Below are positions 1 to 64,000 of a stretch of DNA of 64,000 bases, piece by piece. The translations under genes were made by a program, and so were the position numbers. The DNA lies in contig CM060856.1 in the NCBI GenBank assembly GCA_030737835.1, forward strand, positions 5,605,892 to 5,669,891, read 5' to 3'. Each line of letters begins with the position of its first letter. Positions within the stretch are counted from its first letter, which is position 1. The notes below the pieces were generated by a model. The model was not told where the DNA came from, made no database searches, and saw only the letters and a program-made list of their open reading frames with translations. Source of the stretch: Acorus gramineus. Its lineage: Eukaryota > Streptophyta > Magnoliopsida > Acorales > Acoraceae.

Positions 1-1895
1 GATCCATGGATTTCCACCCCTTCTTCCGTTCATCGTAGCCAATGAAGATGCACTTCTTGGCCTTGGCATCCAACTTGGACCTCTTTGCATCGGGCACATG
101 AACATAGCAAATGGATCCGAACACCTTGAGATGCTTGACGTTGGGCTTCTCCCCGTACAAGAGCTCATATGGAGACTTCATGTTAATCGGGCTAAGAGGC
201 ACCCGATTGATCACATGGGTCGCACATTCCCTTCCCTTCTGCCCATAAGGCCTTCGGTAAATTCTTCGCATACAACCAACTCTTGCACGTCTCCACCAAG
301 TGACGAATCTTCCTCTCCGCCACTCCATTTTGTTGTGGAGTGTATGCACAAGAAAACTCCCTCTGAATGCCGTGCTCACGACAAAATGAGGTGAAGTTGT
401 TCGAAGTGAACTCTCCCCCATTGTTTGTGCGGAGCCTCCGAATCTTCTTGATGAGCATGCCTTCTACGGTCACTTTGAACTCCTTGAACTTTGAGAAAAC
501 ATCTGATTTTTCTTTCACAAAATACACCCAAGTGAACCGTGAAAAGTCATCAACAAATAAAAGCATATAAAGAGACCGAATAAGATGGTGTAAAACAAGT
601 CCCCATCAAGTCACTATGGATGAGCTCCAAAGGACTCTTGCACCAAGAAAGGGGCCTATCGAATGGAAGACGATGTGCCTTTCCATATTGGCATCCCTCA
701 CACACCTCTCCTCCACCAAAGGTGCTCAAGGAAGGAAGCCCATCAACAAGGTTCTTTTTCACCATGACCTTGAGCTTATCCATGCTAAGATGCCCTAGTC
801 TAGCATGCCATATGGATGCACTATCATTGGTGCTCATTTTATCAACATATGAAGAAGAGGCAGATAACACAAAAAGATCATTTACCCTCTTTTTGGTGTG
901 GACAACGTCTCCCTCCAACTTGGAAATGTTCTGAAGAATCTTCACGTCTTGTGGCCCAAACAAGACATAATGGCCCACATCCACCGTATTGGATAAGGAG
1001 AGAAGCTTCTTCTTCACACCTAGAACATGGTACACACTCTTAAGTGTGATAGCGTTGTTGCCTCCTTTGCCGTCAAGGATGACGCTCCCGACCTTCTCCA
1101 CCGGGTGTATAGTGTTGTCCACTGTGACAATCCGATCATTGCCATCATAATGATCTTGGAGAGAAGAGAACTTGGAGTCATTGCTGGTTAGATGATGGCA
1201 TCAACCGGAGTCAATGATCCAATCTTCTTTGAAGTTGATGGAGGCCAAGGCATCGACCGAAGTTGCCTATGTCAAGAAGAAATTCCCCCAATCTTCTTCT
1301 TCCACACCATCTTTTTGAGCAAGATTGTCACCATTGAGCTTCACGTGGCAATTCTTCTTAATGTGTCAAAGTTTACCACAACGGTAACACTTGACACCTT
1401 TCCGATTCCCCTCCGATTTACTAGAGGAGTCACCATCGTCCTTCTTCTTCTCCTTGCCTCTCTTCCCAAATTTTCTGTTAGAAGAAAACAAGGCATTCCC
1501 GTCACCATCGGAAGTAGAACACCCCATCATTTGTCTAGCTAGAGACTCTTGCGAAGCAAGAAGGTTCTCAAACTCCACCAAGGATGGCTGAACCGCCCAC
1601 CCTTGAATAGATGTGACATAGGGAATGTACTCCTTCTTGAGCCCACGAACAATGTGCCGTTTCAACCGCGCCTCCGAGATAGGCTCGTCCGGGTCAAGAG
1701 TAGAGATCTCCAAACAAAGATTTTTGATCTTCAAGAAGAATTGAGAGATAGAGAGATCACCTAGCCTTGAGAAGAGTTCGCCAACTCATTCTCCAACAAT
1801 TGTAATCGAGCAATGTTCTTCTTGTTGAATAACCCATGGAGGGTTTCCCATATATTGCACGCCGATGTGCAATCTATGAGGGTTGTGGGTAGTTG
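1..1895 (-). mobile_element. Ty1/Copia retrotransposon fragment (gag to integrase), cut by the window edge
   Basis: Read on the - strand, this is part of a Copia polyprotein gene. From right to left it shows a gag region (about 1890-1366) ending in a CCHC zinc knuckle that begins CYRCGK, a GAG-pre-integrase region with the motif WHARLGHLS (about 1122-600), and an integrase core (about 566-190) with DDFSRFTWVY, a TNNGGEF catalytic-Asp segment and QQNGVAERK carrying the catalytic Glu. Positions 190-1 continue the integrase C-terminal region (SPYELLYGEKP, IFIGYDE). Reverse transcriptase and the 3' LTR would lie left of the window. No 5' LTR is visible to the right, so the copy looks truncated there. 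It is a fossil with a few breaks. Family membership is secure; the lineage within Copia is not resolved. Confidence 0.9.
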
Positions 1896-2235
1896 GAGTC
1901 ATAACACCTAGTGTAGAGTACCAAAGTATAGATAAATGGAGGTTTATGGGAAAAGGGTAGTCAATGGTGGTTTACCAAGGCATAGGAAATAGGAGGCTTA
2001 TGGGAAGTGATGGTCTATGTATAGGTAAATGGGTTCTTGAAAATGATGGTCAATTTGGTTTTCCAAGTCATGGAAAAATGGTGGAATAAATGAGGTGGTT
2101 GGTAGTGGAAAGTGTAGGAGATAGGTGATGGTGAATACTTGTGCAAGAAGTCAATGGTGCCCCATAAAATATAAAGTTGCCTTATTACATCCCTCAATAT
2201 AAAAAGCTAATATAAATAAATAGATAAATAACAAA
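1896..2235. other. Unassigned stretch between Copia fragment and LINE
   Basis: No coding signal was seen. The sequence has loosely repeated phrases on the theme of AATGG-AGG-TTTATGGG and GATGGTC, suggesting degenerate internal repetition. It could be the decayed 5' end of the neighbouring Copia copy or unrelated DNA. The last bases (ATAACAAAGTTCAC) resemble the flank on the other side of the LINE and may be part of its target-site duplication. Confidence 0.35.
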
Positions 2236-3338
2236 GTTCACTTTAAAATTTCACATGTGGATCATTTATTTCTGGGATGCTCTTACTCGAGGTTCATTTG
2301 GGGTAAGCTATTCCGTGATCTGTCAATTACTGGTCCGGTTCCTTGGAAATTTGCTCTCCTCCCAGGCTAGTTGGTTGCCACTACAGCTGATCCTCTCAAG
2401 AAAGATCTCACACACATTTTAATCACAACAACAATCTAGTCCATATGGACAGAAAGAAACAATAGGCTATTTTCTGGTAAGAAACAACACAAACTTGCTC
2501 TTTTGAGGAGAATTAAGGAGAGCATCCAGCTTCGGACACTCTACAAAAATTTTCATGTCATCACTTCCCCGCATCATGCAAAAATAATACATGCTTTTGG
2601 TGTAAAGGTCATCCCAAAGGAGCTGGTTACATCCATTGTGAAGTGGTTAGGTCCTGAGGAAGGATGGTTCAAGCTCAATACTAATGGCTCTCTTACAGAT
2701 GATCGAGGTGGTTATGGAGCACTAATTCGAGACAGCAAGTCGGAGTACATCATTGGATAGGCAGGCGGACTGGACCTCCCCTCCATTAATCTATTAGAGC
2801 TCAAAGCTATTGAATAGCGAGTCTTGCTAGGCCGTTCTGTTTTGTTTTAAAAATTGTGGATCGAAATTGACTCCTCCACTACACTGGCTTGGCTGACTGG
2901 AAAATGTAACATCCCATGGACTGCGTTTCGATCCCTTAGAACTACTCATTTTTCTCTAGCTCACCAAGATGTCTGGAAGGTGTCACACATTCCTAGAGAG
3001 GGAAATTCGTTAACGGATCTACTTGCAGCCTATCAATATGTGAGGGGAGAAACTACCATACAACCATCTCATATATGGCATGACTTGGCAGAGGCTATTA
3101 AGAAGGATAGGCACCCAGAAGGATTCATGAGAATGAAGTGATATAATAATAAGAGCTGTCCTGCTTGTTCTTAGATGAAAACAGGGGATTTTGTCAAACA
3201 CTAGGGTTTTGTTTGAAACTTCCTTAGTGTCTTTCTATTTTCTCATTTTTTTTTGTCCTTTGTAAATAATTGTGAATTTTGTACAAATTCTCACCTTTAC
3301 AGTAAAACTATTTTTTATTACCAAAAAAAAAAAACAAC
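2236..3338 (+). mobile_element. 5'-truncated LINE (L1-type) with RNase H domain and poly(A) tail
   Basis: This is the 3' part of a plant LINE ORF2. About 2270-2480 matches the zinc-finger/tail region after the reverse transcriptase (SIWTERNNRLFS in translation). About 2640-3080 is a plant LINE RNase H domain (RVT_3 type) with EEGWFKLNTNGS, RGGYGALIRD, LLELKAIE, EIDSSTTLAWL and IPREGNSLTDLLAA. The first catalytic Asp position reads Asn (NTNGS rather than NTDGS), and in-frame stops are present, so it is dead. The copy ends in an A-run at about 3325-3338. Bases before it (ATAACAAAGTTCAC) and after it (ACAACAACTCAC) resemble each other and the unoccupied sequence at 25527, which fits target-primed insertion next to repeat Y. 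It is the same family as the inverted copy at 61712-62805. Confidence 0.85.
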
Positions 3339-6300
3339 AACTCACAACTCTAGTTAAAGTGTAAATATCCGAATGTATAAATTTGTATAAAGGTACCCTG
3401 TAATTTTGATGGTCATGTATTTAATATATTATCCTAAGAGGGTATATATAGGCTTTATATAAATTCATCAGTAATCCCTTGGAGCAAAATATGTTAGTAC
3501 ATTGTTAGGTGAACGTGACATGAATGATATAATCAAGTAGGGCTGACTCGTCTGATACTCAATGCTCTAAAGATCTTATTGTTCATTGAATTTGAAGAAT
3601 GAATGGATTAAGAGTTACTGGATCAATCATTGGATCAGCTTAATTTGAACCGTGTTATCATCATGACATAATAAATTTGTAAAATATGAAATATTTTATA
3701 AAAACTTTTGCATAATTTATCAATTCTTAATTTTAAAACTTTTTAAGCTTGTATATAACATCATTATATGATTTTATTTTATTATATAATTAAAATATAA
3801 AATTTTTATTATTACGTTTTAGCAAATAATTAATCACAATTTTTATGAATAAAAAACCAATGAGCTTAATCAAACTGCAGTCGATTATAAAAAACTGTTG
3901 GTCCAATCGGTAGGTTGATTGGGTTTCACTGGTTTTTTTATACCATTACATATTGAGGGTAAATCGAACAAGTATTTGAAATGTGCGAAAGTTTAACTAG
4001 TTCAATAAAGGGTGGAATTTTAAAACATGAGTCATGCTGGAGAGAATTCTATTTTAATATATTAATATATTAAAATAATATGAATTTAGGGAACTCCCAC
4101 AAGTCATGGGAATCAATTGACATTGAAAAAGGCCCATTTGACAATCATGTTTTAATTTACTGGAACAATCAGGGAAATTCTAAACGTTATTAATCAGTTA
4201 GTTCTTCCTTGGTGTATATTTCTTCGAGTCATTGGAAAACATGACATCAAATTAACAGTATATATTTTTTTTTTGAAAGTATCAAATTAACAGTATTGTA
4301 AGCTATTAATTAATTCTATTTTTTTCTTGATACAGCAATAAGTTGTTACTTGTTACTAGTGTGACTTTCCTACTCTCATTTGTGTAATTTATTAATTAAT
4401 TTCATTTTTTTTCTTCTGATATAGCAATTTTTTTTTTTATTGAAGTGCCCAATTCTCCTTTGTCCGCAGTTCTTCGTTAGTGTTGAGTGGTTGGAACAGA
4501 AGACATAAACCCAACATACTGTAAGCTATTAAATAACCCTATTTCTTCTAATATGACATTAAATTATTTTACCATTCTAATTAATTAGAGTTTTAGATCT
4601 AGATAGTCATACACATAAAACACCTGAAGCATGTCAGGTCACTTGTTTTAGAGTAAAACATTGTTATACACATTTTTTTATAATCCAAATGCAGTCTCAA
4701 ATGTCTCATTAGCCATTTTATTTAATATAGAGCAGTATGTACTTTTTTCAAAGCGGACATCTCATTAAACAAGATTAATTATTTTTAACAAATTAAAGTA
4801 TGGGTGATTGTTTGTATATGAGGTTGTATATGTGTGACTCCTTTAACTTAGATGATATAATCCAAACATGAGTCATGGACAACGTGGTTCTTGTGAAGAC
4901 ATGAAGTCACAACAAGGCAGTTAGTGTCATAGTTGGTCGCTTAAATAAAGAACCTCAATAATATGTCTTCTTGGATACTCGAAAGATATATATGCTTGTT
5001 GATCATTTCTTTTTAAATATATGCTCCTTTGTCGTGATTTACTCTTGCAACTGTCAATATTCTCATCATATCCTACAATTTTTAATACAAGGATTTAATT
5101 GTATTAGGGCGTGATTCACACTTCATGGTTAACAATACTTATTTTTATACAAGCATTTTTTCTTCTCTATCGTTTTCTCATGAACGCCCATGCACAATGA
5201 TACATTGATATTGTAATGTCGGATTCATTGTCTTAATCATGATAAATGAATGAAATGTACGTGGAGCTTTTACTTGAAATACATAATAACATCTAATTAG
5301 AATAACTTTAATTTGTTATAATGTTACCATTATGAACTTTTAAGTTAGAATGTACACAAATGCGATAGTGTATATCATGGTCGATAACATTTTTTTGGCA
5401 TACAAATGGTTGATTTTATCATTTTTTTTTACCATAAAAGGAGTGAATTAAATATATGTTTCAATAATATATATGAAATGGGGACAATCTTATTATCGAG
5501 AGATAACTGGCCTGGTGTGGTTACGGAGGTCACAAAAAGTAAAACTTTTTTTTTTAAGTAATTTTTTTATTATAAATATAAAATTATAGAAAGTTATATA
5601 AATTTAATGAAACAAAAATTTATAGCCCAAATTCTGAAATTAATTATTGGGGTTCTTTTGCATGTATACGATTAAAAAACATGATATTTATTTTCATACC
5701 ATTACAAAAATCATATTGTTACACAAGTCTCACAATTTAGACTCCGTTGACAAGCTCTATGAAGTGTCATTCCCTCATTGGTTACTTGTTTAACTTTAAA
5801 AAAGATTAAAAATACAAAATACAATATTACCCTCATTTAAATACTACATTTTCTTTCCTCATTAAAGTCATCCTCACTCTTTTCGAAAAATAAATCAATC
5901 ATTCCATTTTAGAAACCTAGTTTTTTCCAAACCAAGTTGACATAAAAAAAAGAAGCTATTCATTACATTCGTGAAAATAAAACTAAAATTCAAATCCTCA
6001 GGATTTCTTAAAAAAAAAACTGAAAAAATGAAATTATTCAAAAAACCCATATCGTCAAAAACACCTAAAAATTAAGACCAAATTTTTGTTTATAATTAGA
6101 AAATAATGACGACAAAGAATAATCAACGTTTGTCGTTGTTAATTTGATGATTATTCGATTCTAATCATCAGTCAAAGTATTTGCGCTAGATGTAAATTTT
6201 TTTCGATGAATGCAAAAATAAAACACAAATTACAGTATAAAACAAAAGTTCAAAATAAAAGTTAGTTATATTTATAAGATGTAGCTTAATTTCAACAATA

Positions 6301-6885
6301 AATTACATTAAAAGTCAGTTACGTTTACAAATGTAACTGACTTTTGTTATATAAAACAATTAAAAGTCACTTACAATTGAAAGTCAAATGTGTTGCGTGC
6401 TTATATTAGATTAATATGTCACTGACTTCTGAAAACTAATGTATATAAGTTCAAAATGATAGTTTAAACTGTAACTAACTTTTAAATGTTACACAAACCT
6501 AGCCAATGTAAAATAATTTAACATCAAATGTGACACTCAAGAAAAAATTGTAATAAAAGCCAGAACAAGGGTTTCTAGATTTAACATCTAACACCAAATT
6601 TAATAATAAAAAATTATAACAAATGCAAAACTAGGAATGAGATCTAAATACAAATTCTGTTTTAGGTGAAAAAGAAAAAGAAATCGCAGACGAACAGACA
6701 GACAGGCCATGTATTTTTTTCACCTCATAAAACAAAAGAGAAAAAACTATTAATAGTAAAAAATCATGGGTTTTGATTATCGAAAAAAATTCAAAAAATC
6801 ATGTCACATCAGCAACAATAATAACCGATTCCTTGATTATGGGAAGTAATTAAAGTAGGTATTAATGCCACCTCATAGAGCTTAT
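3339..6885 (+). repeat. Non-coding repeat Y, copy 1 (about 3.5 kb)
   Basis: This stretch aligns along nearly its whole length with 25527-27474 plus 43319-44995 (copy 2) and in part with 59850-61640 (copy 3), all in the same orientation. Shared phrases include TGGTCATGTATTTAATATAT near the start, GATGATATAATCCAAACATG at about 4850, and GTCGGATTCA at about 5218, where copy 2 carries the gypsy insertion. There is no open reading frame of note, no clear terminal inverted repeats and no LTRs. It is strongly AT-rich. Copy 1 has the uninterrupted sequence at the gypsy insertion point. Its nature is unknown: a segmental duplication of intergenic DNA or a non-autonomous element without recognised ends are both possible. 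Confidence 0.8.
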
Positions 6886-7180
6886 AAGATGGGGCTTGTA
6901 AATAATTATTGTTATTTTTATAACATTGCAATAATTATCAATAAGAAATTATGCCATCTTGTTACCTTTTGTAGCAAATATCAAATTTAACTAGAGTTAA
7001 CTTTTAACTAGACATAACAAATGACCAAATTAACCATATTATAGTCCTTTTCATAATGTAAAGAAAAACAAGTTTTTCGCATATGTACCCTTAAAAAACT
7101 TGTTATTTATATTTGTACCATTAAATATAATCTATTTATTTTTGTACTATTACATTCTTTAATAATTTTACATACTTATT
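6886..7180. other. AT-rich intergenic spacer
   Basis: AT-rich sequence beyond the right end of repeat Y copy 1. No coding potential, RNA gene or element ends were seen. Confidence 0.5.
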
Positions 7181-7700
7181 ACTCTAATTAGATATTGTCA
7201 TATTTTTAAATATGCCTCCTAATGCAATTAAGGCATATAAAATATCACAATAGTTTACATTCTACATAGATACATAGACACAATCACACACATACACATA
7301 TACAAACTCTCCCACAATATTTATATATATAAAAAATCTATATTTGTTTTATATCATTAAACATAGGATTAGGGTGTAACATGCGAACATGGAAGAATAT
7401 CATGTGACATCGCATTGCTTCAATGAAGAATGTCTCAGTGTGGACGACCATCGAAAGGTTTGTTTAATTTGTTGATCTCTTCTTTTGGTTCCTTTTGGGG
7501 ATATTTATTACTCTAATTAAATTTTGTCATATTTCTAAATATGCCTACTAAAGCTATTAAGGCATACAAAATATCACAATAGTTTTACTTTCTACATAGA
7601 TATATAGACACAATCACACACATATACATATACAAGCTCTCCAACAATATTTATAAATGAAAAAAAAATCTATATTTGTTTTATATCATTAAACATAGGA
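7180..7700 (+). repeat. Direct duplication, two copies of about 195 bp
   Basis: About 7180-7372 and about 7503-7702 are diverged direct copies of one another. Both run from TTACTCTAATTA through AAGGCAT-AAAATATCACAATAG, then ACATAGA-ACATAGACACAATCACACACAT, to ATCTATATTTGTTTTATATC and ATTAAACATAGGA. About 130 bp of non-repeated sequence lies between them. It could be two LTR-like ends of a very small element or a simple local duplication; no TG...CA ends or target duplication could be fixed. Confidence 0.7.
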
Positions 7701-7894
7701 GTATCGTACGACATCGTGTATGGACCGTTCAATCGTATAATTTCGCGATGTTTATTTTTCGGAAGGCACTTACCATTAAGAATCTTTTGAAAATTGGACT
7801 ATCTGATCGCGAGATTACATGATCGGATGGTTCATATACGATACTGCATAATATTCCGTTGTTCACACGATGCACCCCAATCTGCACCATATCA

Positions 7895-7896
<2 letters not shown>

Positions 7897-7946
<50 letters not shown>
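7897..7946. repeat. (TA)n microsatellite, about 25 units
   Basis: An uninterrupted TA run of about 50 bp. Reading frames crossing it give only Tyr-Ile repeats and are not genes. Confidence 0.97.
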
Positions 7947-7948
<2 letters not shown>

Positions 7949-7984
7949 GACATGTCAAGCCCTCGGCCCATTGTACCCTTAATT

Positions 7985-8270
7985 GCAGTGCACACCGGTT
8001 TTTTTGTTTTTCTTAAATCATACACTCTCTAAATGAAGTGCATATTGTTATATGAAATAAAATGTATATTGAGATACAACAGTGTATTTTTTTTTTAAGT
8101 TAAAAAATGATAATTTTTTTTGCATCATATATAAATTATGATAGAACCTCATACACTAAGATAGCGTAATATATATCACGTTATCATAGTATATGGAGCT
8201 GAAAAATGGACTGAGTGTCTTAGTGTTCTAACTAAGACACTAACATATACCTCAATGAAAATATGTATAG
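7985..8270 (+). repeat. Repeat Z, copy 1
   Basis: Begins near AAATCATACACTCTC and AAATGAAGTGCAT and aligns with 10885-11095 in the same orientation, with many substitutions. The pair straddles block X and the solo LTR. Non-coding; no terminal repeats could be identified. Confidence 0.65.
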
Positions 8271-8882
8271 TATGGTATTTGATTGGTAAACATGACTGAG
8301 TCTAACATTTTCCAACCCAATGTGATGTAACGCGTAATAAATTTATATATTCCAAGTTAAATTTAATTTGTTTAATTTGCGAGACAAGATTTTAATTATT
8401 TAATCTATTTTTACCTAAGCTCATTTTTATAGTTTCATTTCTCGATCTCATGCAATCATAGTCAGTTTAAAATGATACATTTTAGAAACCAAATTCGAAT
8501 TTGACCTAAGCTCAATTCAACTCGGGTTGAATTACTCAGTTTTGAGAGTTAGATTGGATTCAATTTGTGATGGCTCAAATGTTAAATTCAAATTGAACTC
8601 CAGTTTGACTCAGTCTAAGTGAGTTGCATTCTTACTAGAAAGTGACACAATTTACCCACATGATTGGTCATTTAAAAAGCTGAAAAATATATACATAGTA
8701 GAATTCAAAAATAAAACAAACCTAAAAAATGATAATAAATATGTTAGAAAATAAAACAAACTTAAAAATGATAATAAATATGTGTGAGCTGGGAATGGTT
8801 TAAATAAAAGTAGGGAGAAAAAATATTTCTAGTAACTAGGGGATTGAATTAGTGGCAGAGCAAGGAATTCACTCGTTTGTGA

Positions 8883-8973
8883 GGGGGGGGGGGGGGGGGA
8901 CCTTCAACTACAGTCTTTAATTTTTTCCAAAAACCTGAAATTATAAGGGATGTACAAAAAAAAAAAAAAAAAA
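8883..8973. repeat. Homopolymer pair: 17-G run and 18-A run
   Basis: A run of 17 G (8883-8899) is followed 56 bases later by a run of 18 A (8956-8973). The A-run could be a retroposon tail, but no retroposon body was recognised in front of it. The G-run length should be treated with care, as such runs are prone to sequencing error. Confidence 0.85.
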
Positions 8974-9029
8974 CTTACGCTCTTTACAATAATACAAAGA
9001 CAAAGAGTAAAGTCATTGAAACTCATTTA

Positions 9030-9320
9030 GAGCTAGTTTGGCAAGGGGTCAAGGTTTTGATGATAAGTTGTCCTAATTTTATAGGATAACAAGTCCATCA
9101 ATTTTGTTCATATTTACAATTGTCAAAATTAGGATAAAAAGTGGGAATAAATGATATTCCGGCCCTTAGATGGAACAAAATTCGTCATTTTCATTTCAAA
9201 ATTGGGACAATTGTCCATAGTTTATCCGGTTTATTTTTTATGCCAAACGGTGATAAGTTATCTTCCTACTCACTTATCCTCATAATTATTCATTATCCCA
9301 TCACTTATTCCTTAGCCTAT
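9030..9320. mobile_element. Possible MITE-like insertion
   Basis: Begins around AGTTTGGCAAGG and has an imperfect inverted match near its other end (TATGCCAAACGGTGATAAG). GATAAGTT-TCCT words occur at both sides. This resembles the ends of short plant DNA transposons, but the inverted repeat is weak and no target duplication was found. Confidence 0.3.
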
Positions 9321-9870
9321 AGTTTCAACAAATCTATATAATATAAAGATTCATGAAATACAAAAAAAGACCAAGCCTAGGATTGCAAGGCGTATATAAA
9401 AAAAGAGAGATTTATTACACCCTTTACAATAATTAAACTTGAACTATAAGTAAAATTTGAATACTCGTGATTGAGTTTCGAAGTAAAATTTCTAAATTAA
9501 AAGTCACTTTTCACAAGCCAAATTTGGGTTCTCAACCAAAATGTTTGTACCGATGAATAAAAAACATAATGAGGATATGTAATTGGGGGCAGTGTTGAGT
9601 GGAGACTGATAGGGGTTAGGTGCGTCGGATCGGACGGCTGAATCAGGAACACGATTGACAAAATATTTGGTGGACAGTGGACTCACTTGAAGTTTTTTGA
9701 TATTAGAGGGACTCTCTATGGCCGACCTTACGGCCAAGCTGAGAAAGCTACATTCGCCTATTTGTCCAAAGATTAACTTGAAGTTGATGTATTTTTAAAG
9801 ATTCATAAAGGTGTTTAAGTATTTTGGGTATATATTAAATTAAAAATAAAAAAAGTTTGTCCCCACTTGC
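9321..9870. other. Spacer without recognised content
   Basis: No gene supported. A 77-codon open frame on the - strand (9504-9737) has no recognisable domain and no promoter context. GC content is somewhat higher at 9590-9760 (CGTCGGATCGGACGGC), for which I have no explanation. Confidence 0.4.
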
Positions 9871-10006
9871 TTTGGATTGAATCATATGCCAAAGTTTCTA
9901 TTGATGGGGAGGATTTAAAATTTTAAATAAGGGAACATGTTTTTTTTATCTAAAAAAAAAAGCAATATTTTAAAATACCAATTTATATTTTGTCAATCGT
10001 TATAAT

Positions 10007-10324
10007 TGTTGTAAATATATGCATTTGAAGATACATGCATATATTTATGGATGACCATACAATAAATAGATTCATCTTGGTAGTATGTGCCATATTAAAA
10101 TTGTAATTCATGCATTTATGTATGCATTTATCTTGGTGTGTATTTTGGATTTTCTATCATTGTGGTTGTGACCCTATAAATAGAGGGCTTGTGTAACATG
10201 AAAAATATCAATGAGAAGAGATGGAAAAGAAATGAGAAGTTCCTGAAGAACAATACTTTCTCTTGTGTTCAAATCTCTCGTGTTTATTTTGTGTTTCTAT
10301 CTCTTTCCCTTTTATTTTATAACA
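10007..10324 (+). mobile_element. Solo LTR (318 bp)
   Basis: Starts TGTTGTAAAT, ends ATTTTATAACA (TG...CA termini) and is flanked on both sides by the 5-bp duplication ATAAT (10002-10006 and 10325-10329). A TATAAATA box at 10175-10182 lies about mid-element and is followed by a transcript-like leader (TTGTGTAACATG), as in LTR U3/R regions. The matching position in the right copy of block X (about 25415) is empty, which supports an insertion reduced to one LTR. The family was not identified. Confidence 0.8.
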
Positions 10325-10329
10325 ATAAT

Positions 10330-10850
10330 CTTTATAATTTTCAAAAGGTAACCACCAACTACTTTTAGCCAATTTTTTTGTTTGAGAATAGTGGTTGGAA
10401 TAACTGGGAATTAGTAAGAATAGGAAAAAAAATTGATGTTTGGGTGGGGAATAAAGTGGTATTTGGATGCTGGAATAACTGAGAATAAATGGGTTTATCA
10501 ATTTCATGTGTTCCTTGGATTTAATCTTTTCTAACCATTGTAATAAGTGGGTCCCACACTAATTTTTTTTTCATTTATTTGTCCACTAAAAATGTCAATT
10601 AAAATTTATAACCACTTATCTACATCTTATTCAACAACTTATCGAAATTTAATCAAACAACAATGACCCGTTATTATGTTTTCCATTAAGAATAACCGAA
10701 AAACACAAACAAACAAAAAAATGACTTATTTTATAACTATATTGGTATAATTATCTATTCTAGCGTAAACCTATTTTCTATCCAAACGGGTCTAGTTTCT
10801 AATTTTCATTGCTATTATCAAAAGGAAAATGATACGTCCAACATCTATTA
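10330..10850. other. Diverged spacer with possible short-transposon sequence
   Basis: Between about 10385 and 10795 lies sequence absent from the right copy of block X, so it is probably a later insertion. It ends with CCAAACGGGTCTA, which resembles the inverted end of plant MITEs (TAGACCCGTTTGG), but no convincing partner end was found at its left side. Confidence 0.35.
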
Positions 10851-10859
10851 CAGCTCCAA

Positions 10860-11095
10860 TTACAGTCCACATAAGTTTTTTATTTTTTTTAAAAAATCAT
10901 ACACTCTCAAAATGAAGTGCATGCTATTATATGAAATAAAGTATATACTAAGCCACATTAATGTATTTTTTTTAAGTTAAAAAAATAATACATTATATAT
11001 TATGATAAAAATCCATGCTCTATAATAATGTAGTATATATTACTTTATTACAATGCTTCATGGACGGTAAAGCAGACCGAATATGTTAGTGCTCA
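10860..11095 (+). repeat. Repeat Z, copy 2
   Basis: Same-orientation, diverged copy of 7985-8270 (AAATCATACACTCTC, AAATGAAGTGCAT, TTATATGAAATAAA shared). Non-coding. Confidence 0.65.
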
Positions 11096-11227
11096 TTATC
11101 AAACAGAGAATCAGAACGCAGAGCAAACCCGCGATCAATGGTGTCATAAACCATGTATCTCTCACGAGGGCCTTACGAGAGTTCTAGTTTTTCATAAAAA
11201 AATTAAAAGTTATTTTAATTAAATTTT

Positions 11228-11483
11228 GGGCAATTAGCATAAATGGCACCGTTTAAACGAATATTAGCAAAAATGGCACTGGTCTGGGAATATTTGCAAA
11301 AAATAGCACGAGTCAGCGTTAACCATTTTTTTTCCACACTGGAAACGCTATATATATATACACGACGTCTCTAGTGTAAAAATAAAATAAAAAATGGTCA
11401 GCGCTGACCAGTGCTATTTTTTATAAATATTCTCCGATCAGTGTCATTTTTATTAATATTCATTTAAACAGTGTTAATTGCCC
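11228..11483. mobile_element. Mutator-like MITE (256 bp) in the CWC21 promoter
   Basis: The element starts GGGCAATTAGCATAAATGGC and ends in the inverted equivalent. The two ends pair imperfectly over roughly 95 bp each, including GCAAAAAATAGCAC on the left and its complement on the right. A perfect 9-bp direct repeat, TTAAATTTT, flanks it (11219-11227 and 11484-11492), the target duplication length typical of Mutator-like elements. The centre is short and contains a TA run. There is no coding capacity. It ends 27 bp before the TATA-like box of the CWC21 gene and 218 bp before its start codon. Confidence 0.9.
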
Positions 11484-11492
11484 TTAAATTTT

Positions 11493-11701
11493 TATACACT
11501 GCAGTGGAATATATAAACCCCCATGCCGACATTGTTTGTTGTTTGGGGGCCTAAAACCCAACAGCGGATTTAATCCACCGATAAGGCGTCTGATCCTCCC
11601 CTTTTTCCTTGTATCTCGTCTTTTAATCCTTTCTAGGGTTTGGTCTGCGATTTCTGTTGCCGCCAGCAAACGAGTAGTGTAGGGAGCGAGAGCGAGAGAG
11701 G
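11493..11701 (+). promoter_or_regulatory. Core promoter and 5' leader of the CWC21 homologue
   Basis: A TATA-like box TATATAAA lies at 11510-11517. Downstream, CTAGGGTTTGG at 11634-11644 matches the telo-box type motif (AGGGTTT) that is frequent in plant genes for translation and RNA-processing proteins. The leader ends in a purine-rich GAGCGAGAGCGAGAGAGG just before the start codon, which has A at -3. The MITE at 11228-11483 sits immediately upstream, so it either supplies or displaces the distal promoter. The transcription start cannot be placed from sequence alone. Confidence 0.6.
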
Positions 11702-12045
11702 ATGTACAACGGAATCGGTTTGCAGACCCTTAGGGGTTCGGGTACCGATGGATACATCCAGGCGAACAAGTTCTTCGTGAGGCCCAAGTCGGGTCGCGTG
11801 GAGACGAGGGAGTTGGAGGCCGATCACGGCACCGGCGGTGTCTCCAGTAAGCCCAACAAGGAGATCCTTGAGCACGACAGGAAACGCAAGATCCAGCTCA
11901 AACTCCTCCTCCTCGAGGAGACTCTTCTTGATCTGGGTTTCACCGATTCCAAGGTTGCCGAGAGGCTTTCGGAGGCGAAGAGATCCCTTGAGGCCGAGTC
12001 CAACGCAGCTGATGTCTCTGCTGTTGCGGACAAATCCGACAAAAG
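11702..12045 (+). CDS. CWC21/SRRM2 homologue, exon 1 (cwf21 domain)
   Basis: Exon 1 encodes 114 full codons. The start [20 protein letters not shown] is the diagnostic N-terminus of the CWC21/SRRM2 family (human SRRM2 starts [20 protein letters not shown]). About residues 50-100 form the cwf21 domain: [18 protein letters not shown], then an acidic/basic helical stretch ending KRSLEAE. In yeast and animals this domain lies on the active spliceosome and contacts Prp8 and Snu114, so a nuclear splicing role is expected. The exon ends with AAAAG|GTAAC at 12045; two bases of the last codon remain and are completed by the first base of exon 2 at 21488. No frame damage is seen here, in contrast to the 3' part. 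The identification is very secure. Confidence 0.95.
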
Positions 12046-12329
12046 GTAACAATGCATATAGTAGATATGTTGTTCTGAAAGAACTTTTTTTTTGTGATTG
12101 GGATTGGTGATGTGTGTATCTTGTGAATTTGTGGTCATATGATAATATCTGATTTCTTTTTGATGAAATACTTGACTGTATGGAACAACCTTGCAGCACT
12201 AGTTGGTTATTTCTGTTTCGGTGAATATGTTATACGGGTAGTCGATTAGAATTTTCATGGACAAAATATCCATGTCCGTGGATTTGTAAATCTGATATTT
12301 TTTAATTAAGACTTTGGTTCATAAACAAA

Positions 12330-12610
12330 AGTTCACTGTTATACAATTAAGATATTATTTTGTAGACAAAAAGTCCAGCGTTATTCGATTGAGACATTAT
12401 TTCATGGACAAAAAGTCCAGCGTTATTCGATTGAGACATTATTTCATGGACAAAAAGTCCAGCGTTATTCGATTGAGACATTATTTTGTGGACATAAAGT
12501 CTAGTGTTATTCGATTGAGACATTATTTCGTGGACATAAAGTCCAGTGTTATTCAATTGAGACATTATTTCGTGGACAAAAAAATCCATTGTTATTCGAT
12601 TGAGACTTCT
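12330..12610 (+). repeat. 42-bp tandem repeat, left arm of the foldback element
   Basis: About six to seven units with period 42 bp. Each contains GGACAAAAAGTCC, which is itself a small inverted repeat, followed by GTTATTCGATTGAGACATTA. Because the period is a multiple of three, a frame stays open and reads as the 14-residue repeat HYFMDKKSSVIRLR; this is a by-product of the array and not evidence for a protein. Confidence 0.9.
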
Positions 12611-13444
12611 CATAATAGATATTTTATCATGTGTTATTCAATTTAAACAGGATTTGTGAAGACTTTCATAAGTGATGGATTCTTGTGGACTTTTGAGAGA
12701 GAAATATAAAGGAAAAAGTCATTTCAAAATCCCACCCAAATGGGTGGGATTCTCATGGACTTTTATTCCAACATTGTGAATATTTCTTTTTTTTTTCTTT
12801 TAACAAATCTCTTTTATGATTTTTATCCATGTCTTTCATATTTTTATTCACATTTTTTTCTTTATTTATCATCTTTTTTATGAATGTCCATATGTATGAA
12901 ATATTCCTATCACCTCATATGTTTGATGAATATATGAGAATGGTAGACTTTTTTACATAATAGATACCTAGATTATCCACAATTATTTTCTAAAATATAG
13001 ATTTATCATATATTTGATTATACGTATAATGTTTGATTTGATTTTTCTTGAAGATGTTTCTATTATTGTATAATATAGATGCATATATATATATTTTTAA
13101 AATGTTCTAACTAATGAGCAACAACGAAAGGACAATGAAGACCCTCCGGAAGTTTAAACTCAAGAGCAACAACGTCCAGATGCCAATAATTAGCGATTAA
13201 ATATAGCTAAACGAATGTAGGATGACCATGACATCAATATTCATGGTGAACTAATGTAATATTATCTAATTAAAAATAGTGTCTTTATCATGACATTCTA
13301 GCAATATACATTTCAGATATGTGAAAATTGATATTTACTATATTAAATTACATTTTATGTTGGGTATCAATAATTCATGTTGAATTTGAATATTTGAATT
13401 CTTTATTTGTTATTTTAAAATTTCAAAAACATTATTGTGTTTAT

Positions 13445-14110
13445 TAATAGAAATCCACATGTGAAAAGAGTCAATCTCCGAAAATCTCTAAAAGTCTGTG
13501 AAAGTCCATGAGAGTGATTTATGAAAGTCTGCAAATGTTTGTGAAAGTCTGTGAAAGTCTATGAGAGTCAATCTGTGAAAGTCTGTGAAAGTACATGAGA
13601 GTCAATATGTGAAAGCTTGTGAAAGTCTACGAAAGTCTGTGAAAGTCTGAAAAGTCTACAAAAGTCCATCACTTAAATAATGTCCACAGAAATCCATCAA
13701 AGTCCGTATCGACTACCCCCCCCCCCCCTAATATGGATGTTATCGGTGGAGTAAAGGGGGGTGGTCGATACGGACTTTAATAGATTCTTGTGGACGTTAT
13801 TTAAGTGATGGACTTTTGTAGACTTTTCAGACTTTGATAGACTTTTGCAGACTTTCACAAATTGACTCTCATGGACTTACACAGACTTTTGCAAACTTTT
13901 ACAGATTGACTCTTTCATAGACTTTCACAGACATTTGCAGACTTTCACAGACTGAGTCTCATGGACTTTCACATGGACTTTCACATATTAACTCTCATGG
14001 ACTTTCACAGACTTTAACAGACATTTGTAGACTTTCAGAAATCACTCTTATGGACTTTCAGAGACTTTTACAGACTTTCAAAGATTGACTCTTTTCACAT
14101 GTGGATTTCT
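13445..14110. repeat. Paired short-period arrays at the centre of the foldback element
   Basis: On the left (about 13445-13700), units of the type GTGAAAGTCTGTGAAAGTC and CATGAGAGTCAAT are repeated. On the right (about 13760-14110) the complement GACTTTCACAGACTTT is repeated. Between them lie 13 C (13716-13728), a 27-bp spacer and a GGGGGG run. A transcript across this stretch would close a long, nearly continuous hairpin. Confidence 0.85.
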
Positions 14111-15059
14111 ATGATTCTTTAGATATTCGTTAAAACATATGAGTAGATATCAATATTTCATACATATTCACATTCATAAAAAATTCTTCTTCATTAAAAA
14201 CAATCAATCTAATAAAATAAGAAAAGAGAAAAAAAATACCTTCTACTGAGAAAAATCTACAATGAGCAAACTTTTTTTTTTCTGTTATAGAGAGAAAAAT
14301 TCATAAGCTTTTATGGAGGGGATGGATGAGTTTTTAATTAGAAAGACAATAAAATAAGAAAATATACATATTATATAAAAATCATATATTACATCTCTTC
14401 AAATATAATGAAATAAAATCATAAATTATATTACTTAAAATAAAATAAAATAAAAGTAGTCATTATATTACTTTAAATAAAAAATGAAATAAAAGCAATC
14501 AGCATTTCTCATATTTGTATATATGCCTAAATATATCTTTTTATTTTTATATATGTTTAAACATTATAAAAATATATATATATATATGCATCTATATTGT
14601 ACAATAATAGAAACATCTTCAAGGAAAATCAAATCAAACATTATACATATAATCAAATATATGATAAATGTATATTTTTAAAAATAATTGTGGATGATCT
14701 AAGCATATATTATATAATATAATCTACCATTCTCATATATTCATCAAACATATGAGGTGATAAGAATATTTCATACATATGGACATTCATAAAAAAATGA
14801 TATAAATAAAAAAAAATGTGAATAAAAAATATGAAAGGCATGGGATAAAAATCATAAAGTAGATTTATTAAAAGAAAAAAAGAAGAAATATTCACAATGT
14901 TGGAATAAAAGTCCATAAGAATCCCACCCATTTAGGTGGGATTTTGAAATGACTTTTTTTTTTTATATTTATCTCTCTAAAGTTTACAAAAGTTCACAAG
15001 AATCCATCACTTATGAAAGTTTTCACAAATCCTGCTTAAATTGAATAGCACATGACAAA

Positions 15060-15365
15060 ATGTCTACTATGAGGAGTCTCAATCGAATAACGCTTGGCTT
15101 TTTGTCCACGATATAATGTCTCAATTGAATAACATTGGACTTTATATCCACGAAATAATGTCTCAATCGAATAACGCTGGACTTTATGTCCACGAAATAA
15201 TGTCTTAATTGAATAACGATGGACTTTTTGTACATGAAATAATGTCTCAATCGAATAACACTAGACTTTTTGTCAATAAAATAATGTCTCAATCGAATAA
15301 CACTAGACTTTTTGTCAATAAAATAATGTCTTAATTGAATAACACTGGACTTTTTGTCCACGAAC
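15060..15365 (-). repeat. 42-bp tandem repeat, right arm of the foldback element
   Basis: The inverted counterpart of the array at 12330-12610, with about seven units and its own substitution pattern (for example TTGTCAATAAAATAATGTC variants shared by adjacent units). The units have been partly homogenised within the arm, so the two arrays have evolved separately since the inverted structure arose. Confidence 0.9.
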
Positions 15366-15620
15366 CAAAGTCCTGATTGAAAAACACAAGATTTACAAAT
15401 CCATGTACATGGATATTTTATCCATGAAAATCCTAATTGACTACCCCCTTATAAATTGAGGCCCCGTTTGAATTATTTTACCATGAATCAATTTACGAGA
15501 TTCCATCATTTTACAATATCTTATTATTTTATATCTGAGGCCTAAGCTTATATTCGCTCCTTATATCTGAGGCAAACTCATGCCTCTTGGTCGATATTAA
15601 TCTGATGTTGTGTTCTGGTT

Positions 15621-16174
15621 TGTTGGAAAATTAATACATTTCTTTTAAAAATGTATTAATTAGTTTCTAAATAAAGATTAAAAATTTAATGGGATAAAAC
15701 GTTTTTATTTTTCGTAACGGCTGACAATGTTTAAATTTTAAACGTTGGAAATAAATATGATAACCGAAACGCTTACCATAAATGACGTGTGTAATTATTG
15801 TTAACGTTACACCTCTAACGATCGAATCTCTGTGCCTATAAAAAGGCCGCATTCACATGGATTCATATGAAGCAAAAAAACTAAGTGTTACACATGAAAT
15901 CCTCCACACAAAGAGAGTTCTTATTTTTCCTTTTTGTTCTTTTGGGCAATCAAGTCTGCGACCGGTTCGACTTCTCTTCCTTCTTGAACCAAGAAGAGAA
16001 CAACGAGGGCTGGGTGGTTTTATCTTGGGAACAGATCGTCGAGAACCTTGTGAGATTGAGGGGGCATATTCTATTATGAAAACAGCGTTACCACGTGACT
16101 CCATACCAGGCTCTTCTAATCCCTGTCTTCATAATCTTTCTATTTTTGCCTGATAAAAGCTCATATTTCCAACA
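15621..16174 (+). repeat. 5' LTR of the intronic LARD-like element
   Basis: 554 bp. Contains a CTATAAAAAGG TATA box at about 15836 and a leader beginning around ATTCATATGAAG. A short open frame in the leader region (Phe/Leu-rich) is present in both LTRs and is not considered a gene. Confidence 0.85.
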
Positions 16175-19100
16175 ATTTCATAACAGAATAATCTATTATC
16201 AGCCTTAATTTTCTTCCATGGCTTTTAACGATTTATTTAAATATGGTAATTAATATGCTTTAATAAGTTACCATATTTGACTGTTCAAATAATAATGAGT
16301 GCATTATGTGTGCTTCCATATGACCATCAGTATTCAGATTATAATTCTCTTTCGGGTCGACATTGGTGATAAAGCAGCATCTCTTTATTGTCCTTTATCA
16401 AGGATTTTATATGTATTATTTTATTATTAATTGCATTAATTGCATTTAATTTGTGCATTATTGTGATTCATTGATACATAAAAAAATATTCCAATTGAGC
16501 TGGCCTCCCATGTAAATTAAAGCAGCTGTTATGCTTTTAAAATAATTGTAAATGATTGCATGCAATACAGAGGTTTTTAAATATTTTTGATGTATTTTAT
16601 CATTACATTTTATATGTCCAGATGATTTTACATGAGTCATGATATAATATAATGTTCTAGATATTGGGTCTTCGTATTCTTTATGAACCGAGCCTATCTC
16701 TTGAGGAAATTGCCTCACTTAACCTTTACTCGATGCAGCTGACCACCCAAGGCATATCTAATTTTAGATGCATGAAATTAATTTATGCGTTTGCATGGCT
16801 ACTTGTGGAATTCTAAGTGTATTAGAATTTTTGGTAGATTTAGTTGATCAGTAATTGGTTTGATTGCTGGTAGATCTTTTTTTCCATTCTACTAGTTGTA
16901 TCAAATATTTATATATTATCCTGGGATAACATTTAAAAAGAGAGAGATCCTCTGTGTATAACATATCTAATTGTTTTTGGTTTATTTATTTATATATATA
17001 TATATATAATGATTGCATGTATTTAAATGTTTAGTTTTAGAACGTTTAAATAATAACGAGTATGTTGTTATATATTTATGTGCATTTTTATTGAGTTACA
17101 TGAAACATCTGCATTAATAAATTGCAATCATTATGGGGTCCTTAAAATAATGTGCTGCATTTTCAAACATTTTTGTAACATTTATAATGAACTATGGTTA
17201 ATGTGATTTACGTTTTTATGTGCTTATGTATGATCATTATTATTATTCTTGTTCTTTCCATCGTGGTTAAATTAAATTAAATTATTATTATTTTGTGTCT
17301 GTAATAATGGTTTAATTTGTGATCATAGCCTGATTTTTTATTACATTCTAACGATGAGGTGAAAGAACATGGATATATAGAATGCAGTCAGATCTCTGAG
17401 AAAGACTATATCAAATTTTCAAGGGCAACAATATATGTTATATGAGGCTATTGGAATTTTCCTCTGATATTTTTTTATGATCATTCTTTTGAAAATCTCA
17501 ATATACTTCAATGATATATTTCAAGGCCAGGATTATATCACTCATCATATGCAATCGGAATATTATATATGGAATTATTATTATTCTGGACTTATTGGCA
17601 TTCTGGATTCTTTCATATTTGAAGCAAATGGTCTACATATTCTTCTACAGATAATCAGATATCATATATTCTGATTATCAATTCAAGGGAGAATATTATC
17701 TTATACTGGGACTTTTCATATTTCAATGCATATGGCATGTATATTATATTGCTTCCATATTTTATTGAATATTATATTTTAGATTTTCTACAAGGAGAAG
17801 CATGACATATGATCCGTTTATGTAAGGTATGTGCAAACCTTTTGATTACATATTGCATACATTTATTCCGGTATGGTAATCATGATCATATGCTAATAAC
17901 TTTGGTCAAATAACATATTTTATATATTCATGACAGTATGATGGTTATGTGTAATTCATATATTTATGTGCTGAATTATGACCAAGTTATGGGAATTAAA
18001 AGCATGTGATGGGTAGAGAAAACTGAAATGAAGTGTAAATGTATTACATTTATGTTTTTATTCATTTGAAAATAATGATAATTTATGAGTAGAGATTTAT
18101 TTCATGATTACCTCCTAATTAAAAATGCCATGCATTTTTTCATGTAATAATTTGTGAATTCATATTAATGTGGGGGTTATAAATGTGACTAAGTTATGAG
18201 AATTTAAATTCTGTCATTTGTGGAGTAAACTTAGCATATAAAATTGTTGCTATATATATGCTCATTTTTTATTAGAGATATTTGTTTCATTATTATTTGA
18301 AATTGAGAATTTGATGAATATATTCATGAAATAATATGTGGGGGACATATTTGAATATATGAAATAAATGAGCATTATGTTTTCATCTTATAGCATGTTA
18401 ATCAAGTCGAGAAATTATGAGTATTAAAAAGGGCTGGATGTATATTATAATTATATATTCATTAGTGAATATTGCATTTCATAAAGCATGTTATATTATG
18501 AATTGTGGGGGTTGTGAATAAATTCACTTATAACTTAAAAAAAGAATTGTACTAGCGAGTAGTTTGGTTAATTTTTTCATTTAGAGGAATAGGATACTGT
18601 GAGTTTATACTCTTAATGGGATCTCATACAACATGGTGTAATCTCACTTGATTTCATCAAGTTAGTGAACAATATTGCATATCCACTTACTAGAGGTCTA
18701 GCGAGGAGGCTAGTCTTTTCTACATCGAGGGGGATGAGTTTAAAGCCCATAATGTAGTACCACAGTGGACACCCTATCTATCCAAATGGAGATCCCATGA
18801 GGAAAGGTTCAAAGGGAAAAGCAAACTGACGTGTATCTATGTTAAGTACTGAAATAAAAATGAACTTCAATGTTTTATTTAAAGAACATCCCTATGGTGC
18901 TAGTACTTTTAACTGTGTTGGTATAGGAAGAGCAATCACTCTGAATGAATTCAAGGCCTCTAAGGTAGGGTGTAGCACCGCACAGTGCACCCTTTGAGAA
19001 TTCTACTATGTGAGTGTGATTGTGGGGCCGCGATCTATGAGAACAGGGGCTGATCTCTAAAGCACTCATGAAACAAGATAAGTGTAACGGCCGTAATACG

Positions 19101-19331
19101 CACACCGATAAAGAACCTGGTCTAGTGCTTATACTGTGTTGTGTAACTTACTAAAGTTTGATCAAAAGGGTCTAGTTCAAGACCTAGTTCACTACGTCCC
19201 TTCAAATGGAAGTTGGTTAACACTAAGTGAGGTTCAAAGCCCTAAGCTACCTCACCGAATGCACAGTATTGTATCGCCCAAATTTATTTTTTATTTTCTT
19301 TATAATAAAATTATTTAATCTTGTGGGGGAT

Positions 19332-19888
19332 TGTTTGAAAATTAATACATTTCCTTAAAAAATGTATTAATTAGTTTCCAAATAAAGATTAAAAAATTAA
19401 TGGGATAAACGTTTTTGTTTTTCGTAACGGCTGACAACGTTTGAATTTTCAACGTTGGAAATAAATATGGTAACCGAAACGCTTACCATAAATGACGTGT
19501 GTAATTATTGTTAACGTTACACCTCTAACGGTCGAATCTCTGTGCCTATAAAAAGGCCGCATTCACAGAGATTCATATGAAGTGAAAAAACTAAGTGTTA
19601 CACCAGAAATCCTCCTCACAAACAGAGTTCTTATTTTTCCTTTTTGTTCTTTTGGGCGATCAAGTCTGCGACCGGTTCGACTTCTCTTTCTCCTTGCACC
19701 AAGAAGAGAACAGCGAGGGTTGGGTGGTTTTATCTTGGGAACAGATCGTCGAGAACCCTGTGCGATTGACGGGGCATGTTCTGTTCTGAAGACAGCGTTA
19801 CCACGTACGTGACTCCATACCAGGCTCTTCTAATCCCTGTCTTTATAATCTTTCTATTTTTGTCTGATAATAGCCCATTTTTCCAACA
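19332..19888 (+). repeat. 3' LTR of the intronic LARD-like element
   Basis: 557 bp. The copy of 15621-16174 in the same orientation, directly after a polypurine tract and ending CCAACA at 19888. Confidence 0.85.
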
Positions 19889-19893
19889 TGGTC

Positions 19894-20499
19894 TCCCCCT
19901 GACAATAGGGGTTGTAGATGTTAAACCAAATGCTTCACTAATATCAACATCCAAGAAGATAAACATGAAGATTATCTGGAATTATGAGTTCGAGCTTTGA
20001 GTGTAACCATATATAAGTACTTTTGGAGATGCTAAAAAAATTTTAGTTAGCAAAAAAAGAAAAAGAATGAACCACATCTTTTTGGTTGACTTGGAATTTT
20101 CGTGTAGTATGGGATGGGCTACTTTCATTTTGCATACATAAGCTCTGGTTTCTCATAGAACACCAGAAGGATCACTCATGTATCTAGGTATATTAGATGA
20201 TACTTTTTGAGTGTTTTGTGGGTTACAAATCAAAATAAACAATTGCCCCATAATAAAATTTAGATGCCACCCGAAATAGTTCTAATCAAACTTTAATAAT
20301 ATTTTTGTTGTTCCTTGAAAGCCGAATACTACCAACAAGTGATTCAATTCGTGCTCCAACATGCAACATGGGAGATCAATCATGTAAATCTTTCCTTCAT
20401 GGTCTTGTCATGTTTCTTGCTGAATTTGTGGAAGAAATTCCATACATTCCCTGGAGAGGAGTGAAAGTGTTCATCCTACCCCAATAAAAGACCAATTTT
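19894..20499 (+). other. Remaining intronic sequence
   Basis: Intron DNA after the LTR element. A 60-codon open frame at 20305-20487 has no recognisable domain. Part of this stretch may belong to the LINE whose tail follows, since insertion of a 5'-truncated copy would start somewhere here. Confidence 0.4.
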
Positions 20500-20984
20500 C
20501 CCCACACCTCTTGGCTGACCCCACATTGCACCAAAAACTATGTTCTTTTGTTTAGTAAGGAAAAAAACATGTTTCCCCACTGGTTGGTTCCCCATGCGGG
20601 AGTCCGAAGTTCTCTCGTGAAATTCCAATAGTTGGTTCCCCATATAGTATGTTGGTGCATTTGGCTAACCTGCAATGGATGTGTTTTTCAAAAAAAGAGA
20701 TTTTATTTGGAGAACACGTGGATGATGATTTCGTATATGCTTAGAAATTGGGTGGAAATGATTTTGAAGTTGATCCTCCTTCCTCGATTATGGGTAATCT
20801 TTGGTTTGGGAGGTTACCATCGTGGATCCTTTGTGGGTGTGGAGGGCTCTTCCTTGGCCTTCCTGTTCTAAATTGAAATTCTTTAAGTTCAATTTTGTAT
20901 TGAGATCCCTTGTCTTCTTATGTTAGTGGGTTTCTATATGAATAAATTTGGTCTTATATATTATTCAAAAAGAAAAAAAAAAGG
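20500..20984 (+). mobile_element. LINE 3' end fragment in CWC21 intron 1
   Basis: About 20630-20760 translates as a typical plant LINE ORF2 C-terminal segment (WCIWLTCNGCVF, then a helical tail with MLRNWVEM). It is followed by a GC-richer 3' region, an AATAAA-like word and an A-rich tail (about 20969-20984). The match is by general style and not to the family at 2236 and 61712. Boundaries are approximate. Confidence 0.55.
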
Positions 20985-21487
20985 TTCTCATTCTTAATAT
21001 CTTATACGGGTGGTTGTGTTTTTGTTCAGCTCTATAGTGGATGTACTGTAACCAATATTGGTGGGATGCAGGCCACTCCTTGTATAATTAACTGTAGTAC
21101 TTCTGAAAAACAAAAATAATTTTTCTAGGTTTGAAAAAGAAAGAATATCAGTAAATCCTTTTCATTTTCTTATGGATAGTGTCATGGATTGCTATCTTTA
21201 TCACTGAGACTGCTGCTAGCATGCCTCTCATGATTTAATTTTAATATATAAATCTTTGATGTTTGATGTTTTAAATTGGAAGGGTCTTTTACTGATCTTA
21301 GAAGTGTTGAAGAAATTGCATTTACTTGTGCTTAGTGCTTCCAACGCCCATACACCCACTTTTTGGTAATGGATGAGTGTCAATGTTTGGAATTTGTACA
21401 CGTTTTTTTTAATTGATATTGCTTAAAATCAAGGAGAAAAGTTAATCAATGTTTTCTGTTGTTTAATGGGACTTGTTTTTCTTTCAG

Positions 21488-21731
21488 AGTATCTGAAACA
21501 CAAACGCATCAAATCATTGCAAGGAAAGAAAAGCAGCTGGAAACTTTAAGAGATGCACTTCGGATTTCGAGAGTTGATGAGCCATCAGGGCTGGGGATTA
21601 CAGAGGAAAAGGAACCGAGTAAAGTGATTGATTCAGATTCAGAAGAAATTGATGTTGAGAAACTGAGCACAGGACAAGAAAATGGTAATAAAAAAATTCA
21701 AAGAGAACAAGAGAAAGATTGCATTGGTTAG
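21488..21731 (+). CDS. CWC21/SRRM2 homologue, exon 2 up to the first in-frame stop
   Basis: The first base completes an Arg codon split by the intron, then the protein continues VSETQTHQIIARKEKQLETL, which matches the conserved segment after the cwf21 domain in the family (human SRRM2: VTETHQLAELNEKKNERLRAAFGIS). The frame closes with TAG at 21729-21731, giving a predicted protein of about 195 residues. It contains the full conserved core and ends within an acidic/Lys-rich linker. Plant relatives generally go on into a long Arg/Ser/Asp-rich tail; here that tail is still visible downstream but out of reach of normal translation. A GTAATA donor-like word at 21684 could permit splicing round the stop, but no obvious acceptor was identified. 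A short product would resemble yeast Cwc21 in layout. Confidence 0.85.
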
Positions 21732-23375
21732 GATGTAAGGAATAGTGAAAGAGGAGGATCTAAAGACAAGAAACATACACCAAAGGACCTAAGCAAGCAT
21801 GCAAGTGTAAAGGATGAAGGGAAGAGGACTGAATTCCTTGATAAGCAAGACAATAGAAGGAAAGGTCATGGAAAGAGGAGTGGGCGCAAATCTGAATCCG
21901 ATGATTTTGATTTCAGTGGCTGCAAGAAAAGCCGTTCAAAACCCTCTAAAAAGATGATGAAGGGTGGCAGAAAACATTATGATGGTGAAGATTCAGATAC
22001 TGACAGTACTGATTCTGTGGGGAAAACTAACAAGCACCAGAGACATAGTTCTGATGATAGTTCTGATTCATATATGACACTGCACTACAAAAAGTCCAAT
22101 GGGAAGCAGAGAAGCAGAAAAGCCCAGAATTCTGACGGTTCTGAGAATGAATATGATGCACATGTGGGCAGTAAATCTAGAAGGAAGGAAAGGGAAAAAC
22201 CTGGAATTAAAAAACAAAAAAGGCATGAGTTGGATGACTTTGATAGTAACAGAAAACATGGCAGAAGTTGCAAGAAAAGCGAACAGAAAGTTCATGATTT
22301 TGATGGATCAGGGAAAAATGTGGCGAAGGTTGGTAGAAGCAAAAAACATATGGTGTGGCATGATTCTGACGAGGAAGACAGTGAAGGCAGTGATATTAAA
22401 AATAGCTTGAAAAAGAGAACTGGGAGGCATGCTAAATCCAAAATGCTGACAGATCCAAGTGATGGTAGCAGTAGCAGGAGTGATAGTTCAGATGATAGCA
22501 GCAGCGAAGCCCAGTCTGTCTGCAGCATTGACTAGAGGCATGAGCTAATATCTGGGAGAAAGGTGGGTGAGGACAGGAGGGAGAACGAAAGCTACATGGA
22601 GGCTGGAAAGAAACAACATGGATCTGCTTTGGAGCTAGGGCATGCTAAAAAAACAGGTGAAAGAGGTGATGCTAGGAAAGAGAGAGCAGGTAATCAATTC
22701 TGTGATGACAATAGAGGCACAGAGACATCATATGGAATGAGAAGGACACGTGCATTTGACTCAAAGCAGGACATGAAGGACACAGACTATGTGAAAGGAA
22801 TGAGGTCAAAGCGGAAGCTTGATGATGATGATTGCCATGATATTCAAGAGAAGTGGTCAAGAAAATTGGATGTAACTGAGGAGGAGAGAGGAAGGATAGG
22901 AGAGGACCGGGTTGAACGTGATTCTTATTGTAGGGATTATCGTAGCAGAAGAGATCGGAAGAGAGAAGAGGGTCAAGCAGAAATAGAGGGAGGACTGGAG
23001 ATTATCCTAGTGGACGTGGGGATTTCAGCAGGAGGGAGGACAGGCAAGACTATTACGGGAGTTCAAGCAAGGTGGGTGATAAACGTAATTTCAAGGAATT
23101 CAATGAGGAAGATCATGATGGAAGCAAAAGCCATGTTGTCACTTGTCACTAGGGATTACAAAAGCAGGTCACAGCAGGGGAGGGAAGAATATGACGGGGT
23201 AGAAGAAATCAGAAATAAAGACCACTATAACATTGAAGTGCGTGATAGCAGAGGCAAGTTTAAGGAAGCTGATAGGGATGATGGTGTCAAGATGAGAAGA
23301 TATGATGAGTTGTGTGCAAGGGCTGACAGAGACTACCATGACCACAAGGATGGAGACCGGCACAGGAGGGAGTGA
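21732..23375 (+). pseudogene. Decayed Arg/Ser/Asp-rich tail of the CWC21 homologue
   Basis: In the same frame as exon 2, about 800 bp encode a low-complexity, charged tail (KSESDDFDFSGCKKSRSK, DSDTDSTDSVGK, SDDSSDSYM, SSSRSDSSDDSSSEAQS) of the kind found in SR-related splicing proteins. This part ends at a second in-frame TAG (22533-22535), after which the frame continues with KRKLDDDDCHDIQEKWSRKL and YRSRRDRKREE. From about 22975 to about 23150 the sensible reading (RTGDYPSGRGDFSRREDR) is in another frame, and it then returns, so two compensating frameshifts are implied before the final TGA at 23373-23375. Two stops plus two shifts, none in the core domain, point to loss of constraint on the tail. 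Sequencing error could explain one or two of these but less easily all four. Confidence 0.75.
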
Positions 23376-24440
23376 GAAGTGAAGGTTTTCGATCAAATCT
23401 GGGTTTGGGTGCACTTCTCTATAATATGTTGTTTGAGAATTTTCAAAACTACCTCGTTGATGTATCTGCATTGTGTTGACCTTTTGATTTCTTGGGGCGT
23501 TGTCTTTCATGGGCAACTACCATACTTTCTTTGCTATATATTATATTTGGATTTTACCTGTGACATTTGAATGTTCTACAGCATTCTCTATCACTCATGA
23601 AACTTGTTTTCTCCGCCACCTATTTACATTGAAGAATTAGCATATTCCCTTGTGGAGGAATAATATAGGTTATCATTTGTCTATCAGCTAGAAGGCTGTC
23701 AAGCAGAAGTTATTACTGGGCAAGGTGCATTAGAGTTCTCTGCTTCCTAGTTGAGCTCCTCCTGAATCCAAGATTGATGGATCTTTAGTAATGGAATTAC
23801 TTGTTTCTTTGATCGGCCTGTGTGCGTGCATCTGTGTGTGTGTGCCTACGTGTGGATGCTTCCTTGGATTGGATTATAAGATCAAATGTTAAATTCTAAA
23901 GAGATTCCGAGTTTAAAAAATGAGCAGGTCATGCATGTGGTATAAAGTACTTGAATTACCACCTTCGTGGGTTTGTGCTGTTGTGCTTGAAGGATTAGTT
24001 GTTCATTATCTTTCAGATATCTGCACATTGAGCTCAACAAATGATCGTGGTAGCATGAAGACTGCATAAGCACTTTAAGTGGTCCACATTCTAATCTCCA
24101 ATGCATGTATGCAGGATCCAATGAAACCTGCAGCTCAATATACATTCCGGGTTGATTTAATGTCATAATTTCATTTCATCCTGTGCTGTATCCATGCTTC
24201 ATATGTGAACCTGTGAAAGAAAAAAAATTGGCTAGAAAATTCATGGTTGAGGCATTTTATATTATAGGGACTCAAAAAGAAAAATCCTATTTCACAAATT
24301 AATGGTATTCAAATTGATGTCTGGCACAAAGATTAATAATGAAATAGGCATTTAAAGTTGGATACTGAAAAATAAATGTGAAAAAGGGAGGGATTGATAA
24401 CTAAATAACATAGTTTACATAGACGTAAAAATTAAAGAAA
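23376..24440 (+). other. 3' untranslated and flanking sequence of the CWC21 locus
   Basis: Moderate GC content with no coding frame. A GT-rich patch (GTGTGCGTGCATCTGTGTGTG) at about 23819-23840 stands out. Much of 23376-23900 is likely 3' UTR of the ancestral transcript, but I cannot place the poly(A) site. Confidence 0.45.
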
Positions 24441-24448
24441 AATTTTTA

Positions 24449-25007
24449 TTACAGGTTTCTCAGTATACTGTTGTATTAATTTTAAGTCCCTGCAACTTTT
24501 TCATTTAACAATAGGTTCCTAGGTATTAATTCCTATTATGTGTGGGTTCTTGTCACAATGGGAGGGGTAACCGCCGTTAATTTTTCCCATTTTACCCTAT
24601 TTAAACAGTCCGTATACTGTTATGTAATGTATGTACAATGTTAATCAACCGCAGATATAACTATTTTGTGTATATTGTTACATTCTGTGTACATTGTTAT
24701 CATTCTGTGCACACTATTATATGTGTATGTGTACACTGTTAGTAATTTATGTGCACTAATGTGGGTCGTTAGAGAGTAAAAAAGGAGAAGAGGCAATGGA
24801 AAGGTGTGGGAGAGAGGGAGGGCCAGCGCCTGTGAGAGTTGATGGAAGAGAGACAAAAAAAAAAAAGAAAAAAAAAAGAAAGAAAAAGGTTTGGGGTAAA
24901 AATGGAAGAAAAGTGACTGGAGTTAATATAGAATGGATGGAAGGATCTAGACATAAGTAGAAAAGTTACTTAAAATTAATATGAGGATACGCTGAGGGAC
25001 CTGTAAT
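24449..25007. mobile_element. MITE-like element with about 40-bp inverted ends
   Basis: The left end TTACAGGTTTCTCAGTATAC and the right end (other strand) TTACAGGTCCCTCAGCGTAT form an imperfect inverted repeat that extends to ATTAATTTTAAGT on both sides. AATTTTT stands next to both ends and may be the target duplication. The interior has irregular repeats of TGTGTACATTGTTAT and an A/G-rich patch (24850-24890). It has no coding capacity. Superfamily uncertain; Mutator- or hAT-like are both possible. Confidence 0.65.
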
Positions 25008-25059
25008 TAATTTTTCTAGAATTTATTTTATAATTCAAATTTGAAACTATAACAACCTA

Positions 25060-25526
25060 ACTCAACCCTGTTTGAGTTGCACCCTTAACAAAAAAAAAAA
25101 AAAAAAAAAAAAGAAAAATGGTGCACAATTCAACCCACATGGTCAGTCACGTAAAAACACTGGTAAATAATATACATATAGTAGAAATAGAAAAGAAAAG
25201 AAACATAAAAATTGATAGTAAATATGTATGAGCGGGCCGGGAATGGTTGAAATAAAAGTAGGGATAATCAAATATTTCTGTTGACCAGGGGATTGAATGA
25301 TAAGCCCAAGTTTCTGTTTGGGTAGATTTAACATTTTAAATAAAGGAACATGTTATTGGGTTTTTGGAAATAAAAACAATATTTTAAAATACCAATTTAT
25401 ATTTTGTTAAATGTTACTCATAAACTTTTAACTTTCAAAAGTAGCCACCAATCACTTTTTGAGCAAAAATTAAGTTTCCAATTTTTCAATGCTATTATCA
25501 AAATTATTTGATAGCGAAGAATGTAT
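25060..25526 (+). repeat. Block X, right copy (continuous)
   Basis: The uninterrupted counterpart of the pieces at 8570-10830. It contains a 24-A run at about 25089-25112 and runs straight into repeat Y at 25527. Block X thus lies on both sides of the CWC21 gene in the same orientation. Confidence 0.65.
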
Positions 25527-27474
25527 AACAAACTCACGACTCTAATTAAAGTGTAATTATCCAAATGTATAAATTTGTATAAAGGTATCATGTAATTTTG
25601 ATGGTCATGTATTTAATATATTATCCTAACAGGAAATATATAGGCTCTAAATAAATTCATCAGTGATCCCTTGGGAGCAAAATATGTTAGTATATTATTA
25701 GGTGAATGTGACATGAATGATGTAATCAAGTATGGTAACTCGTTTGACACTCCATGTTTTAAAAATCCGACCGTATATTCAGTTGGAAAAGAGAATGGAC
25801 TAAGGTTTATTGGATCAACCGGATCAGTTTAATTTGAACTGTGTTATCATCATGACTTAATAAATATATCAATTATTATTATTAAATAAATAAACTTATA
25901 AAAATATGAAATATTTTATTAAATCTTTGCATAATTTATCCATGCTTAATTTTAAAACTTTTTAAGGTTGTATATAACATCATTATATGATTTTATTATA
26001 TGATTAAAATATAATTTTTTATTAAATATTATGTTTTAACAAATAATTAATTATAATTTTTATAAATAAAAAACTAATCAGCTTAGTCAAACGGTTATCA
26101 AAAAGTGTTCGTTCAACCGGTGGGTTGATTAGGTTTTATCTATTTTTTTATATTATTGGGTTTTGATGGTAAATCGAACAAGAATTTAAAATAAATGAAA
26201 GGTTAACTGGTTTAACCAACGGTTTTTAAAACAGGATTCATGCTTGGCAGAATTCTACTTTAATAGAATAAATTAACATTAAAAAAAGGCCCGTTTAACA
26301 ATCATGTTATGATATACTCGAACAATCAGAAAAATTCTGAACGTTATTAATCAATTAGTTATTCCTAGTGTTTATTTCTTCCTTAGCGTTGAGTCATTGG
26401 AAAACATGACATCAGATTAACAGTGTAACTGTGTAAGCTATTAATTTTTTTTTCTTTCTTGATACAGCATTAAGTTGTCACTTGTTACCAGTGAGAGTGT
26501 CCTATTCTCATTTGCGTGCAGCCCTGCCCCTTTTGGATACAGAATTTGTGTCGAGTCATTGGAATATATAAGACTTCACCCAACAATGTAATTTATTAAT
26601 TAATTTCATTTTTTTTCTTCTGATATAGCAATTTTAAGGATTCTCCTTTGTCCGCAGTTCTTTGTTAGTGTTGAGTCCTTAAAACAGAAGACCTAAACCC
26701 AACATACTGTAAGCTATTAAATAACTCAACTTCTTTTGATGTGACATTAAATTATTTTATCATTCTAATTAATTAGAATTTTAGACCTAGCTAGTTATGC
26801 ACAGGAAACACTTATACACAGCATTTTTTTATAGTTCTAAATACAGTCTCATATACTTCGTTAACCATTCACTGATCGAAGTATACATATACCTCATTAG
26901 ATAAGGTATATATATACCTTGCTAATTTTTATATACTTATTAAAATTAGATTCGTTCCATTTAAAATAGAGTTGTATGTATTTTCTTCAAAACATATATC
27001 TCATTAGATAAGATTAATTATTTTTAACAAATTAAAATATGTGTGATTGTTTGTATATAAGGTTGTCGATAACATTGTCCTTTTAACTTAGATGATATAA
27101 TCCAAACATGAATCATGGATAATGTGGTTCTTATGAAGTCACAACAAGGCAGTTAGTGTCATAAGTGGTTGCTTAAATAAATGAGCCTCAATAATATGTC
27201 CACTCCGATCCACAAAAGATTTGTTTGTTGATCATTTCTTTTTCCTTTTAAGGATTTTTTAAATGTATACTCCTTTGTCGTGATTTACTCTCACAACTGT
27301 CAATATTCTCATCATATCCCACAATTTTCAATGCACGGATTTAATTATATTAGAGCATGATTCATACTTCATGGTAAACAATACTTATTTTTATACAAGC
27401 ATTTTTTCTTCTCTCGATCGTTTTCTCAAGAAAGCCCATGCACAATGATATATTGATATTAATTGTAATGTCGG
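25527..27474 (+). repeat. Non-coding repeat Y, copy 2, left part
   Basis: Aligns with 3339-5222 of copy 1. It is broken at 27474 by the gypsy insertion; the last five bases, GTCGG, are repeated at 43319-43323 as the target duplication. A local difference from copy 1 is the paired GGTATATATATACC-type palindrome at about 26900, which copy 3 also carries at about 60955. Confidence 0.8.
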
Positions 27475-28011
27475 TGTAGAGACAAAAAAAAAAGAAAAAA
27501 AAAAAAAGAAAAAAAAGAAAAAAAAAAAAGGGGCTTGGCCAAAACGGGTCTGCTGGGCCGGCTCACTGAGCCCTGCCAGGGCAGGGCCCAGTTCGGCCCT
27601 GCCAAGGCAGGGCCAAATTAAAAAAAAGAAAAAAAAAAAAGAGAAAAGAAAAGGAAAGAAAAGGAATTAGTCAAAAAAAATTTCCTAACTACCCATACCC
27701 CCTAAAACTACCCATTACCTTTTATAACCACCCCTCCCTTCCTCTATAAATAGGAGGGAGGGGGGGGAGAGAAAAAAAAAAGGAGGAAGAAAGGCAAGAA
27801 CAAAAAAAAGCCTAAGGGAGAGAAGGAAGAAAGCCAAAGCAAGAAGAAGAAGAAGAAGTGTAGGAAAAAAATCCAAGGGAGAGATATACAAACTCTCCCT
27901 CGATTCCACCTTCTTCTTGAAGAACCCACCAAAAGAAGGAGAAGTCAAGAAAGCCAAAGAAGAAGAAAAAGAAAAGAGTGGAGAAAATCTAAGGGAGAGA
28001 AATACTAACTC
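27475..28011 (+). repeat. First LTR segment (5' part only)
   Basis: Begins TGTAGAGACAAAA like the right LTR, contains the GGGCC-rich block (about 27530-27610) and a TATAAATA box at 27745-27752, and stops at the join with the internal remnant at 28011/28012. It represents about half of an LTR. Confidence 0.85.
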
Positions 28012-28806
28012 ATAAAATCAGATTTGATATCATTTAATTCATTTTGAGATTTATCTTATGATGTGTATAAATCACCGAGATTCTTTAAAAAAAAAAAAAT
28101 AATTTGATGGTAGTAAACCACACATGAAGATCCACGTTGATCTTCATGCATTCATCCAAAGATTGCTGCCATGCATTTATTCAAAGATTTTAATAATAAT
28201 AAATTTTTTTTTATTTTTTAAAATAATAATAATAGTAATAATAATAATAATAATAAAATAAATAAATAAATATGCATATACTCTTTAGTATGAACGAAAA
28301 ACATAAATTCATGAATTATCTATGTTTGCATCATGCTATCTTTGAAGTAAACAAATCAAATCAAATAAAAAAAATTCCTATATTCACATATACTAACCTC
28401 TAATGGCTTCAAGATGGTTTTGTTGAGGAAATTGACTCTTTCTTCTCTATCTCTTTTAATTTAATTTAATTGTTTTGTGAAAGAGAGTAACTCCTATTTA
28501 TAGCCACTTTTTCCATAAGTTTTTATATATATCTAAACAGATAAAATTTAAACTTGAAATATTGAGTATCACAACAAACATTTTAGTTGTGCCATCTATA
28601 TCTAAATAAAATCAAATTCAAAATTCAAAATTTAAAATTTAAATTTAAAATTTTAACATCATAACATACTTAATAGTTATGTCATCCCTATCTAAATGAA
28701 ATCAAGTTTGAATTAAAAATAAAATAAAAATTAATTAATTAATTAATTAATCAAGGATGACAAAATTCATCATTGAACTCTTTTATCCATCCTTGAGGGG
28801 GCAATT
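28012..28806 (+). repeat. Internal 3' remnant between first and second LTR segments
   Basis: Nearly identical to 41478-42261, the stretch just before the right LTR, including its polypurine-like end (GAGGGGGCAATT here, GAGGAGGCAATT at the right). It is non-coding, with (AAT)n runs and AAATTAATTAATT blocks. It must derive from a second internal region. Confidence 0.88.
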
Positions 28807-28945
28807 TGTAGACAAAAAAAAAAAAAGGGGCTAGGCCAAAACGGGCTTGCTGGGCCGGCCCACTGAGCCCTGCCAGGGCAGGGCCCAAATTTGGCCCTGC
28901 CTTGGCAGGGACCAGTTCGGCCCTGCCAAGGCAGGGCCAAATTAA

Positions 28946-28978
<33 letters not shown>

Positions 28979-29847
28979 GAAAAGGAATTAGTCAAAATTA
29001 ATTAAAATCAAATCAAATCAAATCAATAAATAAATAAAGAAAAAGTCAACAAAAAAAATTTTCCTAACTACCCACACCCCTAAAACTACCCATTACCTTT
29101 TATAACCACCCCTCCCTTCCTCTATAAATAGGAGGGAGGGGGAGAGAGAAAAAAAAAAGGGAGAAAGAAAGGCAAGAAAAAAAAAAGCCTAAGGGAGAGA
29201 AGGAAAAAAGCCAAAGCAAGAAGAAGAAGAAGTGTGGAAAAAAATCCAAGGGAGAGATATACAAACTCTCTATCGATTCCACCTTCTTCTTGAAGAACCC
29301 ACCAAAAGAAGAAGTCAAGAAAGCCAAAGAAGAAGAAAAAGAAAAGTGTGGAGAAAATCCAAGGGAGAGAAATACTAACTCTCCCTCGATTCCACCTTCT
29401 TCTTAAAGAAAAGTGTGGAGAAAATCCAAGGGAGAGAAATACTAACTCTCCCTCGATTCCACCTTCTTTTGAAGAATATCTTCACTTTGTTCACGAAGGA
29501 GAAAGTCCAGAGAAGGGAAGATCAAGAAAAAGCGGCTTCAAATCAAATCACAAGTTCAAAAAATCCAAGAAGGGTGAAGAACAAAGCACCGCTGGTCCTA
29601 AACAACAAGGCTCAAACTCAAAAGGCCCGAAGGATCACGCACCGCAAGCCTCTTCATCTTCCTTTTAAATTTTCACAAACTTGTAAAAATCTCTGAAGTT
29701 GTAATTCTCGAGACACTCTTCAAAGGAGACCGAGGATCAGAGGATTAAAAGATCGAGTTGTACCCACGTCACCTTTTTATGTATTGATTTGCTCTCCGAG
29801 CATATCATCATCTTTAAAATTTGTAAGGGACATTTTTGTTCGCTACA
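28807..29847 (+). repeat. Middle LTR (serves as 5' LTR of the intact internal region)
   Basis: 1,041 bp, TGTAGACAAA...CGCTACA. The GGCCCTGCC-type repeats lie at about 28840-28940. The TATAAATA box at 29123-29130 sits in a setting identical to the other two LTR segments (CCTCTATAAATAGGAGGG) and is the likely promoter. Downstream are repeated CTCTCCCTCGATTCCACC units. A short Lys/Ser-rich open frame (29348-29668) is shared with the right LTR. The primer-binding region follows at 29851. Confidence 0.9.
29123..29130 (+). promoter_or_regulatory. TATA box of the middle gypsy LTR
   Basis: TATAAATA within CCTCTATAAATAGGAGG, with a purine-rich transcribed leader following. The same box occurs at 27745-27752 and 42580-42587 in the other LTR segments. 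Confidence 0.75.
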
Positions 29848-29850
29848 GAT

Positions 29851-29870
29851 TTTTGGCACGCCCGGTGGGA
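29851..29870 (+). other. Primer-binding-site region of the gypsy element
   Basis: TTTTGGCACGCCCGGTGGGA begins three bases after the LTR end. A GC-rich TGG-initial sequence at this place is the usual site where a tRNA 3' end primes minus-strand synthesis. I cannot assign the tRNA with confidence. Confidence 0.65.
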
Positions 29871-29941
29871 CATCATCTCCTCTCATCCCTCATTTCCGTC
29901 AAGCTCGAACTTCCTTCTTCTAAGGCGTTCGAAGTACAACC

Positions 29942-31348
29942 ATGGCCGAAGCCAACACCAATGCCATTCCTGCAAGCGAAACGCCTCTTGTTGACCCTAC
30001 TTCACTTCAACAAGGAGGCTTGGAAAATCTTTTCCAGGAGGCGCACGATGCAATACCAGTCACCACTCCTGGCATGCGCGTCTACACTAGGCGAGCTAGA
30101 GCTACGACATCAACCCTCGTTCCAGAAATGGAAGACGAAGGTACGATGAAGAATGCCAATAATGCAACAGCACAGGAGGTGCATGACGATTCAAATGATC
30201 TTGGTGCTCATGTTCGAGTATCGCGTACCGAAGATGAAGTGGAGACTGTAATTCGTCGTAATTACATCTCCGATGACGACGCCAACGCCAGATCCGATGG
30301 GCCCACGCCAGGGGCAAGGCGCACTCACAACCATCCCTCGATGTCCAAACTCGAGGAGCAAATTAAGCAGCTCAATCAATCCATGGCGCAGATGGCTCAG
30401 ATGATGATGGAGAAGGACCGTCAAATTAGTATTCTTCTCCAAAAATCGGGCTCGAAGGATGATACCGGCGTCTCAAATCAGGTACCTGTGTCACCAAATG
30501 CTGTCCCTGCATCAACTTTGCCCATTGAGCAATCGATGGTCATTCCTCCAACGACAGTTCTCGCGGCGTCTCAAGCTTCAGTTGCTCCGGCTATGACTGT
30601 ACAACAATTACAGTCATTAGTGGCAGACATGGTCCGCACTCAAAATGGTGGATATGTCCAATCTTCAGCAGGATATTCAAAGCCGTACACTCAACGTATC
30701 CAGCAGCTCCGCTTTCCATCGGGATACCAACCACCAAAATTTCAGCATTTTGATGGGAAGGGCAATCCAAAACAACACATTGCCCATTTCATCGAAACCT
30801 GCAACAATGCTGGCACTTATGGCGACTTGATGGTGAAGCAATTCGTGCGCTCCCTAAAGGGGAATGCATTCGATTGGTACGTCGATCTTTTGCCCGCATC
30901 AATCGACAGTTGGGAGGCTTTAGAACGAGAATTTCTCACTCGCTTCTATAGCACTCGCCGTACTGTCAGCATGGTGGAGTTGGCTGCAGTTAAACAACGC
31001 AAGGAAGAATCGGTGATCGATTACATTGACCGGTGGAGGAATCTTGCTCTTAATTCGCGAGATCGATTGTCAGAAACTTCAGCAATCGAAATGTGCATCC
31101 AAGGCATGCATTGGGGCCTTCTCTATATTCTCAAGGGAATCAAACCTCATACCTTTGAAGAATTGGCTACTCGAGCGCACGATATGGAGATTAGCCTGGC
31201 CACTCACGGAGACTTCAAGCCGAAGGACTTTGCAAAAGATGACAAAGACAAAGCATCTGCGCCTAAGAAGAAGCATGTGAATGTCGTCAATATCGCGTCT
31301 TCCTCAAAACCATGGGGGACGAGTGGTGCAGCAGACACTGACCCTTGA
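29942..31348 (+). CDS. gag: gypsy gag
   Basis: Starts MAEANTNAIPASE. Residues about 135-160 are a short coiled coil (KLEEQIKQLNQSMAQMAQMM). About residues 255-400 match the retrotransposon gag capsid-like domain (FDGKGNPKQHIAHFIETCNN, KGNAFDWYVDLLP, WEALEREFLTRFYST, EESVIDYIDRWRNL). No CCHC knuckle is obvious in this frame. The product would form the particle shell. Confidence 0.88.
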   Translation: MAEANTNAIPASETPLVDPTSLQQGGLENLFQEAHDAIPVTTPGMRVYTRRARATTSTLVPEMEDEGTMKNANNATAQEVHDDSNDLGAHVRVSRTEDEVETVIRRNYISDDDANARSDGPTPGARRTHNHPSMSKLEEQIKQLNQSMAQMAQMMMEKDRQISILLQKSGSKDDTGVSNQVPVSPNAVPASTLPIEQSMVIPPTTVLAASQASVAPAMTVQQLQSLVADMVRTQNGGYVQSSAGYSKPYTQRIQQLRFPSGYQPPKFQHFDGKGNPKQHIAHFIETCNNAGTYGDLMVKQFVRSLKGNAFDWYVDLLPASIDSWEALEREFLTRFYSTRRTVSMVELAAVKQRKEESVIDYIDRWRNLALNSRDRLSETSAIEMCIQGMHWGLLYILKGIKPHTFEELATRAHDMEISLATHGDFKPKDFAKDDKDKASAPKKKHVNVVNIASSSKPWGTSGAADTDP

Positions 31349-31420
31349 AGAACTTAAAGCCAAGGTGTACCCTTTCCCAGACTCCGAAGTCTCCTGTTCG
31401 ATCAGTTACTCAAAGAGAAG

Positions 31421-34300
31421 ATGATTGAACTCCCCGAGTCAAAGAGGCCTGAACAAGCAGATCGTGTCAATGACCTGCTATACTGCAAATATCATAGGGT
31501 AGTTAGCCACCCCATTGAGCAATGCTTCGTGTTCAAAGAGAAGGTGATGGATCTTGCACGTCAGGGAAAAATTGAGCTTGACTTGGGAGATGTCGCATCA
31601 GCAAATACAACATCAGTCTCCTTCGGTTTCTTCTCATCTGTTCAAATCCCAAAGGAGCTTGATCCACCAAAGCCATTGCCGACTTGTAATTGCACACATG
31701 CTCGTATGCGATATGATCCACATCTGGAACGCATTTCTCGGGATGAATATCAAGTTTCAGCATTCGGGAGGAATACACATCGTCTCAAGATTGACGAAAG
31801 AACTCTTAAAGAAGAAGAATATTTCAGAAGGCTTTGCCCCAAATGCTCCATCTCTCCCTGCTCGAGCTGCTTCAGGGGAGAGTTGTTTCCTCTTAACACT
31901 GATGTCACTCCTATGCCAGAACCAGAAGTACATCCTGCCCCTGATGGGTGGGGAGGCGAAGCATTGGAATCCCAAACTCCAAGGGAGGGAGACCTTATCG
32001 ACAAAGAAGGATGGACTATGAAGATGCGCAATGAGGAGTCGTGTTTCCCAGATTCCCAAGTAAGGAGGATGGCTACAAGGCAAATATCCAAAGCAACCCA
32101 GACAGACCCTGCAGATCTTATTGAAAAGAATCTCCCGGGTCCACCTACTCTGGCAGATTCCATTGAAGCCGACGCCCTTGAAACACTCCCTCCTTCCAGT
32201 TCTTCTTCAACCTCTCCCACGGAGACTTGCTATATGGTGGAGGTCCATGATTCAGAAATAAAGAGCGTTGAAATGCTCCCTACTACCTCTAGCTTGGCGG
32301 AGTCTTCCAAAGTTGACCATTCCGATGATGAAAAGGCCCTCGTCAGCCCACAAGCTACTGAAGATCATTCTGCTTCCTACCAGGAGGCTATTCTTCATCT
32401 ACCTCTCATTGAAGCGTTGCACCTCTCAGAAGAAGCACGCCTCACCATGGCAGCAGTCTTGACCAACCCTGATGATTATAAGAGAGAATCTGAAGCCAAT
32501 CAAGGAGAGGGGGCATCACCGTCTTGCAACTTCACCATATCTTTCTCTGATGAAGACCTGCAACTTGGAGTCCGCCTTCACAATAGGCCCCTCTATGTGT
32601 CAGGATACATCAGAGAGAAGCAAATAACTCGCATATTGCTAGATTGTGGTTCTGCTGTCAACATCATGCCTGTCCAGACCATGGAACAATTAGGCATTAC
32701 AACCAGTGAGCTTTCTCAAAGCCAATTGGTTATTCAAGGGTTCAACCAAGCCGGACAATCTACTATTGGTATCATACGCCTAAAGCTCTCAATTGGCGAA
32801 CTTGATACAATGATTCTCTTCCATGTCATTGATTGTAGAACTTCATATCGTCTTCTATTGGGGAGGCCATGGCTACATGAAAATGGGGTAGTCGTCTCTA
32901 CTTGGCACCAATGCTTCAAATATTATAAAGACGGTGTGGAAAAATGTGTCGCTGCTGACAGCAAACCCTTCACCAAAACAGAAATACATCTTGCTGATGC
33001 TAAATTCTATCAAGCAACGGGTGTAGTCGCCGAAGCATTGCCGATGAAAACTCCACACGGCATCAAGAAAAATGTTGAAGAGCAAACTACATCTACTTCA
33101 AGCAGAAAGATGCGAATCAAGCATGTACGGGGAATCAATCCACATCCTCCAACCAATGCTCAAGTTGGCCCTGTGTTACGCCTCATTTCCAAAGCGCATC
33201 GTACATCAGAACAACCACTATTCACATCAGCAGCTACGAAATTGCAGTCATTATTCACCGAAGCTGACATTGTCGCACTTCAGCAAAAGATGATTTTGCC
33301 CTTGCATGCCTTGACACCTACATCAGTGACAATTCCTCCATTGTCAGGCTTCGTACCAGAAGGTCATTGGAGCAAGAAGTCGTCAAAATTGCTACAAAAG
33401 GCGGGCTTCCACATTAGCGATATGGCATCTCTAGGGACGCTTCCCCCAAAAACAATCCCGTGCGGGATGACCAAGACTCAAGCTCACCTCATTCATGCCG
33501 GAGAAAAGATGCCTATATCCAGACGTGGCCTGGGCTTTGTGCCAACTCCAATCGTCGTTAAGTCAGCCATCAGAGGAGACCTCTCCTCTAATCATATTCA
33601 AGTGGAAATGACGAACAATTCTTCCACGTCCGAGTCGCAATCACCTCAAGTTAATCCAACATCGGCGTCCATCAACAATACTCAGTCAAAATCCAGGCGT
33701 ACAAGAAGACGAGGCAGACAAGCACAACATCAAGCTAGGCTTGGGGGGCATGATGAAGTCATTCAAGAGCTTCATATTGTACAACAAAACCCCAAACAAA
33801 GGGTTACTTCAGTATCCCGAAGGCCTGAAAAGTCAAAGACGAAATCCAAGGTTGTCCATGCTCCATCGACTCGACAGTCAGTATTCAGTCGTTTGGGACC
33901 GATCGCTCCCATTTCGAAGACAACCATGGAGCCCACTCGCCCCACCCGACAACGTCGCCGACTTGGGGGCAATCACAAAGAGGGTCGACAACTTACGACA
34001 TCCTCAAATAGCCCTATGTATCCGTTCTCCTCGAAGCTTACTACCATTCAAGTGTCTGCATCGAATGATCCTTCTTGTGTCAAGCCAAGGACAGTAGTCA
34101 TCACTACTCGTCCACCTTCTGATGCCCCTATGGATGATTCTTCTACATCCATTGTTGTCTCCGTCAACCACAATTCCATTCATGACGAGCCAAACATTGA
34201 GAATACTTCTCATTCGGACGACGAATTGCTGGACGCACAGCCTGATCTTGATGAGAGAAGAACAATCCACCGAAGAAGATCCACGCCCAACCTTCCTTAG
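31421..34300 (+). CDS. gypsy protease region with long low-complexity flanks
   Basis: The aspartic protease motif lies about 400 residues in (32625-32670), ILLDCGSAVNIMP, followed by LLLGRPWLHE, the usual C-terminal protease signature. The active-site triplet reads DCG where many families read DTG or DSG, a variant common in plant Tat elements. Before and after lie long Ser/Pro/Thr-rich stretches, and about 33690-33990 is rich in Arg (SRRTRRRGRQ, TRQRRRLGG). Such an extended region between gag and pol is usual in Tat elements. Confidence 0.8.
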   Translation: MIELPESKRPEQADRVNDLLYCKYHRVVSHPIEQCFVFKEKVMDLARQGKIELDLGDVASANTTSVSFGFFSSVQIPKELDPPKPLPTCNCTHARMRYDPHLERISRDEYQVSAFGRNTHRLKIDERTLKEEEYFRRLCPKCSISPCSSCFRGELFPLNTDVTPMPEPEVHPAPDGWGGEALESQTPREGDLIDKEGWTMKMRNEESCFPDSQVRRMATRQISKATQTDPADLIEKNLPGPPTLADSIEADALETLPPSSSSSTSPTETCYMVEVHDSEIKSVEMLPTTSSLAESSKVDHSDDEKALVSPQATEDHSASYQEAILHLPLIEALHLSEEARLTMAAVLTNPDDYKRESEANQGEGASPSCNFTISFSDEDLQLGVRLHNRPLYVSGYIREKQITRILLDCGSAVNIMPVQTMEQLGITTSELSQSQLVIQGFNQAGQSTIGIIRLKLSIGELDTMILFHVIDCRTSYRLLLGRPWLHENGVVVSTWHQCFKYYKDGVEKCVAADSKPFTKTEIHLADAKFYQATGVVAEALPMKTPHGIKKNVEEQTTSTSSRKMRIKHVRGINPHPPTNAQVGPVLRLISKAHRTSEQPLFTSAATKLQSLFTEADIVALQQKMILPLHALTPTSVTIPPLSGFVPEGHWSKKSSKLLQKAGFHISDMASLGTLPPKTIPCGMTKTQAHLIHAGEKMPISRRGLGFVPTPIVVKSAIRGDLSSNHIQVEMTNNSSTSESQSPQVNPTSASINNTQSKSRRTRRRGRQAQHQARLGGHDEVIQELHIVQQNPKQRVTSVSRRPEKSKTKSKVVHAPSTRQSVFSRLGPIAPISKTTMEPTRPTRQRRRLGGNHKEGRQLTTSSNSPMYPFSSKLTTIQVSASNDPSCVKPRTVVITTRPPSDAPMDDSSTSIVVSVNHNSIHDEPNIENTSHSDDELLDAQPDLDERRTIHRRRSTPNLP

Positions 34301-34319
34301 TGCACTTCTAGCTCTAGAA

Positions 34320-35720
34320 GAAACTGCATATGTTAAACTTCTTCAGGAGTACAAAGACGTCTTTCATGGTCTTATAAAGAGATGCCAGGATTGGATCCTA
34401 AAATTGCTGTACACCAACTTGCTGTTCGGCATGGCGCTAGCCCTATTAAACAAGGGCAAAGACGCTACCGACCCGAGTTAATCCCACAAATCGAGAATGA
34501 AGTCAACAAGCTAATTGAAGCCGGCTTCATCCGAGAGGTCAAATATCCTACTTGGATCTCGAGCATCGTACCAGTAGAAAAGAAGAATGGACAAATCAGG
34601 TATGCGTAGACTTCAGAGATCTGAACAATGCGTGTCCTAAAGATGATTTTCCATTGCCAATTACTGAACTTATGGTGGATGCGACAACTGGTCATGAAGC
34701 GCTATCATTCATGGATGGATCTTCTGGCTATAATCAGATTCGAATGGCACCCAAAGATGAAGAACTCACAGCTTTTCGCACTCCAAAAGGCATCTATTGC
34801 TATAAAGTGATGCCATTTGGCTTGAAGAACGCAGGTGCTACTTACCAGCGCGCCATGCAAAAGATCTTCGATGATATTCTCCACCAAACGGTTGAATGTT
34901 ACGTTGATGATCTCGTTGTGAAGTCTAAACAAAGGACCTCTCACCTTGATGATCTTCGACATATTTTCAATCGTCTACGAAGATATCAACTTCGAATGAA
35001 CCCGCTCAAATGCGCATTTGGAGTCACTTCGGGGAAATTTCTTGGCTTCATTGTTAGGCATCGTGGCATTGAGATAGATCAATCCAAAATTGATGCTGTT
35101 CTCAACATGCCCGAACCCAAATCATTACATGACCTTAGAAGTCTACAAGGTCGCTTGGCTTACATCAGAAGGTTTATTTCAAATTTGGCTGGAAGGTGTC
35201 ACCCCTTTAGCCGACTCATGAAGAAGGATACCATCTTCAAGTGGGATGCTACTTGCCAAAACGCCCTCAATAGCATCAAACAATATTTATTAAAGCCACC
35301 AGTTCTATCTGCTCCAGTTCCTGGTGTACCCCTTATTCTATATATTAGTGCTCAAGAACACTCTATCGGGGCACTCCTTGCTCAAGAAAATCATATTGGC
35401 AAAGAAGTGGCGTGCTATTATCTCAGTCGTACTCTTATTGGTGCCGAATTAAACTATTCGCCAATTGAGAAGATGTGTCTTGCACTCATTTTCACCACGA
35501 AGAAACTTCGGCATTACATGCTCGCACACACGATCAGACTTATTTCTAAAGCAGATCCCCTCAAGTATATTATGTCCAGGCCAGTTCTCTCAGGACGGCT
35601 AGCAAAATGGGCTCTCCTTCTGAGTGAGTTTGAAATCATCTTTGTCTCTCAAAAGGCTATAAAAGGACAAGTATTGGCCGACTTTCTAGCAGATTATCCA
35701 ATCCCTGCTGAATGGGAATT
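34320..35720 (+). CDS. pol: gypsy reverse transcriptase and first RNase H
   Basis: Reverse transcriptase blocks are visible in order: GLDPKIAVHQLAV, YPTWISSIVPVEKKNG, VDFRDLNNACPKDDFPLP, FMDGSSGYNQIRM, FGLKNAGATYQRAM and the catalytic YVDDLVVKS (about 34897-34923). They are followed by FLGFIVRHRGIEID and the connection domain. The first RNase H (about 35320-35660) has ISAQEHSIGALLAQE and SPIEKMCLALIF. Membership of Ty3/gypsy is certain. Confidence 0.92.
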
Positions 35721-35759
35721 GACTGAAAATTTTCCTGACGAAGAAGTGCTTTCTATTGA

Positions 35760-37523
35760 CATTGTTCCATCTTGGAAGATGTTCTTTGACGGCGCTGCAA
35801 GACGTGAAGCGATAGGGCAAGAATCGTCTTTGTCACACCTAAAGATGAAGTTCTCCCATTTTCTTTCGTCCTATCCGAACCATGTTCTAATAATATGGCA
35901 GAATATCAAGCATTAATTATCGGCCTCGAACTCGCTGTCGATATGGGTATTCGAGAACTCCAAATTCATGGTGATTCAAAGCTTGTTATTTGTCAGATTA
36001 TGGGGGAATATCAAGTTAATAAAGAAGACTTGATACCGTATCATACAAGGGCATTGACATTGTTCCACATTATTGATGATGCCACTATTCAACATGTTTC
36101 AAGGGGCCTCAACCGACAAGCAGATGCTCTGGCAAATTTGGCTACTACTCTTACTCTCCCGGACACTAACCGCTTGGTCATCCCTCTTTGTCGCAAGTGG
36201 GTGGTTGTCACAGATGATACAAGCAATCAAATTCCAGTACAAACAGATGTGGTCCATGTATTTATGACAGAAGAGCAAGATTGGAGGCAACCAATGATAA
36301 ATTATCTTGCTCGCGGCAGGCTTCCAGATGACGCAAAACACAAAATTGATATTCGTCGTCGTGCATCGAGGTTCCTTCATTTTAACGACGAGTTATATCG
36401 TCGTGGTTATGATGGCGTCTTGATGAGATGTTTAAGGCAAGAAGCAGAAACAGCTCTCAAAGAAGCACATTCTGGTATATGTGGCACACATCAATCTGGG
36501 CCAAAGCTTCATCTTCATATCAAAAGAATGGGTTATTATTGGCCTACTATGGTTAAAGACTGCATGAAATTTTCAAAAGGGTGTCAAGCTTGCCAATTCC
36601 ATGGGGACTATATTCATCAGCCTCCAGAGCCCCTACATCCTACTGTTGCTTCATGGCCATTCGATAGTTGGGGACTCGACATAGTCGGACCCCTGCCAAA
36701 GTCATCTAAACAACATTGCTATATCCTAGCCGCAACAGATTACTTCTCTAAATGGGCTGAAGCGATTCCTCTCAAAGAAGTCAATCGGAATTCGGTCATT
36801 AACTTTATCCAAGATAATATTATTTTTCGATATGGCATTCCTCGCTTCATTGTGACAGACAATGGTAAACAATTCAAAAATGCTGCCATGGACCAATTTT
36901 GTGCCAAGTTCAAGATCATACAAAGGCGCTCGACGATGTACAATGCCCCAGCCAATGGATTAGCGGAAGCCTTCAACAAGACCTTGTGTAAACTACTACA
37001 AAAAGTAGTTTCCAAGTCGAAAAAGGATTGGCATGAACGTATAGGCGAAGTTCTTTGGGCTTACCGTACATCATTCCGAACTCCTACACAAGCAACCCCA
37101 TATTCTCTTGTATACGGAGTAGAAGCCATTCTTCCTCTCGAGCTTCAAATTCCTTCATTAAGAATTGCTATTCAAGAAGGGCTTACTCAAGATGACAACG
37201 TCCGGCTTCGTCTAACGGAACTGGAAGCTTTAGATGAAAAGCGACTTGAAGCACAACAACGCATCGAATGCTACCAGGCACGTCTTTCTCGCGCATTCAA
37301 TAAGAGAGTGCGTCCTCGATCCTTTCAAAAGGACGATCTTGTGTTGGCGGTTAAACGGCCTATCATCATGTCCCATAGAGCAGGGAAGAAGTTCGATGCT
37401 AAATGGGATGGCCCCCATATTGTCAAAGAAGTCTACACCAATGGTGCTTACCTATTAACTACTCCTGGAGGGACTCAACTTGGTCCAATCAATGGAAAGT
37501 TCCTCAAAAGGTACTATCCATAA
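35760..37523 (+). CDS. pol: gypsy second RNase H and integrase
   Basis: About 35770-36165 is a second RNase H, of the archaeal/plant type acquired by Tat elements: FDGAARREA, MAEYQALIIGLELA, IHGDSKLVICQI, NRQADALANLA. The integrase follows: an HHCC zinc-binding region (HQSGPKLHLHIKRMGYYWP, CMKFSKGCQACQF) and the DDE core with GLDIVGPLPKSS, IVTDNGKQF and NGLAEAFNKT. The C-terminal part ends HIVKEVYTNGAYLL and LKRYYP. There is no chromodomain, consistent with Tat. Confidence 0.92.
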
Positions 37524-37539
37524 AAAAAAAAGGGTTCCA

Positions 37540-37665
37540 GCCCGGCCTGGCTATAACTTGAATGCTTTGTTGGAAGGATAAAAAAAAAAAAAAGGAACTA
37601 CGTGTGACTTGATCCCTTAAGTAAGGGTACGTAGGCAGCCTGAGAAGTTACATCTGGTTCAGTCC
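37540..37665. other. Conserved non-coding block between pol and the antisense gene
   Basis: Begins after two A-runs. It contains GCCTGGCTATAACTTGAATG, then CTACGTGTGACTTGATCCC and GGGTACGTAGGCAGCC. From memory, wording of this kind recurs after pol in many plant Tat-like elements. CTACGT and ACGTAG could pair in a transcript. A 3'-end processing or terminator role for the sense and antisense transcripts, which converge here, is an inference. Confidence 0.5.
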
Positions 37666-37839
37666 AGACAAAAAATCGTCACTTAGCAAATCTTCATGCA
37701 AATAGCCTAAGAAATTATATCAGGTTTAATTTGAACAAAAAAAATAAATATATCACCATCAATCATCATCCACAATTCTTTATTACAAATTCATAACAAA
37801 AAAAACAGAGAGAGGATATACACAAAAAAAGAAAAGAAG

Positions 37840-40800
37840 CTAATATATGGAGCTAAAGTTCTGAAGGCGCTGCATCAACTCCTTTCTCCTAACGTCAACA
37901 TTGCGGATGTCCGTAACCCTCGCCTTTTTCAACTGTCGAAGATGATCCTGTTTATTCTGCTTGTCAGTCAAAGCAATATCCCAAGTATTCAGTGCATTGT
38001 CCTTCATAGAAACAATGTTAGATGCAGCAGTGACATGAGCCTGGGCCTCTTCAAATATAATTCTAGCGGCCACTTCCTCCGACTTTGCAGTATCGAGCTT
38101 CGACTTGGCAGCAGCAAGTTCAGACATGGCTACATCACGACTCTCAGTGAAAGATCTGATTTCCTCACCAAGGGAGGAAAGCTGACCATCTGTGTCTGAA
38201 ACAGCATTCATAGTGAGCGTCGCTCGAGCAGTATGGTAGGCATCACAGTCAGAAAGGAATGACTCTATGTGAGTAGCAAAAGCATGATCATCTACATCAA
38301 ACTTCTGAAGTTGCTCGCAAAAAAATATTCCCGCCGAGCTCCACCAGTTCTTCAAAGCAGTGAAACCGGCATGCAAGTAAGGTTCAAGAGTAGCAGCAAT
38401 GAATTGACGGCAAAGTCCAAGCATCACAGGCGCCGTAGAACGCCTAAAATCTTCTCTTGTACACGAATTGTTTCTTGTTACCACTGAAAATTCTGGTGAA
38501 ATCTCTTCAACTGGTTCAGATGCATCAAGCTGAATTTCAACATGTACTGCTTGAGACTCAGCTTCAGTCATATCAGCAGCAGCCTTCGATGCACCTTCTG
38601 CATCATTGTCATGGTGGTAGTTCTCTATAAAGTCCCGTAACATGGAAAAGTCACGACCTCCGTCCCAATTATCAAAGCCAATATTGTCCAGATCGTCTAA
38701 AGGAATGGGTAAGCCCAAGCTAGACATATGCTCAGGCGAAACTGTGCACACAAAAAAAAAAAAAAAAAATTTACCCATCCTTTTCGCAGAAGGAACTTCA
38801 TCAACAGCTCCTGATGCAGATTCACCATCGCTGATGACCTCTAAAGCAATTCCCTGGGATGACACATCTTTGGGAATCAATTCTGAGGTAGTCACTGGAG
38901 GAGCATTGATTAGCGGCGTTGGTTCTAATAAAACGGATGGTGCCGCCTGAATTTGTAAGCATCGTTTCGCCAATCTCTTTCGCTTCCCAGTAAATACCTT
39001 GGGGACATCACCATCTCTGGCAATATGGGAAGATGATTGTTGGTCTTTAGTGGTTATATCAACATCTCCCGATTTAGAAGTTTGAGGTGATCTAAACCGT
39101 AAAGGACCAGGGTTGATGCGCTGGCGATCTCTTATCCCCTCACTCTTGTTGTATTCGAAAGAAGCTTTTTCACTCTCCAAAAGGATTTCAATCGAGAAAT
39201 CAGCAAGCATGGGTCTTATCTTTTCACGAAGCCATCTGTCATATTCTATAGAAGGTGCATTCTTCGAGCCTGTCAAAGAACCCGGCGGTGTAAACCAGCT
39301 CAATCCATTCCTTCTAAAAAGGGCCATGAAAAACTGAATTGCTCGTGAAGGACCAACTGGATCTATTAATCGTATTGGAGTTCCAGGAGTGTCTTGTCCA
39401 AAACCATGTTGTCGTGCAAACCGGTGTGGGTTATAAGACTCCACATCAATTACGTCTCCACGACGATAAATCAGATACCCTGGTCTGCAGCTGATAGAAA
39501 AATAAAAGGCATCCAGCGGCATATCTTGGTCATCGAGAAGGCTAACTTCGCCAAAATTCATAATTGATCTTCTGGGACAGAAATCGAAGCCTATTTCATT
39601 TGTGCGACGCAATAATGCACGAGGCTCAATGAAGGACGGTTCCCAGTCAATATAAGCATTTAGAGCACCAGCGATGCTGGGCAAAAAGGGGAATCTACTT
39701 TTGGATTTCACTATACCATATACTCCCTTCCTGAAATGAAGCCCAATCCAACCGTAAAGGTAATGGAGAGGACAATAAGATGTAGCTTGACCGATTTCAC
39801 CACGAGCGGAAGATAGTGTCGACAAACTTGTATAAGTACGAGATACAAAGGATGGCAGACGTGAAATTGTAATGGAACCCGGTCACTATACGTGCAGCAG
39901 AAACAAAAGTGCCCGGACGAATTAAGTCTCCGCTCTGAGGCAGTGCAAATCTGCAGAGGAAAAGAACGATACAGGCTGCTTCATATACTGCCTTGCCCTT
40001 ATGAACATTAAGAAGATCAAAGGGGTCCATCTTTCCGTATTGCGAACATTTTTCGCCCTTGTAAACGAGTAATGGTCTCTTGATATCAGAAGCCCGCTTT
40101 ACCTTCGCATTCCTTACTATATGCGATCGCAAAGGATTTGGAAAGCGAAAGTCACCTCTATACCAAAACTCCATCCAGTCGGAATGCCTGATTTTGTCAG
40201 AGCGGCGTGTGGCAGCAAGAATAGCATAGGCGCGATACAAAAGCAAGCAAATACGTGATTCAGGTAACTCCATCATACACTGTAAGTCAACCACGGACTC
40301 TTCATAATAGCTTCCTCCCAAGGGGCATCCAGAAATCAAGCTGATCTCAAAAATTGAGATGCTAATTTCTCCATCACTTGTAACGAATGAATTCGTCTCC
40401 GGGCACCAAAGTTCGCAAAGAGCTCTGTACATACTATCAGGACGACAATATTCGAAACAAGATGGCTCCATAAAATGGCTAAAAGATTTGGTCTCCTGCC
40501 GAGCTGCTAGCCCCTCATAGACTTCAGTCATCCATTCACAAAAACCGCTCAAATACTGAATGTCGCCTCGACTCCTTATTCTCTCACCCCAGCGAGCTGA
40601 ACGAGAGCAGATCTGAGATGCTATGAGAGGAATTGGATGACTCTCCGCTTCATTATGATGAAAGGGAAGTGATAAGAGAGGTCTTGGATGAGCTGAAAGA
40701 GGTTCTTTGTCTGAACGCATATTTTCGCTTATATATGGCATAGACAGACTGGGGTCAAATTGTACACCATCTGGATCATGCCATCCATGAACTATCAGCC

Positions 40801-41011
40801 TCAGACGCGACAATGTCGTACGATTCTCTTTTGATACTGTCCCATGTCGCGCAATCATCACATCGGAAAAAAGTAAATATTTGACTCCTTTGACTACCTC
40901 TTCCACGATCCAACCATCAGAAGGAAGATGAACGTATGCTATATTTTCCTCGCCAGACGAAGGTTGGATATTTTGAGAAAACATGCTACCGCGGAAGCTC
41001 CTTCGTGTCAT
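37840..41011 (-). CDS. Antisense gene of the gypsy element, PMD-like, with C-terminal coiled coil
   Basis: Two long, slightly overlapping open regions on the - strand. The N-terminal part (41011-39797, about 400 residues) starts MTRRSFRGSMFSQN and resembles plant mobile domain / aminotransferase-like (PMD) proteins: SGFCEWMTEVYEGL, YRALCELWCPETNSF, DGEISISIFEISLISGCPL. The second part (39825-37840, about 660 residues) continues with YGWIGLHFRKGVYG and PGSLTGSKNAPSIEYDRWLR, then a Ser-rich linker and a C-terminal coiled coil (SELAAAKSKLDTAKSEEVAA). Extra antisense genes are known from the Tat lineage; their function is not established. The region before the start codon has a pyrimidine-rich TGTATTGTTTTTTGTAG, which looks like a 3' splice site, so the message may have a 5' non-coding exon. 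The call of PMD is by motif resemblance only. Confidence 0.75.
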
Positions 41012-41069
41012 CTACAAAAAACAATACAGGTATCAAATAATAATAATAATAATAAAAAAAAATAAAAAA

Positions 41070-41275
41070 AATAAATAAATGGCCCTGCTTCCTAGGGCCC
41101 AGAACGGCCTGCCTCACAGGGCCCAGTTCAGTCCTGCACAGCTGGGCCCAGAACGTCCCTGCACATGGCCCAATCAGGCCCTGCATAGCATGGCCCAGTT
41201 TGGCCCTGCACAGCAGGGCCTAGAACGGCCCTGCACAGGGCCCAGTTCGGCCCTGCTATACAGGGTTCTCAAAAA
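41070..41275. promoter_or_regulatory. GGCCCTGC/GGGCCCAG repeat block upstream of the antisense gene
   Basis: About eight irregular units of the type GGCCCTGCACAGCAGGGCC and GGGCCCAGTTCGGCCCTGC. The same wording occurs in the 5' part of each LTR (27545-27610, 28860-28935, 42300-42390), just upstream of the LTR TATA box. TGGGCC/GGCCCA matches the site II element bound by TCP transcription factors in plants. Its place on the 5' side of the antisense gene suggests a promoter element shared with the LTR. Confidence 0.55.
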
Positions 41276-42261
41276 AAAAAGAGAGAAAAAAGAATATGAT
41301 AAAATAATCATAATAATATTATGAACAACAATGATAATAAATCAGATTTAATAACTCCATAAATAAATCAATCTTTGATTACAATCAATTTAATATAAAG
41401 TTTTGTCATTTTCAAAAAAATAAAAAAATAAAAAAAAAATAAAAATAAAATAAAATAACAAACTATTGACCCTATGTTAATAAAATCAGATTTGATATCA
41501 TTTAATTCATTTTGAGATTTATCTTATGATGTGTATAAATCACCGAGATTCTTTAAAAAAAAAAAAAAAATTTGATGGTAGTAAACCACACATGAAGATC
41601 CACGTTGATCTTCATGCATTCATCCAAAGATTGCTGCCATGCATTCATTCAAAGATTTTAATAATAATAAATTTTTTATTTTTATTTTTAAAAACAATAA
41701 TAATAGTAATAATAATAATAATAAAATAAATAAATAAATATGCATATACTCTTTAGTATGAACGAAAAACATAAATTCATGAATTATCTATGTTTGCATC
41801 ATGCTATCTTTGAAGTAAACAAATCAAATCAAATAAAAAAATTCCTATATTCACATATACTAACCTCTAATGGCTTCAAGATGGTTTTGTTGAGGAAATT
41901 GACTCTTTCTTCTCTATCTCTTTTAATTTAATTTAATTGTTTTGTGAAAGAGAGTAACTCCTATTTATAGCCACTTTTTCCATAAGTTTTTATATATATC
42001 TAAACAGATAAAATTTAAACTTGAAATATTGAGTATCACAACAAACATTTTAGTTGTGCCATCTATATCTAAATAAAATCAAATTCAAAATTTAAAATTT
42101 TAACATCATAACATACTTAATAGTTATGTCATCCCTATCTAAATGAAATCAAGTTTGAATTAAAAATAAAAATTAATTAATTAATTAATTAAATTAATTA
42201 ATTAATCAAGGATGACAAAATTCGTCCTTGGACTCTTTTATCCATTTTTGAGGAGGCAATT
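41276..42261 (+). other. 3' internal non-coding region of the gypsy element
   Basis: AT-rich, with (AAT)n runs, CACATGAAGATCCACGTTGA and its near-inverse TCAACGTGGATCTTCATG overlapping at about 41590-41620, and AATTAATTAATT blocks. It ends GAGGAGGCAATT, the likely polypurine tract. 41478-42261 duplicates 28012-28806. Confidence 0.8.
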
Positions 42262-42389
42262 TGTAGAGACAAAAAAAAAAGGGCTAGGCCAAAACGGGCC
42301 TGTTGGGCCGGCCCACTGAGCCCTGCCAGGGTGGAGCCCAAATTTGGCCCAGCCTAGGCAGGGACCAGTTCGGCCCTGCCAAGGCAGGG

Positions 42390-42440
<51 letters not shown>

Positions 42441-43318
42441 GGAATTAGTCAAAATTAATTAAAATCAAATCAAATCAAATCAATAAATAAATAAAGAAAA
42501 AGTCAACAAAAAAATTTTCCTAACTACCCACACCTCCTAAAACTACCCATTACCTTTTATAACCACCCCTCCCTTCCTCTATAAATAGGAGGGAGGGGGA
42601 GAGAGAAAAAAAAAAGGGAGGAAGAAAGGCAAGAACAAGAAAAGCCTAAGGGAGAGAAGGAAGAAAGCCAAAGCAAGAAGAAGAAGAAGAAGAAGAAGTG
42701 TGAGAAAAAATCTAAGGGAGAGATATACAAACTCTCCCTCGATTCCACCTTCTTCTTGAAGAACCCACCAAAAGAAGGAGAAGTCAAGAAAGCCAAAGAA
42801 GAAGAAAAAGAAAAGTGTGGAGAAAATCTAAGGGAGAGAAATACTAACTCTCCCTCGATTCCACTTTCTTCTTAAAGAAAAATGTGGAGAAAATCCAAGG
42901 GAGAGAAATACTAACTCTCCCTCGATTCCACCTTCTTCTTGAAGAATATCTTCACTTTGTTCACGAAGGAGAAAGTCCAGAGAAGGGAAGATCAAGAAAA
43001 AGCGGCTTCAAATCAAATCACAAGTTCAAAAAATCCAAGAAGGGTGAAGAACAAAGCACCGCTGGTCCTAAACAATAAGGCTCAAACTCAAAAGGCCCGA
43101 AGGATCACGCACCGCAAGCCTCTTCATCTTCTTTTTAAATTTTCACAAACTTGTAAAAATCTCTGAAGTTGTAATTCTCGAGACACTCTTCAAAGGAGAC
43201 CGAGGATCAGAGGATTAAAAGATCGAGTTGTACCCACGTCACCTTTTTTATGTATTGATTTGCTCTCCGAGCATATCATCATCTTTAAAATTTGTAAGGG
43301 ACATTTTTGTTCGCTACA
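42262..43318 (+). repeat. Right (3') LTR of the gypsy element
   Basis: 1,057 bp, TGTAGAGACAAA...CGCTACA, followed by the target duplication GTCGG. TATAAATA lies at 42580-42587. It differs from the middle LTR mainly in the GGCCC-rich block and in homopolymer lengths. Confidence 0.92.
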
Positions 43319-44995
43319 GTCGGATTCAATGTCATAATCATGATAAATGAATGATGTGTATTGTGTACGTGGAGCTTCTACTGGAAATACATAATAACAT
43401 CTAATTTAAATAACTTTGTTATAATGTTACCATTATGAACTTTTAAGTTAGAATGTACACAAATGCAATAGTGTATATATATCATGGTCGGTAACATTTT
43501 TTGGCATACAAATAGTTGATTTTATCATTTTTTTTTTTTATCGAAAGAGGAGTGAATTAAATATATGTTACAATAATATATATGAAATGGGACAACCATA
43601 TTATGGAGACATAACTGGCCTAGTCTGGTACACGAGGACACAAAAATGTAGAATGCTTTTCGTTTAAGTAATTTTTTTATTATAAATATAAATTTATAGA
43701 AAGATATATAAATTTAATGAAGTAAAAATTTATATAGCAAATTGTGAAATTAATTATTGATTTTTTTTTTCCTGTTTATCATTGAAAAACATGATATTTA
43801 TTTTTATACCTTTACCAAACCATATTGCTACATAGGCATCACTATTGAGGCTCTGCTGATAAGTACCAAGAGGTGTCATTCCCTCATTGGTTACTTGTTT
43901 GACTTTTAAAAAAGGTGAAAAATACAATATTACCCTCACTCTGATTTAAATTCCTCATGTTCCTCTCTCATGATTAAAGTCATCCTCATTTTTTTTCGAA
44001 AAATAAATCAACCTATACCATTTTGGAAACCTGGTTTTTCAAAACCAATTAAAAAAAAAAAGAAACCATTCATTACATTCGTGAAAATAAGACTGATATT
44101 CAAATCCTCTAGGGTTTTTTAAAAAAAGAACTGAAAGAAACGAAATCATTTAAAAAACCTATTTCGTCAAGAACACTGAAAAAGACCGAATTTTTGTTTT
44201 CAACAAGAAAATTATGGCGATAATGAATAATCTACGTTTGTTGCTAATTATTTGATTCTAATCATCGAATAAAGTATTTGTGATGAATGCAAATTTTTTT
44301 GATGAATGCAGAAATAAAACACAAATAACAGTATAAAACAAAAATTCAAAATAAAATTCAGTTTCATTTATAATTTGTAACTTAATTTCAACAATAAATT
44401 GCATTAAACATTAGTTACATTTACAATTAATGTAATTGGCTTTTGTTATACAAAACAATTAAAAGTTAGTTACGTTATTCCACAAATGTAACTGACTTTA
44501 AGATGTAATGCATGTTTATGTAAGATTAACATGTCATCGACTTTTAAAAATAATGTATATAAGTCCAAAATAATAGTTTGAATAATGAACTTTCGAATGT
44601 TACAAAAACCATGCCAATGTAAAATAATTTAAGATCAAACACTATATCTAAGAAACAAATGTAATAAAGGCCAAATCAAAGATTACCACTTTTAACACCT
44701 ACCATCAAATTCGATAACAAAAAATTGTAACAAATGCAAAACAAGGAATGGGATCTAAATACAAATTCTATTTTAGGCAGAGAAGAAAAAGCAGACTGAC
44801 AGACAATGCATTTTTTTTACCTTATAAAACAAAAGCGAAAAGATTATTAATAGCAAAAAATGATGGGATTTGATCATCCAAAAAAATTTAAAAAATCATG
44901 CTATATCAGCAACAATTGTAACTGAATCCTTAATTTTGAGGAATAATTATCCAAAAAGACAAAACTGATAAAATAATTATTACTATCACCTCATA
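43319..44995 (+). repeat. Non-coding repeat Y, copy 2, right part
   Basis: Continues the alignment with copy 1 from GTCGGATTCA (5218) to the phrase ATCAGCAACAAT (about 6810 in copy 1, about 44907 here). No genes. Similarity fades at about 44995, where the FAR1-like fragment begins. Confidence 0.8.
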
Positions 44996-46190
44996 TGCAT
45001 CCAAGTCCAATGGCGTGGTGCAAAAATGAAAATTATGTTATAAAGAAGGGAGAAAAGGGGTTGATAAACGAAAAGTCTTGCATTCACAAGCCGATACAAG
45101 AACATGATGTGAGGCACATATGGTTATCACTTATTAGTCTTCTGGTGCTTATCATGTCACTAAATTTGAAGAAATGCACAATCATGATCTTGTGTTGACC
45201 CCTTTGCGCCATAATTTGAAGTCATATAAAAAAATAGAAAATGCTCAAGTTGCTCAGGTTGACATCATAAACGGTTCAGGATTAGCACCAAAGACAGTTA
45301 TGGGTTTAATGAATGGATAAGTTGATAGTCAAGTTTTATTGTAATGTTATATGTTCTTCTTCATTACAGGTTGATCATATTTCTGAATTGGGAAGACGTT
45401 TTCAAGAACTAAGTCGTGGTCTCATTCAAGTGGTATCCAAGGTAGCCGAAACACACCATTCAACGAACCTACTTAAACGTCGTACAAATGAGACAATGAA
45501 GGAGGTTGAGAAAGATTTGAGGAAATCATTTCAAAATTGTCAAGATGATAACATGCAAGATGAGGTGGAGAGCATTTTGAATGTCGAGGTTGCTAAAGGC
45601 TTTAAGAGAAGAGGAAAGAAGACAATGGGAGGGAAGCCTTAAAAAAGATGGACTGGCGTGTTGGAGAAGAGATCACGAGGTCAAAGCTCTCAAACTCAAC
45701 ATGCGTCTCATAATGCAATTGAGAGCCCTCAACCCTTTGCGCCAATGGTTGGGAACTACGATAGTAGTCAAAGAATGACTTTAATGACTCAATTGCTACA
45801 CAGATATTTTATTTTTTATTTTTTTGGATGGAAAGTACGTTTCATATATTTTTTTACTTTCCAAATCTTTTTTAATATATGCACTAATATCTCCAGGCAC
45901 AAGAATCCCTTTTTTATCCTACTCAAATAACTCAAGCGTCAAATTTTTCTGTAGAATGGAGGATCACAAATTAATATTACTGGCACTCAGGGTAGTAAAA
46001 ATAAAAGAAAATGTAAGTATAAACTAGTCTACTTGATTTCATATAAATAAGTTCATTACAAACATTAACATGGATCAATTTATATCGCAGGTGCTAGATG
46101 GAGTTTGAAGTTTTACACAATTCAAGGTTGCCTGGACTGCTTTTGTCGCTTGGATTTGCATCTATTGCAGTGTGTGGTGTTGTTACAGGT
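44996..46190 (+). pseudogene. FAR1/MULE transposase-related gene fragment
   Basis: About 45145-45310 translates as YHVTKFEEMHNHDLVLTPLR, then YKKIENAQVAQVDIINGSG, the hallmark of the FAR1-type WRKY-GCM1 zinc-finger DNA-binding domain (KF-EEHNH, SH-R, AQ--ID---SG). The upstream half of the domain (GAKMKIML) is followed by a stop. At 45369 a TTCATTACAG acceptor leads into a helical C-terminal-like exon (VDHISELGRRFQELSRG... to ESILNVEVAKGFKRRGKKT), followed by GTQGSKNKRKC and a GTAAGT donor near 46014. The central MULE transposase domain is missing. It is either a degraded FAR1-related host gene or a spliced remnant of a Mutator-like element; I cannot choose between them. Confidence 0.6.
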
Positions 46191-46629
46191 TAATCAAACA
46201 TTATATCGTGTGTTGAATACTTTTATGTTCTATTTGATTGTTGTGGAGCTGTTAACCGAGACTTAATGCACTGATTATACATCGTTTGCGCTGAAGGCAA
46301 TTATGGAAACCGTGCATACGCTTTGTATTATATCCTACATTCCTTTAAAATCATGATCATCCTTCCATTATTTATCGGTCTAAAATCGTGACCAGCCTAC
46401 CAGATATCAGACGAGCCAATGGATTGAATATCGGCATCCATTGTTGTAAACATTTATTAGTAACAAAAAAGGCTAATGGCAGGAGACACTTTCTGTTCAA
46501 GGAAAACAATGTTATACATCATCAACAAATGGTGAGGTTCAATAGATGGAATTGTTCCGAGGCTATTACATATGCGATGGGGTTGGAATGTTAGCTGGTG
46601 TTCACTCACACCACTGAATTGCAATCATG

Positions 46630-46633
<4 letters not shown>
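46191..46633. other. Spacer without recognised genes
   Basis: Moderately complex sequence. A 68-codon frame (46388-46594) has no known domain. It could contain 3' parts of the FAR1-like fragment. Confidence 0.4.
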
Positions 46634-46660
<27 letters not shown>

Positions 46661-46663
46661 ACG
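46634..46663. repeat. (GA)n microsatellite
   Basis: About 13 to 14 GA units lying about 80 bp upstream of the candidate promoter. GA repeats near plant promoters can act as GAGA-type elements. Confidence 0.95.
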
Positions 46664-46739
46664 GACAGGATTAAAAGCATGGACGGTTTAGAGAATGGAG
46701 AGGATTAAACGGCATGACAGATTGAGAAAGGTCTGTTAG

Positions 46740-47057
46740 TGATCACGTGGTGTCCACGTGAGGGAATGGGATTTAGTGGGACATGTGGCGTGTTCCGATT
46801 CGTCACCATAGAGACACTCTGTGGTTGTTCCCCCATAAGTTTTGATCCCGATACTCCCACCGACCTTTTTCTTAAAATCACAACCCTTTTAAATCCACAA
46901 CACTGCCTTTTGATTTTATATCAATCCCACCCCCTTATAAAGATCCCTCAAGAGAAACACCAAACCCACCTCCCTCAGTTTTGTGTTACAATTTCCCTCT
47001 CTCCTCTCCCTGAGCTTTCCTCTCATTCCTCCTCTTCACTCCCCAGCCGTCGAGAAT
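46740..47057 (+). promoter_or_regulatory. Candidate host promoter and 5' leader with twin G-boxes
   Basis: Two CACGTG G-boxes at 46744-46749 and 46755-46760 (the first in ABRE-like CACGTGG context) are followed by a TATAAA box at 46936-46941 and, about 30 bp further, by a CT-rich stretch (CCCTCTCTCCTCTCCCTGAG) typical of plant 5' leaders. An ATG follows at 47058. The Copia insertion begins only 21 bp beyond that ATG. G-boxes of this type bind bZIP and bHLH factors in light and ABA responses; the regulation itself is inferred. Confidence 0.65.
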
Positions 47058-47078
47058 ATGATTCCGCGACGTCATCAC

Positions 47079-47361
47079 TATTGGGAATGATGGTCCATCT
47101 CATGAGAAGGTGGCCTTGGTACATGGTACTTGCACTTAGTTCTTGGTGCATGTATTCACTACCTTGAGAACACATGGTTGTCTCTTGGAACCATGTATGA
47201 ACTTATTGGTGTGGTCTCCTATGTCTTGATAGATGTAAGAGTTGTCACTTTTCAATGCATAGGAAGAGGTGTTCATTAAGTTGTTGGTGGAACACTAAGT
47301 GACATGTCCTCTCTATATAAAGGAGGGAGATGGGAGTGGAAAATTAATTCAATTCAATCTA

Positions 47362-47397
<36 letters not shown>

Positions 47398-47614
47398 CAA
47401 CTTGTAAATCTACTACACAAAAATAGTTGTGAGTGAGGTGTTCTCTTAAGAGTGTTTCCTCTAGTGAGTTCTAGAGAGATATTGTAATCCCATTTTCCAT
47501 AGTGGAAGATTTTAGAGTTTGGCCCGTGGTTTTTTCCTTTTCATCTTGGAAGGGTTTTTCATATAAATTTGTGTGTTCTTTTGTTCTTCTTTCTCAACAC
47601 ATCTTTTTCCAACA
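47079..47614 (+). repeat. 5' LTR of the Tork-like Copia element
   Basis: Begins TATTGGGAATG (the right LTR begins TGTTGGGAATG) and ends CCAACA. It contains a CTATATAAAGGAGGG TATA box at about 47313-47320 and an AG microsatellite at about 47366-47393 that is much shorter in the right LTR. Confidence 0.9.
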
Positions 47615-47681
47615 AGTGGTATCAGAGCAAGGTGGCTAGACTTCTTGTGTTGAGATAAAAACATCCACCGGTGGCGTACGG

Positions 47682-48405
47682 ATGCCTAGCCTGAACGGAG
47701 AGAATTGGGTGATATGGAAGTCGAAGATGGAGGACCTTCTCTATTGCAGAGATCTCTATGCACCATTACAAGGTGATACTGCCAAGCCAGCAACCATGAC
47801 GCCGGAGGATTGGAAGATGCTCGATGCGAAGGCCATTGGCACCATTCGACAGTGGGTGGATGACTCCGTGTTCCATCATTTGTCAAATGTGACTTCGGCA
47901 AAAAGTCTATGGGAGAAACTTCAAGATCTCTACGAGAGGAAAACTGCCGACAACAAAAGCTTTCTTGATTCGAAAGCTTGTCAATCTCAAGTTCAAGGAA
48001 GGTTACTCCATATCCGAGCATCTTAATGAAGTTCAAAGCATTGTTAATCAGCTTGCAGCCATGAAGATGGTGTTGGACAATGAGCTCCAAGCACTCCTCT
48101 TGCTTAGCTCATTGCTGGATAGTTGGGAGACCTTGGTGGTGTCTCTCAGTAACTCTGCGCCTGATGGAGTTGTGTCCATGAGCCAAGTCACAAGCAGCCT
48201 CTTGAATGAAGAAATCCAAAGAAAGTCTTCCGACTCTTCCCATTTTCATGCTCTTGTCACCGAGCATAGGGGGAGGAGTAAAACTCGACAACCCCACAAT
48301 CATGACAAGTCAAAAGGAAGGTCGAAGGTTAGAAAGGAGATTTCTTGCTATCACTGTGGGAAGAGTGGACACATGAAGCGTGAATGTCGCAAGCTCAAGC
48401 GGTAG
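47682..48405 (+). pseudogene. gag: gag of the Tork-like Copia element
   Basis: Contains the UBN2-type gag domain (SLNGENWVIWKSKMEDLL, WVDDSVFHHLSNVTSAKSLW) and a CCHC knuckle CYHCGKSGHMKREC near its end. Typical of Tork/Tnt1 elements. A fossil reading frame. Confidence 0.85.
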
Positions 48406-48818
48406 AACAAGCAATGAGGGCCTGATGAGAAAACGAAGAACAAAGATAGTGCAGCTGTCGCCACAGACAATGAGATTGTTCTTTTCTCGATGTGTAAAGA
48501 AGAACGTTCAAATCTCGCATGCCAAGAGTCAGAATGAGTGATTGACGCCTCGTACCATGCTACTCCTCAGAAGGACTACTTCACTTCGCTTCGTTAAAGT
48601 AACCTTGGTACAGTAAAAATGGGTAACAAAATTCTTCTCAAATTCTTGGCATTGGAGATATTTTTGTTAGTACTAATCTTGGAACAAAGATGGTTCTAAA
48701 GGATGTCAGATTTGTGCTCGATCTTCATCTTAATCTTCTCTCCATGGGCAAGCTTGATGAAGAAGGGTGTACAAGCAGCTTTGGTAAAGGATGATGGAAG
48801 CTTACCAAAAGGGCACAT

Positions 48819-49790
48819 GTGTTGGCAAAAGGGAAAATGTGCTGCATTCTCTACAAAACCCAGTCGCACTTGGAGAATGGTGGGATCAGCACAGCGGAGG
48901 GTACCTCTATTGATTTGTGGCACAAGCGTCTTGGGAAAGGACTACAAACTCTCGCAAGGAGACCTATTAATGCTAACAAAAAGAAAACTAAAATATTGGA
49001 CTTGGTTTATTCCGATGTGTGTGGACCTATTAATGTGAAAACTCTTGGTGGTGCTTCTTACTTTGTGACCTTCATAGATGATGCATCTAGAAAGGTGTGG
49101 GTGTACATGCTAAAATCCAAAGATCAAGTCCTTGAAGTCTTTCAAGACTTTCATGCCAAAGTTGAAAGAGAAACTGGAAAGCTCCTGAAGTGTATTCTCA
49201 CAGATAATGGTGGTGAGTATACTTCAAAGAAATTTGAAGAATATTGTTCTAAACATGGCATAAGACACCAAAGGTCCGTACCACACACACCCCAACACAA
49301 TGGAGTTGCTAAAAGGATAAACCGCACAATTGTGGAGAGGATTAGGAGTATGCTTTCCTTGGCAAATTTGCCTAAAACTTTTTGGGGAGAAGCAGTGCGT
49401 ACTGCAGGCTACTTAATAAATTTGTCCCCCTCTATCCCATTGGATGGGGACGTTCCTGAAATGGTTTGGAGTGGGAAAGATGTCTCCTACTCTCATTTGC
49501 GTGTATTCGGGTGCAAGGCATTTGTGCATGTGCCTAAGAAGCAAAGGACAAAACTTGATGACAAAGCCAATCCATGCATCTTCTTAGGCTATGAAAATGA
49601 TGAATTTGGGTATAGGTTGTGGAATCCGAAAAATAAAAAGGTTGTAAGGAGTATGGATGTTGTCTTTTATGAAGATAAAACTCTTAGTGATTTTGAAAAA
49701 GAAGAGCCACCAAAAGCACGTGTCATCCCAGATTTGATTCCCACATCTACTATTACGCCTTCTCCTTTGTCACAGAATGTTGATGTGTAG
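48819..49790 (+). pseudogene. Pre-integrase and integrase of the Tork-like Copia element
   Basis: Contains the end of the GAG-pre-integrase region (DLWHKRLGKG) and an integrase core with VYSDVCGPINVKTLGGASYF, LTDNGGEYTS and PQHNGVAKR, then FLGYENDEFGYRLW at the C-terminus. Confidence 0.87.
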
Positions 49791-50021
49791 GAAGATGAAG
49801 AAATTGTAGGTTCACTGATTTCTAATCAGGGGGAGCAAGAACATGTGGAGGTGCCACATATGGATGAACCCCAAGTACCTCAGTTGAGATGGTTAGAAAG
49901 ATGTCGACAAGCCTCAACTAGATATGCTGCTTCAGAGTACACTATGGTGACAGATGCAGATGAACCAGAAAACTTTCATGAAGCACAAGTTCATGAGTAG
50001 AAGGACAAGTGGAAGAAAGCT

Positions 50022-51510
50022 ATGCAAGAGGAGATTGACTCCTTGCATAAGAACCACACATATGAGCTGGTGGAGCTGCCAAAGAACCGAAAAGCCTTGA
50101 AGAACAAGTGGGTGTTCAAAATCAAGAATGAAGGAAATGATCATGTCAAGTACGAAGCTCGCCTCGTGGTGAAAGGTTTCGGCCAGAAACAAGGAATTGA
50201 CTATGAAGAAATTTTTTTCTCTTGTTGTGAAAATGTCTTCTATTCGGGTTATCCTTGGTCTTGCTGCTTCTTTAGGCCTTGAAGTTGAACAACTAGATGT
50301 GAAGACGACATTCCTCCATGGTGATTTGAATGAGAAAATTTACATGGAGCAACTAAAGGGCTTCAAGGTAAAAGGTAAAGAACACCTGGTTTGCAAGTTA
50401 AAAAAGAGCTTGTACGGGCTCAAGCAGGCACCGCGACAGTGGTACAAGAAGTTTGATTCCTTTATGCTTGACCATGGTTACAAGAGAACATCTACAAATC
50501 ATTGTGTTTATAATCAGAAGTTTTCTGATGATTATTTCATTATTCTCTCTTTATATGTTGATGACATGCTTGTTGTTGGAAAGAATAAATGTAGGATTGA
50601 CAAACTAAAGAAGGAGTTGAGCAAGTCCTTTGACCTGAAGGACTTAGGTCCAGCACAACATATATTGGGAATGAAAATATCTCATGATAGGAAGAAAAAG
50701 AAACTATGGCTATCACAAGAACGGTACATCGAGCGTGTACTCGAGAAGTTCAAGATGCAGAATTCCAAGCCGGTCAGCACGCCTTTAGCAGTCCATTTCA
50801 AGCTCAGTGCACAACAGTGTCCTTCAAATGAGAAGGAAAAAGAGGCTATAAAGAGCATCCCATACGCCTCAGCCGTCGGAAGTTTGATGTACTCTATGGT
50901 GTTTACAAGGCCCGACATTGCACATGCAATTGGTGTTGTCAGCAGATTTTTTGCCAATCCTGGCAAAGAACATTGGGAAGCGGTAAAATGGATCCTCAGA
51001 TATCTCAGAGGAACCTCAAAATATTCTTTATGTTTTGGAGATGATATGCTTATTTTGCAAGGCTACATTGATTCTGACATGGCAGGTGACTTGGACAAAA
51101 GGAAGTCCACATCAGGATATTTGTTTACCTTTGTAGGGGGAGCCGTGTCATGGTTAGCTGCAAAAGGTTGTCGCACTATCCAGTACAGAAGCTGAGTACA
51201 TAGCTGCTACTGATGCTAGCAAGGAGCTTCTGTGGATGAAGAATTTCTTGAATGAACTATACATCACCCAAGTTCGTTCTTCACTGTGACAGTCAGAGCG
51301 CCATCGACTTGAGTAAAAATGCCACTTATCACTCAAGGACACGGCACAACGATGTTCACTATCATTGGATCCGAAAGGTTTTGGAGAACCGCCTGATGCA
51401 CCTCTCAAAGATTGAATCAATTCGAAATCCATCTAATATGACAACGAAGTCTCTAACAAAAGAGAAGCATAGTCTTTGCAGAAGCTTGGGGGGCATGACT
51501 ACAGCTTGAA
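50022..51510 (+). pseudogene. pol: Reverse transcriptase and RNase H of the Tork-like Copia element
   Basis: Reverse transcriptase motifs: LVVKGFGQKQGIDYEE, QLDVKTTFLHGDL, LKKSLYGLKQAPRQWY and the catalytic YVDDMLVVG (about 50560). RNase H of Copia type follows from about 51060 (GYIDSDMAGDLDKRKSTSGY), with CDSQSAIDLSKN near 51290. Confidence 0.9.
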
Positions 51511-51541
51511 GATCCCTCCTCATGTGGATGGAGGGGGAGAT

Positions 51542-52082
51542 TGTTGGGAATGGTGGTCCATCCCATGAGAACGTGGTCTTGGTACTTGGTGATTGCACTT
51601 AGTTCTTGGTGCATGTATTCACTACCTTGGGAACACATGGTTGCCTCTTGGAACCATGTATGAACTTATTAGTGTGGTCTCTTATATCTTGGTAGATGTA
51701 AGGGTTGCCCCTTCTCAATGCATAGGAAGAGGTGTTCATTAAGTTGTTGGTGGAACACTAAGTGACATGTTCTATCTATATAAAGGAGGGAGATGGGGGT
51801 GGAAACTCAGTTCAATTCAATCTAATCCAAGAGAAGAAGGAAGTAGAGAGAGAGAGAGAGTTGCTACTTGTAAATCCACTACACAAAAATAGTTCTGTGA
51901 GTGAGGTGTTCTCTTAAGAGTGTTTCCTCTAGTGAGTTCTAGAGAGATATTGTAATCCCATTTTCTATGATGGAAGTTTTCGGAGTTCAACCCGTGGTTT
52001 TTTCCCTATCATCTTGGAAGGGTTTTCCACGTAAATTTGTATGTTCTTTTGTTCTACTTTCTCAACACATCTTTTCCCAATA
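51542..52082 (+). repeat. 3' LTR of the Tork-like Copia element
   Basis: Begins TGTTGGGAATGG and ends CCCAATA. It matches 47079-47614 throughout. Confidence 0.9.
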
Positions 52083-52213
52083 ATAACCTGCATGACGCTG
52101 TCCCATACCGTCAGTCCCCGTGCAACAGTCACCCTATGCTCTCCGTCCATAGTGTATTTCTTTTAAATGATGACCCAATAGTGAAATACAAAGGTTACTA
52201 TATATGTCTTATT

Positions 52214-52339
52214 TGTTAAATGTATACATATGTTAGGGTTAAGGGTAGATTAATATTTTCATTGTTTCCCTTTTTATGCTATAAATATTCGATACAAACC
52301 CTAATAATATTCTTGATTCATTCTTTTCATATTCTAACA
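52214..52339 (+). repeat. 5' LTR (126 bp) of the short-LTR Copia element
   Basis: TGTTAAATGTATACATATGT at the start, a GCTATAAATATTCG TATA box at about 52278-52290 and TTCTAACA at the end. Confidence 0.93.
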
Positions 52340-52382
52340 TGGTATCAAAGCTTGAATCCAATTTTTTTCTTTGACTTTCTGT

Positions 52383-53140
52383 TGGCGTTACTCTCCGTTC
52401 GCTAGATCGTCGACACTTCGCTGTCCGTCACCCCATTCGTGTCACCCCACACAGACTTGCCGCCTTAGCGCCGCTGCCCCACGCAGATCTGCCGCATCTG
52501 CGCTGCTGTGCCGCTGCCACGCTCTCACTGCTCCTCCGTTGTGCCACCGCTGCGCCACCCTATGCCACCGCGGGCAACCCCGCTGCTGTCCTCATGCAGA
52601 TCTGTCGCAATTGTGCCGCTGCTGCGCCTCCCTGTGCCACCCTACCGCGTCGCCTCGCGTATCCCCGCCGTTGTCCTCAACCAGATTTGCCACATCTGTG
52701 ATGCTACCGTGCCGCCCTGTCGCGCTGCCTCGCGCTGCTCTGCCACCCTATCACGCCGTCCAACGCCACATCTGCGCCCTGCCCGCGCCCCATCTGCGCC
52801 CTACCCGCGCCCCGTCCGCGCACTGCCCGCACCTGCCTGCACGTAGTCTTCGTGTTGCGTGATCAGCGTAGATCCGCGTCGATTAGCTTGAATTTCCTGG
52901 GATCCTTTCCCGGATTCTGTCGGACAGATTCTGTCACGGACAGCATCCCAGATCTCCCGGGAATTCGTCCCGAGTCCAGACGCGTCAACGCATTCCGGAT
53001 CCAGTGCTTCGCTCCCGCGCACGCCCGACCCAGCTGCTCGACCCGACCCGGCTCTAGCGCACGACCTGGTTCCAACAGCAGCTGCCCGATCCGGATCCAC
53101 TGCCCGACCCAGATCCGTGACCCATTTATCGCCCCATCGT
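52383..53140 (+). other. GC-rich leader of the short-LTR Copia element
   Basis: About 750 bp rich in C and G with degenerate repetition of phrases such as CGCAGATCTGCCGC and TGCGCCGCTGC, in sharp contrast to the AT-rich surroundings. Long open frames here (Pro/Arg/His-rich on +, Gly/Arg-rich on -) result from base composition. It lies between the primer site and gag. Confidence 0.8.
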
Positions 53141-53278
53141 CGCATTTTTCGGTATTTTATTTATCTGGCCACTACGGGTTCATTCGGAGTCCAAATATAG
53201 TCATATTGGTACTCATTTTGCTCCATTTTCATCATCTGAGGCATATATTTTTTCTGTTATTCTCTTTTTTGCCTATTA

Positions 53279-54120
53279 TGGCTACGGATAATACTCAGAT
53301 CATCGATGTTAAGTTTGATGGTAACAATTATGATGTCTGGTCTATTAGTCTTGAACTTCAGCTTGATTATCGTCGCCTATTGGGTCATGTTACTGGCACT
53401 AATCTAGCTCCTGTACTTGAACCATCTCCACCGGGTTCTGATGAGACTACCATCAAGGCCAGAGCTGAGGCATATACTAAGGCATTGTTCACATGGAAGG
53501 AGGCCGATTCTCGGGTGAAAGCTTATATTGCTTCTTCGGTTATTCCAAATATCCGTAAACATTTGAAGCCGTTCATTACAGCCAAGGAATATTGGGACTT
53601 TCTGAAGAATTTCTATACGCAGACCGATGGTGCTCAGGAATTCTATCTACATCAGGCCATTTCTACTTCTTATCAAGGGGAGCTTTCTATTCGTGATTTT
53701 ATTCTTTTTTTGATTACTGGGATCAACTCGCACCTATGGATCCTCAGATGGAGGGTATTTTTCTGACACGCTATCGTGAGTACCGTAATCGTCAACGATT
53801 GTACCAATTCTTGATGCGTCTTCGTCCTGAGTTCGAGGCTATTCGTGCACAGATTCTTCATCGTTCTCCCAAACCGTCTCTTGATACGGTTCTTTTTGAG
53901 TTAGTTGCTGAGGAGACGCGTCTTCGCACTGTTGTCACTCCGCCTATCGTTGATCACAGTTCTGTCAATGTTGCACATCGTCAAGACAATCGCTACACTC
54001 GGGTCACTTGCTATTATTGCCATAAATTTGGACACGTGCAATCTGAATGTCGTAAGCGTGCTCGTGATGGTGCTCCTCTTGTTTATGTACCTCGCACTTC
54101 AGCTCCTGGAGCGCTTCCTC
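53279..54120 (+). pseudogene. gag: gag of the short-LTR Copia element
   Basis: Starts MATDNTQIIDVKFDGNNYDVW. Contains the Copia gag helical domain (KAYIASSVIPNIRKHLKPF, EYWDFLKNFYTQTDGAQEF) and a CCHC knuckle CYYCHKFGHVQSEC at about 54010-54051. Confidence 0.85.
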
Positions 54121-54334
54121 CAGCACCTCGTCCACTAGATCCTGCAGCATCACGTGCACTAGCACCTCGGGCACAAGCACCTCGGGCACCATCTACAGTT
54201 CCTCCACGTCGTTCTCAGCCTAGACCTGCAGCTGCTGTTGCATCTATATTTCTACTGATCCGCCGGCATATTCTTCCTCTCAGATCACTGAGAGTCTTGC
54301 GCAGCTCCACCTTCAACAACAACAGCTTCAAGAT

Positions 54335-55720
54335 ATGCTTCGCTCAGTGACTGGTAGTGATTCATCTGCTCCCTTTTCTGCTTCTACTGCGGCGACAGGT
54401 AACCTTACCTCCTCATGGATTCTTGACTCTGGGGCTTCCCATCATATGACTTCTCAGGCATCCTTTATTAGTTGTCCTACTCGCGTGTTTCCCACTCCTG
54501 TTATTCGTACAGATGGGACTCCTCTGTCTGTGTCGAGTTCTGGTTCTCTTGCTGATCCTTCTCATCGATTTCAACTTCCTGATATTTTTCATGTTCCTGG
54601 TCTATCACTAAATTTGCTTTCTGTTGGTCAAATTGCGGATCATGATTGTCTCATTACTTTTGATTCTTCTACTTGTTCTGTACAGGATCGTCGTACGGGG
54701 AAGCAGATTGGGACAGGCTCTAGACGCGGTGGGCTCTACTACATGGATCATCTTCATATTCCTTCGTCTTCTGCAGCTTCTGCTCGCTTGATTTCTTCTC
54801 CTCCTTCCTCCTTTGATGTATGGCACCGCCGTCTTGGCCATCTCTCTCCTCCAAGACTTCGTTATCTAATAAGTACCGGTGTTTTAGGTTCCTTTTCAAA
54901 AACTGAGCTTCAACCATGTGTGGGCTGCAAGTTGGCAAAACACTTGGCTCTTCCATTTCCTACTAGTAAACACATTTCTGCTTCTCCTTTTGATCTAGTT
55001 CACTCTGATGTTTGGGGTCCCTCCCCTATTCCTTCTAAAGGGGGTAACCGTTATTATGTTATTTTTATTGATGATTTTTCTCGCTTTACCTGGATATATT
55101 TGATGCATAGTCGTTCTGAGTTGTTACCCATCTATAAATCTTTTGCTACAATGGTTGAAACTCAGTTTTCCAAACGCATCAAGGTGTTTCGCTCTGATTG
55201 TGGGGGAGAATATTGTTCTCGTGCTTTTCGTGATTTTTTATCCTCCCAAGGCACTCTACCACAGCTTTCCACTCCTTATGCTCATCAGCAGAACGGGGTT
55301 GCTGAGCGCAAACACCGTCATATCCTCGAAACGACCCGGTCCTTACTCCTCTCTGCTTCTGTTCCTGTTCAGTTTTGGGGTGAGGCTGTTCTTACAAGTG
55401 TGTATCTCATCAATCGCACTCCTTCGTCTATCACTGCTGGCATCTCCCCCTTTCAGCGTCTTTATCATAGTCCTCCTGATTATTCTCGTCTTCGTGTTTT
55501 TGGATGCACGTGTTTTGTCCTACTTCCTCCTCTTGAGCGTACCAATTGTCTCCTCGTTCCACTATGTGTGTTTCTTGGGTACAGTAATGAGATCAAAGGA
55601 TATCGATGCTATGATCCTGTTGCTCGTCGTCTTCGGACATCTTGTCATGTCACATTCTTTGAGAATCATCCATACTACGCTCTTCGCTCGCCTCCTGTTC
55701 CTCTTCCCCCATCCACGGTT
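54335..55720 (+). pseudogene. Protease and integrase of the short-LTR Copia element
   Basis: Protease signature SWILDSGASHHMT at about 54413-54451, then DVWHRRLGHLSPPRLRYL (pre-integrase) and the integrase core: LVHSDVWGPSPIPSKGGNRY, RSDCGGEYCS, HQQNGVAERKHR, then VFLGYSNEIKGYRCYDP. The following 300 bp are Ser/Pro-rich. Confidence 0.88.
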
Positions 55721-55998
55721 GAGGAAGTCACATTTTTGGACTTTTCTATTCCTGATTTCTCATCTTCATCTTTTGCTCCTCAGTCATCTATTCCGTCTGT
55801 ACCTGACCACTCTTCCTCGTCAGTCCCATCTTCACCCTTGTCTTCGTCAACTTCTTTTCTGGATGATTCACGTGGGACGGTTCTGTCTACTCCTACACCT
55901 ATTCCTGATGCTGCTTCGCCAGAAGACGATTCTGCTTCCGCACCAGTTGCTCCTCGTCGCAATCCGCCTCGCGCTCGTCGACCTCCTCAACGACTAGC

Positions 55999-57586
55999 TT
56001 GGTTGCCTCTGATTCTTTTTCTCCTAGTTTTCAGTGTTTTCTTTCAGCTGTTTCCACTCATTGGGAGCCCCAATCATATCGTGAGGCTGTCGGCATTCCA
56101 GAATGGGAAGGTGCTATGGCAGAGGAGCTTAGTGCATTACAACGCACTCATACGTGGAAAATTGTACCACTTCCTCCAGGGAAGACTCCTATCAGCTGTA
56201 AGTGGGTTTATAAGATCAAGACCAACTCTGATGGTTCGATTGAGCGTCACAAGGCTCGGTTGGTTGCCCGTGGTTTCACTCAGCAGCATGGTATTGATTA
56301 TGATGAGACATTTGCTCCTGTAGCAAAGATGACAACTGTTCGTACTTTGATTTCTGTTGCTTCTGTTCGTCAATGGCCCATTTATCAGCTTGATGTCAAG
56401 AACGCTTTTCTTCATGGTGATTTATCAGAGGAGGTTTACATGACTCCTCCTCCGGGTCTTCCTCATTCATCTGGTCATGTATGCCATCTTCACCGCGCTC
56501 TCTATGGTCTCAAGCAGGCTCCTCGTGCTTGGTTCGCTCGATTCACTGATGCTATCTGTGCTGCTGGGTTTGTTCTGAGTTCCTCTGATCCAGCTTTATT
56601 TGTTCACACCTCTGGTCCTCATCGTACTATCCTGCTGCTTTATGTTGATGACATGATCATCACCGGCGATGATTCGTCTCATATACAGTCGGTCAAGCAA
56701 CATCTTCAGCGTCAATTTGAGATGAAAGATCTTGGCAAACTTCGCTATTTTCTAGGCTTGGAAGTTGCTTCTGCTCCGCGTGGTTATCTTCTCTCCCAAC
56801 GCAAGTATACTGCTGACTTGATCGACCGTGCCTGTCTAACTGATGATCGCATTTCTCCCACTCCTATTGAGCTTCATGCTAAGCTCCGGCCTGACGATGG
56901 AGAACCACTTTTTGATGTTACTCGTTATAGACAGCTTGTTGGAAGCCTCGTCTATCTCACTGTCACTCGTCCTGACATTGCCTATGCTGTGCATATTGTC
57001 AGTCAGTTTGTCGCTGCCCCTCGTACTGTTCATTATGCAGCAGTTCTTCGGATTATACGCTATCTACGTGGCACTATATCTCGTGCTCTGCTGTTACCGT
57101 CTTTTTCTACTCTTGAACTTCGCGCTTATACTGATGCTGATTGGGCAGGAGATGTCACAGATCGAAAATCCACAACTGGTATATGTGTTTCTTGGGGACT
57201 CTCTTATATCTTGGAAGGCCAAGAAACAAGACATTGTTTCTCGTTCGAGTGCTGAGGCCGAATATCGTGCTATGGCATCTGCTACTGCTGAGGTTGTTTG
57301 GCTTCCGCGCCTCCTCTCCAACATGGGTGTCATTCTATCTGCGTCTACTCCTCTATATTGTGACAACAAAAGCGCCATTCAGATTGCTAGCAATCCAGTT
57401 TTTTATGAACGTAAGAAGCCCATCGAGATCGATTGTCACTTCGTCCATCATCATTTTATTGCAGGCACTATATCACTCCCATATATTTTCTCTTCTCTTT
57501 GGTTATCAGACTTTTTTACAAAGTTTCTTACACTTCAGCGGTATGGTTTCTTGTTGAGCAAACTCTCGGTGTATGATCCACCATGA
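55999..57586 (+). pseudogene. pol: Reverse transcriptase and RNase H of the short-LTR Copia element
   Basis: Reverse transcriptase motifs: ARLVARGFTQQHGIDYDETF, QLDVKNAFLHGDLSEEVYM, LYGLKQAPRAWF and the catalytic YVDDMIITG (about 56641). RNase H: YTDADWAGDVTDRKSTTG (about 57126), SRSSAEAEYRAMA, YCDNKSAIQIASNPVFYERK. Confidence 0.9.
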
Positions 57587-57599
57587 GTTTGAGGGGGGG

Positions 57600-57725
57600 T
57601 GTTAAATGTATACATATGTTAGGGTTAAGGGTATATTAATCTTTTCCTTGTTTTCTTTTTTGTACTATAAATATTGGATACAAACCCTAATAATATTCTT
57701 GATTCATTCTTTTCATATTCTAACA
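57600..57725 (+). repeat. 3' LTR (126 bp) of the short-LTR Copia element
   Basis: Same-orientation copy of 52214-52339, directly after the polypurine tract and followed by TTATT. Confidence 0.93.
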
Positions 57726-57934
57726 TTATTCATGAGTTTCCCAAACTAAAATCTGGTTTAAGTTTCAAAGTAACTACAACAGATTATATATTGTTGCTCA
57801 TCGATTGCAGATTTGTTGATTTGATATACATCCCTATCAAATTGATGAACTTGGGAGACAAGCGCCGGAAAAGAAAGAAGGAACATAATGTTTGGTATTA
57901 GCTATTTTTTATTGAGTGGCAAATGGAGACAAGC

Positions 57935-58970
57935 TTGTTGTCGAAATGGGTGTACTTTCATCTCATTCAGTCTTTTTGAACACAACCCAGTTCGACACTT
58001 CCTTGGTCAAACACTCGCTGCCGGTCGACCTGGGTTATGTTAGTCGGCCAATGGCCTGTCTAGATGTGTATAATGACGCTGGTATTCAAAAACACAGTTC
58101 GACAACGATGTGGTCGATCATTTATGTTTGAAAGTCGACATGTTCCTAGTCAAACTGGGTCAAGGGGCTCGATGAAGGGCATGTCGATGTGTGTATAAAT
58201 ACGCTGGTATTGTAAAATCCGTTTGGACATATCTTTTGTCGAGCCTTTATGTTGCGTGTAAACGAGTTCCATGTCAAACTGGGTTGTGTTATTCGATGAT
58301 GAGTATGTCAAACGATACTACTTTAACCCTTGTTTCACCAAGTGCCATTCAACAGGTACTTTGGTCGAACACAAACACATACATTGGTGTTCGACATTCG
58401 TTGAGTCGACTTGGTGATCATATAATCGACAATGGATGCGTCGACCTGGGGGTTTGAATTTTCTTGCAGTAGAAGCTTATCTTCTTGCAATAACTAGGAT
58501 GATTATCTTCTTGCCGTAGAAAATTTGAATTTAAATGCGGTGAAATCTAGAAAGGGACGTCCATGCTTGGCAATTGGGAAACATCTGCAAATTTGACCGT
58601 GAGGTGTTGCTTGCCTGGAAAAAAATAATGAAGAAGATGATAATTTATGTCCATCCTTTTCACTACAAGGCCTTGCTACTAATACACTGTCATCATCTCT
58701 GTTAATGGAAGTATTATTTAAGTAACTTTTTGTTCCATGCAACTATCTTGTTAACTTACTATTAATATTATATTATAGTGTCCCTTGATCAATAAAAGTT
58801 GTGCATGATATGATAATCCTTTTCTGTGATCGGATCGATTCTATTTCGATAGGGACCAGATCGATTCATTCCGTTGAGAGTCGATTTGTGCGTTGATAAA
58901 GTGGGTGGTGCTACTCGATGAGTGGCATGTCGAAATTCATATATATAACCATGCTATACAGTCGACAACG
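57935..58970. repeat. TCGA-rich region with degenerate repetition
   Basis: More than twenty TCGA words, many as GTCGAC or TTCGAC, occur in about 1 kb of otherwise AT-rich DNA. Phrases recur at intervals (ATGTGTATAATGACGCTGGT at about 58064 and ATGTGTGTATAAATACGCTG at about 58192; GTCGACCTGGG at 58025 and 58440). No long open frame and no known element were found. It may be an old tandem repeat or a fragment of an unknown element. Confidence 0.6.
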
Positions 58971-59417
58971 AAGAGGTGATGAGAGAAAACGGCTGATGTG
59001 ATGGTTTCATTTTTATTTTAACTTGGGTGGTGGGATTGATTTTTTTTTCATTTGGGGTTGGTGGGATGTGTATAGGTGGTGGGTTTAATGCTATTTTATG
59101 GAAATAGAAAACTAGGTATTTTAGTAGTACTTTGAAAATTTTATGCATATAAAGAGAAATTTAATTCTTATTCACTAACTCATCCACGTAGATATGTAGA
59201 AATGAAATACCTAAATCCACATAAATATGGATATTAACATATCAGATCCGTATCCCAATTTTGATTGAATTTACTCTCCCTTCCAAATTTATTTAATTTT
59301 TTATTAATAATTAAATACATAGAGCTTCTATTATATATAAGGATTTTCTAACGGTTACAATATATAATATATGTAGGTATATTATATAATTATATAAAAT
59401 TAAGTTGCATATATATT
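58971..59417. other. AT-rich spacer
   Basis: No gene or element ends identified. Increasingly AT-rich to the right. Confidence 0.45.
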
Positions 59418-59700
59418 AAATTTAGATATATAATCATGTAATTGATTGTAAAGAATGTTAAAGGGTAAATACAAATAAATGTATAGAATTAAAATAAATG
59501 TATAAATTAAATACATTAAACACATTATATATGGTATTTGATTTCAAAGAATTTGAAAGGGTAAATTTAGACATATAAACGTGTAATTGATTGTGAAGAA
59601 TGTTAAATATGAATAAATGTATAGAATTAAAATAAATGTATAAATTAAATACATTAAACACATTATATAAGGTATTTGATTTCAAAGAATTTAAAAGGAT
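59418..59700 (+). repeat. Tandem duplication, unit about 145 bp, two copies
   Basis: 59418-59562 and 59563-59698 repeat each other closely (AAATTTAGA-ATATAA, GTAATTGATTGT-AAGAATGTTAAA, AATAAATGTATAGAATTAAA, ACATTAAACACATTATATA). Similar Tyr/Phe/Asn-rich frames on the - strand are by-products. Confidence 0.88.
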
Positions 59701-59849
59701 AAATATGTCTAATCAAATATAATTTGGGGTAGGAATGAATTTTCATGAATTGATAAGGGTAAACATGTCCAACGAATGTTTTTCATGGATTGGTACTTTT
59801 ATAGGTATAGTATTGTATTGTGGGATTAATAGTCAGGGTGGTGGAATAA

Positions 59850-61640
59850 CCGTACCCAAATTCTAAACGTTATTAATTAATTAATTCTCCCTTTAGTGTA
59901 TATTTCTCCCTCAGCGTTGAGTCAATGGAAAACATGACATCAAATTAACAGCGTAAGCTATTAATTAATTCTATTTTTTCCTTGATACAACATTAAGTTA
60001 TTACTTGTTTCTTTCTTTTTTTTTGTTTCTTTTTTTTTTTCCGGGTACAAAAACTTTATATCCAGAGCACGCAGACACAAGGGCTATTAAACCCTTGAAT
60101 AACTAGCTCAGAAGGCTTACAGTAGCTTTTGGGCATGAGAGCCCATAAACACCAATCGCCATAGGTACTTAACACCTTTTTTTCTTTTTTCTTGCGGTCA
60201 AGAAACATGGACAGCGTGACCTCCCTCACAGACGTCGCGTCCCTTCAACCATGCCAATGCATACGGGGACATTAAATTTTTTTTTAAAAAAAGTAGATAT
60301 TTGTTATCTGATTTTATTATTATTTTTTTATTGATTTTAGATGATATAATTCAAACATGAATCATGGACAATGTGACACTTGTGAAGTCACCACAAGCTT
60401 CCGATTTTATTGTTGAATTCAAATTAGAAATTTTGAAAGGATGAAAAATAAACATAGACTTAAAATAAAAATAAGATAGATAAAAACCCTACAAGGAAAC
60501 ATAAGAATTCTACAGGTAAACAAAACAAAGATAAGCGGGGACAATAAGTTGTTACTTGTTACTAGTGAGAGGGTCCTATTCTCATATGTGTACAGACCCA
60601 ACAATGTAATTTATTAATTAATTTTATTTATTTATTCTTCTGATATAGGAATTTTTTTTTTATTAAAGTGTCCAATTCTCCTCTATCCGCAGTTCATCGT
60701 TAGTGTTGAATCTTTGGAACAGAAGACATAAACCCAACATAGTGTAAGCTATTAAATAACTTTATTTCTTCTGATATGACATTAAATTATTTTTACCATT
60801 TTAATTAATTAGAATTTTAGATCTAGCTAGTTATACACAGAAAACACCTGAAGCATGTCGGGTCACTTGTTTTAGAGTAAGGTGTTGTTACACACAGTTT
60901 CTTTATGGTCTCAAATGTAGTCTCATATACCTCGTTAGTCATTCAGCGATTAAGGTATATATATACCTCCTTTTATAAGGTATATATACATATACACACT
61001 TATTAAAAATGGATCCACAACTTAAAATAGAACGATATATATTTTTTTTCAAAGCATATATTTCATTAAACAAAGTTAATATTTTTAACAAATTAAAGCA
61101 TGTGTGATTATTCGAATATGAGGTTGTACCTAACAATATCCTTTAACTTAGATGATATAATCCAAACATGAATCATGGACAATGTGGCACTTGTGAAGTC
61201 ACCACAAGGCTGTTAGTGTCATAGGTGGGGCATCGGGTTAGGTCCAACAGGCGTTGGATAATTTGATTGTCCAACACATTCCTTACCCTCCGATCTTTTT
61301 ATTTTTGTTGTGATTGAGATACTTTTTAAGATTTCAAAACTAAATTTAGAATGCAATTAAATTCTAAACTTTCTTTTTTAAGATTTAATTTATTTTTTAT
61401 AACATAAGAGTGAATTTAAATATATGTTACAGTAATATATATATATATATGAAATGGGGACAATCCTATTATTGAGAGATAACTGGCCTGGTGTGATGCA
61501 CGAGGACACAAAAAGTAGAAGTTTTTGTTTTAAGTAATTTTTTTTATTATAATTATAAATATAAGATTATAGAAAGTCATTTAATTATTTATAGTAAAAA
61601 TTTATAGAGCAAACCGTGAAATTAATTATTTTTCATGTCC
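59850..61640 (+). repeat. Non-coding repeat Y, copy 3 (shorter, interrupted)
   Basis: Starts at TTCTAAACGTTATTAATTA (about 4174 in copy 1) and continues through AGAAGACATAAACCCAACAT, GATGATATAATCCAAACATG (about 61150) and GAAATGGGGACAATC (about 61450) to the equivalent of about 5645. It is interrupted by a retroposon at 60010-60544, and the part around 61233-61430 has been replaced by other sequence. Confidence 0.78.
60010..60544 (-). mobile_element. Retroposon insertion with 16-bp target duplication
   Basis: TAAGTTATTACTTGTT (59994-60009) before and TAAGTTGTTACTTGTT (60545-60560) after are a one-mismatch duplication of sequence present once in Y copy 1 (about 4331). The insert begins with T-rich runs (about 60010-60041), as expected of a poly(A) tail on the - strand. 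The adjacent CCGGGTACAAAAACTTTATA and the GC-richer 60060-60250 may be a SINE or LINE 3' end. A segment at about 60338-60405 repeats part of Y itself (61146-61212), so the insert is a mosaic. Confidence 0.7.
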
Positions 61641-61711
61641 CCGTTTCGAAGTTTCTCGGACGTTCTCATTGCCCGTGTTTAGGTGTGATGATAGTTGAGT
61701 TTTGTGTTTTT

Positions 61712-62805
61712 TTTTATTTTTTATTATTGGTAATTAAAAGTTTGTATTGTTGAGATATACAAATATACAGGGGACACAAAATAAAAAATTGAAAGAAAGA
61801 GAGCTGGGAACAGATGAAGCCAACAAGGCCATCCTCTGTTTCAGATCCTATTAACAACTTCTTAACTCTAGGAAAAGTAAGAAACCCATTCTTTACATAC
61901 CAAACTACGGTAACTAATGGAACATGCAGTAAGTCCAGGATCAAAATTATCTTTTTCGGTAGTAGCCCCTCATCTGCCTTGTCTGGTGCAATGGCTGCAT
62001 GTAGTTCTTCCCATACATGAGAGGTTTGAATAATTATTTCCCCCCTTGGAGATTGATGGGCAGCTAGTAGATTTGCAGGGGAATTGCCTTTCCTATGAAT
62101 GTGAGTGGCTTTCCAACAGTCTAATAACTCTAGCCCTTGGTGAAGTCTCCTAAGGGACCAGAAGGCCGACCAAGGAATATGACCACTTCCACGAATCCAA
62201 GCTAGGGCCGTTGTAGAGTCAGACTCTATCCATAGTTTCGAAGCTTCAATGAATATACCCAGCCAAACACCCTGCTCTATTGCCTTGAGTTCTAACAGGT
62301 TTATGGAGGGTAGATCTAGCCTCCCTGCAAGCCCAATTGTAAATTCAGCCTGAAGATTTCTAATAATGGCCCCATAACCTCCTCGGTCGTCAGCCAATGA
62401 TCCATCGGTGTTGAGCTTGAGCCAGCCTTCCTCAGGGGGCTCCCATATGACAGTGGTGAACACAGGTGCTTTTTCTTCAATGCATAACCCAAAAGCAGTG
62501 ACAATAGCAGACACTTTTGGTGTGGAGGGAGTTTGGAAGACCTTGTGAAGGGTCCTCACCTTGATGCTATCCTTAATCCTTTTTAAGGTGACCATCTTGT
62601 GCATATGGCCTCTTGAGAAAATTCTATTGTTTCGCTCAAGCCACAAGAACTAGAATGTAGAAAAGAGGATAAGGAGAACAATCTCTTTTTTAAATGGTCT
62701 TTGATGTTGGTTGATAGCCAGGAGGGGAGAGTCTCCAGCGTACTAGGAGGGGATTGCCTTACAAATAAGTTGCAGAGGAGCTTTGACCAGATGAACCTCG
62801 AGTAG
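61712..62805 (-). mobile_element. 5'-truncated LINE (L1-type) with RNase H domain, inverted
   Basis: On the - strand, the 3' part of a LINE ORF2 with a 310-codon open frame (62646-61714). It shows FLWLERNNRIFSRGH, EEGWLKLNTDGSLADDRGGY, LLELKAIEQGVWLG, WIESDSTTALAWIRGSG and THIHRKGNSPANLLAAH of the plant LINE RNase H; the last motif reads NSPAN where an Asp is usual (NS-AD). The T-run at 61705-61728 is the poly(A) tail. GAGTTTTGTGTTTTT occurs on both sides (61697 and 62806-62820), a good target duplication. It is clearly the same family as the LINE at 2236-3338 and better preserved. Confidence 0.9.
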
Positions 62806-62820
62806 GAGTTTTGTGTTTTT

Positions 62821-63730
62821 AATGTATTAGAAATTAATTTTCAATTATAGTTTATAAATCCTAATGATTGAATATAGGTCGGGTTCGCAGGTTGGGTCAG
62901 ATTTTAAACATAAAACAAAAACTCAACTCATGTATTACATGGAATAGGTTTGAAAAATATTGAATCCAAATCCATCTCAATAGGGGCGGTTTGAGTCGGG
63001 TTACCAATAAGGTCCCGTTTGGTTCGTGTCATTTTTTTTTGTGAAATTACTTTATTAGGAATCCTGATTCCATCAGACTGTTTGATTCGCTAGTGGATTT
63101 CTCCATAGAATCATTTTCTAGGGTTTGGTTCATACATGAAAAATGATAAGAAATTTGATTTAAATGCCTAAAATACCTTTACTATTATATATATTTGTAA
63201 AATTTATTTATGTACCCCTATCACAATAAGAAAAAAGAGTAATTTTTTTGTAAATATTTTTATAAATATTTAATGAATGCAAATAAATAAAATAAATGAT
63301 TATCTAATTAACCATATAATAATAGTTATTTTCCTAAATCAGTCAAATATTATATCTATTATAATAATATCTAAACCCATCACATATAAAAATAAAAACT
63401 AAATTTAAAAACATACATTAATATCTAATACAAAGTTAAGATTTTACAAATCACATATGAGAGTTTTAGTTTCTAAAATTGGAAAATAAGACTTTTTTTG
63501 GTAGAATTTTTAAAAGTAGCTGATTTGGGTATTTCTAACTCTTAAACGATTTTTTTGGGTATTTTCCCTATAAAAATTATAACATAATTTTTTAGTTAAA
63601 AAAATCAAAATGATAATATAAACCCATTATATGGGTGGTGCGTCAAAAAAAAAAGGAGGCTATTTATTTTAGAAGGAATGTACATAGTAATTTTATTAAT
63701 TTATAAAGACTATAATAGTAATTTAATTTA
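62821..63730. other. AT-rich flank with possible transposon end
   Basis: No genes. About 63010-63030 (AAGGTCCCGTTTGGTTCG) resembles the start of plant DNA-transposon ends of PIF/Harbinger or hAT style, but no partner end was found. Confidence 0.35.
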
Positions 63731-63732
63731 AG

Positions 63733-64000
63733 ATTCTTAGGTGCTGTTTGTCAGCACTCATAATAAGTGCTTATCAGGCTTAAAGCTGAAAATCAACTTT
63801 AATTGTGTTTGGTAAGGGTTCAAATAAGCACATATGTAAAACTCATTCAATAATTTTAACCTCAAAAATTTAAGCTACAATGACCATACCTTTTAAGTCG
63901 GATTACGCATCTAGTGATTCGACCCGTCTAAAAAAAGATGAGAATGCCCTCGTAACTTAATGGTATTTAGATGGGGTATAAAACCAAACATTACTGAAGA
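63733..64000. mobile_element. Possible left end of a MITE, running off the window
   Basis: AGGTGCTGTTTGTCAGCACT followed by AATAAGTGCTTATCAGGCTT is the style of plant hAT-type MITE ends. The other end would lie beyond the window, so the call rests on style only. Confidence 0.35.

Follow-up and report, generated by a model that had tools for sequence, protein, structure and literature searches.

A tail-to-tail pair of Harbinger-type deletion derivatives in intron 1 of a cwf21-domain gene of Acorus gramineus and its predicted hairpin RNA

The stretch of Acorus gramineus DNA analysed here, 64,000 nucleotides in length and referred to as the window, contains a gene whose first exon encodes a cwf21 domain (Table 1) and which we take to be a CWC21 homologue, the tested part being the domain. 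Exon 1 ends at a donor GT at position 12046 and exon 2 begins in frame at position 21488, both splice sites being predictions read from the sequence. A foldback of 3.2 kb had previously been placed in the intron of a splicing-factor gene, and the Pfam match on exon 1 together with the frame-keeping predicted splice sites bears out this location. Exon 2 runs into an in-frame TAG at 21729-21731, beyond which this frame continues with an extended run rich in K, R, S and D; the tail of the gene looks truncated, or another splice form would be required. Intron 1 also carries an LTR-retrotransposon-like insertion (window 15621-19888) with direct repeats of around 555 bp, which lie 3.7 kb apart. These repeats start with TGTTGGAAAA and TGTTTGAAAA, both end with CCAACA and are 88-94% alike across three matched parts; the list of open reading frames contains none of at least 100 amino acids between them.

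The foldback consists of two inverted arms, 12236-13728 and 13756-15446, each of which has GGGTAGTC-type tips at its bounds. The local alignment between the arms reaches a score of 1499, whereas 60 random segments of the window score 48 at most. The description of two inverted arms with inverted tips and a 27-bp spacer in the earlier note is confirmed. When the arms are taken as 12236-13720 and 13750-15446, identity extends to 1255 of the 1428 aligned columns, and gaps take up 326 positions. This similarity is confined to the outer parts of around 860 bp (12236-13094 and 14576-15446; 91.9% identity) and the inner parts (13447-13728 and 13756-14112; 91.3% of the aligned bases identical, 89 gap positions). 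The interiors (about 13108-13446 and 14112-14560) are unrelated to each other and match different relatives. The term 'near-perfect', which had been applied to the foldback, therefore does not hold, as the arms are around 91-92% identical in their outer and inner parts and have unrelated interiors. Both elements contain 42-bp tandem repeats with a TGGACAAAAAGTCCA-like near-palindrome, and similar repeats appear as repeated frames in five of the loci examined elsewhere in the genome (L038-L041 and L043).

Table 1. Positions of the host-gene exons, the intron and the parts of the inverted pair in the window.
Feature	Position	Strand	Basis or remark
Exon 1, cwf21-domain gene	11702..12045	+	Pfam PF08312, E 3.8e-9 on the 11702-12046 translation; splice frame
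Intron 1, containing both arms, 9.4 kb	12046..21487	+	GT donor, CAG acceptor; frame runs on KR-VSETQTHQIIARKEKQ
Exon 2, cwf21-domain gene, as far as the in-frame TAG (21729)	21488..21731	+	Frame
Left element, Harbinger-type deletion derivative with transposase 3' remnant	12233..13728	+	Tips, genome copies, tree, interior
Right element, distinct deletion derivative in opposite orientation	13756..15451	-	Tips, genome copies, tree, interior
Spacer between left and right elements, 27 bp	13729..13755	.	From left C-run to right G-run
TTA ahead of left element, at the expected position of the target-site duplication	12230..12232	+	Right side TAA (13729-13731), one of three bases different
42-bp tandem repeats, left element, family D2	12285..12620	+	
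42-bp tandem repeats, right element, family D1	14992..15427	-	
Decayed piece of a DDE transposase C-terminus, in the non-pairing left interior	13104..13256	+	84% match to the L009 remnant

The affiliation of the elements was traced through a protein remnant in the interior of the left arm. This remnant (C10:5618995-5619147) contains three stops and matches residues 19-69 of a remnant in another copy, L009, in which the corresponding piece is open over 69 amino acids and has 111 matches in the genome. The 69-residue piece on its own matched no Pfam family; however, in the copy L040 it forms the end of a 198-residue frame, flanked by a left tip and a right tip, with a DDE_Tnp_4 domain (PF13359, E 1.2e-12). 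A similar frame (PF13359, E 2.5e-12) occurs with a right tip in L044, for which no left end was matched within its 6.5 kb, and a further PF13359 match is located at C4:13095427-13095846, within L043. Since the frame of L040 lies between the same tips, the arms in the window are internally deleted members of this family. Autonomous PIF/Harbinger copies carry a second, Myb-like open reading frame. A PF13359 match beside L008 was discarded as a possible partner, as it sits past a decayed left tip and apparently belongs to another element. At many places in the genome, a PF13359 transposase family is present with open frames of 225 amino acids in dozens of the 150 matches listed (150 of 410 candidates were scored), and that transposase family may have been active recently.

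Target-site duplications were assessed using a fixed rule, which was written after the element ends had been seen and which counted only copies with both tip motifs. Under this rule, duplications of 3 bp agree in 11 of 21 elements compared to 6.1 expected by permutation (p 0.003), and the agreeing ones are mostly TTA/TAA, with GTA also among them. Neither element of the window matches under the same rule (left TTA/TAA, right TTA/TTT); the right element is flanked by TAAA on either side (13752-13755 and 15452-15455) only after a shift of one base. PF13359 in combination with 3-bp TWA duplications is what we take to define PIF/Harbinger transposons, and an origin from Mutator, hAT or CACTA elements was dropped on the basis of the duplications and the PF13359 match.

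To place the arms among their relatives, the genome (398.6 Mb in 137 contigs) was searched with a query of the first 565 bases, for which 40 of 503 candidates were scored and 41 matches listed, corresponding to 39 places besides the window. Of these, 20 were taken as loci of 8-8.5 kb and seven more as loci of 3.6 kb (L002-L008), and one further place was added; the sample comprises the best-scoring copies and is not a random one. The outer parts of both arms map onto one common place in the other loci. A tree was calculated from around 490 bp, excluding the tandem repeats, with 24 rows, namely the two arms plus 22 of the 27 loci; L003, L013, L015, L016 and L019 were omitted because they contained no match of the set length.

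Two adjacent arms in inverted orientation could have arisen by inverted duplication of a single element on site, for instance by aberrant repair, as has been reported for Mu killer, and the rarity of adjacent tail-to-tail arms under random placement would favor such an event. The tree, however, never joins the arms: a sister pairing occurs in 0% of 200 bootstrap replicates, and the right arm falls inside a group of 14 rows (95/96), whereas the left arm lies outside that group. Over the tree region, identity between the arms is 92.5%, while the nearest other copies reach 96.1% and 94.4%. Of the 22 copies, 18 resemble the left arm more than its partner does, and 15 resemble the right arm more than its partner does; among the other copies, 74% of 231 pairwise comparisons show a similarity equal to or above that of the two arms of the window. 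The tree is weak in that 17 of its 21 inner branches are open and its bootstrap had not stabilized, and a count of changes is uninformative with two labelled rows, as 500 of 500 shuffles are equally low. Furthermore, the two arms represent distinct deletion derivatives, and their interiors are unlike. For the left interior (339 bp), matches of 294 bp or more exist in 19 loci; these correspond to 17 distinct places, L037 and L042 being repeats of L009 and L044, respectively. The best match of the right interior is L007, with 87% over 334 columns. Inverted duplication of one element is rejected on the basis of the tree and of the interiors, and we consider it very improbable.

The structure could also be a single foldback transposon with inverted ends of around 1.5 kb, which moves as a unit of 3.2 kb. 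Foldback elements typically have long inverted arms, and on general grounds the arms of the window fit this type; in addition, TTATA is found at both outer flanks. However, TTATA is the customary target-site duplication plus left end of single copies and is therefore normal for them, and all 20 of the 8-kb loci contain the element family in a single orientation. With a probe for the junction, 40 of 348 candidate places were scored, of which 39 are single right tips, with both halves of the probe on one tip, and one is the window. The exact pattern of two tail-to-tail tips was found at no place in the whole genome with gaps of 0-30 and at one place, the window, with gaps of 25-55; a decayed junction could escape detection, since the tip patterns tolerate no mismatch. 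At the exact patterns used, a second inverted junction is lacking, and a mobile foldback unit, of which we think extremely little as an explanation, is largely refuted by a junction that occurs only in the window among the places scored or matched exactly. The earlier note had favored two elements over one 3.2-kb unit, a view that would have been contradicted by copies always found as the full unit; the copies examined elsewhere do not take that form, and the reading is supported.

Very probably, the pair therefore consists of two non-autonomous PIF/Harbinger-type deletion derivatives, which inserted independently and in opposite orientation 27 bp apart in intron 1. If insertions were placed uniformly, 0.005-0.01 tail-to-tail pairs no more than 60 bp apart would be expected at an assumed 348-503 copies and 0.34 at 3000 copies; a pair this close is improbable by random placement, so that clustering of insertions must be assumed. 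One of the 20 8-kb loci (L013) contains two distinct copies that share one orientation, a sample that is too small to judge clustering. The copies in L004 and L014 lie around 14 kb apart on C2, have common downstream sequence and group at 100/99, and they are probably the result of a local duplication. In L045, which was chosen since a second match already showed there, a family copy at 2780-4832 is nested in an older copy of opposite orientation, the pieces being 74-85% identical to the left arm of the window. The older copy is interrupted at the identical element position on either side, and members of this Harbinger-type family therefore insert into one another. Jiang and Wessler (2001) reportedly described clustered and nested MITEs in plants. 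For the DcSto MITEs of carrot, the sections of the source used here state that members of the same family insert into or beside each other (PMC3695323). Nesting of this type is thus also seen in the family described here, but the pair in the window differs from it in being arranged tail-to-tail at a distance of 27 bp. Intronic inverted pairs and clustered or nested MITEs are already known in print, as judged from a literature search that was not exhaustive for this family.

An RNA of the 3211 bases of the foldback is predicted to fold to -1657.6 kcal/mol, compared to -598 to -642 kcal/mol for five dinucleotide shuffles (mean -621), and the single arms alone fold to -350 and -325 kcal/mol. The predicted fold contains 1123 pairs between the arms, and 17 of its helices are perfect over 21 bp or more. 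The hairpin stem of more than 1 kb, which had been proposed for the pre-mRNA of the host gene, is borne out at the level of a fold prediction. Transcripts of the host gene would carry this long hairpin until intron 1 is removed, and most of the hairpin RNA would presumably be spliced away without consequence. A fraction could be cut by DCL2, DCL3 and DCL4 into siRNAs, and such siRNAs might add to RNA-directed DNA methylation of the element ends, at the window as well as at other copies. Production of siRNAs specifically from the folded host transcript is a tentative proposal, which we rate as rather doubtful.

As to the consequences of the pair, an effect in cis is conceivable: the repeat-laden intron might be methylated and the host gene thereby altered in its splicing or polyadenylation. 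The LTR pair in the same intron speaks for this possibility, and the in-frame TAG at the end of exon 2 is compatible with a relaxed constraint; however, the predicted splice sites are intact, and we regard a cis effect as unlikely.

Alternatively, the locus might act in trans, with siRNAs from a hairpin driven by the host promoter keeping the whole family silent. The highly stable predicted stem would suit this role, and 1035 of the 2025 distinct 21-mers of the stem are present in at least one of 33 other loci, all 33 of which share some of them. Dispersed repeat families are expected to yield Pol IV siRNAs, and on this general knowledge siRNAs against the family would be expected even without the locus in the window, which weakens the case. 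In addition, none of the 786 21-mers of the transposase segment of L040, a single copy, occurs in the paired stem, while eight occur elsewhere in the foldback; any siRNAs would consequently reach the element ends and not the transposase mRNA, for which post-transcriptional silencing by stem siRNAs is not expected from these sequences. Precedents for hairpin-derived siRNAs are described, as far as the portions of the sources used here go, for WRKY45-1/TE-siR815 (PMC8616336) and for endoIR-siRNAs (PMC4687873), whereas read-through from the gene flanking Mu killer accompanied failure of silencing (PMC3440606). Silencing of the whole family in trans seems quite improbable. A still more specific model, in which the promoter of the splicing-factor gene became a steady source of hairpin siRNAs by the chance arrival of two independent insertions, and in which these siRNAs methylate the ends of the whole Harbinger family and so control the substrate of transposition, that is the element ends, and not the transposase mRNA, would have to be called a long shot.

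Three known systems resemble the locus in part. In rice WRKY45-1, two opposite intronic MITEs go along with TE-siR815, which acts by RNA-directed DNA methylation, according to the part of a review considered here (PMC8616336). As in the window, two opposite elements of MITE or deletion type are located in an intron; however, the siRNA and its effect were tested by experiment for WRKY45-1, whereas the pair in the window is known from its sequence and a predicted fold, and its elements are of the Harbinger type and around 1.5-1.7 kb long, unlike the WRKY45-1 MITEs. For maize Mu killer, read-through originating in a flanking gene had been put forward as the source of a hairpin. In the portion of the article that we refer to, Skibbe et al. 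instead described antisense transcripts initiating within the Mu killer locus where silencing took place and sense read-through in the plants where it failed, although they concede that minor transcripts of greater length may serve as hairpins (PMC3440606). The occurrence of read-through in non-silencing plants argues against presuming that host-driven read-through is effective. Both loci have inverted transposon parts adjoining a host gene as a proposed source of hairpin RNA (PMC3440606). On the same partial account, Mu killer is one rearranged MuDR element covering transposase coding sequence, whereas the pair in the window comprises two independent elements, and the stem of the latter, unlike the Mu killer hairpin, lacks the transposase segment tested. 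The Arabidopsis endoIR-siRNA locus IR71 produces a very long stem-loop transcript, which is processed by DCL2, DCL3 and DCL4, as stated in the excerpted text of PMC4687873. For the window, a very long stem-loop is a predicted fold, with a stem that is around 92% identical and with unpaired interiors, and siRNAs from it are a proposal.

The pair in the window is a clear natural case of how a long hairpin locus can arise by chance from two ordinary insertions. The mismatches of around 8% in its paired parts are enough to assign small RNAs to this locus. If no siRNAs are made from it, long intronic foldbacks can be harmless; if siRNAs are made, the locus could be used to test the idea that methylation of a dispersed transposon family can start from an intronic hairpin.
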